Source: Basidiobolus heterosporus B8920
Lineage: Eukaryota > Basidiobolomycota > Basidiobolomycetes > Basidiobolales > Basidiobolaceae
Length of the DNA: 64,000 bases
NCBI GenBank assembly: GCA_000697455.1
Contig: JNET01035351.1
Span: 1-64,000 of the forward strand
Direction of reading: 5' to 3'
Made by a program: the position numbers and the translations under genes. Shown here one piece after another: positions 1 to 64,000 of this stretch; position 1 is the first letter of the stretch, and every line of letters starts with the position of its first letter. The notes under the pieces are model-generated. The model saw nothing but the letters and a program-made list of their open reading frames with translations. It ran no database searches and was not told where the DNA came from.

Positions 1-492
1 TAACTTATATTTTGTACTTATAAGATATTTGTTAAAGTTAAAATGTGTAACATCAACTTGGATTAATTACAAGATTATGAAATGTTGGATTTATGAAAAA
101 TCTTAAACATGTCCAAATGAGCTGAAACTTCTACTGTATGCTCTTAAAACCCTCTAAAATAGTACATAATAGCTTCTTTATTTAGCTCTAACAAAATGTA
201 TAAATACCTTTCTTTATTACAATAAAACATCAAGTGAAAGTACAACAACTTCTTGTCAATATCCTAAGTCACTTCCAATATCACTATTTTCACTTTCAAC
301 AAAAACCACATATTCTTCTAATTTTCTAAAGCACTTCCCATAACTCCCAGAATCTCACAACAGAAGGTTCTGTGGATTTAGACATATTTGAAATTATTTG
401 TGAATCCAACACTTCATAATATGTAATTAACCCAAATTGATGTTACACATTTCATCTTTGACAAATATCTCATAAATACAAAACATGAGTTG
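1..492. repeat. Diverged inverted repeat (foldback-like), arms 1-93 and 401-492
   Basis: The reverse complement of 401-492 aligns to 1-93 along its whole length with roughly 14 differences and one gap. Shared blocks include ATGTGTAACATCAA and GATATTTGT. The spacer is about 300 bases of A+T-rich DNA. The arms would form a long imperfect hairpin, as in foldback or MITE-type elements. No transposase is present. The left arm abuts the window edge, so the element may extend further left. Confidence 0.75.
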
Positions 493-857
493 TTTACCTA
501 ATTATATGAAAACTTTGGTGTTAAACTAACTCAGTTTCAACAGATCTCACTCATATTATATTTACCTACCAATATCCTCTCACCCAAAATGCATGCTTGG
601 GCTTTACTTGGAATATTTCACCAACTTAAAAGCACTCAGAATACTTAACTTTCCCAAACATGTCTAAATGACCCCAAACTTAACATGTATGTTGCTGGGG
701 CCTTTTTTAGAACATTCAACTCGTTACTTTATCTACTTGTTGACAAAAGTATAAAAGTCAACTTTACATTCAATAAATCTACAAGTGAAAACCTCATATT
801 CTACTAATTCTCCAAGTCAATTCCAATAACTCCCATAATCTCACAACACTGGCCACT
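100..857 (+). repeat. Diverged direct repeats (about 110-362 versus 655-847)
   Basis: Two stretches in the same orientation share ordered blocks: ACATGT(C/T)(C/T)AAATGA near 109 and 659, ACAAGTGAAA near 780 and a related block near 230, and the best block at 301-362 versus 786-847, ending in both copies with AATCTCACAACA. Similarity is moderate, so this looks like an old tandem or nested duplication of one repeat family. Confidence 0.6.
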
Positions 858-1717
858 TTGAGAGGGTCCCAGAAGGCAATGCTTCACTCTTGACCTGACT
901 CTTTGACATACTATAGCTCAACTGCAATAGTAAGTAGCCAGTGCAGAGAATAATTACTAGCTTGCTTTCAAAGTAGTCTCTCCCCTGCCTCCAAGATGCC
1001 AAGCTACTATCAAGCTACCTATTCATACACATATATACTGTACATCAAGCAAAGCAACTGCCAGTCATTCCATCACTTTCCTCTCAGCATCTATCAATAT
1101 TACTATTACTCATGCCCCCATCCCCACTAATTCTTGTACTTGGCCCCCAAGAGCTTGGCAAGCCTGCTTAAAATGATTTCAGTCTGTATACAATTGTCAA
1201 AAAGCTACACCAGTAGCATATGCCATCTTTGTTATGATTTATTGAAACAAAAATCTTGCCTGATAGTGATTACCAGCTCCTAAGCATAAGTCTAAGCAAC
1301 GTACACTCCGTGTTCATCATCACCCATGTTTCGACCTGACTGCTCCCTTGTGTGGTGATGGGTGAACATTTTTCCACATCATGTGTCAAGGAGATCCTAG
1401 TGCCCAGGCGTGGTATTTTGCACGCTTGGCATTACAAGCCAGCTACATAATATGGCATATTTTCATTAGGTGTATACAAAGAACCCTTCAATATATATAT
1501 TGGATGCAGAATAGCCTTCAACTGTTTCATCTGACACCCCTCTTGCGCATAACCTTGAGTGGTCTATCACACTCTGAAACGGCCATAATATGCTTTGACC
1601 AGAATGCAAGAGCCAAAACTGCGGAGTCAAGGAAATATGGTACAGCCACATTATGTGGAAGTTATAAAGGGAAAGAACAAGTATGTCCATATCTTCATTG
1701 ACCTGCCCTTCATTACT

Positions 1718-2290
1718 ATGATTTTCGTCAGCCAATCCCTGCAGCTAATTGGCATTGCTATCATTCTTTCGCAGCAATTTGTTGCCAGTTGGAAGCTCGA
1801 TAATGATGGTCCCTCAACGCTAGAACCAGAGGTTATGCACCTTGAAAGGCGAACTTTTTCATTTTCGTCTGGCCATGGTGGTGGTTCTAGCTCTCATAGT
1901 ATTGCAGGTGGTGGCTCTAGCTCCCATAGCATTGCAGGTGGTACGCCAGTTATTCTCGGCAATCCTCTTAATTTGGGAAAGAGTCACCAGGCGAAGACAC
2001 ATGGAGGGCATGGACATGGCAAAACTGGGCCTCGAGGCAAACAAGGGAAGCGAGGTAAACAAGGGAAACGGGGTAAACAAGGAAAGCGAGGAAGGCAAGG
2101 GAAGCAGGGGAGACCAGGCAGACCAGGCAAGACCGTGACCTATATTTTACCCACGTATCTTCCAAGCCCGAATCCTCCGACCTCTCCGGTCCCTAGTGCT
2201 GAGCCTTATGCTGACGGTGATTCTCTGCCTCCTCCAGCGCAAAGTTCCTACTCTGATGAGCCTGAGACTGAACATGGGAAAATGTACTAG
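1718..2290 (+). CDS. Secreted basic collagen-like protein
   Basis: Predicted 190-residue protein. I chose the ATG at 1718 rather than the start of the open frame at 1595 because it begins a good signal peptide: [12 protein letters not shown] followed by a hydrophobic core (IAIILS) and a likely cleavage near FVASW. After a linker comes a Gly/Ser/His region with a direct repeat of [10 protein letters not shown]. Then come twelve uninterrupted Gly-X-Y triplets (residues about 104-139, bases 2027-2134), nearly all GKQ, GKR, GRQ or GRP, so the tract is extremely basic. The C-terminus is Pro/Ser-rich, then acidic. Gly-X-Y tracts form collagen triple helices in animals, fungi and bacteria, but twelve triplets without hydroxyproline is short. 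An extracellular or surface role is inference. The tract is also a nucleotide tandem repeat, so length variation between strains is likely. No relatives are seen among its neighbours. Confidence 0.7.
2027..2134 (+). repeat. Tandem repeat coding Gly-X-Y triplets
   Basis: Twelve consecutive 9-nt units, largely built from the 18-nt pair GGNAARCAAGGNAARCGN (Gly-Lys-Gln-Gly-Lys-Arg), lie in frame inside the collagen-like gene. Confidence 0.85.
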
Positions 2291-2895
2291 TGACTTGTAC
2301 TAGTGGCTGAGAATCTCGTAATAATAAAATGAGGTCTAGGCATTTATCATACATGGTGATTCTGATTAATTTAAGAAGAAAATATGATGATTCAGAATTA
2401 TTGAATGTGCTCGAATACTCTACTCGTGTTGCTGAAATCATAATTGATGACTCGAGAATTTATTTACTAATAGATATGATATGTCCACAGGGAAATGGCT
2501 ATGTAAATCTACGAGAATTCCAACGGGATGGTATAGTTGGGGAAGAAGATGCCTGCTTGCCGTCATATTGGGACTATTCTCAGTGTCATGACACAACAAT
2601 CATGTTAAGGTTAAGGTAGATAACATCCTCTTTACAGATGACGCATAGCCAAGATTTGGAATAGCATCGAGATAAAGTTAAGGGCAAGCACGAAGTATTT
2701 CTCATTTATTTACCCCTTTTAGTACGACACATTGTGGTGTTAGGGTTAGAGGTTACCTGTTTGGATTCAAGATTTGTTGCTTTTGGTCTAGCTCGGAGCA
2801 GAGGACACTGTGTGAGTCTGGAAAATCACTTAGATTATGATTTTTATAAACATGATGCGAGACAAGGAGTAACAAACCAATATGACATTGTGGAT
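2291..2895. other. Intergenic region, nothing recognised
   Basis: This lies between the 3' end of the collagen-like gene and the 3' end of Sec5 (convergent). It contains short open frames without recognisable features and one TTAGGGTTAG motif at 2740-2749. Confidence 0.5.
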
Positions 2896-5800
2896 TTACT
2901 TGAATCTGAAACACATGAATTGAGTTTGAGTTGCACTTCTAGTGGTTTCGAGGATCTTCTTCACATTTTCCACCTGTTCTTTGGCTAGATCCCGCTTACC
3001 ATTCCCACCAGCGTTTCTGTTGGCTTCCTCCAAGGTGGCATAAATCAACTTGAAGGTCTCGGATGCGGTGGTGGTAAAGTACGTGGCCAAGATTTGATTG
3101 AAAAATTCCACCTCTAAAGTGGCCTGGAGGAAACCACCAGACCCCACTTTGTCTAGTTCCCGGAAGGACTTCAATAGGCACTGGCTGAGATTGACGAGGA
3201 GTTTGGATAACGCACGAGAAATAAGCTTCTTGGAAATGGCACAGATCTCGGAGTGGGCCAATACGATCTGTAGTAAGGCTTCAAAGACGTACGACCGTAT
3301 AAATGTGGGCTCATCAGAGGTGTTCCAATCGAATCCACTAAATAATATGCCAGTCTTGATGATCTCATTGATAGGTGCCCCAATTCGCTTCAAATACTCT
3401 TCGAACAATGACGAGTCCAAGCTATCCACTAAATCCACCAGTTTCTAAGAGGAAGCAATGGACCTAGATGAGATTCTGATACACGAGAGAAAAGTCTATT
3501 GAAGGTGCCCCACTCACCTGCACTATGTCCGAGGTATTTCCCTTAAACGAAAGTTCAAACACTCTGGTCAACTCCAAGATAATCATGGCCCGGAATTCTC
3601 CCAACGTTTCCAGTGTGTGAAGAATAACCACATTCTATAAATATGTGATTCTGTTAGCGCGGTATTCTGTTGAAAAATTCAATACTCACTTACCATAGAA
3701 ACAGCTTCGGTGGCGTGTGTATCTTGACCAAACACCGCATAATTCAAAGCATCCAAGAAAGAGCACATCGTTTCGTAGAACGTCTGTTTAATATGGTCGT
3801 ACACCTTGGACGACATCTGTCATGAAAAGAATTGGTTACTTCTCTAAGCCGCACTTAGCAACTAGACGAAAGAAACTTACATCGGTACCTTCACCCCGGT
3901 CAATGTTCTCGGTGTCTACTATGGAACTCAATGTATGGATAGCGTATTTTTGGAACTGAGCAAATTCCTTCAACGAAGCTTTACTCGAGGAATAGCGATG
4001 AACCTCCGATAAGAAGAAGTGTTTGCAATCTAGCCAAAGCTTGTTAGCATATTGTGAATAGGCAAGGGTACGAGTGCAGGATACTAACCGTCTTTCCAGC
4101 AATCACAGAAATAGGACACGAAGCTCCATTTCACCATCTTAAGCAGGTCTGTCAGCTCAGTGGCAGCTTGCCCAGCCATGGCCATTGCATTCAGCTCGTT
4201 GGAGAAGGTAGTGAGGTGAGTGATAATTTGGGTAAGGAAATAGCCAGTTATGTAGGTATGCGTAACGGGTAACTTCACAGGTACACTAGTCTCCGAAGGT
4301 ACAATGCGAAAGGGATTGTCTGGCGATTGGTCGACAAAAAATTCGGTGTCAATGGCGAATACTTTGGATACCAGACAAGAATATAGCGTAAGGATTTGCT
4401 TCGCCATCTCATGGCATTGCTCGACCTTTTGAATATTAACGCCATTGCGACGTCTACGTAGTTGGTTCCATAGAGTCCCGTTCTACAGTTGCGGTTAGCG
4501 TTAGCAGAATTACAGGAGCCATTGGCGTGAGTAGAATCGGACAAAGGCTACCTTTTTGAACTTATCGTCGATGAACGATCTGGCAATCTTCCAGTAGTCT
4601 GGCAACGACTTGATCACCACATCAGACAAGGCTCTGACTATGTTCACAATGCCGTGCCATATGTGAATCCCACCATCTACTCCTAAAGACGGGAAGCAAA
4701 CAATCAGCGTAAATAGACGTGCGTGTGTATAGAGGGATGGTCACTCACCAGAAACTCCCTCTCCACCCTTGGATTCGATGGCTTTTCGGAGCAGGGCTAT
4801 TCTTTGGGCAGGGGAGATATCAGCCTCGGGGAGATCTACAAGAGAACGGGGTTAGCATTGAGTGATGTTCTAGGTTCTTTGAGAAACGGAGCAAACCAGC
4901 TAGCTTTTGACACTCCTCTTCAAAAGTGGAGTTCAAACTCTGAACAATGTATTTGAATTGGCTTTCGAGGTAGAACCAGACTGGGTCTATCTTGGAATCT
5001 AGTTCGAGTAGGTAGCTGTAAGACTAGGTTAGCCAGATACGCAAGACAACGAAGGACAACCAGCAAGAAGCATACATGATGTTTTTCTCCTGCACCTCCA
5101 TCGGAACATTCGTCTCACCGAGCTGCTTGAATAAATTGGTTCTCAAATGCATGACAATGTCCTCGACCTCTTTCCAGACTTTGTCCAGCAATCGTTTGAT
5201 GGAGGCATTCTCAAACTCGGCCGCTGGATCTTCTTGCTTTGAAGGGTTGAACACTGCATTAGTGAATGACTGCATCGCCACCTTTCCCTTCTTGTAATCG
5301 TGAACGGCGATTTCGAATTTTTTCTACCAAATGGATTAGAAAACTAAGCTACTGCAGGGTTACAATAAACCAGAACGCGGGATGATCAAACCTCTTCGAT
5401 CGACTCCAGCAGGTTGGAAGGAAGATTGAACAGTAAACGATACCGGTCAATGGCAGTCAGCGTGCTTCGAATAGTGAGGCCTTTTTGAATTCGACGCATG
5501 ATGGGGCCAAACGCCTCGTGGGCCTTCTCAGTGGTTTCTAGCACGATTACAGGGTAAAATCAACACACTGTTTCGAGAAAGATCAAATTAGCGTTACCTT
5601 CAAGGCATTGACGGGTGACTTTGGTTCCATACTCTTCATTTTCGTTCAAATTTTTGGATTTCATCTCATTGTAGACAACTATATCCAAATAAGTACCGGC
5701 ATTCACCTAACTACACCTAACCAAAACACTCTACCTTCCACTGTATTCTTGGCACACACAAAGCGGTCAAAATTGTCCTTGACTAAAGTCTTCAACGCTT

Positions 5801-6439
5801 CGGATCGTTGCTCGATGGCTGCTCGTAAATAGTATCTTCCATCGACTAGTTCTTCATAAGAAGTATTCATGTGGAACTGTTTCATAAATAAGGTTGGATC
5901 AAAGGATTTGTCGGTAATGAAGACTGACGCTTTGTCTAGGGAAGTATCGGGGAATCAGTCAGATAGTTATGCAAATATCCATGCTAGAACCGATGGACTG
6001 ACCTTTGCTACTAGTCTCCCTAAGTAAAGATTCTCTTCTAGATAATCTACGTTCGCCCAGGAGGCTTCTACAAGAATCCACCTGTTAGTAAAGCAAATAA
6101 TGAGCAGCACCAGAGAATGCTGACCAACCTGAGATCTCCCTCTTTGAGGCCCAAGGGGTCTCCTTCATTTTCCAGTAGTTCTTCCTCTTCAACCTCCGGT
6201 TTGGAAGCTCTAGCATACGCGAAATTGGGAACTGCTGACCAGGCAAACTCTTCAATATCAAGCTCCGGTGTGTCTGTTTCGATCCAAGCATTTGGCTCTA
6301 AGGAGTCCAAGCTGTAATGACGTAATACTTGAAAGAGAAACGGAAAAGATTAAATTGCATGCGAGGGACAAGCTCTATATTAAGATGAACTCGATATACA
6401 CATACATTCCGCTTCGTCGAACCGTTTGAAATAGCTCAT
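2896..6439 (-). CDS. SEC5: Exocyst complex component Sec5 (EXOC2), 15 exons
   Basis: Subunit of the exocyst, which tethers secretory vesicles to the plasma membrane. Exons on the minus strand: 6439-6406, 6327-6129, 6067-6003, 5935-5735, 5678-5598, 5537-5392, 5323-5076, 5015-4897, 4835-4749, 4682-4552, 4482-4089, 4029-3881, 3816-3694, 3634-3518, 3444-2896. They join in one frame of 880 residues, similar to yeast Sec5. Family marks: the N-terminal YSLDSLEPNAW motif (about residues 15-25), FITDKSFDP (about 105-113), DPVWFYLESQF (about 335), SLPDYWKIA (about 420), and a C-terminal helical part with GGFLQATLEVEFFNQ (about 800-815). No N-terminal IPT/TIG (Ral-binding) domain is visible before the YSLDSL motif, as in other fungi. 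Some introns use non-consensus donors (GTCAGT, GTTTGT), so a few junctions could shift by a few bases. Confidence 0.9.
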
Positions 6440-6830
6440 TAGACTGTGTCCAAAGTCTTACTAAGAGAAATGTCAAAAGAGGAATCCGGTCAGTCTAAGT
6501 ACCAAATACCAAATAAATCAGGTTTGAGTTCAAGCGCAAGTTAGGGTGAACTGTTGTAGCTACTCTGTCTGATGAAGTAGAAATGAGGTTGATAGATGAT
6601 TGCCCTAGACTGTATAGTAGTTAATAGTGGTTGACTGAATTTCAGTTAATATTGGCATAGAATACTGAATAGAATACCTTGATTTATTTATATAAATCCA
6701 CAGCTATTCAAGAGTAAGCCTTAGGGTTAGGCTTAATCGTGGTACAATTCATTAGTAGGCATCATTCTATTTTATTTCTGAGATATTAGGGTGAATTCAA
6801 TAGGATTCTTAATGGATAAAGAATGGGTCT
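6440..6830. other. Intergenic region upstream of Sec5
   Basis: A+T-rich DNA between the orphan coiled-coil gene and Sec5, both on the minus strand, so it should contain the Sec5 promoter. It holds a TTAGGGTTAG motif at 6721-6730 plus single TTAGGG hexamers nearby (about 6542 and 6787). No coding signal. Confidence 0.6.
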
Positions 6831-7461
6831 TCAAAAAGGTAAAGGTGGGCTGAGTTTTAGTTTCTTTTCGAGCTCCTTCTTCTGTTTCAGAGCCAGTTGT
6901 TTTCGTGACTGTAACTCCTTTAGAATTTCTAAGTTGAAAAGTAACTACCTGTTAGGTTCTGAAAAAATTCGAGAATAACTCTTTTCTAGTATGAATATTT
7001 TTCGAAGGTAAATTTGTTTACCCTGTTTGCTCTCGGGCGATCGGTAACGAAGCAAGAGTTCGTGAAAACCACAAGCTTGGGAATTACTCTCAGTATTAGA
7101 ATCTCCGACTTCCTAGTGATGGATATCATTACAACCAATTCTCAGAGAAAAACCCCCGTAGAGACTAACCCTCTGTAGAATGTTCAACGTAGTTTGCCTA
7201 CGTTCAAGAAAACTCTCCAGTTCTTTTATAGAAGATTCCAAGTTTAACGCATGATTAAAACGGTTCTTTGAGTGTACCGAAAGTAATTCTAGTCTATGTT
7301 TGAGATGCCTTCTACCAAAGATAACTCTCAATACTAAAACTTTGAAAAGTATTATACGAAAATACAAACAATTCTTCACCGTTTACTGAATACTCGGTTT
7401 CGGTGGAGAAGGCCGTATGTAATCCAGTCAACGTATCTTCTATATATTTTGCGTCCTCCAT
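6831..7461 (-). CDS. Small orphan coiled-coil protein, 4 exons
   Basis: I do not recognise this protein. Exons 7461-7358, 7311-7170, 7112-7022 and 6928-6831 join in one frame of 144 residues. It starts MEDAKYIEDTLTGLH. The middle (about residues 40-85) is predicted helical with heptad-like leucines, in the segment containing NLESSIKELESFLERRQ. The last 30 residues are a Lys/Glu/Leu-rich helix ending in SPPLPF. Size and layout resemble small subunits of coiled-coil complexes (kinetochore, BLOC or motor-associated), but no family signature allows assignment. The first donor (GTATAA) was picked by reading phase and is the weakest junction. Confidence 0.55.
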
Positions 7462-7808
7462 GGCCGTCTGCCAAGGTTGTATTTTGCCAACTTACGTGCA
7501 GCGCAATCTAGCCCTCACATGACGAGAATTATTCGCGGTGATACAATCAGGAGACTCGGTGTATGATTTTTAGTGGGATGTATAAATATTAATAAAAGTT
7601 TATTAAATCGAAAGAAATTATCAGAAATAGGCAATGGATAAGTATTTGAAGTTTACCAAGAAATAATGGCCAAGATAACGATTCAACCTTCAACCATATA
7701 TACAGAAAATGACATCTGAAGACGAGAACAAGCGCAAAGATAAAGACCTACTCGAAATGCTATTTACACTGGATCACATAATCGCTATCAATCTTCCAAG
7801 ATGGCTGT
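7462..7808. other. Intergenic region, nothing recognised
   Basis: A+T-rich DNA between the start of the orphan coiled-coil gene and the stop of the long co-repressor gene. It should contain the promoter of the former and the 3' UTR of the latter. Confidence 0.5.
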
Positions 7809-10800
7809 TCATTTTTTGGGTGGTGGGTGCTGTTGGGGATATACTCCACTTGGATGTGGAAACATTCCGGGCATGCTCATTGGGTTCATAGGGCTCGAGT
7901 ATGCAGGGTTTTGATTAATCGGACTAGAGGTCATTGGGTGAAAGCCTTGAGAAGAGGATGGTGCTTGCATCGTCATATGAGGATGACGAGGGTATCCGGG
8001 TCCTAGAGGAACCACTGGTGATTGAGGTCTACGGCCATACTGGCTGGCATCCATAACTGAAGGTGACGTTGTGCGTCTATAGTGGCTTGGATCCATCATA
8101 GCAGGTGAAGCTGTGCGACGGATTTGTCCATCTAAAATAGCTGGCGAGGCAGTTCTATAGCTGGTTTGATCTAGGATAGCAGGCGACCCAGTTCTGAAAG
8201 GCGTGTTATCAAGCATAGACGAAGAATCTCGGTGTAAAGCTCTAGGCTGCTGTTCTTTCGGGATGGAGCCAGGTGGATATGCGAAAGCGCCATTGTTAGC
8301 CGCCATTTGGTTGAGTGGTGTCGAGGAACGATGTGGTGGTTGAGTGATTTCAAGATAACGTTGTCCAACATTATTTTCCCGGTTATCATAAGTATGCTGA
8401 TTGGATGCCATTTGAGGGGTCTGGCGGTACAGTGTCTGGCCAATATTTGGATTTTGTGTTGAATCGATAGGCGACGGTACAGCGGAATGATACCCTTCTT
8501 GAGGATGAGGTCCTCTTCGAGATTGGAAATTTCCCATTCCTTCCGATGCTTCTGATCCGGGATAAGCCTGCTGCTGGCTATGCCTTGTTTGCGCATAATT
8601 GAGATTCTCGGGAGGAAAGACAGCTTGTTGGGGGGATACAGATACTACTTCACGGGGATTTTGGGTGAATACTGGTTGGGACACATCACGGGAGCGTGAG
8701 ACTGGCACAGGAGTCGAATGACGAGTAGGCTGGCTAGGAAGTTGAGATGAGTGGGGTGAGTATTGTATGGATTGTGAGTGTAGCAGTGATGGGTTTGATG
8801 GTTTTCGTGAATGACCAATTGGTAAAGGCTGAAGTGGGCTAGAGGTCCTGCGAGGCTGGGATTGATGAGATGAAGGAAGATTCATTGCTGGTGACTGCGA
8901 ACGGGAATAAACAGTAGCTTGGTGAGGTATTCCAGGGGAAGGTTGAATTAGTGGATGACTTGGGCGATGATGAGGAATTGGTGCATGATAGCCAGATTGA
9001 AGGGAAGGTTGTTGATGTAGAGGAGAGTGGGCATACTGGGATGGAAGTGTAGAACCATCTACAGATTGGCCATTCGCTGGAGAAGAAGGGTGTTGGATTG
9101 GTGAGTGGGATATGATACGAGTATGAGGTGGTTGTGGCTGTATCTGAGGTTGAGATGGTAGGCGCGGTTTTGATTGCCGTGATTTCGATGATGCTCGAGA
9201 AGGCTTCAGAATTGGGCTTTGGCTTATCAGCTGGGTAATAGGCACTTGAGTATGAGACGAGGTCTGAATAGGTAAGTGACCTGAAGAAAGTTGACGTCCA
9301 TGTTGTCCATAATTGTACGATTGTATAGCTGGCTGGCCTTGGCTACCAGACCGATGTCGTGATTGCACAATATTCTGTGGTTGGTTATGTGCTTGTGCTG
9401 TAGCAGTTACAGAGGTGGTTTGTGATGTGCCTAATGTCACTGACTGTGATTGAAGCTGCAAAAGTTGTACCTGTGGTTGGATTGGTTGATTAACTTGCGA
9501 ATGTACCAATGGAGCTGGGCTACCTTGGTGCCTTGCCGTTTGTAATGGATCAACACCAGAGATCTGAGCGTTATCAACTGGTCTACGATTCGGTATTGCA
9601 CTAGAATTCAATTCATGCGCTGAAATCGAGTATGTTGCTTGACTATTAGATGCGATAGAGCGGGGATCCTGTGCATGAGAGTAAGGGCTTCTGGAGATTG
9701 TAGGTTGAGCTTGACTTGCAAGGGTAGGATTTGCATTGTATTGCGACTGAAAATAGCCTTCCTTAGTCTCGCTCGCACTAGGCGCATTGGATTGTTCCGA
9801 CGATGAAGCAGGACCGACATCCTCTCCAAACCAATCCATTAATGCATTCTTGCCCACCTTAACAGGCTGAGTCTCTTCTGAGGGTGCATTCAATAAAGAA
9901 AAAAGATCTGTGACACCCCTCGCTCGCTGAGCGACAGGTTTAGGCGTAGGTGTGGGTTCTTGGCGCTCTCCATCAAAGAATGCGGACTCCATCCTAGAAC
10001 TTTTCGATGAGGCTGAAAATTCTGATCTAGTCGGAGAAACCACTGGCACTTCTGGAGGTGCAGGATAGTTTAGGATCTTAGAGACAGATGACTGTCTTCT
10101 AGGTTCCCGTACAAGGTCATCTCGATAGAGCTCCGATTGGCTATGTGATGAGGAAGCCTTTACTGAAGTGACTGGCGATTGAGTATTTGTATGTGAATAA
10201 ACGGGTAATGCTTGATTCCCAACATTGGTTTGATATGCAATACTAGGTAAGGTAGACTCTAGTTTAGTTTGATCTGCTTTGTTACTATCAATCCTAGTAA
10301 TGCGAGAAACTGGTAGTCCACCAGTACTTGGTGTACGCTTGCCCGAAAGTATAGCAGGTTTAACCTCCGGGTTGGATAGCGGTTTTGGAATATTTCCCAG
10401 TGGCTGGTTTTCGTATGGATAATAAGATGTAGACTTGTCGGATACTGGAGCATGTACATTAGCTGATCCATTAGAATATTGAGCAGGTGAATAGTTGCTG
10501 GAGACCGATGATATAACCAATTGGGCTCTGGCCTCATCTGTTTTCGAATTAGAGTTGGCGCTCAGTTTGGGGTCAAACGTGGTCGACTGAGGAGAAAAAT
10601 TTGGACGATTGGTAATGCCGTATTGCTGTTGTGATTTGTGAGCATTGCTAGAAGCGATATTAGTTTGATGAACAGTTGAACGGTTTTCCCTTGGCATTTC
10701 CATTCTAAGTGTATCCATCGGATCTCCGGATGCCATGGATGTGTTGTGAGGAGAAGTACTGTTACTGGTTTCTTGGGAATTCTTACGATTACCCAGCAAG

Positions 10801-13800
10801 TTGGGTCGAGCTTGTATTGGTACTTGGGCACTCAATGACGGAACTTGGGAAGACCTTACATTTTGGTGTATTGTTGATGGAGCAGTCTCGTTGTACTTTT
10901 GAGTAACTGGTATCGTTTTTGAAGAATTGCCCAGTCGATCCTCCGAGTGTGCCATCGGTGACGCCATGATTTGGGAGAACGATGGACTATTATTAACTGG
11001 ATTAGTAGATGAGGATTGCTCAAGAGCTCCATGCATGGTGGGTGATTTGTTGGAGGTCATCCTGGTTGTAGCCATGTCTGATACCGAATATTTCCCCTGA
11101 GTGTAAGAAGATTTAGAGGTTGACGCTTGAGGTTGCTCAGATATACTATTCTTTGTAGTGGGTATTTGAGCAGATGGTGATCGCGTACTCGACAAAGCTG
11201 GCATAGATCCAGGTCGAAAATCAATAGGGTTTTCTTGAGCCGATTCAGAGAATGTGTGAACACCCTGATTAACTTCTGAACCATATTTACCCGACTCAGG
11301 TCTGATAGTCGACAATTCTTTATGCATCTGTGTGGGCGTAGTTTGTTGAGGATTTAGGATCTCTTGGTTTCTAGAGGCGAACGGAGCAGAGTATGCTGGA
11401 GTTGTCGTCCGCTCTGCTGATGCTAAGATATTATTAGATGATGCAAACCTCTCTTCTTGCCCAGTATTGCCAGTTGGTTTTTGGCTTGTTAACTCTGACA
11501 TAAAACTCGGGATTTCATTGGATCCAGGGACTTGATGTAACGCTGTGTTGGTCATAGATATATTCTCCTGTAGTAACTCAATAAATGAAGGATGTTCCTT
11601 CGAATTTATCAGAGTAGACGCGTTCACATCTAACACTTGGGTACTAAACTCGTTGTCACGAGCTTTTTGGATATGTGTTGTAGATCCAGACAATAAGTTT
11701 TCCGTCTCAACTATAGCCGGAGAAGACATACCCACTGGTTTTTGGCATTCATTGTCTGCAGGCTTAGAAATATCGCATCCAACTGAAGATATAATACCTA
11801 GATTGGTAGCCACATGGGCTTCAGCAGGTACAGAGTTCGTTTGTGAGGCAGATGAAGTACTGGCCTGGTCTTCTGTCGAGCCTTCATTAGTAGCACTCTT
11901 CTTTGTATTATAAGATTCCGCGTTCAATACAAGATTTTCTTCATCCTTTTTCGGTACTTGTGGGTAGGTCGTTGATGCAGGAACGGATGTTGCCAAATTA
12001 TCCATCAATTGGGTTTGAGGTAACCTGACTAAATTTTCCTCGAATTGTTTCACTACCTCCGCAAGTCCTAGTCGCTCGGCGCTGATAAGATAGTACTTTT
12101 CAACTTCAGAGGAATTTTTGGTTTTGATACGCTCAGCAATCTTAGCCCAATCTTTTCCATACATCCGAATAGACTCGACAAACTCGGTTTGTTCAAGAGG
12201 TGACCAGTTATCAGAGCTTCTTGTCGTTGTTTCCTCGGAAATGTTTTTATTCTCCTGGGCATCGTTGTCTTCATCGTCGTCTGAAGATGTGAATAGAAGC
12301 GCTCTATTAATTTCTTCTTCCAACAATGCATCTTCATCAATGGCTTCGCCTTTTTGATCCAATGTTTCCTCGCCATCTGAACTTGGTATATCGAGCGAAA
12401 GATCAAAATCTTCCACTACGGGTTGACTAGTGATATTTGTAGGCTGGACAGGTTCCTTTGGTAATGTAACCTCTGTTCTAGAATTAGAAGGGAGTGAGGT
12501 CTCACTAGATTTCTCCTCACTTTGACTAGAATTCGGTAAATGGTGATCAGTGGTACCGGATGAAGGTGCTATGAAAGCCGTACCCTGCTCTTCCACGATA
12601 GTTTCCTCTTCATCAGAACTGTCTTTGTCAAGAATGTCTTCAATAGCCGCGTTTACTTCATCTATAATATCAATCTCATCCTGAGAGAACAGCTCTTCCT
12701 TTTCTGCTAAAGAGGGTTCCATTTTCGCTTTTTTGATTTCTTGAGAATGTAATTCCTCTTTTTCCATACAAGGAGATACTTTTTTCTCTTGAGATGGTCT
12801 TTTTTGCTTGTCCTCCATAATAAACCCTTGTTTCTCGGCGGAAGGTGATACTTTCTTCTTCATTTGAGGCGAATCGTTCTTATCTTGCAAAGAGTTCTTT
12901 TTTTCTTGTACAGGCAGCATTTTCTTCGCTTGATACGGTAGCCCTTTCTTTTCTTGAACAGGTAGTTCTCGCCTTGATTGAATTGATGGAGTTCTTTTTT
13001 CTTGGAAGAATGGTGCCTTCTTCTGGGATGAGGATCCTTTCTTTTCATCTAGAGGATTTGTTTTGTGACTAACCTCCTTCTCGCTAGGCGCGAATTTTCC
13101 ACTTATGGGCTTCACAGGAATAGGTTTTGTAGACAGGTTTCGACTAAAACCTGGTTTGGCAACACTCGGTTTTCCAAGAACGGGCTTGTTAGGTTTAATA
13201 AACAACTTTCCTGTAGCACTTTCATTATGAGGCTTCATGCCAAACGGCTTGTGAGGCGCAGACCTAATATACGAGTTCTCAGAACCGCCGGGCTTTACCA
13301 TTGCAGCTTTTCCCACCGAGCTCTCAATCTTACTCGTAACAGATTTGCCACCAGGAGATTTTCCAGCTCCACTTCTAACGGAGGTTACTTCGTCTATTTG
13401 GGATTTTTCAGGGAGTTGCTTAGCCTGAGTAGAAGCGCCTGATGATATTTTCTTGGAAAGAGGGTTCTCCCCACTGGCAACTGATTTTTGCACAGGTGCG
13501 TTTTGAGTTGTGTCATTTTCTGCACTGGCTTCATCCACAGCTATATTTTGAAGAGGAGTATACTCAGTAGACAAATCTGAGCTCTTCTCGATTGGCGCTC
13601 TATCAGGCCGATCACTGCTCTTCACACTAGCGACATCTTTTGGTTTAACATTCACAGAGCCAGTAAACTCAGAAGAACTGTGAACGTTAACCTCTGGAAG
13701 CTTGGTTGGTGATTTAGTATCAGGAGACATACTAGAAGATTCGACAGTAGAATCTTCGGAGTGAACTAGACTTTGCTCTATGTGAGAAATAGTATTATCT

Positions 13801-16800
13801 GGCGTTTCCTTGAGCTTGCTATTGGAGTTTTGAGAAATTTCCTGTTGCATTGCTAGCTTGCCAAACTCGCTGGGCTGATCAGTATGGTTGTCAGCATTGG
13901 AAGAAACTGTAGTGATGTAATGAGTGCTTGGTTTGTCGGTAAAAACAGTTTGCTCCTCTTTCGTTCCTATCGAACTACCGGGGATATTAGAGCTAATGCG
14001 ATTCGAAGTATCCAGGAGGGTTTGAGAGGGGACCAATGAAACTGATTCTTGGACCTGTAAACTTGTACTAGCAATTTTCGATTTCAACTTGTCCGATTGA
14101 TGCTTTGCCGTTAGTTCCTTGATTGGTCTTGCGGCATCTAAGCCAGTATCAAGAGAAGATTCTTGGTCGAGATCAAACCGTGCTTTCTTTTTGAAGGTAG
14201 GCAAAGAATCAGGAAGATCCCCTAGTTCTTCAATGCCATGGGATCTCGAAGCAGCATCAATATCCTGAAGTAAGGCATTACCTTTGCTCTTATTACTTCC
14301 GGAGGTAGCAGTTTTACCAATCTCTTTACGAGTAGGTTGTCTTCGTTTTTTCCCACGGCCGGTAATCAATCCTTTGAAGTCTATAGATTTTTTCTCTCTA
14401 TAATAAAATAGAACGCATTGGCGGGCATTCTTGTGCTTGAGAAAGGAAGCGATTTTGCCGAACTGTTTAGGATACAAGAGATATTTCCTAATAAAGACAT
14501 CACGCTCATCTTTCGTCCATTCGTCTACTGGACCCGCACAATGGTAGTATTTGTAGGGATTTTCGACAAGATTATTGCGGTCATCATATTTAGTGAGTTC
14601 TCTTTTATAAGGATCCAATACCATCGGCGGTATTGTAGCCACTGTTCTAAGACATCTGGCATTAGGATTACGAAGTTCCTCGTTCTCAAGAGATTGAATA
14701 ATTTCTAGCAATTCTGCTTCACTTCGGACAGTATCGCTGTTGAAGGGTCCACCATGTCGTTGCACTCGGGAAACCGAAAGATTACTAGGACCGGAGGAAG
14801 ATAATAATTCGTCTTTGAGATACCTTCTTCCTTTTTTCTTCTCCTTGTGTTTATCCAATTTAATGATCCGAACTCTCCATGCTTCAAGGTACTGCTTATA
14901 CTTCTGTCTAAGTTCATTTTCCTTTTGCTCAAGTGAATCATATTTGTGACGCATATGATTGAACATCAGGCTACGGATTCTTTTATGTGACTCAATGTTT
15001 TCACAATAAAACGGATAATCTTCAAATTTCCGGAAAATAGGTCCTAACGAAGGTGGAACATTAGCCTGAACTAGCATTCGGTTTTCAGCGTATATCTTTT
15101 TGTGCAGTGCCAATTTTTTGGCTTTCTGTGGTTTTCCATTAGCTACTTGTGTACTATGAGCCCCATTTAACTCGATAATTGCCAGTTGTGGCTGTGACGT
15201 ATTCGTGGGCTCGGACTCTGGTTCCAGATTTTGATTTTCTCTTGAAATGTCTACCTCGTTGATTTGTTGTGCTTCAGTTGAACCGTTAGAACTTTCTATG
15301 CAGGACTGCTTGTTCTTTCGAATCTCAATTAAAAGCTCCTCATACCGCCCGATTTCGGAGTCGATTTTGTCAATCATCGCAAATATTTTTTCTTGCGTTA
15401 AAGAGCTATCCAAACTTGAAGGAGCCACCTCTTCTTCTGCTTCGTCTTGTATCTCACCAGGTTCGATAGCAGTGTTTTCGGTGAGTACAGCATTAGATTC
15501 CATGTCCAAAGCTTCAATACTCTCGGTGAGAATTGGCTGTGTGTGCACGGAAGAAGTTTCGGATTCACCCTGCTCAACAAGGGTATTATCAACTTCACCG
15601 TTGTTTTCGGGTGGGATCTCTGAAAGCTTTTGTTCGTCCTTACTATCCATAGGTAAAGGCTGAGTACAATGTTGAAGAATCTCGTTCGAGGAACTTTCTA
15701 CATTTGCGCTGTCACTGCTCACCGTCTTGACCTTAATACATTTTGGATATTTTACTTGTTCGGATTGAATGGACACGTTATCTACTCCAGTGCATGATCC
15801 GCTATCTACTTCAGACAAGAGATTTGACTTGACATTAGTATCAAGCTTGGATTCAATAGAATCTTTTAAACTATTGTCTAGCAACTTGTCAGATTCAATA
15901 TTCTGAGAAATTGTAGATTTGTCATCCAAAGCAGTCGGTTTATCAAGAATAGGATTACTTTTAGCATGATTAATATCAGGGGTCACTTCGTTGGAAAGCA
16001 CAGTCATGCTAATTTCGGATTCCATATCAGTCTCTTTTCGGGCATCACAAAGAGACACCATATTCTCAGAATCAGATTTAGACTTAACTGCACTCTCCAA
16101 CTCAGTGATATCAATACTCCCTGAACGAGTATCTGATTTAACTTCCGGTGGAGTGTTGACATCAGGTTCAGAACAATGAGGTAGTTCAGGTTCTGAAGCA
16201 GGTAGTGTTATGTTTACCTGAGTTGCCATACTGCCAGAGGATACTGGAGAACTTGGAATTTCCTTTTCCCCACTCTCCAAAACAGCATCGCTTCGCTGGA
16301 TCTCGTTAGATACAGTGTCAATTTCGCCAGGCTCCGGGGATTCTATAGATCCCTGCGGGGGGTTAGGAGCATGCAAGAGTACATCCTTCACATCAGATTG
16401 CTCATCTTTATCCTTAGTGGGGATGCTATTGGTGGTCTCAAGGTCTACATCTCCGACAAGATCTAGTTTTTCTGTATTCGTAGTATAATCGTGACTAAGC
16501 TTAGGACTGTTTCCGTTTGGTTGATCAACTTGTGTAACTTCTCGCGATTCAGACTTTGAACTTGGCTTCGATTCAGATATCTCGACCCGATTTAAATTCG
16601 ATTTCTTAGCACTAGAAGTATATGTTTCCCGTCTAGACCACTTCTCATTTTGTGCGTCATCTATAGAATCAGAAAGGTCTGAAACTCCTATTTCACCCTC
16701 TTCGAGCTGGTCAGAATACTCTTCCTCGTTGTGCCCTGTCACTGGAGGAACTAAATGCTGGTCGTCATTTAAATGCGGTTTTGATGTATAGTGAGTGCTA

Positions 16801-18691
16801 GGACTTGAATCATTTCTGGTGTTGGTCTGTTGGGACTTGTCCGATTTCTTAGTACACTTATTTACATAGTTTTGATCGGTATAAATCACTGTAGATGCGC
16901 GCCTTCCCGGAATATCTTGCGATTCAAATGCTCTCGTTTTGTGATCCTTACTCGGATGACGGTTGGACTCTTGGTTGTCACCTACTGGCGACTCCAGACT
17001 TTTTTCTCTTAGTATATCTCGAGGCTCGCCGTCGGGATCATCCTGCGGACTTGAATATACTCGACGTCTCTTTTCATCTCTCAAATCGTTTTCATTGGCT
17101 TGCTGTAAATCATGAGACTCCTCAGGGAGGATTGACGAAGATGACACTTCGCTGGAAGGTGAGTTCTCGCGAACACGCTTTCCATATGCCCCAGACGTTG
17201 ATGCTATTGGAGGATCTGTATGACTATTCTCATCTAGGGACTGTGTGGTGCTGTCAATTGAGTTGGTTCTGGTATCTCTGCCGCCTGCAATTCTACGCTT
17301 TTCTGTAGACCTTGTAGAATCCACACTGCTACTCCGGCGGTCAGGAGTAGCAGATCCGTGAGAGCCATGATAGGGTTCATTGCCCTCTTTTTTTCCAGGC
17401 ATTGGATTGGAATCTCTACGATAATCACGATATCCATCACCTGGTCGATATGTGTCGCCTTGCTCAAACCTACCAGTGGCGATATCCGATCTTTCCCGTT
17501 CACGAGGTCGCTCAGATTCCCACCTTTCTCGTCCTCGATTACGTTCCCGATTTCGCTCACGCTCCCATCTTTCTCGGTCTCTGTTCCGATCTCTTTCTCG
17601 GTCACGAATCCCAGGAAAGGGGTTGGGGCCTCTAGTGAGGTGATCTCTATTATCCATATGACGAGTAAAATAACTGAAATCTCCACTTCTGAAATCCCTA
17701 TATGGCATATTTCTACCTCCGTTATCTCGAATGGAGGAACCAGAGGGAGCTCGATTCATTTTCTCAAATGCTGTCGAAGGGAACATAGAAGCTCTCCCTC
17801 TAGAGTCTCGAGATCCGCCAAATCCTTCACTATGCTTTGGCCTTCCCTGTTATACATAATTAGTATTAATAAGTATATTATTGTATGTGATATCCTAATA
17901 ATTTCACATATTTCGCTACTAACCTCTCTGTCGACCATTCCAGGAAATACAATATCCATAGGAGCGATATCCGCACCTCCGCTGCGCATAAGAACATTAC
18001 CACTGGTAGGATCGCGGCTAATAACAATAGGAGGAGGACCGTTGGTATTGTTACGTCGATTAGCAAATGCTGACATTGAAGAATTGCTCCCCACTCCACC
18101 TAACCGCTTATTTTCTTCGAAGTCAGCGCCAGCGCGACGATTATGTGGATAAAATGAAGGAACAAAAGGGTGATTGGGCCCATGTGGTGGTGGCAATGGG
18201 CGATCTTCACGATGAAGCTCTCTGCCAAGAAAGATGCGATAAGGCTGGTGTACTATTATGAATTACTGATTGCTAAAACTGACCTATCATTTCTCCGGCG
18301 GAAACGGTCCTCTCTCTCTCGGTCTCTCCGATCATCACGTTCCCTTGAAGGTCTAATAGTACAAGGTATATTTAGATTATTCGAGAACTTGCTCATGGGT
18401 TGGTCACAAAGTATGATAGAAAAGAAACTTGATGGATGCTACAACAGAATATGAAATATGAAGTTACCTTGAGAAGTAAGGATCAAATCTAGAGTTTCTA
18501 GAAGGAGGATATGAAGGAGATTCAGTATGTGAAGAATTTTTTGGGTAAGGATTAGGGACGGGGGAATTTGAACGAGAACGGATAGGTTTAGTGGCGATAT
18601 TGGTCGTAGTGTGAGAAGGAGTTTCAGAAGTGGAAGATTTGGAATCTAAGGGTTTAGAAGAATTTGTTTGAGGTGATCGCCCGTGATCCAT
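7809..18691 (-). CDS. NCoR/SMRT/Snt1-type SANT co-repressor, long paralogue (3542 aa)
   Basis: Probable scaffold of a histone deacetylase co-repressor complex (SMRT/NCoR in animals, Snt1 of Set3C in yeasts). Exons 18691-18468, 18352-18284, 18221-17924 and 17846-7809 join in frame. The N-terminus is Ser/Pro-rich followed by RD/RE-rich stretches (about residues 255-320). A helical segment with FAMIDKIDSEIGRYEELL lies near 1015. SANT1 (about 1303-1358) is of deacetylase-activation (DAD) type: it has WTKDERDVFIRKYLLYPKQF and then FYYREKKSIDFK, whose YY-x-x-KK matches residues that bind inositol phosphate and HDAC3 in SMRT. SANT2 (about 2073-2125) starts WSPLEQTEFVESIRMYGKDW. The rest is predicted disordered, with a Lys/Gln repeat block (about 1807-1900) and a Gln/Ser/Pro-rich C-terminus with TASPA-type repeats. 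A shorter paralogue lies just upstream on the same strand. Confidence 0.88.
8030..8205 (-). repeat. Degenerate in-frame repeat, R-T-x-S-P-A/S-x-x-D
   Basis: Near the C-terminus of the long co-repressor, four to five units of 13-15 residues recur: RTGSPAILDQTSY, RTASPAILDGQIR, RTASPAMMDPSHYR and RTTSPSVMDASQYG. Each contains an SP dipeptide, so the array offers repeated proline-directed phosphorylation sites. Confidence 0.75.
12740..13020 (-). repeat. Degenerate in-frame Lys-rich repeat in the long co-repressor
   Basis: About nine imperfect units of 9-13 residues with the core (V/S)Q-E-K-K-x-x-P, for example LPVQEKKGLPYQAKK and RPSQEKKVSPCMEKEE. They encode a strongly basic, predicted disordered or helical stretch. 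The short co-repressor does not show it. Confidence 0.7.
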
Positions 18692-19842
18692 TTTTAGCTA
18701 CTAAGTAAACTCTCCAGATGTATACTTAGTTGTTTATATTATTGAAGCTGGATCCCAGTGTATTTTAGGAGAGTACTTCGTGTGAGTGGAAAAAGAATAG
18801 AGGTGTAGTTTACTAGAGCTATAGTTAGGAGGTCTGTCAAAGGTGAAAAATCGGTTTGGATTGACAGAACAACAATCTACTTTCTTAATCGAACACTTGC
18901 CAATTGTCGTTGAGGGAGAAGTAGAAGGCGCCTGTTGTATTGGCGTAGGGTCGCTGAGTGAGTACTTTGAAAAAACAAAGGCAAGTGTGCGTTTTGTGCC
19001 AGCGTATTGGTAATAATGGAAGAGAAAGAGTTATAAGAGTATTCCAAACTTCAGGTAGCTGAATATCTCGATAGTAAACATTCAAGGTGGCGAATGCATA
19101 TAGTCAGGGATAAATTTTCGGTAGAATCCCCCAAAACATACAATAGCTTTATAAATTGGCACGTCAACCAAACTAAATACGCAATTTGTATAAAATGAAT
19201 TTAATAATGAGAATCAATTCAACCACATATCTCATATTTTCATTTGATACATCCACCTAATGACGATTCAGTAGCAACACATCTCAACAACCAATGAAAA
19301 AACGTCTCACAACACTACCAAAAAGGATGTAGGAATAGCAACATAGACGGAACAAAAACATGGGTAATGCAATGAATCCAAACTACCTTTCGTTAGCATG
19401 GCTCCTAGGTAGAAACTTTCTGTTTTTCCTTGCACAGCCTGTGTAAACTCCTACATAACACGTGGGTTGACTCAGTGTGAACAATGTATCAGGTGATTAG
19501 ACTTGGTATTGTGTGTCAAGTGTAACATCGCTTTCATTGGATCGGAGTCCTTTCTCGAAGTGTTGCATATCGCGGTGGTGACACACACGAAACATGGGAT
19601 CATCGCTAAGCTTAATGTTATCTGTCAGGTGTGCCTCAGTTTGCAACGGTTGTCAATTTTACTTCAAATATACATATATTTATATGCTGAACAATGGAGA
19701 TAAATAACCGGGGTCATGTAGATTCAATCGAGCCAAAATGATAAAAAATTTTGCAATTTCGATTTGAACTGCTCATTGCAGTTGAAGTTGTCTCAAGGTT
19801 CGCTTTAGACATCAATAGTTAGAGTCCGTATTGCGCCAAAAG
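18692..19842. other. Divergent intergenic region between co-repressor and uS11m gene
   Basis: About 1.15 kb separating two divergent starts. It is A+T-rich with no coding signal recognised. It should hold the promoters of both genes. Confidence 0.5.
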
Positions 19843-20499
19843 ATGAACTTCTCACTTCTCAAAAGCGCAGTAAGAGCTAGCAGTTTGTCTTCTAGACTTG
19901 CAGTATCCGCTTTTAAATTAAGACAACCCGCTACTCGTTGTTTTGCTACCGAATCCCAAGGCGGTAAAGATACTGAGAGTAAACCGGAAGTTGGTGAAGG
20001 AAATGAGACCAAAAATCACACCGATTTTATTTTAGAGACGTTGCGCGGTATCGGTAGCAATCCCAACAAAGCCGCCCGTACAGGCGCTATGGGTACCTTG
20101 CCATTCGATTTGTCCACGCCCAACTTCACTTCACAGAAGGACCAAGGATTTACTCACTGTCTCTCTGTTCATGCTAGTTATAATAATACAATTGTTACTT
20201 TAACTAACGCTGATGGGAGGGTTCTAGTAAACGCCTCTGGAGGTACTTGTGGTTTTAAAAAAGCTAACCGTGGTGGCTATGAGCCTGCTTACCAAGCTAC
20301 CACGAAGGTCATTGAGAAAGCCAAAGAGCTTGGCTTGAACATTGGTGGTTTACATGTGAAATTGAGAGGCTTTGGCCCAGGTCGTGACGCAGCTTTCAAA
20401 GCTGTACGTTCATTGTCTGCCTGGAACGTCACAAGAATCACTGATGCTACTCCCGTTCCATTCAATGGCTGCAGACCTCGTAAGCCTCGTCGTTTGTAA
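19843..20499 (+). CDS. Mitochondrial small-subunit ribosomal protein uS11m
   Basis: Mitoribosomal homologue of bacterial S11, which lines the mRNA/platform region of the small subunit. Single exon of 218 residues. The ATG at 19843 was chosen because the open frame before it has only a non-ATG codon. The first 35 or so residues (MNFSLLKSAVRASSLSSRLA) are rich in Ser, Arg and Leu with no acids, a typical mitochondrial presequence. The S11 domain (about 105-218) includes VHASYNNTIVTLT, GGTCGFKKANRGG, KLRGFGPGRDAAFKA and the final GCRPRKPRRL. It sits on the opposite strand between two tandem co-repressor paralogues, with its 3' end about 300 bases from the stop of the short paralogue. Confidence 0.95.
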   Translation: MNFSLLKSAVRASSLSSRLAVSAFKLRQPATRCFATESQGGKDTESKPEVGEGNETKNHTDFILETLRGIGSNPNKAARTGAMGTLPFDLSTPNFTSQKDQGFTHCLSVHASYNNTIVTLTNADGRVLVNASGGTCGFKKANRGGYEPAYQATTKVIEKAKELGLNIGGLHVKLRGFGPGRDAAFKAVRSLSAWNVTRITDATPVPFNGCRPRKPRRL

Positions 20500-20802
20500 A
20501 CCTTCGAATTTATTTTTATACACCGCATTTTTTCATCCTTCATCTCACTGTTCAAGCGTCAATAAATTTGCACGATTTCCAAACTCAAACAAATATAACT
20601 TCGTCAATGATTCAAGCGAAATAAGGAATCAAATATATGGATAGCATATTTAAAAATTGCGTTGTTAAGAGCACTCAGCCTAGGAACAGGGATTGGTGTA
20701 GAATGCAAGTCAAATAAGTACACGAATAGGTAAAGTGACAAAGAAACAAGTAAACTATAACTATGATACGGAGAGCAGATTTCTGAACATTGAAATGTTG
20801 TA
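20500..20802. other. Convergent intergenic region
   Basis: Short A+T-rich interval between the 3' ends of the uS11m gene and the short co-repressor gene. Only 3' UTR and termination signals are expected; nothing distinctive is seen. Confidence 0.5.
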
Positions 20803-23800
20803 TCAATAATGAAGTGAAGGATGCATAGGCTGTGAGTAGCTTGGAGGGAAGGTCGGTGGTTTTTCGGGTGCTTGTTGAGCAGTACCAGACATATGGTACT
20901 GAGCTTGTGACGGTGATATCGTCGTGCCTGCCATCGATGGGCGTGTAGCTTGGTTGGTGTCAACAGAACGCCCCGATTGGCCAGGCAGTGGAGGGGAGGA
21001 CAAGCTGGATGGGGTAGGATGATGAGACAGATTTACTCGGGGAGAGTGGCGACTATGTGAGTTTTGTAGAGTAATTTGTGAAATAGGTTGTGATCCGGTA
21101 GTTGGGGGCGATTGGATCTGTAGTAACTGCAACTGCCGCACTGGCTGCGTTTCTCGTTGTTCAACAAATTTGCGTTCTATGTGAGAAATACTATCTTGTT
21201 TGGAGTGTCGTGGAGAAATGGTGCTTTCGAACGAGTGTACATTTGGAGGTATGTGGTATATTTCTTGTGCACGGAGGTAAGGCTTTTGACCTAGGCTCTT
21301 GGCTGCGTTTACTTGGGGAGAATCCAGAACTACTGGGGTTGAATGGCTCACATCTTCTTTAAATGATTGTCGTGGCGTGGCCTTGTGCTCTTCAGTTGCC
21401 AGATTCAGGAGGGAAAAGGCATCAACAGCCTCTGTCGATTGCCTCACTTGATCTGTAGATTCAAATTCTCTTACAGGTGGAGGATTAGTTGATCTCAACG
21501 GTAATGATTGACCGACATTTGCTAGTAAATCACTTGAATCAAAGGTGGGTCTTGGAAAGCATATTTGGGAGTCCCGTTGTATACCGGAAGTTCTCATACC
21601 AGCTGAATTGGTGCTAATGTCCGTGTGTTGTCTATCTGAACAGTCAATTGTCTTTTCTTCGTTCTTTGGAATTGTAATAGGATTCACAAGGTTACTGCAA
21701 GAATTGGTACTGGTCAATGCAGATGAAATTGGACTTGTACTCGGGATGTTCACAACAGCTCTCTTGGACAACTCAGCATCTTGGTTGAATGCTGCTTGAA
21801 CCAATAATCCTAGAAAGTTTTCAGATGGTGCCGACTGAGGTTTGGCTTCATGTAATGAGCTGCTAATGCCAGTTAAGCATTTTGTACTAACTGGAGAGAT
21901 TACCTGCTCAACATTAGGTTCAGACGTAAGAGGCGAGTCTGTGATAGTTTGACACCCACGGTTTCCAAGTTGGTTTTGATCAGATACTTGCTCTACTGAT
22001 GGATTTCCAGTAGGGTAAATCTCTGAGCGCTTTCGCTTTATTCTTGGTTGCTGGCGCTCAGATTTCAACGACTCGGCAGATGATTGCTGTTTCTGACTCG
22101 GTTTGCCTACCTGGGAATCGTTGGAAAATGATGCCACTTTAGCCTCACTCTCTCTTTCACAAGTCATCTCCAACGGTGCTTCCAAAGCGCTCATCCCATG
22201 TTTTCTACGGAAATTATAATAAAAATTTCGGCATTGCTCTTCCGTTTTGCTTCCGACCATCTTAGAAACAGAGTAGAAATCTTGACCAAATTTCTTATAG
22301 GCCTGGAGGGCAATATGCCGATCGTCTTCACTCCATCGAGCTGTGGAGGGTGAGGGTTGATGTGGAGCAGTTTTAATTTCGCTTTCCTCCTCCTCCTCCT
22401 CCTCATCAGGCAATGAATGTTGTCGCTGCTTAGTTCTAGACTTCCTACGGGATTTCTGAGATTCCGACAAGGTTGACTCGTCATCAAATCCTCTAGGTCT
22501 CTTCTTTTCTGAATATGGTGGAGAATCAGGTGGATCTTCAGAGATTTGTGTAGATCGTTCTGCCTCATCAATATCTTGAAGTAGAGCGTTGCCTTTGCTC
22601 TTCTTTTTTCTTCCTGCTCGTTTTCCCGTACCTTTACGTGCTAATTGACGTCTTTTCTTTCCTCGTCCTGAAATCAATCCCTTAAAATCGATCGACTTCT
22701 TTTCGCGGTAATAATAAAGGACGCATTGCCTTGGATCCTTATTTTTCAAGAATGAGGCGATTTTGCCAAACTGCTTTGGATAAAGCAAGTATTTCTTAAT
22801 AAAGATATCCCGTTCCTCTCTAGTCCACTTGTCAACTGACTTGTCGCAGTGATAGTAATTATATGGGTCCTCTACGAGATTATTACGATTGTCATATTTG
22901 GTTAGCTCTCTTTTGGAAGGATCTAAAATCATCGACGGGATAGTGGCTGCCCTAACCGATCTAACATCAGGGTTCCGTAGGTCCTCATGCTCAAGATATT
23001 GTATGATTTCCATTAGCTCTGCTTCGCTTCTTACAGCGTCAGCATTGTAAAAACCTCCCCGACGTTGTGAACGTGCCGATATTCCGTTGATATTAGAGGT
23101 GAGGAGTTCATCTTCCATGAACTGTTTGCTTCTCCTTTTCTCTCTCTTCCTATCCAGTTTGACGACACGAATCCTCCAATCCTCTAAGTGCTCTTTATAC
23201 TCCTGTCGAAGCTTGGTTTCTTTCTCCTCCAAAGTAGAAGCTTTTAATTTTAGATGTGTAAACATTAAATTACGAATCTTTTTATGGCTTTCGATGTTCT
23301 CCAAGTAGAAGGGATAATCTTCTATATTCTTATATACAGGCCCTGGAAAGGGCTTCACATTCGACTTGACAAGTGATCGATTTTCTGCATATATTTTTTG
23401 GAACAATGATGGCTTTTTTGTTTGCTGAGATTCATACTCACTACGAGAATGGCTGAGCTGTCCAGGCTTGTCTGGGACTATCGCAATCTCGGTCTCGATT
23501 CGTGAGATGTTTGCTACTCTTGGAGTGGATTCCTCTTTACAGGTTTCTATCGAATTCATACTTTCCTTTTTAACACTGTGACTGCAAAAATGATGATTCG
23601 AGTCTTCCATCTGAGGTGGGTCGTTTTCCATGCAAGACTGTTTGTTCTCTCGTACCTTCGCTAGTAGAGCTTCATAGTGACCGATCTCTGAATCAATGTG
23701 ATCAATCATTGCGAAAATCCTCTCTGTAGTTAAGGGGGTATTCTTCTCAGTGTCGGCCTCAGCTTCCGGTCGGTTTTCTTTCATGGTGGCATCAGAAACA

Positions 23801-26229
23801 GTATTGATGGTAGCGAGAGTGTCATCATCCTTTTCTTCATTAGCGTGTATTACTTTATCAACCTCTTCAAAGTCTTCGGCTTTGGCTTCATTTAACTTTA
23901 AAACCTCATGGTCTTTGAACTCATTGGGAAGGCCAAGCTCTGAAGCCTCGCAAAGCAGGTTTTTATTGGGCCCGTATGGTTTGATCTTCCAAGGCTCCTT
24001 TGCAGAAGGGGTTTCTCCAGCATTTTCAAATGCGGCCTCTAATACAATTCCACTTTCATGCTTTATACCTCGGGTCAGAGATGGAGTTACTTCGCACAAA
24101 TCCTTGGTTACTGCCAATTTTGTATTTTGTGGATCCGTTATGGCTTTAAAAGTTGCACTCGATTTGTTTATCTTTATCTCATCTGAATTTGGACTGCGCT
24201 GTGACTGGCATTCGAAGGTGGCTTTGTTGATAGCCAAACATTGCGGGTTATTCTTAGCTAGCTCATTTGACGTCTGTGATTGCTGATCTTTAACGAGCTG
24301 GCAGTTGATAGGTAGACTATTTAACAGTGCTCCACTAACGACTTCTGGTAGACAAGGTGCTTCACTTTTGATTTGTTCGGTTAGTGTTGATTTATCGCCA
24401 TCTTGTGATCCAGGTGGTTCAGGAGTACACGACTCGGATAAACTTGCCATGTTTTCTTTTTCTTTGTGGTTGCTTTTGTTGTCATATATTATAGCACCGC
24501 TTTGTGTAGATGTAGCTTGCTTTTCATTAATCAAGGTTGCTTTGGAAGGTGGTAAAGTCCTGTCAGGCTTGTTGAGGACTACCTCGTGGTGCTGGTGCAA
24601 CTTCTCATAAGTCCTTTCCTGAGAAGAGCGCTCGGTAGAAGCAGAATTATGCCTAGTACAGGATGAGTGTCGGCTACCATCGAATTCTCGTACAGATTGG
24701 CAGTTATTTTGAGATGCCTCACTCCGGGAGGGATTCCGTCTTCCGGGATATCTCGTAGATTCCACACTACTACTACGTCTTTCTGGTGTATGGGAGTTGC
24801 GTGAGTGAAAATAATAATCATAGGTATCCTTGCCGGCTGGCTCTCGTCGAAAGTCTCTATAGAAATCGCGCCGATATAAATCCTTCTCAAAATAATCTCG
24901 GCTCCGACTAGCAGGTCTGTAAGAATCCCCGTGCTCAAACCTAGTATACCATCTTATAGCATGAAAATCAATTCTAACACTTTTATGGGCATGGACTTTA
25001 CAAACCGATTAGATGATGCATCACGTTTTCTATCACGTTCACGTATCCTCTCCGAGTCCCATCGCGGACGTCCTTCATACGGATCCCAATCTCGACTTCT
25101 ATCGCGGTGCCTTTCCCACCTTGGTCGGTCCCGGTCTCGACTTCTATCTCTCTCCCATTCTCGGTCTCGAGAATTGCTAAAAGAGTCCGGTCCACGAGAA
25201 GGGCAATCCCTTGATTCCATGCCTCTCGAAAAATAGCTAAATTCATTACTTCTATAATCTCGGTAACTATGGCTTCGGTTTCTTTCGCGACTACTTCCAG
25301 ACCTATTGATCCTGTCGAAATTGTTGGACGAATAACCACGACCTCGTGAGTTTCGCGGACTTCCGAAGTTATCACTGTGCTTAGGTTGCCCCTGAGTACG
25401 GTATAAGTTAGCTTTTGTTTGAAAGGCTATATGATCATACAAGTATGTAAGTACCTCTCTTTCTCCAACATGCGGAAACATCGTATCTATATGGGCAAGA
25501 TGGGCTCCCTCGCTTCGCACGAGAACTTTTCCATTGTTTGGGTCACGACTAATTACGATCGGGGGTGGTCTGTTATCCTCACTTCGTCGATTATCCTCGA
25601 AAGTTGAAGTGACTGGGGAGGTAATATTTCCAAAATTGACCTCATCCGCATTAGCGCCAGCGCAACGGTTGTGACCATAATAAGAAGGGGTAAAGGAGTA
25701 ACTTCTATTTAAAGACGACCGTTCTTCTCGATGTACGTCTCTACTAAGGTCAAAAATGAGAGAAAATATTAACGTTAAGCCAAAAAAGAGATCTACTGAG
25801 GTTTACTGGTGTAATGCAAAAGCAGTCTTACCTGTCAGCTCGATAGCGATATGGATCTTCACGCTCTCTTCGGTCTTCTCGATCTCTGGAAGTACGACTA
25901 GTAATGCACAACAGTTGGTTATAATAAGTAATTGGCAGTAAAATACTGAAGGCAATGCATGATGGGAAAAGAAGTGTGAAGAAAGACCACAAAGAGTAAA
26001 AGTACCTGGGAAATCCGTAGGGCTCAAAACGCCCTCTATTTGGCTGATAAGAAGATAGGTCTTGCTTTACAAGCTTGGAGTTTAATTGCTCAGGAAATAT
26101 ATTTTCAAGGTTGACTCGAGCATCTCTGTTTTCAGTTGACAAGAGATTGACTTGTGAAATAGCATATTCGCTATTTTTCTCATCTACTGGAAGGATAGAG
26201 CGTGCTTGAAAGGGGTGTCTAGTCTCCAT
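20803..26229 (-). CDS. NCoR/SMRT/Snt1-type SANT co-repressor, short paralogue (1699 aa)
   Basis: Paralogue of the neighbouring long co-repressor. Exons 26229-26006, 25897-25832, 25740-25455, 25391-25006 and 24940-20803 join in frame. The first exon is 224 nt in both genes and ends at equivalent residues (RFEPYGFPR versus RFDPYFSR). The next two junctions also match in place and phase (…GERE|GQPKHS versus …VDRE|GRPKHS). The intron before FEHGDSYRP is absent from the long gene. The N-terminus has RD/RE repeats, a FAMIDHIDSEIGHYEALL helix lies near 723, and DAD-type SANT1 (about 1019-1071) has LYYYREKKSIDFK. SANT2 (about 1183-1234) has RWSEDDRHIALQAYKKFGQDF. The C-terminus is Gln/Ser/Pro-rich. 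Both key YY-x-x-KK residues are kept, so it should bind a deacetylase like its sister. Confidence 0.87.
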
Positions 26230-27114
26230 TGTATATACGACGAGAATTCGTATATTTGAACTAGTTCACTTGAGTGCCTCTTATTTAATTCTCCTTTCGG
26301 CAGAGTTACGGAGAAGGTGGAAAAGCCGGGTGTGTTATAAGAGGAATATAGACTATTTATAAATGTTTTTTGCTTATAATAGAGATATGTACTAGGTACT
26401 ATGTCGGCCTCTCTATCTTATTTTGCTGTGTTAGTATAAGGTCTACTGGAAAAACAATGTGTCGAATAAACTCTTGAGCAAGGTCGATTGAATGCTGTTC
26501 GTCTTTGGAGTTCTTACTTTCGATTTACGTAAATAGAATCCAAGTCGCCAGATAGAATGGGTAAAGCTAGATGTTACTTCTGAAAGAACACAGGTAGAGA
26601 GTAACAAAACCAAAAAATTAACGCGCACTTTCTCGAAGTTTTTCTAAAGTAAAAGAGTGAATAAAAATGTAAGCCTCTTGTTTAAGTTCGAAACGAAGAT
26701 AGGAATGGGGAAAGGGGTTTTGAATAGTTAACTAATCTTCCGAATTGTAAAAAATCATCGTAACTTGTAATTATTCTGGTTAAATTGCCGAACTGATTGC
26801 AGAAATATGGATAAGGTCAAATCAACGCTTTTATCCCATCAATAAAAGTCAACTAAATTAGTGAAAATAATCCACGCGAATCAAGCAGTAGTCATTGAAC
26901 TAAGAGGTGGCAACTTGTTCTGGCCACGGTCGTTAAATCGCTAGCTGAGCTTGCATCTATGTTGAGTGGTTCTTTTATTTTAACTGATACATATGAGAAA
27001 TCCATTCGAAAAGTTGGTCAATTACAGTGAATAGTGAATAGTGAGTCGTTAGACAAAAATCTAACCTCTGAAGGCCAACATATAATTCTGATTCAGTTGA
27101 AGCTACTCACGTTT
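26230..27114. other. Intergenic region, nothing recognised
   Basis: About 0.9 kb of A+T-rich DNA between the start of the short co-repressor gene and the stop of the ERD2 gene. It should include the co-repressor promoter. No ORF with recognisable features. Confidence 0.5.
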
Positions 27115-27885
27115 TTATACGGGGAGTTTAAACTTTTTACCACGCAGAACTTTAGTGAAGTAAATGTAGAAGAAATCTAGGTAGAGTCCTGTTTGGATTA
27201 CACCGGCGAGGATAGCAATGGGTAAGACGTAATTCTCGAAGAAATAACGGTAGATCCAGTTTAGAAGGTAAAACGCACGATATGCACCAAGAGCTCCTAT
27301 GTAATGGGTCGTTATAGTCTCCGCTTCCCCAGTGGTAGATAGCATGTAGAGTTGAGGAAGAATGGCCACAGACTCAAGGAACAATGAAAATGTCCACAAT
27401 ATCTACTTTAGATTAGTACAGGTCATTTACAGAGAAAGAGACAGAAACAAACTTTACCTCCATAAAAGTATATTCAGTAGTAAAAAGTAAAGCACAAATA
27501 GCAGAGGGGCCAAGTAAGTACTCCAAGCGGAAAGAATCTTGGGAAGCTGTATAAGTAGCCAAAAATTTGGTGCGCATTAAATACAGAATATAGAAAGAAG
27601 AAGCCAAAAAGAAGATTTTCATCATGGAATTATAAATGGAATAGGTAAAGTTGGTGAAGAGATCTAAATAGCGAGCGACAAATACGACAAGGTACAGTAG
27701 CTGGGACTTGAATGAAATGCCTATCGAAAGCAAACAAATGGGCACCTTGTTAGCGATTTTACGTATTGCATATTCGTGATAATGTGTCAGGTACCTGCAA
27801 CTGATTTACTGGTTTGGATTTTTAGAAGAAGTATCAAGATAGACGCCAAGTGCATCAAATCCCCAAGTAATCTAAAGATATTCAT
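27115..27885 (-). CDS. ERD2: ER lumen protein-retaining (KDEL/HDEL) receptor
   Basis: Seven-transmembrane Golgi receptor that retrieves escaped ER-resident proteins by binding their C-terminal K/HDEL signal. Exons 27885-27795, 27720-27458 and 27402-27115 join in one frame of 213 residues, the usual family length. Family motifs: [20 protein letters not shown] at the N-terminus, the [11 protein letters not shown] and [10 protein letters not shown] stretch (about 30-55), the [10 protein letters not shown] region, and [21 protein letters not shown] (about 155-175). The tail ends FKLPV and is short and basic before that (RGKKFK), suited to COPI retrieval. Its start faces the Treslin-like gene across about 650 bases. 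Confidence 0.95.
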
Positions 27886-28535
27886 GTTGAAAAGGTATCC
27901 GAACACTCAGAGGAATCGAGAGAGTTTCTATTAAATAGCCCTTCTTGTGAAACAAAGGGAGTTTGCCAAAGAGTAGATAAGCGAGGTTTGGGTTCAGGAA
28001 CAACGGCTTAGAGTAGTTTGAAGTAGCATCGCCAAGCTTATATCAGTTGCACAATTGTAGGGATTAATCTAAATTAACATCATACAACGACTGGTGTATA
28101 AATCAATTCACAATGTGATTTCGAGGAATAGGAAGGCACAGCGTGTCAACAGAATCATAAATATCATAATGCAAAGACAACGATGACGATGCCATGGATA
28201 GAATTGGACAATGATGGCTAGTAATAGCAGGCGATAGCGAATGCTGTGCAAATCAATCCAGTGACTGCCTTTTGACGTTAGTCTTAGTCACTAATCTTGT
28301 TTTTATGCACTTCAGAAGTTTAGCCCTAATTCCTTAATTCCTTAATCCCATATTCCCCTAAAATCATCATTGCTCCCAAAATGGAATACTGTCATGGATG
28401 TTTAATTCCATCTCAATTAATGAAGTTTGCATATATCTTGAACTGAACCGACTGCATTTAAAGAAAATCATTTAGATAAATAGATGAGTCCAAAACAAAC
28501 AAATGTAGGTGTCATTCTGGTCTTACACGCTTGTA
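27886..28535. other. Divergent intergenic region between ERD2 and Treslin-like gene
   Basis: A+T-rich, with no coding signal apart from a short ATG frame at 28484-28546 that overlaps the Treslin-like start codon out of frame. It likely carries both promoters. Confidence 0.5.
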
Positions 28536-31500
28536 ATGAATTCTGACGCCTGGGCTGGATCACCTTCAGCTAAATTGCGCTTTCCACCACACGTAGTCTT
28601 TCTCATTGATTTCTCCTTTCTAAAGTATCCTTTCTATAACTCTCCCGCCCCCGAAGAAGCATTCGAACGTCTGGTGCTCATTTTAGAAAGAATACTCGTT
28701 TATTTTCATCGATATGTTGATTCCCGATTTCGTTGGGGTGTACAGTGCTTTGATGCTTTAGATAATCCCGATATATCTGCTGTTTCTCGTGGGCATTTCC
28801 ACGAACTTAGCGGCGACAGTTTCAAGAAAACCCTGATACAGTTGAAAAATGAGTTTAACCGGATTGCGAACACAAACGAATCTAAGAGAAGCAAGCCACT
28901 CATAGAAAATATATCTATCAGGTTGGCTCAAGTTCTTTCTGATTTTGCCTGGCATGAGAATCCGTTGTTGAATGCTGCAAGGCTTGAACCTGAAGCACGA
29001 GAGAATGAGCTTGTTCCTATTAAGAACTATCTCTATGTATTATCATTGCTTCCGCAGAATTATTTAGAACTGCTGTGTTGGTTAGATGGGAAAATCTTCG
29101 ATGTCTGGAACGATCAAATACGATATTACATCACTGGACGTAAACCAGATTATAACACTCTCTCGAATCGTATACAAAGCCATCTTATAACTCGAGGATT
29201 GTGCGAGGGCTATTTGAAATCGGGCATCTCGCTAAATTGGATAAACACACGGAATCTTATTTCTTCAGTAATACTTCTTTTTTCTCCTGAAACCTCAATC
29301 AATTGTTAACGAAAGTTTATGTGATTTCAGAATGTCGAGCTGGACATATTTGGTGAATTAGCAAAAACTTATCTGGGAAATGCCTTGGAAGCGTTTGGTG
29401 GAGTTGTTATCCCACTGGAACCATTCCTGACAACGCCGGTGCATATGCCTTTTTCAGCCTTTTTCAAGCATTTTCGTAAAAGACACATTGATCCCAAAGT
29501 TGGACGAAAGCTGCTAGAACCCAGTAGTCTTGCAGTAAGGTCAAAACATGCTGATAATCCACCCGCTACTGCTCTGATCTTTCCTTCAGGTATTCCCAAG
29601 AATCATGCATATCTTGAATGTTAACCGACTCATTTCGCTTAGGTCATCAGTGCTCGTTGATCATTACGACGTTAAATAGGTAGGGCCGATTAATTGTATA
29701 ATAGTTGATATTCAAGCCTAATCAATCACAATTCCAGCGATACTCTAACTCTGAAGTCTAAATCCGCCACAAATCCTGAAATATCTCCAAAGATACACCA
29801 GTTTAGAACTGGGGAGATCCTTTTTAGATTTCGGCCACTCTTCTCATCATTTGACCAGATCTTATGCTCGGTCGATCGGAAATTTCTCTGTTTTTCAAGC
29901 CACACTATTCTTGAAGACACCGCTAGCTTCACCGAGTTGCTCCAATTTTTACTGCGAAGTAAACAAGCTCTGATCCTCAATCTCGAGCTGCTAACCGAAT
30001 TGTCGAGTGAAATGGCTGTGACTGTTGCGCCAAGTGAAAATTCTTCTACCAACACAAGATACGGCATTCTGGAGGCCGTCACCGAAACATCCGGAATCCT
30101 CACATTACTTAAATCTGATATTGATGAGCAACATATTGTAGCGCTTGCCCATCCTACGTTGAAGGTGGTTAGTACATTCCCCTACTACATTAGCTTCGTA
30201 GTGCTTTACATAACCCGCTTTGCACATAGGAAAAGGAAGATGACCGTGCAACATCAGGTAAATAAGCAATGTTGGTTTGCTATGGAAGAGGTAAAACTAA
30301 AATCTCTTTCTAGCCACTTCGTTTTCTCCATTCTACCTGGAGAGTTGGTGGTCGGATGACACCATCAACGATATGATCGGCGAAGAAGTTAACTGTCAAT
30401 CCGATATCGCAATTGATTGTGAAGCTCCTATCACGCCAGAGATCAAAATACAGGAAAATATGTATGGATATATGTTATGTTATGGATCGAATCCATTGAT
30501 TTCTCTTTGTTTCCTTTTACTTAAAGCTTACACACTTCTAGTGTAGTTGCTGAACTACCCGCACCGCTCAAGAGTGATGAGGATCAAGTGAACATATCAC
30601 ATGTCAATGAGGCTACAGGTGTAGCTGTCGCTAAAGACTCTCAAGAAGACATTCGAGACGCCTATTTCAAGGCACTTTACAATATCAAGGTCCTTCACCT
30701 CTATAACTACCCTCACTCTACTATATACTTACGATTCATCGTATTTCAGACTCCGCTACACGAGTTTGTGGAGGCAGCAATGAACAACCAATCATGTATC
30801 GAAAAGCCTCAGTTGTTTGTGAGTCTCTTAGTAGTTGTATGTATCCGTCAATTCCTTGGCTAATTTTTTTGTAGGAGTATCTAGAGTTTCTTTGCTCAAC
30901 CCTGATACTGGACTTAGCGACACTTGAAGAGAAATACAAGTCTATAATCCCAAGTCTGCTAAGTCAGCAAGAAGTTCCAGAATCAACAGAGCTCTCCAAA
31001 CAAGAACTTGACCATTTCAAAATCTGGGCCCAGAGCCAAAGTGAGCCAGACCTCAGAAACAACCACACCCACGAACTGAAAATACGAGAGTATGGCAATC
31101 TGTGTAGCCATCGCGTTCAAGCACCAATCTAAACGTTATGGCATTTAGGATTTATCTTCAGATTATACTGTTGCTGGAGTTCATGCGAGTCAGAAGAGTA
31201 TTCAAAGACCATCTGAAAGCAAGTAATTTGGCCCCCGTCAATATCGACGAGACCAAGGTGCTTTCCAAGAGTCAAGTTTTAGCACGACTTGATGTTTTTT
31301 GGGACCGACTCTTTATCTGGGTTTCCATCGGATCTGGTGGCATGTTTTCAGCTGAGGAAAAAGAGGATCCCGGCTATGATGCTATGAGAAAGTTTTACAA
31401 TCATGTGTGTTACAAGTAGTATCCTTTGAGGAATAACGACGTGAAATCATGATTCTTTGTTTGTTGTGACATCCTTAACGTAATTAACTAGCTATCGGTC

Positions 31501-32223
31501 TAGCATTCCAGAAATCATTAAGGTTATTGTGAAAAAGATCAAATCAGACATGATGCCATCCGTGCATGTTCCACCCAAGATTGAGCCGAAGTCGCGAAGA
31601 AGAAATAGAGTGATGAAGGACAAGATTCCCAACGAAAGCCCGAGTCCGCTCAAGGGAAACCGGCGGACTATCATGGAGATCAATGCTAAGAGAAATGAAA
31701 TCATTTTCAACAATCCACTGTTCAGGAATAGGGAAGTTTCCATTCAGAAAAGGTTGAAGTACGACGAAAACAAGCCACCTGAGAATGGACAACCTTCAAA
31801 ACGTAAGTATCCATAGTAATGAAGATGATCTCTCGTAATGCCATTGACGTTGAATTGTACCAGGAAAACGCAAGCCATTTTCCCCGGATAACTCAGGGTT
31901 GTTGGACTCGAATCCATCGAAACGTGTTGTTAAGGTAGATACTTCGCTTAGTGCCAATTTTATTGCCATCCTCTAACTAATTTCTTTAGTCGCCACTGTT
32001 CGAACGCGCTCAAGATCCTGTCTCAGTTCGTAGTTTTGCTAGCCCAACCATTATGGCGTCACCAACTAGCATTGGAGATCAAAGATCCAACTCACCCAAG
32101 CTAATAGTAGCACAGTCACCTGAACATAGTCCAGCACGGATGCACGATAACTTCATTCCACGGACCCCAGAGCGGGTTGCCTCTGATAACGAGGAAATAT
32201 TCGTTGCAGAATCACCTACCTAA
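28536..32223 (+). CDS. Treslin/Sld3-like DNA replication initiation factor, 13 exons
   Basis: Predicted origin-firing factor that helps load Cdc45 on MCM2-7 (Treslin/TICRR in animals, Sld3 in yeasts). Exons: 28536-29267, 29331-29589, 29643-29679, 29738-30164, 30230-30257, 30314-30461, 30527-30689, 30750-30818, 30875-31101, 31149-31406, 31492-31802, 31864-31934, 31990-32223, giving 987 residues in frame. The N-terminus resembles Treslin's vWA-like region (HVVFLIDFSF, then RWGVQCFDAL and GHFHEL). The middle holds a Sld3/Treslin-domain hallmark, KIRE then LQIILLLEFMR (about 690-710), and IPEIIKVIVKKIK. The last 190 residues are disordered and rich in SP/TP sites (SPSPLKG, FSPDN, KSPLFE, PRTPERV), as expected for CDK-regulated Dpb11/TopBP1 binding. 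The match is by recognisable motifs, not alignment. The 28- and 37-nt exons rest on phase alone. Confidence 0.72.
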
Positions 32224-32859
32224 CTTCAGGTAGTTTCATTCGTCCGCCCTCCCAACCTTTAATTTGTTACCCACACCTCCGAAACTGTAATATTCATGCA
32301 TCCCACTCCTAAAATCCACCCCTACTATTGCCTCCAATCATAGAGAATGGTTTCGCCATGTAATTCAATGCTCTACACTTGGTACATGAGAGCGTGAGTA
32401 ATTTTCAATGGTCTGTGTTCGATTGTAACTTGTGCTCCATCCATGTTTCCCTATGACCAATAAACTAGATCTTGCGTTCCTCAGCAGGCCAGCTACGACA
32501 CCGCTTATTCCTATTTCCTCCATTTCACTCTAGAGTCGTAATAATCTGGATTAATTGATGATCAATAAAACCAGAAATGTCGGATCCAAGGGTACGAAAG
32601 ACGCTGGCGATTCTTGGCAAATAGAGGGGATTCCACTTTTCTCACAGAAATCTAATCAAAAACTGGAAGGCCAACGGGTGGAAGGGGTGGAAAAGGCAGA
32701 AAAAGTGGAAAGCAAGAATGGAATCCAAATTGTCAAGAAAGTCGGAGTTTAGCTGCCCTAGTGTGCTAGTCGTCTTTTTCTCATAAAGGGTCAGGTGACT
32801 TCGGGGGAGGTTGAGGTATATCAGTGTAGGACTTCTTTGAGTTTCCCCAAATTGGTATT
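32224..32859. other. Intergenic region, nothing recognised
   Basis: Lies between the Treslin-like stop and the ETF-beta start, same strand. It includes a Lys/Glu-rich open frame (32555-32752) that I judge to be chance. Confidence 0.5.
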
Positions 32860-33811
32860 ATGTCTTCTCTTCGAGTATTAGTTGCCTGCAAGCGTGTGAT
32901 CGATTATGCAGTTAAGATTCGAGTGAACTCTACCAAGACTGCTGCGGAGACCGCCGGTGTGAAGCACTCAATGAACCCTTTTGATGAAATAGCCATCGAA
33001 GAGGCCGTGGGAATGAAGGAGAAGTTAGGAAAGCGGATTTCTGAGGTAGTGGCCGTCTCTTGCGGTACCACTAAATGTCAAGAGACCCTTCGTACCGCTT
33101 TAGCTATGGGTGCTGATAGAGCGATTCATGTTGACGTAAAAGATGAAGCTGGCTTGGAACCCTTGGCCGTTGCCAAGATATTCAAGACAATCGTTGACAA
33201 AGAAAAGGTCGACTTGGTAATTGTAGGCAAGCAAGCGATTGATAATGATTCAAATCAAACTGGCCAGATGTTGGCTGGGTTACTGAATTGGCCTCAGGTA
33301 GGATGGTACACGAGAAACAACTCGGGCATATCAGATATTGACATTTTCAATGCTTAGGCAACTTTTGCTTCCAAGGTAGAGACCAAGGATGGCAATGCCA
33401 TAACAGTGGATAGAGAAATTGACGGCGGCCTAGAGACTATCAGTTTCAAAGCACCCGCGGTTATTTCCACCGATCTGAGGTAAGCCTAAACTAATGGCTA
33501 TCATCAGGCGTATCAAAACTAAGCCTTTCACAAAGATTGAACGAGCCGCGGTATGCCTCTCTTCCTAATATTATGGTAATCATCCACCCATATACTAGAA
33601 CTTGTTTTATATCCATAAATAACCTAGCCCTTTACAGAAAGCAAAAAAGAAGCCCTTGATAAAGATGACTCCCGAAGAGCTCTCTGTGGATATCAAACCA
33701 CGTCTGCAAATTCTCGAAGTCACTGAGCCAGCAAAACGCTCTGGCGGTAAGATTGTTGAAAGTGTGGAGGAACTTGTCAGCAAATTGAATAACGAAGCTA
33801 ACGTGCTGTAA
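32860..33811 (+). CDS. Electron transfer flavoprotein beta subunit
   Basis: Mitochondrial matrix subunit that, with ETF-alpha, passes electrons from acyl-CoA and other dehydrogenases to ETF-ubiquinone oxidoreductase. Exons 32860-33297, 33358-33479, 33536-33575 and 33638-33811 join in frame to 257 residues, the normal family length. Visible features: the N-terminal [19 protein letters not shown], the AMP/nucleotide-binding fold with [20 protein letters not shown] (about 123-142), and the recognition-loop region [20 protein letters not shown] (about 188-210), whose lysines are methylated in animals. The short 40-nt exon is supported because it completes this conserved motif exactly. There is no separate presequence, as is usual for ETF-beta. 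Confidence 0.95.
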
Positions 33812-34473
33812 TTCTCTGTTACTCTCGTATGCAAACACTGAACTCCTCTTGCTAGTTTCTTTCCTTTTCCTTTTAAAATTACATTCATTAAACATCAATA
33901 GAAATGCATTTTCATCTTGCGTGTTGAGCAATCAATGGAGCCTTGCTTTGATGGTTGCTAGCTATATCTTTAACTGATCGAGTTTATACTTATAGTCATC
34001 TTGTTCTCGCACACATGATAGAATATACAAAAATTTGAAGCAACCCTGTCTCTGTGCAGCAAGGGTGTATTCGTCATAGTTCGCTGGATAAATGCTAAAC
34101 AACGTCAGCAATCAATGCTTTTTGTTTACAGTTGATTTGGATCATATCCTCTATCTTATCTATTGGTCTTCATATAATGACAATAGCAAGATTAGTGAAA
34201 CATATTAATGATTGATACTGTGATTGTAATTTGTGCTTATAAGCCTCATTACATATTATCCCAATTTGAAATCACCACTACCACTGACGAATCCGAAGTA
34301 GCCAATTCAGTTCAGACCAAATTTGTCCAGTTCATTATTCCTCTATTGCAGCCAACCAGCTCCCGCCAGTTTGAGCTAACCCTCACTCCCCTAATATCAG
34401 TCAAGTGGCCCTTTCTTCTTCTTGAGACCCTTTTCTCTTTCTTTTACCGTACATTTTCTCCAGACAAGACATA
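33812..34473. other. Intergenic region, nothing recognised
   Basis: Same-strand spacer between ETF-beta and RhoGDI, expected to contain the RhoGDI promoter. The last 80 bases are pyrimidine-rich (CTTTCTTCTTCTTGAG and similar) just before the start codon, a common feature of fungal promoters and leaders. Confidence 0.5.
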
Positions 34474-35504
34474 ATGGCCGATTCTTTTGACAACGAGGAG
34501 TTGGTTCCCACAACCACTGCCGGCTATAAGCCTGGTGAAAAGAAAACTATTGAAGAGCTGACCGCATTAGATGCGGAAGATGAGTCTCTTCGTAAATGGA
34601 AAGAAAACCTTGGTTTAGGAAAGGCTGCTGGTATTGATTTTTCTTATCCTTGGATATTTCTTTGATGTTTGTGTGCTCGGACTCTTAACCAAACTTTTGT
34701 ATGTACAGTCTCTGCTTCAGATGATCCACGAAAGGTAACTAGACCAACGGAAAGTTCTATCTCAGAAATAGTATTGTAAATTCATGTCCTTCTCAGGTGG
34801 TCGTTTTGCAGCTCGCTTTAGAAGTTGAAGGCAGACCAGATGTTGTGTTAGACTTGTCCACACCAGGTAAGCATCTATTGTGCTTTTTGTTGATGCAACG
34901 TATCTGCTCTAATGTGATGAAACAGAGGCTATAACCAAAGCAAAGAACGATGTCATCACTATCAAGGAGGGTATCGAGTACAGACTGAAAGTCAAGTTCC
35001 GGTAAGACTGTTGAAGAATTTCGAGGCAAGGATGGTACGCTAAACATATTACTAGTGTTCAACATGAGGTCATCTCTGGGCTGAAGTTCCTCCAGGTCGT
35101 GAAACGAAAGGGTATTACTGGTAAGAATGCTAATGCCTCTAAAATTCCCTCAGTCCTATTTCTTACCGATAGCTATTAGTTGATAAAACCGAGGAAATGA
35201 TAGGAAGTTACGGCCCGTCCGCCGAAATTTATGAAAAGAAGGTTAGTTCTTCTGTTGTTATGTGACGTAGCTTATCAGTATTAATGCTTCTTCTGATGTA
35301 CACAGTTCTTGGCTGAGCAAGCACCAAGTGGTCTTCTTACCAGAGGCCGTTACAATGCCAAGGTACGTAGCATAGTTATGTAGATAGGGTCCACGTCTTA
35401 CTAAGAAGATATTCAACACGCAGAGTAAATTCATTGATGACGATAAGCTCACTCACATGGAATGGGCTTGGTCATTCGATATCAAGAAGGATTGGGATAA
35501 CTAA
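34474..35504 (+). CDS. RDI1: Rho GDP-dissociation inhibitor (RhoGDI)
   Basis: Cytosolic chaperone that extracts prenylated Rho GTPases from membranes and blocks nucleotide exchange. Eight exons: 34474-34630, 34709-34734, 34797-34866, 34926-35001, 35056-35120, 35180-35241, 35306-35362, 35424-35504, giving 197 residues. The N-terminal regulatory arm includes GYKPGEKKTIEELTALDAED and DESLRKWKENLGLG. The immunoglobulin-like domain includes EGIEYRLKVKFRV, EVISGLKFLQVVKRKGI, EEMIGSYGP, LAEQAPSGLLTRGRYNAKSKF and the terminal HMEWAWSFDIKKDWDN. Every exon junction falls inside a conserved motif, so the model is strong. The gene symbol follows the yeast orthologue. Confidence 0.95.
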
Positions 35505-36166
35505 ATAGGAAACATAAACCAAATAATGTACTTCCAGACACCCAACCATTTATACAATACCCGAATTTCTAATTTCTCTACACCACCTGTTTCCAACCCT
35601 CAATAAAGCTATAGTTGAAGATTTCTCTACGCCAAGACCAGCACAGAGCCTGCACTTGCTCTACTCCATACTTAGCCCATCAATAAACATGAAGGTTCCC
35701 ACAATCTGATTGGCACTTGGGCTGGCCCTATTGGTAGATCTAGATCCACCCATACAGATCCATACTGATCATAGTGTTGCCATGATGTTACGAATCAGCA
35801 GTGATTTGGAGGCAGTTGGGGAGGGGGATCAGGGGGAGGTGAAGCTTCAGCTGAATGCGATTAGTAGATTGATTTAGGATTGAGCGTGCAACATTTAGCA
35901 GTTGGCATGGAGGAAGCACCAGCCCTAACCCTATAGTTCTCGCAGACCAAAAATTAGGGTTAGGTTAGATTTAATAAATATTAAGTGGTAAAATATCCTT
36001 TGTAGGGCAAGTGACTGACTATCTTCCTTTCCTTTCACCTGATTCCTTTTATCCCCCCTGATCAGTTCACTGGCCTTACCACTTCTGCGTACCCTCATAC
36101 GACACCCTAGCAACTCACGACTTGTGTGCAAGCCTCCTTTATCTTTCTTGTCTCAACTTTACCAAT
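35505..36166. other. Intergenic region upstream of PKA regulatory subunit
   Basis: Promoter-containing spacer with no coding signal. It has an inverted pair of TTAGGG-type motifs, reported separately, about 210-240 bases before the start codon. Confidence 0.55.
35923..35968. promoter_or_regulatory. Inverted TTAGGG-type motif pair in the PKA regulatory subunit promoter
   Basis: CCCTAACCCTA (35923-35933) faces TTAGGGTTAGGTTAG (35954-35968) across a 20-base spacer. In yeasts, TTAGGG in promoters is bound by the Tbf1 general regulatory factor. Single TTAGGGTTAG motifs also occur at 2740 and 6721. Binding here is inference. Confidence 0.45.
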
Positions 36167-37835
36167 ATGGAGCGAACATTGTTATCTGCGCCTGCTGGTT
36201 TTGCGGAAATCGTCCAAGACTTACATCAAAAAGTCTGTGAGGCCCAACCTAAAGACCTTTATCAGTTTTGTACGGAATATTTCCAGGATAAACTTAGAAG
36301 ACAACGAGAAGACCTATTAAACCTTGGTAAGTTCCACAGAAAAGAGGGATGGAGTCAGTTGACCATTTCATTGCATCTATTTTTTCCTTAGTTTTCCTTT
36401 CTATCTTTCTTTCTCTACTGGAAACCCCCTTTTGTATCTAAAATGTTTCCAGTCCCTTTGCTTCTGTTTTTTAACTCCCTCTTCATCCACTTAGTCACAC
36501 AGCACAGCTCAGGTGAAGCTTTTGTCAGAACCATATACACACAGAACCAACCGACCGGAAATCGCGTACACCAAAATGGACTTACCAACGGCCATGCAGG
36601 ATACCATTATGCAGGTGATATATATGAGGATAGTGATTCAGACGAGGATATATACCTATCAGGACAAGAAGAAATCTCGGAGGACGTCATTGACGAAAAT
36701 ACAGAAGTCCCACAGGTTCAACTGGCTGGGTTGGAAGAATCGCTGGCCAACGATAAGCATGAAGAAGGCAAAGAGTTGACCGTAGACTCGGAACCAGAAG
36801 AAGAGAAGGACAGTGAGGGTGAGGGTGAGGACGATGATGATGGCTCTGATATTATCATCTGCGATGATCCCCCTATGCCAGTAGCCTATAACCGCGGACG
36901 TCGTACCAGTGTTAGTGCCGAATCCATGACCCCTACTAACGATGGGACCTATGAAAAGATTACCATTCCGAAAACAGCAGAGCAACGTCAACGGATTGAA
37001 ATCTCGTTGGCAAACAATTTCTTATACAAAAATTTGGACGAAGAACAGTATCGAGATGTCATTGACGCCATGTCAGAAAAAAGAGTAGAGAATGGAGAAT
37101 CCATCATAAAGCAGGGAGATGTTGGTGATTATTTCTATATTGTGGAAACTGGTAGCTTTGACGTGTTCGTTGCTAAAAATCTTGAGGAACCAATGAAAGT
37201 GACTGAATACGGACCGGGCGGTAGTTTTGGCGAATTGGCTTTGATGTACAATGCTCCACGTGCTGCAACAGTTACCGCCACTTCTGATGCAGTCTTGTGG
37301 GCCTTGGATCGAATCACTTTCCGTCGTATCTTGATGGAGCGCACCAATACCAAGAGAAGAATGTACGAGGCTTTCCTCGAAGAAGTGCCATTGCTGGTGT
37401 CCCTCGAGCACTACGAACGCCATAAAATAGCTGATGCCCTCGAGTCTATGGTCTTTAGTGATGGAGACGTGGTTCTTCGTCAAGGTGATGTTGGTGATAG
37501 CTTCTACATCATCGAGTCTGGTGAGGCCAGGGTGACTGTTGTTGATGACGATGGTGTTGAGCACGAGCTTCCCGGGTTGAAGAAGGGATACTACTTTGGA
37601 GGTATACATGAAATCATGGCACCCCTTCCAATTCATCTACTAAGCCTCTTTTTTTACTGAATTAGAACTAGCACTCTTGAATGACAGGCCTCGCGCTGCC
37701 ACCATATCTGCCAAAGGCCGCTTGAAGGTAGCCACCTTGGGCAAGAAGGCTTTCGTTCGACTTCTGGGACCGGTAGTAGATATTATTAGACGAAACACAG
37801 CCAACTATCAGGTGATCTCACACCATGTCGAATAG
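36167..37835 (+). CDS. BCY1: cAMP-dependent protein kinase regulatory subunit
   Basis: Holds the PKA catalytic subunit inactive until cAMP binds. Exons 36167-36326, 36513-37601 and 37666-37835 join in frame to 472 residues. Features: an RIIa-type dimerisation/docking helix pair at the N-terminus ([19 protein letters not shown]), a long acidic linker (about 95-170) with [12 protein letters not shown], and the inhibitor site [10 protein letters not shown] (about 181-190). That site has a serine at the phospho-acceptor position, so it is substrate-type and autophosphorylatable. Two cyclic-nucleotide domains follow, with phosphate-binding cassettes [18 protein letters not shown] and, across the last junction, [16 protein letters not shown]. 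The conserved Glu and Arg of both cassettes are present, so both sites should bind cAMP. The gene symbol follows the yeast orthologue. Confidence 0.93.
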
Positions 37836-38250
37836 ATTCATCGGGACAAACATAGAGAGAGCATCCGATCCATTTCCCAAGTGCACCTCGTTTCTCTCCT
37901 CCCTCATCACTAACCGAAAATTTCAACATCCTTGGGTTATCTTTTCCTGATACAATGGGTTAGTTGTTCGCTTTGTAAGTCAACTGTCTTTCTCCAGATC
38001 ACCCAACACTATTCGAGTAGAACGTAAACTTGCTCACAATAAATACGAAACCATTTGTACACACTAAATGCTGGACCATTCTCTTTGTAGAATCGGTTTA
38101 TTCAGATCACAACATTCTAGAAAGAAACATGAGGTGTGATGAATGATACTATGCAGGGAGGGGGAACCATTCAGCATTGGTGTAAACGAGATGATTTAAC
38201 AGGCAGAGAGAAGTGAAGAGATGGGAGAAGTTTAGTAAAGGAATAGTCCC
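37836..38250. other. Convergent intergenic region
   Basis: Lies between the 3' ends of the PKA regulatory subunit and MRP51 genes. Nothing beyond expected 3' UTRs is seen. Confidence 0.5.
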
Positions 38251-39243
38251 TCAATGATTTTTCTTTTTCGATGCGATAGAGGAGAAGACACTAAGTAAAT
38301 TCTCGGCGATTTTATCTTCCTCTGATTTCTTGGGGGTGTCCTTTGGGGAGGAAGTAGACGCAGTAAAGGAGGGGAACTGCATTCTTTCTGTTTGACTAGA
38401 CGTAGTGACTCCCTCATTGGAAGGTTGGTTAGGTTTAGATTTGATCATATTACGTACTTTAGCCAAGAGTTGATCAGTCGAGAGATTCTCCTTTTTATCT
38501 CCGGCGAACAAGTTAGGCATTCTACGATAACTCAAACCAGCCGAGGCAGTTTCCGGCTGAGTGACCGACAAAACGATATCTGGTTTTCCTTCCCCGTCGA
38601 ATTCCGCCTTGACCACATAGAAAGTCTTCAAATCACGAAGGTTCGATCCGATAGATTGCGGGGCGAATCTGGATGGAAGGAAGGCTACAATACCTGCGAT
38701 ACCAACTGAGTAACCACCATTGATTCGGTTCAAAATACGTCCTTGAACCTTAACCACGGAGGTGTTGTTCAAATGATACGACGGATAAACTGGTTGAGAA
38801 CTGGTGGAACGTGAGCTCACCGCGTTCATGAAACTCAAGTACTCGTCTTCTCTGTACTTCTTATTCTCCACCGCAGCTCTCCATTCTTGTTTACGGTTGG
38901 CCGCCTTCTTCAGGAATTTACCCCACTGTTGTTCCGAAAGTCTAGTGATATTGGTAGGGATGTTCATAGGAAGTACCTCGGGTGGTTTAGAGGTAGGGAA
39001 GTTCTCCTGGAAACGTTTCAAGGTAAGAATGGAGCCTTGAGCACTAACAATTGGGGTCTGGTGCTCCAAAGTATCCAGTGCTTGTACGTCGATAAACTTG
39101 GTTCTAAGGGTAACAGGTAAGTTTCTCTTCAAACCCCAATCACCAATATCCCGGAAACCACCGAAAGTGGTGTAAACCTGGTTAATCTTTGGGTCATAAC
39201 TGGCAAGTTTTGAAGTACGAAACAATCTAGCGAAGGAAGACAT
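38251..39243 (-). CDS. MRP51: Mitochondrial ribosomal protein of MRP51 family (bS1m-like)
   Basis: Mitochondrial small-subunit protein of the fungal MRP51 family, involved in translation initiation on mitochondrial mRNAs. Single exon, 330 residues. The N-terminus, MSSFARLFRTSKLASYDPKI, resembles the family's short start; then come GDWGLKRNLPVTLRTKFIDV (about 34-53) and QTPIVSAQGSILTLKRFQEN. The middle has a WGKFLKKAANRKQEW helix, and VQGRILNRINGGYSVGIAGIVAFLPSR looks like an S1-type beta fold. The C-terminus is Ser/Lys-rich and low complexity. Assignment rests on the N-terminal motif block and overall layout. Confidence 0.85.
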   Translation of the reverse strand: MSSFARLFRTSKLASYDPKINQVYTTFGGFRDIGDWGLKRNLPVTLRTKFIDVQALDTLEHQTPIVSAQGSILTLKRFQENFPTSKPPEVLPMNIPTNITRLSEQQWGKFLKKAANRKQEWRAAVENKKYREDEYLSFMNAVSSRSTSSQPVYPSYHLNNTSVVKVQGRILNRINGGYSVGIAGIVAFLPSRFAPQSIGSNLRDLKTFYVVKAEFDGEGKPDIVLSVTQPETASAGLSYRRMPNLFAGDKKENLSTDQLLAKVRNMIKSKPNQPSNEGVTTSSQTERMQFPSFTASTSSPKDTPKKSEEDKIAENLLSVFSSIASKKKNH

Positions 39244-39875
39244 GCTACTTTCTTATCTAGATAAGTGATAGGGGAGGGGAAAGGAAAAGAAGAAGCAGAA
39301 GTTTTCTATAGAGTTGAATAGGTATTCTTCGTGGAAAGTATTGAGTATTTACTCCCTTTCTCTTTGAATACAACCTTGTCTGGATTGATGATTGATTTGG
39401 TTCACTCTACTTTTACCCATCAATCAATACTATATGCAAATTTTTCTCTCCCCCGCCTTTTCCCACTTTATCCACTCCCCATATATTTCCTCACTTTCTA
39501 TGCTCTCCAATCTCCCCCTAGTAGGTATCACGTGATCCAACATTCCCCTGATCTCCCTCGGGTCCCCTAGCCCCAAACTCAGCATGGTCACATCATTCGA
39601 AATCCAGAACCACACCAAGAGTCCAAGGAGTAGTTTGTAGCAATTTGAACTTGGCCGTGAATTCTAGTGAACCTGTTAACTCGATGAAAATTTATTCAAC
39701 TTGATAAAATACAAGGAATTCCATTGAACGAAAATAGAGTGGGTGTGGGTGTGATTGGGTAGGAATGGGTGGAAATGGGTGGAAATGGGCGGAATCAAAT
39801 ATACACATGAGTGGAATGCTGATAAATAGTTGGGGTCGGGAATGATGTATGAACATTTAAATGGGATCTCTTGGT
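39244..39875. other. Intergenic region between MRP51 and Rim15-like genes
   Basis: Both flanking genes are on the minus strand, so this holds the MRP51 promoter and Rim15-like 3' UTR. It includes a pyrimidine-rich stretch (about 39435-39520) and an evenly spaced G-run array (39741-39789). Confidence 0.55.
39741..39789 (+). repeat. Six GGG runs with near 10-bp spacing (potential G-quadruplex)
   Basis: GGG occurs at 39741, 39747, 39757, 39767, 39777 and 39787. The last units are the repeat TGGAAATGGG. Four or more G-runs with loops of 3-7 bases satisfy the usual G-quadruplex pattern. The array lies about 500 bases upstream of the MRP51 start and 90 bases past the Rim15-like stop. Confidence 0.7.
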
Positions 39876-42800
39876 TCAGCCTCGATTTCTTGGTCGATTG
39901 GGTGACCAGGAGCAGTACTGTTTGAGTGTCGATCCGATCTTTTCCTTTGTCACAATTTTACTTAGAATCACATCGAAGAGCCCTGCCTGAGGCACATTTC
40001 GCTCATAGGCGGTCACAGCTATGATGGGTGTCTCTTGATTGAGATTCTTGGTGGATTTGATCATTCGGGCGGCGGTAAAACCATCAACTAAATGGAAGAC
40101 TCACTGGTTATTACGAAATTCCATGAACAGGGTTGAATGAAGATCACTTACTGATTGGCATCTTGATATCCATGAAGATTATATCGAATTTCACCTTTCC
40201 CATGCAACATCGAATCGCTTCCGCACCATTATAACAAACAACCGAACTACAATGAAGCTTTTCCAGGATCCTCTCCAACAACTTCGCACTAATGGCGTTG
40301 TCATCAACAATGAGGCATTTTAGTCGAGCATGATTGCCATTACTAGACTTTCTAGATAATGAGTCATGCGCAGTTGGGTTATGAGGGGTGGTGGGTTTGC
40401 TGGAAATAGCCAGGGAAGATGTTCGTGGCCTTGAATGGTTTGCTTGCCGCTTTGGTGATTCTCCAGAGCTATCATTAAGTGATGATGGTCTCCCACACCA
40501 GGACATGCGGGAACTCGGGAGTGAAGACGACATTGTTTGACCGAATGATTTCGCTAACGAGGATTGAGTTAGCGGGACTGAGACGTTTCTTGATCGTGAT
40601 ATAGGGATGGTCAGGTTTTGATCCTCTGAATTGGACCGGATATGGATCATACTATGTCTTTTGGTAGAATCTGCAATGGTTGGGTCCGACTTCAGCCTTC
40701 GAATCACATCATCGTTGGCTTTGGCTAACACTTCCAGATTCTTGTACGAAAAATTACCAAAGTCCACCTTATTAGACTCCACTGAGTGGTTGTCGGAAGG
40801 CAAGGAAGGTGACTCTGGGTTATCGATTGATGCAGACTGGGTAGAGGACTGGCTAATCTCTGGCTCTGTCTCTGCACAAAGTTCAGGATGTTCGTCGGCA
40901 TCAAAATGGGCCATAGATGCTCCCCTTCCGTCAAAGTAGTCCGTATCTTCAATGCCATCTGGTTGAGGAATGAACGCCGGCCGCTCAGTCAACAATGTAT
41001 CCCAGTTGATACCAGCAAAAAACGGGTGATTCTTGACCTCTTCGATACCATTTACACCTAGTCTTTTCTCAACATCTGTGCACATCAATTTCTCCATCAG
41101 ATCGCGTGCTTCAGGAGAGACCTCAAACTGATCTTCGTGCCAATCGATGTTTCGCGAGAGAATGTTCTCAAATACTTTCTCTGGCGAATCTGCATTGAAA
41201 GGAGGGATGCCATATATAAACTCATACAAAATCACTCCAAGCGCCCACTGAAAAAATGCATATTGATTAATAAACCATCTTGTAAAACACTATCCAGCTG
41301 TACGTACCCAATCGACCATTGCATCCTGCTGCGTACCCAGGATACTCTCTGGTGCAAGATAGTCAGGTGTGCCAACACATTTCTTTGGTGCTTCCTCTTC
41401 CTTGATATTTTGGATAGCTTCTTCGGTCAACAGTAAGCTCCCGAGGGGTGTCCCTGGCGTCTCGGGCACACTACTTCCTCCTGGTGTATTGTCCGAAACA
41501 TTGCTAGTAATTGAATTCCTCTTGCTATCCAAGAAATTCTGAACATGGAATTGATGCTGCGTTTGTAGTCCATTATTTGGAGATTCGGCACTTGAAGGGT
41601 ATTCGAGGTATGGTGAAAGTGGCCCGTAAGAGTCTCTCTTTCCCTCAGAAACATTCACTTTAAGGGATGTCGACTGGTTACGCGCTCGCCTGTTAAGAAA
41701 GCCTATTCTAGATAAACCAAAGTCGGTCAGTTTGAGGTGACCGTTCTGATCTATGAGTAAATTGTCAGGCTTGAGGTCACTGGGTTTTTGTAGCATAGTT
41801 AGTAATGACTTGAATTAGAAATGAGTGAACGATTATATTATTTACCGATGGATAATTCCTTTTCCGTGCAAGTACTCCAGTCCCAGCACAACCTCTGCCA
41901 AATAGTTTCGAGCCCACTCCTCCGGCAGCTCACCCATACCTTTGATTAAGGCTGCACAGTCACCACCATTCAAGTATTCCATGACCAGGTATAGATAGTC
42001 TTTGCTTTGAAACGTAAAGTAAAGCTTTACAACAAAAGGCGAGTCGGTTTGCATGATTAATGCCTTTCTTTCGGCTTTCACATTCATCACCTGATTTTTC
42101 GTTATCATATCGGATTTTTTCAAAACTTTGATAGCAAAATACTCGCCAGTAGTTCGTTTTTTGGCAAGATATACTGATCCAAACGCACCTTTACTGATCG
42201 GCTTGATGATCTCAAAATCTTTGATGCTGATTTGTGCTGATCGCGGTCCAGGTGTAGTGGGACCAAGGGTTGAGGAGTAAGGTGTATTACCTAGACAAAC
42301 ATCTTGCAAGAGTCTTGCAGATTTCGGAGATCCAACAGGGGATGCAGCTTGGTCCATCACTTTTAGAGTTAGCCTGGGTCTTCGTGATCTTGCTGGGCCA
42401 CGAAGAGGTTTCTGTACCACTGCATCTTTTGGTGATGCGTTTTGTGTCGACTTGGCGCTCTTTGGGATGGATTGGTCCAAGTTAAACTCCTCTATGTTGT
42501 TTTCGTCTATCAAGCTTCCGCCATATTCCAATTTCATCTTGGCTTCCCACTGAGCCTCTGCCTTCTGCCCTTTTCTAACAGCAGAAAGCATTTCTTTTGC
42601 TGCCTCAAGTTTATCTCTGATAGATGTTTGTACATTCTGCAGCAATTGTTGAATCCCAGGGTCTACGGTAGAGAGAGACCAAGTGGAGATCTCCTGCCAG
42701 TGAGGTAAGCTCTCCAAGGGTTGATCACCGTTGTTGTCAATTATCTTGACTGCTATAGCAAGATCAAGAATATGTTTGGCGGAATTTAGAATCTCCAATA

Positions 42801-45800
42801 TGCCATTACGAACATCGAAATCATCTACTGACGCTATAATGGTATCATAAATCTCGTATATCTCCGTCCGGGTTTCTTGGAGAGAATCATCACAAGCTTG
42901 GAGTTTTCTCTCGGCTTGATGGATTTTGGTACAATGTTCTGAATGGGTTTCGAAGAATAGGGGAGACACCATCTGCTCGCATATGTGGCAGAGAACATGA
43001 GGAGGAAGAGGTTGCAGTGGCATTGGGGATCCACTTTGTGAGCCACTTTCTGAGCAATTTTCTGAATTTCTCATTTTGCTGTCTCTGAACAAGGGTGTCC
43101 TCTCCATCCCTGCTGACTCTTCGGTATTTATTGTATCAGCATCATTGAAATCTTCGCCTCCAAGAATGTTTGAACTTGAATCTATCCAGGTATCTTCATC
43201 ATCTTCATTGGTTGGCTGAATTACCCAGAGGGTGTGCGATGGTTCTCCATTGATGTGATCCGAGTAGCCAAGAATTCCTTTGGCTTCCATTTTGGCCCAG
43301 TTATGGGTTTTGTGATTGTCTTCTTCATTCTTTTGTAGTAATGAAAATCGAACTTCAATCGTTTGCGTATCGTCATATAATAATTGCGAAGTTGCAATTG
43401 AAAATATATCGGCGTCACTGTCCGGTAAAAATTCCGCTATAGAATGGCCAAGGAGAAGCTGAGGATCAGACCTAGAAGAATACAGTCAAATAAGTGCCTA
43501 TTTTATGCTTCAAAGTAATGCGTCCTCAATAACTCACCCCATCAATTCCCTCCAGGCTGGACTTAAATAGCGAAGACGAACATCATTGAGAGTTAACTCC
43601 ATGACGATGCTTACACCCTGGCCTTCCTCGACTACTCTGCGAAGCTCGTTGATGTCTTTTTTGATCTTGTTAGGATCAGAGCGAGGCTTTCTAGCTCGTC
43701 GTCGTTTTTGATGTGGTTTTGATTCTTTCGATGGGTTGATCTGTGCATGCACTTTCTCCTCTGTAGCTCCATGCTTCTTACCTACATGACGCTCGTGCTG
43801 TGTGTATTCCTTCTCCAACTTTTCTGCCTCGCGAACTTGAATGCTAATGTTCAGGTATCCCATTAGCGTTAGCAGCCGGGAAAACATGTCTTTATGGGGC
43901 CAGTTGTTCCGGAACCATTGATTCTGAATCTTTGTCATAGTGTTTACATAGTATTCCATTTTTCCTTTAGATAGCTTGGAGTAATCAATATCGAGAATAT
44001 CTTGGCCTATGGAAATAAAGTCCATTGCCTTTTGCAAGAACGGTGTTGGGCAGAATGAATCCTCTGCAATCGGGATAACGACTGACCCATGCCGATCTAA
44101 TGGACTGGAGGTTGAGCTGTGTCCGCTGAACTGGCCTGTAGGGCTGGGCGTAAATCGACGAACTGCAGGGTCTTTAATGAGGACTTGTATCAGTATAAAG
44201 GCTCATGGATTTACTTTAGAAGTTACTTACTACTATTGAAGCCACTCGTTGAAGACTTTTGGAATTGTGGAGAATGCTCACTCTCGTAATCCATACGAGA
44301 ATACTGAGCTGGCGACGATGATATCCGCATCTCCATGTTTTCATTACTATCAGTGTGAATAGAAATGGTTGGAGTTGAAGCAGATGAGCGACTCTGATGC
44401 ATATCTGTGTCTTTCTCATCGTCACCCCTAAAACGATCAAAGTTGAATTCGCTCAAGTCATGGATAAGATTACTTGACCGATCATCCAAACTACTATCTG
44501 ACAGAGCGTCTGCATCTTCTTCCTCTTCAACGTAATTCAAAGTTCCTTCAACAAACTGGTTTAGAATTTCAATGAGCTCACGAATCAATTGATCGCACTG
44601 TCGCTTGCGATAGCGAATATCTTTTTCCATGTTGTGTTTGATAAACTCTGATGGAAGAGAGGGGAGTTTGAAGACTTTGCCGTTTCCATTAGATGAATAT
44701 CCAGAATACGAGACAGCACGAGACATAGGCACAGCCTCTAGTGGACTATCGAAAACGTTTTTCGTAGCAGGATCACCTGCTCTAGTTGGCTTTTCTTTGT
44801 CGGAAAGCGGTAAGGGAGTTAGACGAAGCTGTAGGCGCTTATTACGTCGAAATTCCTCATAAGTCGAAGGAAGATCAAAACTCATGGGCGTTTCTAAAAT
44901 TTCATAACATATATCAACAACTTGGTTCCACCACAATAAATATTCTCTGTGCTTTTTGAAGGTGACCAAAGGGCGATCACATCCAGCAGCTAATGGAGGG
45001 TCATATATCCAGTTAAACCAATGTGTTTCGGCTGAAGGCTTATGTCTTGACCAGTCTTTTACTTTGGCGACTCTTGATCGATACAGTTTGCTTGCGTATG
45101 CGTACGCAGAAGCTTGGCATGATACGGAGGATTTGTGGCTAATTTCGTTAGTAAGTGAGCGATATTGTGATTCGTTCACAGAAGTAGTTGGTAGAGATGT
45201 CGAATATGAATAAACGGATGTCGGTTGGATGGGTAACAAAAGCACCTGTTTGGATTCGATGTGATTGATATGTCTTTCCTGATTATCTAAGCCCACGCCA
45301 CTTATAGAACTTGCATTTTCAATCCCCAATGCGTTTCTATTACGTGATTCTGTATTGTTGTCCGTAAACACTTTTGTCGGCTGGAAACGATTGAATTTAA
45401 CATTGCTCACTGAGAGCACTCGGCGATGGCGCGTTTTCGGTACTTCGGATGGTATTATTTTAGAAGTTGGAAGCTTCGTATTATCATTACCGGCAAAATT
45501 AGCATCAACAAACGAAGCGCGCTTGGATTTAACTAAAAAGCGACCGCTAAGAGTTGAAGGAGAGTTGATCAGATTAGTTGACTCAACTGCCAAGGGAGAT
45601 GTAGGTCCTGTATTCCATTCTGCAGAAGAGCTCTCTCCGTTATACGACGAGGTTCGTGTTCTTCGCCAGGGAATAGGATCAGAGTCGTTTGAGTTGATAT
45701 CCTGTGGCTTTCGCACATTTTCAGCAAATTTGTTGACATTCATAACGGTATCTATAAGCGAGGATCTTCTAGATCTGTACCATCCTTTACCATTGGTCAG

Positions 45801-47114
45801 GGGACTGGCTACTTTAGGAGATGAACGATTGCTGCTATGTTCATCCCCTGAATAGTTATCTTCCATGGCAGCATTTGAATCCCGAGAAACGAAAGAGGGG
45901 TGATTAGAAGTGGCTAGTGGAGATCCATGTGATCTTGGAGAGTGAGCTCTTTCTGTAAAGCTAAACTCGCCAGAGCCAGCTGAAGACGAAGAGCGACTAA
46001 AAGGACGAACAAGTAAAGGTTCAGGGATTGGGATGCACCTTATTTTGGCGCTATCTGGCACAGGGGATAAGGAAAGTTTAGGTGATGATGATAAAAATTC
46101 ATGCTCCCTTTCTGCTTGAGAGTGCTTCACTCTTCTTGAGTGATGTTCAGCCAACCCCTCAGGTGAATATGCGATATTTAGGGGAACTGCTGGTTTTGTA
46201 GAGTCGGACTGCCAAGGTAAATCATCATGATATTGGTCCTTGCTACGGTTGTTGTAGGAAGATCCTAAATCGGTTTCGGAGTGAATTGATGAAGAGTGTG
46301 TGGTATTGGATGCTTGTTGATCTTCAGAGACGTATCCAGGTTGGTGTTGCTCGCCAGCATGAAGCGAGTATACGGGAAAGTACTCATGATCTGATGAAAC
46401 ACTTGAGGCGGATTTACTACTGTGTTTGTTGCTCCCTGCTAGATGTGAAAGGGAGTCAACTATACGCCTTGCATCACCAGCGTGCATGTTGGGAACTGAC
46501 GTAGTTGTCATTGATGTTGTAGGTTGTAACAACACTGTATCTTTTTGTTTATCAATGAGTCTTGGCATTTTGAAATCCTCATGGCTATCAGGAGTCGAGA
46601 ACTTAGTAGAAGTAAAGGGTGAGCTATTCTGAGTATTGCCAGTCTTTTCATGTCGGGTTTCCTGTGAAGTCAAAACACGTAAACTGTCATCCGTCAGTTG
46701 GCTCCCTGACTCCGAGATATCAACTGTACTAAGAGCAGAATTATGAAAAACAGATTCAGAGTTGCGATTTTCCAGCTCTTCACTGTGCTTCGTGCTGTCA
46801 TTAGCGGGATTTAGATTTTTACTAGAGGCAGAACTAGACTTGAAAAGGTTTTGCAAGCCAGAAACCAAGCCGCTCTTCTTGGAGCCTACAGTCTTTTTGA
46901 ATTCAGGTTCTTTCTCTTTTTCTTGCTTACTGAACGATTTCGAGTTCAGGATTCCAAGAAAACCAGTCGAGGATTTGGTTTTCTGAGAAGTGTCTGTTGA
47001 GGTATGTTCATTGCTATTTCCTTCTTGTGTTACGGTAAAGTCTGCCGTTGATTTGTCTTTATCTGTGACTGTTGAGGTGATGTGCGAGCTGAATGACCGC
47101 TCGGGAGACGACAT
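39876..47114 (-). CDS. RIM15: Rim15-like PAS/AGC protein kinase with receiver domain (2311 aa)
   Basis: Nutrient-regulated kinase that in yeast integrates PKA, TORC1 and Pho85 signals to start quiescence through Igo/endosulfine. Exons 47114-44231, 44183-43538, 43471-41846, 41779-41308, 41247-40152 and 40087-39876 join in frame. Order: a long Ser-rich N-terminus; a conserved block with HWFNWIYDPPLAAGCDRPLV; ILIKDPAVRRFTPSP; a PAS-like region (about 1160-1270); a zinc-finger-like CHICEQMVSPLFFETHSEHC (about 1337-1356); and a kinase domain from about 1594. The kinase has GAFGSVYLAKK, HRDLKPDNLL, DFGLSR and GTPDYLAPES, with a roughly 110-residue insert between DFG and APE, and the AGC tail DTDYFDGRG. 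The C-terminal receiver (about 2183-2311) keeps DD (IVDDN), phospho-acceptor Asp (FMDIKMP), Thr (AVTAYE) and Lys (LSKIVTKE). The start is the first ATG after a non-ATG extension. Confidence 0.92.
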
Positions 47115-48115
47115 AATAAGCAAAAATAACGCTGTTGCTTTAACTTTAAAATTTGACTAACTAGAAGAGATTAGTATCATTATTGGAACTGAGAAGAAAT
47201 CAAGGGCATGATATACCTCTTTGTATAAAAATGGGAGATGGTTTAATGAAATAAAGTATATGGCATTTTCCTTTGTTAATCCCACTCACTGTATCCTAGG
47301 ACCCTTGAAAGAGACGCGTCAAAGGGAAGCTAGATTGTATAGAAAAAATTAATAGTCAAGTTCGGGTCTACACAAGATGAATAGGAAAATATGAATACTC
47401 TTAGAGATACTGAGAGGTAAACGTGAAAAGTCGATGAAGCAAAGTAAAGGATAATACGAATCAATAACAAATTCTTAAGCGCTGATATTCTCGATGTTAA
47501 ATTATAGGAGTTCACTAGAAGAAATATTGAGGATGACCGAGCATGTCAGCAGGCATTTAATCAGAAGAGCATTGATGTATCGATTGATTACTATATCCGG
47601 CCGAAACATAAAGCGAGATTTGAATATCTAGATAGCTTCTATGTATATCACATTCACACTGTATTCACACCACATACACACCACACACTTACTACATACA
47701 GCACTGGCCAGATAGCCTAATATCAGAAGCGTTTGGCAAGTAAAGATGAATTAAATATTTAGGTGTTAAGTAGAGGCATTCTCGTTGGAGTCTCTACCTC
47801 ATTTCATCAAATATCACAAGTATGTTTATCTTTTCGCTTATATTCCGATTCCCACCACCATTCATATTTAATGACTATGCAAATAAGTCTATAGTGATTC
47901 ACTAGAATTACTAAACCCTACTCGCCATATTTGTTTCGTTAATAATCTAGTGATCGCAAAATCATTGTTTACCTTAATTAAACCATTCTATTATGAATGA
48001 AATCAAAACATGTGTAAATATCACAACAAATCTGGAGTATATGTTGACCTTGCCACAACACATCTATTCCCTCTTGCCGTTTCTTCACTTCTCTAGTCTT
48101 GTATTCCACCGCATC
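47115..48115. other. Divergent intergenic region
   Basis: One kilobase between the Rim15-like start and the At4g15545-like gene start. A+T-rich with CA-rich patches (47650-47700). No coding signal recognised. Confidence 0.5.
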
Positions 48116-50565
48116 ATGCATCAAGCACTTAGCCATTACAACGTTGATACCAGAGAGTCCGCTGCAGAGCAGCAGGTAAGCTTTCATTCGAAAGAAAATA
48201 CTAGCGTCTTGTTCGTTCTAATAGAAGTCTTTTTAGCTCCGGAGAGGTCTTGACTTGGTTCAGGAAGCCTTCGATAATAAAGTTTTATATATGACAGATG
48301 AGGTCAACCATTGGAAACAAACCTCTAATGCTCAAAAACAACAGGTGCGATTCTTTATAGCCTTTCAATCCCCACTCAAACTTACCTTTTTCTAGATTAC
48401 TTTACTTCAAAACGAAATTGAGGAACTAAAACTCAAATTCGATGAATTATCAAAATCCTCTACCAGTGTTATTGCTGAAAGACGGGCTCTCATGGTCTCT
48501 AGGAATGCTTTATTAGATAAATATAATACTCTTCGTAAATGGGTTTGTATTGTGTCTTGATTATTGTTTGTGCATAAGCGTATCCTAACTGATAAATATA
48601 CTACAGGCTCTTCAACTCGAATCCTTCAAGAAGGTAATTTCTCTTTCACCCTTACTATTTATTTCAAACTAACTTAACTTCATTTAGACTATCTTTCAAA
48701 TGCTCCAAGAAGGTCCACAAGCTCCGATGTCTATATCTGAACTCGAGAAAACATACTTTAGTGAATTTGAAGGAGGCTTAAGCACGCATCTTGTGGATGA
48801 GATTGTGCCAACACCCAATGCTAATGCACCAAAGGAAGAGCAGGAGCCAGATAGTATGTTTTTGGCTGAATACATGGTAATAGATTAATGTATGTGTAAA
48901 TCAGAGCGCAAATTAACTTTGTTATCAGGTTCCACATCATGAAGATGAGCGGCAATACGAGGACGAGGAAGCCTACCAAGAGTCTGTCCCTCAACTGAGT
49001 TCGTTCTTAGGTCACGACTCAGATGTAGCAGAATACGAAACCAATGCTCAAGTACATGGCTCAATGGACCAGGAGGTTATGAGAAATCCCTCTCCTAACC
49101 GTTCAGTTCATAACTCTATCCATGTCAGTTTATCTCAACCTGAGCATTCCAGCTTCATGCCAGATCTATCTACTCAACCAGAGAACCTATTTAAGCCTTC
49201 TGTGCTAGGTAGTGGACTTATTTCCAACTCAACTCCTCTACACAACGAAGAGAATGTCGTGGTCGCCACTAAAGATGATGTGGACTCATTCCTAGGCAAC
49301 TTCTCGCTCCACTCGAATTCTAATTCCCAAGCTGAGTTATCGAAACTAAGCTCTGGTCGTAATCCACCAGTATATGACCAAGGAGACAGCTCAAGTGAGT
49401 CTGGCATTGCAATCACTTCAGACACAAATGATCAAGCTTCTGATATCGATGTCGCGGAAGAACAAGAGAATCATGCAGTCAGTGATGCTTCGGATCTGAA
49501 GAATTCCCAGGAGATTCATCTCTTTGAGACTTCACATCAAAGTAGTGTCTCACACCACTCCAGTGGGCGTGAGCCTATTGGTAGCAGGGCTAACTCTAAC
49601 CTATCATATAACCAAGCCAATGATGATATGGAAAAATCTCTGGAGAACTCCATGGAGAGATCAACATTGAGTCAAAGAGGTTCTTTTGTGCAAGCTAAAC
49701 TGGAAGAATCCCGCCAAGATCGATCATATCAAAGCGACACATCCCAGCGTCGCACGGGTTCACCACAAGAAACATCAAAACTAAATATTTCTGCTTCGAG
49801 CCATCGCAGCCAACAAAAGGATTCTCCTAATCGAAGCAACATGAATGGTACGTAAGTTTCAATATAAGAACACCCTAAGCCATGACTAACATATTTTCTA
49901 CAGTTTCACGCACCTCAAGCAACTCATCACAAGGTAATCACGACCACATAAAATCAACAGAAGAACACACTAACAAGATTCTTAGATATGATTACTGGCC
50001 AGCAATCTGTGCCGTCCCAGCAGCCCCAATCCCCTAGCCTCGAACCGAGAACCAACTATACACCAGATTTTGCTAACACGCCTAACTGTAGGTTCATCAC
50101 CTCATGAATTGTAAAGACACTAAGCTAATATTCACATGAGTAGTCTTGCGAGCCTCATTTTCGTCTCAACGGTCAAATGGCCATCAAGTAACCCCCGTCA
50201 GAATCCCTGCCAAAGCTGGCTCTCCGGACAGCGCCAGATATTCTGATATCTCTGTTGGATCAACTCGGTCAACAGCCTCATCTGGAAGAAAGTTCACCAA
50301 AAAAGAAATTTACGCAAAGATCAAGGAAACACTAGACCATCAACAATTCTCGGAATTCGCCAAGAGTAAGCACCTTCTTATTTCTTGTAGATATCTCGGC
50401 CTATACTTATACGTTATTCCTATAGCTGTGGATGATTTATACGCACAACGTATATCCCTCTTGGAAGCTGAGGACTGCATGAGAGACCTCATTCGTGACC
50501 CTTCTCTGCTACATCTCATTCTCAAAATGTTACAGAAGCAGAAAACTGTGCCGCAAACGGTCTAA
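48116..50565 (+). CDS. Coiled-coil protein resembling plant At4g15545 family, 10 exons
   Basis: Function unknown. Exons 48116-48175, 48237-48344, 48396-48542, 48607-48633, 48688-48876, 48929-49847, 49904-49933, 49986-50087, 50144-50365 and 50426-50565 join in frame to 647 residues. The N-terminus starts with a helix (LDLVQEAFDNKV), then a coiled coil (about 35-105) ending RKWALQLESFKKTIFQML. The centre (about 180-570) is Ser/Asn/Gln-rich and disordered. The C-terminus is a helical domain (about 575-640) with IYAKIKETLDHQQFSEFAK, then TVDDLYAQR and LLHLILKML. The layout of coiled coil closed by a KLExFK-(Q/S)L motif, long disordered linker and C-terminal YEQF-x-x-F-type domain matches my recollection of the uncharacterised plant At4g15545 family. 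This is motif-level similarity only. The first exon is the least certain. Confidence 0.68.
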
Positions 50566-51262
50566 GCATCCATACAATTGAATGTGTACGCTGGCGATGT
50601 ATTTTAGATGTATTTTGAATGTTGCTTTATATGTATTCCACACATAAATGGGCCTTTTGTTCTGTTGGTATATACTTTACATGTACGTTTTGTTCTATAC
50701 AAAATCAAGGATCGGCGGAATGGCTGATGCTGCCCATGTGACCTCGAAAGCTAGTCCTTGGTCTTGTGATTAAACAGGAATTGTCTTATGTCCATTGACT
50801 ATGAATGAAACAAGTTGACTCACGGATCTTCATCAATCATGGTTGGTGCGATGCTTTAATCTCTATTTGCTACTATCTCTGTATATTACTTTGGATCTCT
50901 ATGGCATTAGTCCGATCTTTACCAAATAGATCACATGGCACCTGATCCTTATCTACCCATCTATTAGTGAGATTTGCTCGAACATATGTGCTTGCCACGC
51001 AGTCCAAGCAGAGGAAACAGGATAAACAATGGGAGCATATCCTAGCTGGGAGAAATATTACTGGGAGAAGTATTACTGGAATATATATTAGCGTATGGTT
51101 CCACAGTTAAAGGTTCCCGGTTTCTGGGCATTCCCCATGAATTGATTTTCACAATCTATTCATCAGTAGTCTACGTGGTGTTGAGTGTATTTACTAGATT
51201 CTTGGTCATTTATTGAATCTGTACTTGCTTTCAGTCCACTCTACTTATTAACCCCGCTCAAT
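50566..51262. other. Intergenic region, nothing coding
   Basis: Same-strand spacer expected to carry the promoter of the PDK/BCKDK-like kinase. It contains a small 15-bp tandem repeat at 51046-51090. Confidence 0.5.
51046..51090 (+). repeat. 15-bp tandem repeat, three units
   Basis: CTGGGAGAAATATTA, CTGGGAGAAGTATTA and CTGGAATATATATTA follow each other directly. The first two differ by one base; the third is more diverged. Confidence 0.75.
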
Positions 51263-52591
51263 ATGCCGACTTTGGGCCATATTGCGTCCTTTACTCCGAA
51301 GTACCCTCGGAAAGTAGTAAGTCTTTTGTTATGTACGTTCCTCTAATCTCTCCCACTAACAAGCTGTCTTTGGCAGATGTCCTTTACTCGATTTTACAAC
51401 GTTGCAACCAATCAAGCTCATTTCTACAACAATCGTGTTCTTGATAAATATCTCCTACAACCAAGTCGGAAGTTGACTTTGCGTCAATTGCTATTCTATG
51501 GTCGTAATCTAACCGAAGAACGAGTCATTAATAGTGGTAACTATGTTAGAACCGAGCTTCCCGTAAGATTGGCTCACAAGATCAGAGATATGCAGAATCT
51601 TCCGTTTATCACGGCCACAAACCCCCACCTGGAAACTGTGTATAACCTTTATTGGCTTGCGTTCGAAAAATTTCGAAAAGTCCCTAAAATCACCAATATG
51701 ACTGAAAACCAGCATTTTTGTGAACTTCTGAAAAGCCTCTTGGAAGAGCATTTATATGTGCTCCCAAAACTAGCGATATTCTGTTCCGAAAGCTCCCCTT
51801 ACCTAGCCAGACAACACCTGGACCACTTCATGAATGAGATACTTCGCTCTCGAATTTCTCGTCGTGTTCTTGCTGAGCAGCACATCGCCATCTCAGATGC
51901 TCTAGAAAAACCTCACCTCGAAACACAAGTTGATAGTATCGGGATCATACGTCCTCGTTGTGTTGCCAGTGAAATTGTTCAAAAGTGCGCCGATTTAGCT
52001 AGGTCGGAGTTCAAAGAGGCCTATGGTGTTGCCCCGCAAATCCACATCAATGGGCATTTGAATACAATTTTCCCTTATATTCCGGACCATGTTGAATATA
52101 TTATACATGAGCTCTTGAAGAATTCCATCAGTGCTGTTGTCGACAAACATGGCGCACGTGAGTGTCTACCGGATGTTGTGGTCACCATCTGCGAAGGAGA
52201 AAAAGATGTAATCTTCCGAGTTTCGGATCAAGGTGGAGGTATCAACCAAGAAGAGTTGGCTACCATTTGGTCCTACGGATGTAACAAAGTGAAATCCGCG
52301 AATTTCGAAAAGGTTCCCAAGATGGCGGCCAAAATGACTGAGAGTAGCCGAGTGGTGTCGCCTTTATTAAAACTGGGGATCGGCCTACCAATGTCACGGG
52401 TCTATGCTAACTATTGGGGTGGGCGTCTTGATATGAGTACGATGGAAGGCTTTGGCACAGATGCCTACCTTCACCTTTGTAAATTGGGCAACCTGCCTGA
52501 GAACATAGACTTTGATGAATCCATGGGGTACATGAGTCCAGTCACAACAAGTAAACTTGCACTGAAGCAGACAACCGCTGTTTACAGGTGA
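51263..52591 (+). CDS. Mitochondrial PDK/BCKDK-family protein kinase
   Basis: GHKL-fold kinase of the mitochondrial matrix that phosphorylates and inactivates the E1-alpha subunit of pyruvate or branched-chain 2-oxoacid dehydrogenase. A short first exon (51263-51316) joins 51377-52591 in frame, 422 residues. Motifs: N-terminal helical region with LTLRQLLFYGRNL, the N-box HELLKNSISAVV, G1 DQGGGI, G2 GIGLPMSRVYANYWGG, and GFGTDAYLHL before a short tail. A spacer of about 35 residues between G1 and G2 (WSYGCNKV…SPLLKLG) is typical. Motifs such as INGHLNTIFPYIPDHVEYI lean towards the BCKDK/fungal Pkp1 side, but I cannot separate the two by eye. The presequence is not strong; the first exon may supply it. 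Confidence 0.88.
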
Positions 52592-52730
52592 TCCTAAAGT
52601 ACGCATTATCTTAGCCCGCCGTGTCATGGCCACGCTGTAGTTGTAGTAAATAACGATCACTCTAGCATTGTACAGGAGTAAACCTAATAACCAGAGTAAT
52701 ATTTATTAAGTATTAAATCTTTTACTAATA

Positions 52731-52818
52731 TAAATATACGGTCCATTCTATCTAGTCATATAAATATATGGTGGATACTATCTAGCAACATAAATATATA
52801 GTGCGTTCTATCATTCAA
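52731..52818 (+). repeat. About 30-bp tandem repeat, three units
   Basis: Three imperfect units begin ATAAATATAYGGT or ATAAATATATAGT and end TATCTAG or TATCATTCAAC. They lie just past the stop codon (3' side) of the secreted peptide precursor. Confidence 0.7.
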
Positions 52819-52819
52819 C

Positions 52820-53221
52820 TTATTTGGCATGCATGCAAGCCCACCATCCACAGTAATAGCGCATGTTCCAGAGACGTTTAAATAGACTATTGTTGGCATC
52901 AGTGGCTGGGTTTAGTGACGATTCAGAAAGGGTGGATGGGGCTTTGTCGCAGTCGGAGATTGTGGACGAAACTTGGGGTTGTCCATGAGCACTGACACAA
53001 CTATCCTCTCTATTCCAGGCTCTATTACCTATACGTACGAATTGCTCCAGGGTTTCAATCTCTGTTTCATTGACATGCTCCTGCGACATTTCGGGGTGAG
53101 TAGCGACAATCGAGTACAGCGTTTCCAGTCCATTGATAGGACCAGGTGTGGGTAAGGCGTCACACTTGTAAACAAAGCATAGAGCTACGATAGTTACTGA
53201 GATAAGAGCAGTGATTCTCAT
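52820..53221 (-). CDS. Secreted precursor of a KR-released Trp/Cys-rich peptide
   Basis: Predicted 133-residue secreted protein. The ATG at 53221 gives a classical signal peptide (MRITALISVTIVALCFVYKC, cleavage near DA-LPTPG). An in-frame upstream ATG at 53395 would place this segment internally and is less likely. The middle is polar and acidic with low complexity (NETEIETLEQF, SSTISDCDKAPSTLSESSLN) and looks like a propeptide. The last residues are a dibasic KR followed by LWNMRYYCGWWACMHAK. The KR fits Kex2/furin processing, which would free a 17-residue peptide whose two cysteines, four residues apart (CGWWAC), can close a small ring. Fungal peptide pheromones and other Kex2-processed peptides share this layout. 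No family is recognised. It is divergently paired with the serpin gene. Confidence 0.6.
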   Translation of the reverse strand: MRITALISVTIVALCFVYKCDALPTPGPINGLETLYSIVATHPEMSQEHVNETEIETLEQFVRIGNRAWNREDSCVSAHGQPQVSSTISDCDKAPSTLSESSLNPATDANNSLFKRLWNMRYYCGWWACMHAK

Positions 53222-53636
53222 GATTCTGAAGAGAAGAGTGAGTGTAATGTCTAATAGGGCTAAGATATCGACAATACTTATAAGAACCCTCTTGCTAGTT
53301 CTAAGAATCTTACTTAAGCAGTGATTTCTTTGAAAGATTTCGGCCACTCTTTCATTTCGAATATGAGCATTGTTGAAACTGGCAGTAATGTACATTATTC
53401 TTATATTATCCCTACATTATCCCCCCTACATGATCCCTACATTATTCATAGGTTTGTAATGATTCTCGGATGATTCTCGGAACGACTGATCTATGTATCT
53501 GATACTTGGCACAAGTTTCAAGTGTCACAGAAAGTGATTGGTTATTCTTGAATGTGACAATCAGGTACTCAATTTTAATAAATTGCTGATTGTTGTTAAC
53601 ACCATGTTAGTTACACTTATTACCCGTAACGTGGTC
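53222..53636. other. Divergent promoter region with short repeats
   Basis: Sits between the secreted peptide precursor (-) and serpin 1 (+). It contains repeated CCCTACATTAT/CCCTACATGAT blocks (about 53409-53445) and a doubled ATGATTCTCGG (about 53458-53480). No gene other than possible upstream in-frame extensions of the two neighbours. Confidence 0.5.
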
Positions 53637-54855
53637 ATGACTGTTAACGCGACATTAGGCACGCTGGTGTCTTCGGTGGGGGTGAATTTGGTTGAATCTC
53701 TGCAGGAGAGCGTCAATCCTACCACAAACATTCTGTTCTCCCCACTCTCCATCTTTGCCGCACTCTTCATGTTGCTCTTTGGCACAGCTGAGATGAGACA
53801 AAGTCGATCTGAGCTTCTTCAGTTCTTTGGATCAGACGACTCTCATAGCAGCTCTCTACCACATCTCGCTGACTCCTTTCATGACTTTGTCCAAACACTG
53901 CTGGGTGACCACGAGGGTACTAAAGCTGCGGAGAGCCATAACGCAACCTTCTTACTTGCTAACTCTTTATGGGGGAAACACTTCAAGCAGGACTACATCG
54001 ATCTGGCCAAGAAGAAGTTTTTTGCATCGGTGTTCCCACAGCTTCCGACTACAAAGAAGGTGAACGACTGGGTGGCGAAGAACACCGAGAATCATATCAC
54101 TGGGATCCTTCCACCAGGATTTTCCCTAGACCCGCAAAGCTTGTTGCTTGTTAATACAGTTTTCTTCCATGGGATGTGGAAGAATGAGTTCAAGGCCAGC
54201 CAAACCCAAGAAGAAGAGTTCCAGACACTAGAAGGGGACCCGATCAAGACAATGATGATGAACTCATACAACGCCAAGTGGAGCTACGATGAGAATAGCA
54301 AGTACCAAGTGCTAGATATGCCGTATACTGATGATCGGTTCGTAGCTACAGTGGTGTTGCCACGCGGAGTGCAATCCTTCCCTGACTTCACGAAGAGCCT
54401 GGACCCTGAGGACTGGTCCACCATCTTCAATGGGAATAGGTACAAGCACAAAGTGAACTTAGGCCTACCCAAGTTTGATCTCGAGCAAGATATGAAGTTG
54501 AACCAAGTGTTGAAGAAGGCAGGAGTAGAGGAGATATTTGGAGGCAATGCTGAACTTAGTAACCTGTCAGAAGAACTCATGTACGTTAGCGATGTGTTAC
54601 ACAAATGTCGTATCGAGGTTGATGAAAAAGGTATAGGTATATCATAAAGATGTCTGGAGATCCCGACGTACTCACTGTCATTTTACAGGCTCTAAGGCTA
54701 GTGCCGCAACTGCAGTTGTGATTCAAGCAAAGGCTTCAATTATAACAAGGAAAACACCAGAAATGCGATGTGATCGACCGTTTTTATTTGTTATTCGAAC
54801 CAAGTTTGGCGTACCAATGTTTGTGGCTTATGTATCGAAGCCTAAAAGTTCTTGA
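53637..54855 (+). CDS. Serpin, inhibitory type (copy 1)
   Basis: Serine (or cysteine) protease inhibitor of the serpin fold, 386 residues, exons 53637-54630 and 54689-54855. Marks: NILFSPLSIFAALFMLLFGT, LANSLWGKHF, VNDWVAKNTENHI, LVNTVFFHGMWKNEF, VLDMPYTDDRFVATVVLP, a hinge EKGSKASAATAVV with small residues P14-P8 as in inhibitory serpins, and the terminal CDRPFLFVI and GVPMFVAYV. By hinge counting P1 falls on Lys in VIQAK-ASII, but the loop is about five residues longer than in alpha-1-antitrypsin, so P1 could be the nearby Arg or Lys (ITRKT). The single intron lies inside the hinge Gly codon, so the second exon carries the whole reactive loop. No clear signal peptide; an in-frame ATG at 53604 would add 11 residues. 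A near-identical copy starts at 63809. Confidence 0.9.
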
Positions 54856-55095
54856 ATCCTAAAGCTATTGCATGTTACAAATATGTCATGACTCAACTAA
54901 AGCTCAATATACATTCTGTTTAAGTTGAGGATAAATTTAAGCAATCTAATGATAAAATGGGAAATTAACGTTAATAACACATTACATTACATGACCATAA
55001 TTTCTGGAGTTTTTTTTTCATAAAAGTATTTAATACTTGTAATGTCTATTACTGCCTTTTACTTTCTTTAGTGTATTTGTCTAGCTTTAACTAAC
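54856..55095. other. Intergenic region after serpin 1
   Basis: A+T-rich. I looked for alternative reactive-loop exons behind the serpin and found none. Confidence 0.5.
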
Positions 55096-55284
55096 ATGTT
55101 TCGCCAAGCTCATCCTGTACGCATTGAGGTGATCTCCTCAAAGGATCTCTCAACTCACAGCGCCTCCAAACGCATGAAGAAATTCCTTGCAGAGAACACC
55201 GCTGTCCATACTCTTCCTAACTCAGTTGTATATCAACTGAATGAGATCAACCGCGCTATTAAGAAACCCTCCAAGGATGAGTAG
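55096..55284 (+). CDS. Small orphan protein (62 aa)
   Basis: I do not recognise this. ATG to stop gives 62 residues beginning MFRQAHPVRIEVISSKDL, basic in the middle (SKRMKKFL), ending NRAIKKPSKDE. It contains no signal peptide or transmembrane segment. Its amino-acid make-up is that of a soluble, partly helical protein rather than random A+T-rich translation, and a stop and A+T-rich DNA flank it cleanly. It may be a complete small gene or the visible exon of a larger one. Confidence 0.4.
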   Translation: MFRQAHPVRIEVISSKDLSTHSASKRMKKFLAENTAVHTLPNSVVYQLNEINRAIKKPSKDE

Positions 55285-55657
55285 ATACTAGGTGCTCTAC
55301 AGCTACAAGTAGCTATCATGATATCTCAAAAGAATACTTAACAAATGTATATAAAACCAATTAGACTAAACACCGGTAAACTCAGCAATATTCCACTATC
55401 CGCAATCATACTTATTCCACTTAAATAGTCATGACATTTAGACACCTTAGACCCTCAATGTCAATCGTACCAATAAACGATTTTTTTCAGATTTTTTGGA
55501 TATATACATTTTAGTAAATGTAAGAAATTTTGGCTAATCCTAGTCAGAGATTTTCATTGTCACTGCAATTTCTTGCTTACCGAAGTGACCTGTAGACCCA
55601 AGGGAGGTTTCCTAAAACACTAGTAAAAGTTTTGTTCCCTTGAGTTAGCTTCTTAAT
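55285..55657. other. Intergenic region, nothing recognised
   Basis: A+T-rich, presumably the promoter of the ribonucleotide reductase gene. Confidence 0.45.
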
Positions 55658-58600
55658 ATGATGCAATATTTAAAGCAAACAACCCAGCGTTCTCTTACGA
55701 CCAATCTCTTCTCACATCTGACTAGACGTGGAGTGATTAGTACTCGGCCTTTCAGTGTACTGAGAGTTCACCAAGTCCAAAAGAGTTCCACTGTGGATTC
55801 AGACAGTCACAAATTGTCACAACCTGTCAATATAAAGCTCAAGAATGACTTTAAATTATCTACAAACTTTCTGGCCAAGTATAAAACTGCCATTCCTCCA
55901 TTTGGTTTTAACGGACTTGGGGAACTTGTATACCGTAGAACTTATTCGCGTTTGAAGACAAATGGCGAGCGAGAACAATGGTATTGTAGTGTTTAAGGGC
56001 CTTTTTAAATACGTGTTTTTAATCACTTTGTTTTGTCAAAGGTGGGAAACAGTCGAACGTGTGGTTAACGGAACTTATAATATGCAGAAAAGGTGGATTG
56101 AACAAAACGATTTAGGTTGGGATGCCTACAAGGTATAGCTTGAGGTAGTTCTCTTATAGTGTGAATGTATGCTGAATATGTTGTCACTCTCAAGGCACAA
56201 ATGTCCGCTCAGCGTATGTACGATCGAATCTTCAATATGAAATTTTTACCTCCAGGAAGAGGTCAGTAGTTTTCAACCCTCTCAGCTGCTTAGCATACAT
56301 ATACCAAAGCGAGTTGATTTCATTCAAGGTCTTTGGGCCATGGGGTCACCGCTAACTGAGGAGAGAGGGATCTTTGCTGCACTAAATAATTGTGCTTTCG
56401 TGAGTACGGAAAGTATGTGGGATGGTAGAAATGCGCCTAGCCGTCCCTTTACTTTTTTGATGGACGCTACCATGTTAGGGTAAATCCTCCATTCAGTCGA
56501 TCCCGAATAACAAACACAACACTCATCCCAGAATAGTGTAGGTGTTGGTTTTGACACCAAAGGCGCCACCGTGGCCGAAGAGCGAGGCAAAATTGTCACT
56601 GAGCCAAACGTTACCAAGGGCTCGCTGGTCTACACGATTCCTGATTCCCGTGAAGGTAAGCTTACTGCTTGTCTAGTTCACCTCAAAACGATTGTTGAGC
56701 TGTTGTGTAATCAAAGGATGGGTCAAGTCAGTTGAGCTTCTGATCGACTCCTATTTCGATCCCAAAATGAGCACTCCGGTAAGAAAGTATTCAGTTGTGT
56801 TCCATCCAACCAAATGTTTCTCATTTTTATCACCTCCGTTGCATAGGAGTTTAATTACGACCAAATCCGACCTGCTGGGCTCCCGATCAAAGTAAGTCCT
56901 AAAGTACCCTCAACGTTGTTCTTCACCGTACTGAGCAATCGACGCCTGTAGGGGTTTGGGGGTGTCTCTTCGGGGCCTGGACCCTTGATCGATCTTCACA
57001 AACACATTCGTGCGACCTTGAACAAAAACATCGGGGCTCCGTTGACTGTAACCTCAATCGTGGATCTGATGAATTTGATAGGAAAGTGTATTGTAAGTGG
57101 CAACGTTAGAAGAACAGCGGAAATTGCCTTTGGCGATCCAATGGATGACGAGTACATCGACCTAAAGAATTACGAGGTCAATCCACATCGCAGTGAATAT
57201 GGTTGGACGAGTAACAATTCCGTAAGTGGCGAACTCAACTTTCATCGCTTTCCTCAACTAATTCGTGGTGGCGCAGGTTTTTGCTCAACTTGGTATGGAC
57301 TACACGAAAGTGTGTAGCCGCGTGGTTAAAAATGGGGAGCCAGGTTTTGCTTGGCTAGAAAATGCGCGTAATTATGGACGTATGAGCGAGCCGATGGTAC
57401 GCATTTTGATTAGATAATCTCTTTATAACAATGATAACTGAAAATCCAGGGTTTTCTTTGATGTTCAACCAGAATATGAAAGATGCTCGTGCTATGGGTG
57501 GAAATCCTTGTTTAGAACAAACACTGGAGTCATTTGAATTATGCTGCTTGGTTGAGGTGTTTCCATCGAATCATCATTCTTTAGAAGATTTCTTGGAGAC
57601 TCTTGAATCAGCCTTTCTTTATGCCAAGACCGTCACCTTGGGTAACACTCATTGGAAGGAGAGCAACCAGGTTATGTTGAGAAATCGACGTATCGGCACT
57701 GGCCTCAGTGGGATTGCCCAGTTTATCAGCAAGAGAGGTATTGTGACGTAGTTGCTATGTAGAGATGTGAATGGAGTAAGTAATCCTATTTGACTTGCAG
57801 GCCTAAACGAGCTCAAGAATTGGTGTGAGGAGGGATATAAGGCAGTGCAACAAATCGACAAACAGTGAGTATACTCATACTTATCACAATCATTCAGTGT
57901 CGAGCTAATCTAGCTTGGTACGTATTCCAGAGTTTCGGAGTGGTTCTGCATTCCTCGTTCTATCAAGACCACCACAGTAAAGCCAAGTGGAACCGTTTCT
58001 TTATTGGCCGGGGGTTTGTTTCCATTCTAATTATTAAGAGCTACTCAGTAGTACAAGTCTAAGCCTGATTCATCATGTAGCCACTCCTGGGATGCACTAC
58101 CCCGAAAGTCGGTATTGTCTTCGCCGGGTAAGACTGGCCAAGGGTTCCGAAATGATCAGCGCCCTGAGTAAGGCTGGGTATAAGATTGAGCAGGATGTTG
58201 GTACGTAATGTTGATATATGCCATCCAAACGACAACGGTCATAATTCTTGCTCGCGATTTTAGTGGAGCCAAGTTCTGTCGTGGTTGAGATTCCGATCGA
58301 TCATGGTGAAGGTCTCCGAGGTCTCAAAGACGTTAGTATGTGGGAGCAGTTAAGTTTGTGCGCCTTCATGCAAAAATATTGGTCCGACAATCAAGTCAGT
58401 TGCACTGTAACCATTGACCCAGTAGCCGAGGGGCCACATTTGAAACATGCCTTGGATTATTTCCAATATCAACTTAAAGGTACGCTTTTATGCAGAAATG
58501 AACAGGATTCGTGTGGCTGAGATTTCGTTTCTAGGGGTATCGTTTTTGCCTCGCTTACCTATGGGTGCCTATCCTCAAATGCCGTATGAGGCTATAGATG

Positions 58601-58842
58601 AGGAAACCTACTACGAACTGACCTCACAAATTTCGAACCCAGCCCCACATTCACCCAAACCACCTCGCACGCATCAGAAGCTGTTAAAGCGTTTAGTAGC
58701 TGATGGCGGGGTCCAAATACCGAAACCCGATTTCCGACATGTCAAAGGAGAGGCAACTGACCCTGAAATGGAACGCTACTGCGATTCCAGTAGCTGTGTA
58801 ATCGATGCTAATCCACGGATCACCTCGAAGCCAGATGAATAG
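55658..58842 (+). CDS. Adenosylcobalamin-dependent (class II) ribonucleotide reductase, 15 exons
   Basis: Monomeric B12-dependent reductase making dNTPs from NTPs, like Lactobacillus RTPR and the Euglena enzyme. Exons: 55658-55980, 56042-56132, 56195-56261, 56329-56479, 56537-56655, 56717-56778, 56847-56891, 56952-57221, 57277-57396, 57473-57737, 57801-57864, 57931-58013, 58081-58200, 58264-58479, 58535-58842, giving 767 residues in frame. Catalytic set: NNCAFVST (about 181), NPCLE (C429, E431) and CCLVE (C440), the same 11-residue spacing as C408/C419 of RTPR, plus the C-terminal redox pair YCDSSSC (about 748-753). Also GNVRRTAEIAFGD and VKPSGTVSLLAGATPGMHYP. The N-terminus (MMQYLKQTTQRSLTTNLFSHLTRR) lacks acids and is Arg/Ser/Thr-rich, like a mitochondrial presequence. 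Fifteen exons show it is a settled nuclear gene, not contamination. Confidence 0.93.
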
Positions 58843-59045
58843 ATCTAGTTCATGAATCCTCTGTTTTTATTGATCACATTCTTTTTCAAATCCATCGAAT
58901 TTCTCTCATGGCCATAATAAATGGGATACAAATGAGATCAATAGTTACAGTAAATTAATTAGATTGTATCGGATTTATTACAACTCATATTCACATATTC
59001 TGCTTGATGATACATTTGATGCTAGTGACTGGTGGGTGGGCAGTT

Positions 59046-61589
59046 CTATTTCCTAAGATCTTTCACTCTGACGGCAACTGCGTTTCTGTGAGCTTCCAAG
59101 CCTTCGATTTCGGCTAATCTCATCACTGAATCAGCGAGACGGTCAAGGCCGTCACTGGTCAATTGCTGGCTGGTGATATACTTCAGGAAGGTATCCGTGT
59201 TGACACCAGAATACATTCTAGAGTATCCGTATGTGGGTAGAGTGTGGTTAGTACCGGAGGCATAATCGCCACAACTCTCTGGTGACCAAGGGCCAACAAA
59301 GACTGAACCGGCATTTTCAACCTGGTCAACATACTTCTCAGCCTCTTCAAGGTGAAGAATAAGATGCTCAGGGGCGTAATCGTTAGAGAATTGCATAGCT
59401 TCTTCCATTGTGGCGACCTTGAGTGCGTAGCTTTTGGGGATCGATTGACGTACAATCTCCACTCTGGGCAATCTGCTTGCTTGGTTGTGGACCTCGTCTT
59501 CGATGGCTTTGAACTTCTCATCCGACAGATTGACGGCGACCAATACAACCTGACTGTCAACACCGTGCTCAGCCTGAGATAACAAATCGGATGCAACATA
59601 GCTAGGTGTGCATGTTGAATCTGCGATCACTAAAAGTTCGGATGGACCAGCAGGCATATCAATGGAAGTCATGGCGGAACTATCGTTTTGAACGATCATC
59701 TTGGCCGCAGTTACGTATTGATTGCCAGGTCCACAGATTTTATCAACCTTGGGGACGGATTCAGTACCGTAGGCCATAGCAGCAACAGCTTGCGCACCGC
59801 CCGCACAGACAACCATCGATGCACCGATCTTGTCAGCAACATACAGCACTTCGGGAACAACAGTGCCATCCTTACGAGGAGGACTGGCAATGACAATTTC
59901 TTTACACCCAGCAACCTTGGCGGGGATACCAAGCATGAGAGTGGTAGAAGGCAAGATAGCGGTACCACCGGGAACATACAAACCTACACGTTCAATGGGT
60001 CTACTGAAGCGTGAACAAGTGACACCAGGCATGGTTTCCACCACCAATGTGTTACGATCGTATTGGGCGTCATGGAACTTGTAAATATTTTCATAGGCTT
60101 GGTCAATGGCTGCCTTGGTTTGCTCATCAATTTGCATCATCTCTTTAGAGAAGGGTGCTCTGACAACGGGTGCGTTCAACTTGACTCCATCGAATTTCTG
60201 AGTAAGATCAAGGATAGCTTGATCCCCTTTAGCACGAACTTCCTGTAAGATGGGTTGGACGCGAGAGATGATCTCCTCTGATTTAATGATAGGTCTAAGC
60301 AACAAGGACTTGCGCTTCTCTTGGTCGATTTCCGAGTTCGAGTAGATTTTCATCTTGATTTTATCATCCGCTTGTGGAGTTGATGGTGTCTCGGGTTGTT
60401 TGGCCTCGGGTTTGTTGACTATTTCGTATTGAGGCTTGGCATTTCCTGGTCTTCTGGTGATCTTCTTGGATCTCCTGTTCAAATGACTTTCCACGTCAGA
60501 TAAAGACACTCCATTAGCAACACATTTTGTAAGAGCAAAGTAGATTAGATCCGCTGCTTCCCAAGCAATTTCGTCCTTCTCAGTAGCATCGCATAATTCG
60601 TGAGCTTCCTCGATGATCTTCGAGTGCAAGAGATTGGGTTCGTTGAACAGTCGTGCGGTGTAAGAGCCCTTGGGTGGTGCGGATTCCTTACGTTGAATTA
60701 GAGTGGAGTACAAAGCAGTAATGCCATCATCTGCACCAAAGCAAGTGCGTGTATTCAAATGGCAAAATCCGGACCCTTTTTGACGTACGGTGAATCGCAG
60801 TGCATCACGATCACAGTCCGTGTCAATTTTCACTAGTTCCTGTGTAGCTCCGGAGCTAGCTCCCTTATACCAAAGCCCACGCTTTCTCGATTGATAAACA
60901 CCAGTACCAGTCTTGATAGACTCATTTAGACTCTCAACAGAAGAGTAGACAAGACCTAAGCACACACCTTGCTCATCCACCACAATGGTGGTAAACAAGC
61001 CATCCGGACGGTCCGATACTAAGGTAGCGCTCAAAGCTTTCCCCACGGTATCGGAGTCAAAAGTAAGGGAGCCAACTGGGACACTGATGTCAAAGTTTCG
61101 AGCACTCAACTTCTCAATCACTGATAAGTCAGGCTCTACACCGTCGACTACTATGCGTAAGGCTCCACCGTCACGTAATAGGCTCTGAGAAGAGAGGGAC
61201 TCCAAGGCGGTAAGGAGTTGTTCTGGTTGAATTTGAGTTTCAACCTTCAATACGACTACAGATACCTGACTGGAATACTTTTCTATTCTGCTTGCTAGAT
61301 CAGCGGCATCCTTGACTGATAATACAATGCCAAGACGGTCTTGAGGGAATTCGAAAAGCTCAGGGACAAGGTTTGCCTCTTCCAATAGAACCTTGGATGC
61401 GCCGGCATCAAGAAGCTTCAAAGTAGCATCAACCACATCATCTAAGCCGTCAAGTTTCACCCAGTTGGCACCTTTGGGTAAGGCAGTGTCAATAGAGCTT
61501 ATACCAGTCAGGTACTTCTCAGGGAAGACCGAGAAGCAAGAGAAAGAATCGGAGTTTAGGTCGGAAGGAATATATTTGGGTATCAACAT
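59046..61589 (-). CDS. HIS4: Trifunctional histidine biosynthesis protein HIS4
   Basis: Catalyses steps 2, 3, 9 and 10 of histidine synthesis. Single exon, 847 residues, close to yeast HIS4 (799). Order: an N-terminal region (1-230); phosphoribosyl-AMP cyclohydrolase with LWYKGASSGATQ, DCDRDALRF and GSGFCHLNTRTCF (about 235-285); phosphoribosyl-ATP pyrophosphatase with IIEEAHELCDA and WEAADLIYFALT (about 315-365); a Pro/Thr linker; then histidinol dehydrogenase (about 415-847). The last part has VGLYVPGGTAILPSTTLML, DMPAGPSELLVIAD, LLSQAEHGVDSQVVLV and GDYASGTNHTLPT, which hold the zinc and catalytic residues (Gln, His, Asp, His). All three active sites look intact. Its 3' end faces the reductase gene across about 200 bases. 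Confidence 0.97.
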   Translation of the reverse strand: MLIPKYIPSDLNSDSFSCFSVFPEKYLTGISSIDTALPKGANWVKLDGLDDVVDATLKLLDAGASKVLLEEANLVPELFEFPQDRLGIVLSVKDAADLASRIEKYSSQVSVVVLKVETQIQPEQLLTALESLSSQSLLRDGGALRIVVDGVEPDLSVIEKLSARNFDISVPVGSLTFDSDTVGKALSATLVSDRPDGLFTTIVVDEQGVCLGLVYSSVESLNESIKTGTGVYQSRKRGLWYKGASSGATQELVKIDTDCDRDALRFTVRQKGSGFCHLNTRTCFGADDGITALYSTLIQRKESAPPKGSYTARLFNEPNLLHSKIIEEAHELCDATEKDEIAWEAADLIYFALTKCVANGVSLSDVESHLNRRSKKITRRPGNAKPQYEIVNKPEAKQPETPSTPQADDKIKMKIYSNSEIDQEKRKSLLLRPIIKSEEIISRVQPILQEVRAKGDQAILDLTQKFDGVKLNAPVVRAPFSKEMMQIDEQTKAAIDQAYENIYKFHDAQYDRNTLVVETMPGVTCSRFSRPIERVGLYVPGGTAILPSTTLMLGIPAKVAGCKEIVIASPPRKDGTVVPEVLYVADKIGASMVVCAGGAQAVAAMAYGTESVPKVDKICGPGNQYVTAAKMIVQNDSSAMTSIDMPAGPSELLVIADSTCTPSYVASDLLSQAEHGVDSQVVLVAVNLSDEKFKAIEDEVHNQASRLPRVEIVRQSIPKSYALKVATMEEAMQFSNDYAPEHLILHLEEAEKYVDQVENAGSVFVGPWSPESCGDYASGTNHTLPTYGYSRMYSGVNTDTFLKYITSQQLTSDGLDRLADSVMRLAEIEGLEAHRNAVAVRVKDLRK

Positions 61590-62087
61590 TCTATATAGTA
61601 CCTATTCACTGGATTAGGTAGAAGGGAAGTGGGAGGGAAGTGAGAAAGAAGTGAAAGCGGTTGAACCCGTTCTATACAGTTTTCAAAGGGGTTCAGAAAA
61701 TTCGGTTGATTATGTAAAGAGGTTGAGATTGAAAATATATATCCCATCCGATATCTTCATCGTAATCGGGCCATGACTAGGGCCTCCAGAATTGGCAATG
61801 TTCAGAGGAATTCATTTCCAAATCAAGTAGGACAATGAGTTAGGATGAGCAATCATGAGACACATGATGCTGGAATTCTCGACAAGGATTCGGAAGATCC
61901 CGGAGAATTCGATTGGATTTGCTGTAGGAAAGTTCTGAAGACAAGGTTTGATTTGCCTAACAAGCTGAGGTTGATTTGACTTCACCCAGGAAAAGAACAA
62001 ACGAAAAGAACAAGCAAATCTGGCCATTACAAGTGAAGTTTATTCGTAGGAGGTGACTAAGCAACTATTGTACATCTACATAAATAA
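61590..62087. other. Intergenic region upstream of HIS4
   Basis: Lies between the LRR gene stop and the HIS4 start, both minus strand, so it contains the HIS4 promoter. The first 80 bases upstream of HIS4 are rich in GAAG/GGGA repeats on the plus strand (pyrimidine-rich on the HIS4 sense strand). No ORF of note. Confidence 0.5.
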
Positions 62088-63432
62088 TTAATCTGATGAT
62101 GGTTTCTGGCTCTTTCTGAATTTTCCTTGAGGCTGTTCTTTGTTGGAATGAGGACGGTTGGGACGATCAGGACGAGTAGGACCGTTGGCGCCATTCCCCG
62201 CCTTTCTTTTCTTAAATGGCTGGGTGTTGTGGGGCTCGCCTGGTTTCCGGGTACGTTTCAGGAATTTCTTGGGTGGCTTCGATGAAGTGGCCCCATCCTC
62301 CGAGGGATTTTCGGATGATGTCCCATTTTCTTGCTCTTTCTTGAGTTGCTCTTCACGAAGTTTCTTTTTCTCCTTGCGTTCAATGAACTTGGCATCGAAT
62401 CGCTCCCCGTCAAGGATACGAAGCGTAGGGACGAGTTTTAGAATCTAAGCAGAGACATGGATGTTACTTGGGTGATGCTGTAGGCGGGCAGATCATTTAA
62501 ATGCTTACCTTTTCGCGATACCCATCCTTACTGCACAACGAATTCCCCTTGAGATTAAGGTTTGTAAGATGTAGGAGCGAGCCAAGGATAGTCACATCAC
62601 TAAAGTCATGGAATTATCTGATTAGTTGGAAATCCAAACGGATCGTCCGATTCGTGTGATCTTACCTCCATTCCTTGATAAGATTGTTGCCCATATCCAG
62701 AATGCTCAAAGAACTGCAACCACGTAAAGTCTCAGGAATAGCAGTGATCTTGTTGTCATTCAACCGAAGTTCTTTCAACTCCGGATTGAGTGAGAAGTCT
62801 GGAACTGCACGTAGTTCGTTATGTGCAGCCGAGAACTTGGTCAATTTGGTAAGGGTAGGGAAGTTTGGTAACTCTTCTATTCTATTGTGAGATAAAACTA
62901 TTGTAGAATTGGGCTTAGTTTTGATAAGGCGTTTGGGTGTGTGTGATACTCATATAGTTACCTATGGTATTCAACTCGGTGAGACCTCCGAGGTTTTCAA
63001 CTCGCTTGATTGTGTTGTGGTTTAGTATCAGTGCTTTAAGCGAGAGTAAGCCGAGTACGTGTTGTGAGATTCGGTTAATCTTGTTATGACTGAGGTTGAG
63101 AACTACCAAGAGACATTGAATCAATTAAGGTGCAAACGGTATAGTATATCAAGTTTTCACATACCAGACAGTTTCTTAAGTCTCTGCAATCCCTCAAAGC
63201 TTTCCAACTGATTTCCCGAAAGATTTAACCAAGTGATCTCGGCGTTATATTGAATTCCTGACAAGGCATCTGCCGCTTTGATGGTGTTTTGTGAGAGATT
63301 CAATTTTCTTAGCCCAATACAACAAGAGATATCCTCGATGTGGTTAACTTCTTTGTTCGAAAAATCTAAAGTCTGAACCTCAGCAAGTGGTGTGTTCACA
63401 ACGTCCGAAATGGCCAGCGGTGTTAACTTCAT
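62088..63432 (-). CDS. SDS22-type leucine-rich repeat protein with basic tail, 5 exons
   Basis: Exons 63432-63165, 63102-62962, 62897-62666, 62599-62509 and 62444-62088 join in frame to 362 residues. At least eight LRRs of 20-24 residues are visible: LRKLNLSQNTI, ITWLNLSGNQL, VLNLSHNKINRIS, LKALILNHNTI, LNTIVLSHNRIEEL, LKELRLNDNKITAIP, LSILDMGNNLIKE and LTNLNLKGNS. They are capped by VPTLRILDGERF, an LRRcap-like end. The tail (about 262-362) is strongly basic with KKKLREEQLKKEQE, KRTRKPGEP and FKKRKAG, suggesting nuclear or RNA-associated location. No enzymatic domain is present. Fungal and animal proteins of this layout exist, but I cannot name an orthologue with confidence. Confidence 0.85.
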
Positions 63433-63778
63433 AGTTGGTGGGTGGTATGTACTTCTATATTACTACTAAGCTTACTACCAGTCTTGTAATATCTACCTTT
63501 TAAACCAAAAAAAAAATAAACGCTGAAAACCTTTGTATCGCTTGACATTTTTTGCTGATCATCCGGTCACATGATCCCCCTCGTATTCACGAAGGTACAG
63601 CCTTAACCCAATCGATGATTAATCGGCCAAATTCTTAATTAGAATTCTAGTCATCATCTAAGCAAGAAATATCACAATGTTAGAAGCTTTCATTTCTATC
63701 ACCCGAGATGTCAGTGGTTTCAGAGCATGCTAAATATTTCCAAACATATGTTTCATTCTCCCAGATATTAAGCGGCAA
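63433..63778. other. Divergent promoter region between LRR gene and serpin 2
   Basis: A+T-rich, with an A9 tract near 63507-63517. No coding signal before the possible upstream in-frame serpin ATG at 63779. Confidence 0.5.
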
Positions 63779-63808
63779 ATGTCCTCCTCTTTCTTTCTGC
63801 AAACAGAC

Positions 63809-64000
63809 ATGGTGGTTAATGCAACAATAAGTGCACTGGTGTCCTCGGTGGGGGTGAATTTGGTTGAATCTCTGCAGGAGAGCGTCAATCCTACCACAAA
63901 CATTCTGTTCTCCCCACTCTCCATCTTTGCCGCACTCTTCATGTTGCTCTTTGGCACAGCTGAGATGAGTCAGAGTCGATCTGAGCTTCTTCAGTTCTTT
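63809..64000 (+). CDS. Serpin (copy 2), N-terminal part, cut by window edge
   Basis: Partial gene. From about 63837 onward it matches serpin 1 from 53665 almost base for base, with only a few differences in about 165 bases (TCCTCG for TCTTCG, and AGTCAGAG for AGACAAAG, changing Arg to Ser in GTAEMSQSRSELLQFF). The first dozen codons differ more (MVVNATISALV versus MTVNATLGTLV). The start was taken as the ATG homologous to copy 1; an in-frame ATG at 63779 would add ten residues. The reactive loop and C-terminus lie outside the window, so its protease specificity cannot be judged. The reading frame is intact as far as seen. Confidence 0.85.
   Translation, partial: MVVNATISALVSSVGVNLVESLQESVNPTTNILFSPLSIFAALFMLLFGTAEMSQSRSELLQFF

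Follow-up and report, generated by a model that had tools for sequence, protein, structure and literature searches.

A putative Kex2-processed precursor of a two-cysteine ring peptide in Basidiobolus heterosporus

The precursor ORF and its surroundings

The window analyzed here is a stretch of 64,000 nucleotides, positions 1 to 64,000 of contig JNET01035351.1 of Basidiobolus heterosporus B8920. On its minus strand, an open reading frame (ORF) translates into 133 residues from an ATG at 53221 to a stop codon at 52820–52822. This putative precursor gene of 133 codons and a stop (52820–53221, minus strand) was defined by its ORF reading and its synonymous codon use. The reading frame around it is open across 198 codons.

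The N-terminus of the precursor, MRITALISVTIVALCFVYKCDA, is signal-peptide-like according to a simple home-made rule (not SignalP). Residues 1 to 22 (53156–53221, minus strand) comprise the signal peptide predicted by this rule, and cleavage would occur after CDA. The acidic pro-region that follows (residues 23–114; 52880–53155, minus strand) carries two N-glycosylation sequons, Asn51 and Asn110, and two cysteines, Cys75 and Cys91, so that other disulfides are possible. A KR at residues 115–116 (52874–52879, minus strand), in the context S-L-F-K-R, is the sole dibasic site in the whole precursor. The C-terminal 17-mer behind it, LWNMRYYCGWWACMHAK (52823–52873, minus strand), is the predicted released peptide, and its final K is possibly trimmed. 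Five of its 17 residues are aromatic. Its calculated MH+ is 2216.944 with the disulfide closed and 2218.959 in the reduced form; the values after loss of the last Lys would be 2088.849 and 2090.865, respectively. Its two cysteines, Cys124 and Cys129, have four residues in between, and the segment CGWWAC (52835–52852, minus strand) is predicted to form a six-residue disulfide ring. The 94 residues after the signal peptide, KR included, contain 13 acidic versus 6 basic residues, corresponding to a net charge of −7 for the pro-region, whereas the 17-mer has a net charge of +2. The earlier note had described a signal peptide, a pro-region, one KR and a C-terminal peptide with two cysteines, and this layout is indeed present in the minus-strand ORF. 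A single-sequence AlphaFold model of the precursor was uninformative (mean pLDDT of 39.5), with a helix and no hairpin over the peptide.

The neighboring gene at 51377–52591 encodes a mitochondrial alpha-ketoacid/pyruvate dehydrogenase kinase according to Pfam. Between the precursor and kinase genes, a 30-base unit is repeated 2.9 times at 52727–52812, 7 bases past the precursor stop. On the other side, a serpin gene with one predicted intron (53604–54855, plus strand) starts 383 bases from the precursor ATG in the divergent orientation. A 5′ stretch of the serpin gene (53643–53994) is repeated at the contig end (63815–64000, plus strand) with 95.5% identity over 354 columns; the precursor gene lies wholly outside this repeat. 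Two more serpin places were found on contigs C305 and C179. An ORF beside the C305 serpin has multiple membrane spans and is receptor-like by eye, and it gave no Pfam match at E 0.01. A partnership between the serpin and kexin was considered and is not supported, as the reactive loop, judged by eye across the predicted intron, points to a single Lys (or nearby Arg) and not to a KR-type site as the target.

Elsewhere in the window, the ORF at 1595–2290 (plus strand) has an internal Met with a hydrophobic segment behind it, as well as collagen-like GKQGKR repeats, a number of which include KR. It might be a Kex2-site repeat protein or simply collagen-like. Two large minus-strand ORFs next to each other, 7809–17786 and 20803–24765, have long similar stretches in common, for example KSKGNALLQDID, and by eye resemble chromatin-type proteins arranged as a tandem pair.

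Coding evidence and rarity of the layout

Plain codon log-odds were calculated from confident-gene segments against the rest of the window, the latter including the precursor ORF and unannotated exons. The result was ambiguous: three of the 67 coding segments scored no higher than the precursor, and 30 of the 464 "noncoding" segments scored as high. The 17-mer end pulls the plain score of the precursor downward. Per codon, this test gave −0.20 for the extension to an earlier ATG and +0.05 for the residues ahead of the peptide, and the low score of the upstream extension favors the start at 53221.

Synonymous codon use, with amino-acid choice removed, gave 6.6 bits for the precursor. Random synonymous codons gave −6.7 ± 4.6 bits, and 1 of 1000 recodings reached the score of the precursor; the coding model expects 5.9 ± 3.8 bits. 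Per codon, the synonymous score was 0.0495. The 34 long ORFs used to train the model averaged 0.053, and 19 of them scored no higher than the precursor. Two of 17 shadow ORFs also reached the synonymous score of the precursor, and its frame ranked 44th by this score among 117 shorter ORFs outside the long ones, coding or not. Taken together, the evidence that the precursor ORF is a gene is moderate.

We scanned for the layout of the precursor, defined as a signal peptide, a last KR or RR located 8–40 residues from the end, and exactly two cysteines thereafter. ATG-started readings of 60–250 residues were scanned with nested starts counted, and the criteria were set after the precursor had been seen. 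With these post hoc criteria, one of 979 readings from this genome matched; the scan covered 294,783 bases, of which 8,094 were counted twice and 286,689 were distinct. In 3 Mb of simulated DNA, the same post hoc criteria were matched by three of 4157 readings, none of which had 120 residues or more.

Search for relatives and for processing genes

The earlier note had matched the CGWWAC ring to no fungal pheromone, urotensin or somatostatin-type peptide, and the protein, Pfam, NCBIfam, PDB and phage searches were likewise all empty. Comparison of the precursor with the protein database yielded 38 candidates, none at E ≤ 10, and the C-terminal 40 residues gave no candidate with three 5-residue words in common. 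No match to the precursor was found in Pfam, NCBIfam or PDB (all at E 10) or among phages (E 1). The Pfam search at E 10 returned no families for the precursor or for its last 21 residues, for which short-peptide profiles are weak tests.

The neighboring kinase gene indicates how these results can be read. Among the best 120 of 933 matches to the kinase, the top three were two B. meristosporus proteins with 79 and 83% identity and a B. ranarum protein with 80%; the next match after Basidiobolus among these 120 was from Acaulospora, at 52%. The database thus includes annotated Basidiobolus proteins, and an annotated close relative of the precursor should have surfaced. A relative that is unannotated would escape the protein search. 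As no relative was found, there is no sign of selection on the KR or the ring cysteines.

A second copy of the precursor was not found in 8.1 Mb (428 contigs) of this genome, which we take to be only part of it. Besides itself, the full precursor gave one weak match, on contig C396 (31 residues at E 0.02, interrupted by a stop), which was rejected, since by eye it lies in stop-ridden DNA and has neither a signal peptide nor a KR. The DNA pattern for C-x-W-W-x-C occurred at 11 places including the precursor, versus six for the reversed control pattern. Eight of the other places were read, those on C352 and C372 being left out, and all were rejected; only one has a Met ahead of the motif in its frame, which runs for 15 residues from that Met. 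No description of the precursor gene appeared among the literature matches listed, and the parts available of the literature found on pheromones of the genus contained no Basidiobolus peptide signal.

The proprotein-convertase P domain was detected at three places in the 8.1 Mb, twice on C213 and once on C174. Two of these places were checked, and in each case subtilase S8 matches lay in frames beside the P domain. Judged by these domain matches, predicted kexin-type protease genes are present in this genome. A serine carboxypeptidase S10 match on C241 was fragmentary and partly had stops inside. Searches of the 8.1 Mb for STE2, STE3 and 7tm_1 were empty and the search for UstYa (DUF3328) gave no matches; the controls were likewise empty, so these results carry no weight.

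Comparison with known systems and interpretation

In the available portions of two surveys, the definition of Kex2-processed repeat proteins (KEPs) calls for three or more repeats with Kex2 sites between them (PMC7329392; PMC6339444). The precursor resembles KEPs in having a signal peptide (by the home-made rule), a Kex2-type dibasic site and a short, predicted secreted peptide, but differs from them in its one dibasic site and one C-terminal peptide, which fall short of the three repeats. B. meristosporus CBS 931.73 is listed with 43 KEPs, the most among 1461 surveyed fungal strains, and more than half of its KEPs are duplicates or of shared types, according to the part of that survey at hand (PMC7329392). 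This abundance suggests that the genus uses the Kex2 route heavily, so a Kex2-made peptide in this fungus is unsurprising.

Ascomycete alpha-type sexual pheromone precursors have a signal peptide, and their peptides are released by Kex2; the examples available in one survey include precursors with one peptide only and peptides with a pair of cysteines (PMC6339444). Since one-peptide precursors of this type exist, carrying a single copy does not speak against a pheromone role. The likeness of our precursor to those of ascomycetes lies in the predicted signal peptide and predicted Kex2 release. The differences lie in the ring spacing, with four residues between the cysteines here versus six in two two-cysteine alpha-type peptides, and in the letters common around the cysteines of alpha-type peptides, which by eye are absent from the peptide described here (both from the available examples in PMC6339444). 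Furthermore, no XA or XP dipeptides follow the KR, and the fungus is not an ascomycete. The precursor would work like a KEP or an alpha-pheromone precursor, yet it lies outside both groups as they are delimited.

The leader of yeast alpha-factor contains glycosylation sites and SLDKR. It is the closest functional parallel, which the pro-region and the SLFKR of the precursor resemble. The animal hormones urotensin II and vasopressin/vasotocin share the prohormone layout, the dibasic site and the Cys-x4-Cys ring, and urotensin II also has a Trp at ring position 3, as does the precursor peptide. In contrast, the peptide has neither the Trp-Lys core of urotensin II nor the N-terminal Cys of vasotocin, and no animal neuropeptide or hormone family of Pfam matched at E 10. 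What is unusual in the precursor is the combination of a single copy, a ring and no relatives.

These data are best explained, in our tentative view, by a Kex2-released, disulfide-ringed extracellular peptide that most likely serves as a signal on the fungus itself; we consider this reading to fall a little short of an even chance. Its expression, cleavage, ring and function are deduced from the DNA. The signal peptide would route the precursor into the secretory pathway, where the acidic, probably N-glycosylated pro-region would keep it soluble. A late-Golgi kexin protease would cut after SLFKR, and the freed 17-mer would close a Cys-Gly-Trp-Trp-Ala-Cys disulfide ring. A Kex1-type carboxypeptidase may take off the C-terminal Lys. 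The ring peptide would then serve as an extracellular signal, with the fungus as its likeliest target. This reading is based on the layout and its rarity, the single dibasic site and the synonymous codon use at the long-ORF average, together with the P-domain and S8 places, the fragmentary S10 match, the heavy KEP use in B. meristosporus and the likeness to the yeast alpha-factor leader. It is weakened by the ambiguous plain codon log-odds, the lack of a relative and the two further cysteines. Of the reading proposed in the earlier note, the precursor layout, an early-diverging fungus as its owner and the lack of a detectable relative stand, and kexin genes are present; transcription, Kex2 cleavage, the disulfide and the signal role are what we infer. 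The mating or quorum signal considered in the note gained no independent support.

A released peptide could instead act on other organisms. As an antimicrobial or host-acting peptide, the aromatic, mildly cationic, ringed 17-mer would be held inactive by the acidic pro-region until the Kex2 cut and would then work against gut bacteria or on the animal. The aromatic content and the charge of the 17-mer, opposite to that of the pro-region, are consistent with this idea, as is the description of Basidiobolus as an amphibian gut symbiont whose secondary metabolism was partly acquired from bacteria, taken from the available part of PMC7466969; gut bacteria are a presumed target. However, the net charge of +2, or +1 without the last Lys, is low for a membrane-active peptide, and the peptide is single-copy and has no family similarity in Pfam. 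We regard this function as possible though unlikely, and a self-signal as the more likely role of a released peptide. Basidiobolus is also known from reptile guts. A host-directed ring hormone, which a Basidiobolus of amphibian and reptile guts would release to act on a peptide receptor of the animal and which would have arisen in the fungus independently of the vertebrate hormones with six-residue rings, seems very improbable.

Other explanations dispense with the released peptide. The ORF may encode a small secreted protein that stays uncut at the KR, in which the four cysteines beyond the signal peptide (Cys75, 91, 124 and 129) pair within the whole protein and the KR is incidental. The even number of cysteines would suit such a protein, and by our own estimate a single KR in some 110 residues is no rarity by chance; nevertheless, the sole dibasic site lies just ahead of the aromatic Cys-ring tail and follows a stretch that is acidic and carries sequons, an order typical of prepropeptides, and we find an uncut protein doubtful. 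A chance reading frame between two real genes would account for the empty searches of a database in which proteins of B. meristosporus and B. ranarum are annotated, for the ambiguous plain codon score, for the shadow ORFs that reach the synonymous score and for the three shorter look-alikes in simulated DNA. Against it, the synonymous score is at the mean of the long ORFs and was reached by one random recoding in 1000, and the simulated look-alikes are all below 120 residues; we find a chance frame improbable.

Both KEP surveys, in their available parts (PMC7329392; PMC6339444), count proteins with three or more repeats, which places precursors with a single copy, such as this one, outside them. 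If the secreted ring peptide is real, the precursor supplies an exact peptide mass and a target gene in Basidiobolus. It would then represent an orphan peptide of an early-diverging fungus, an undescribed secreted signal or defense peptide.
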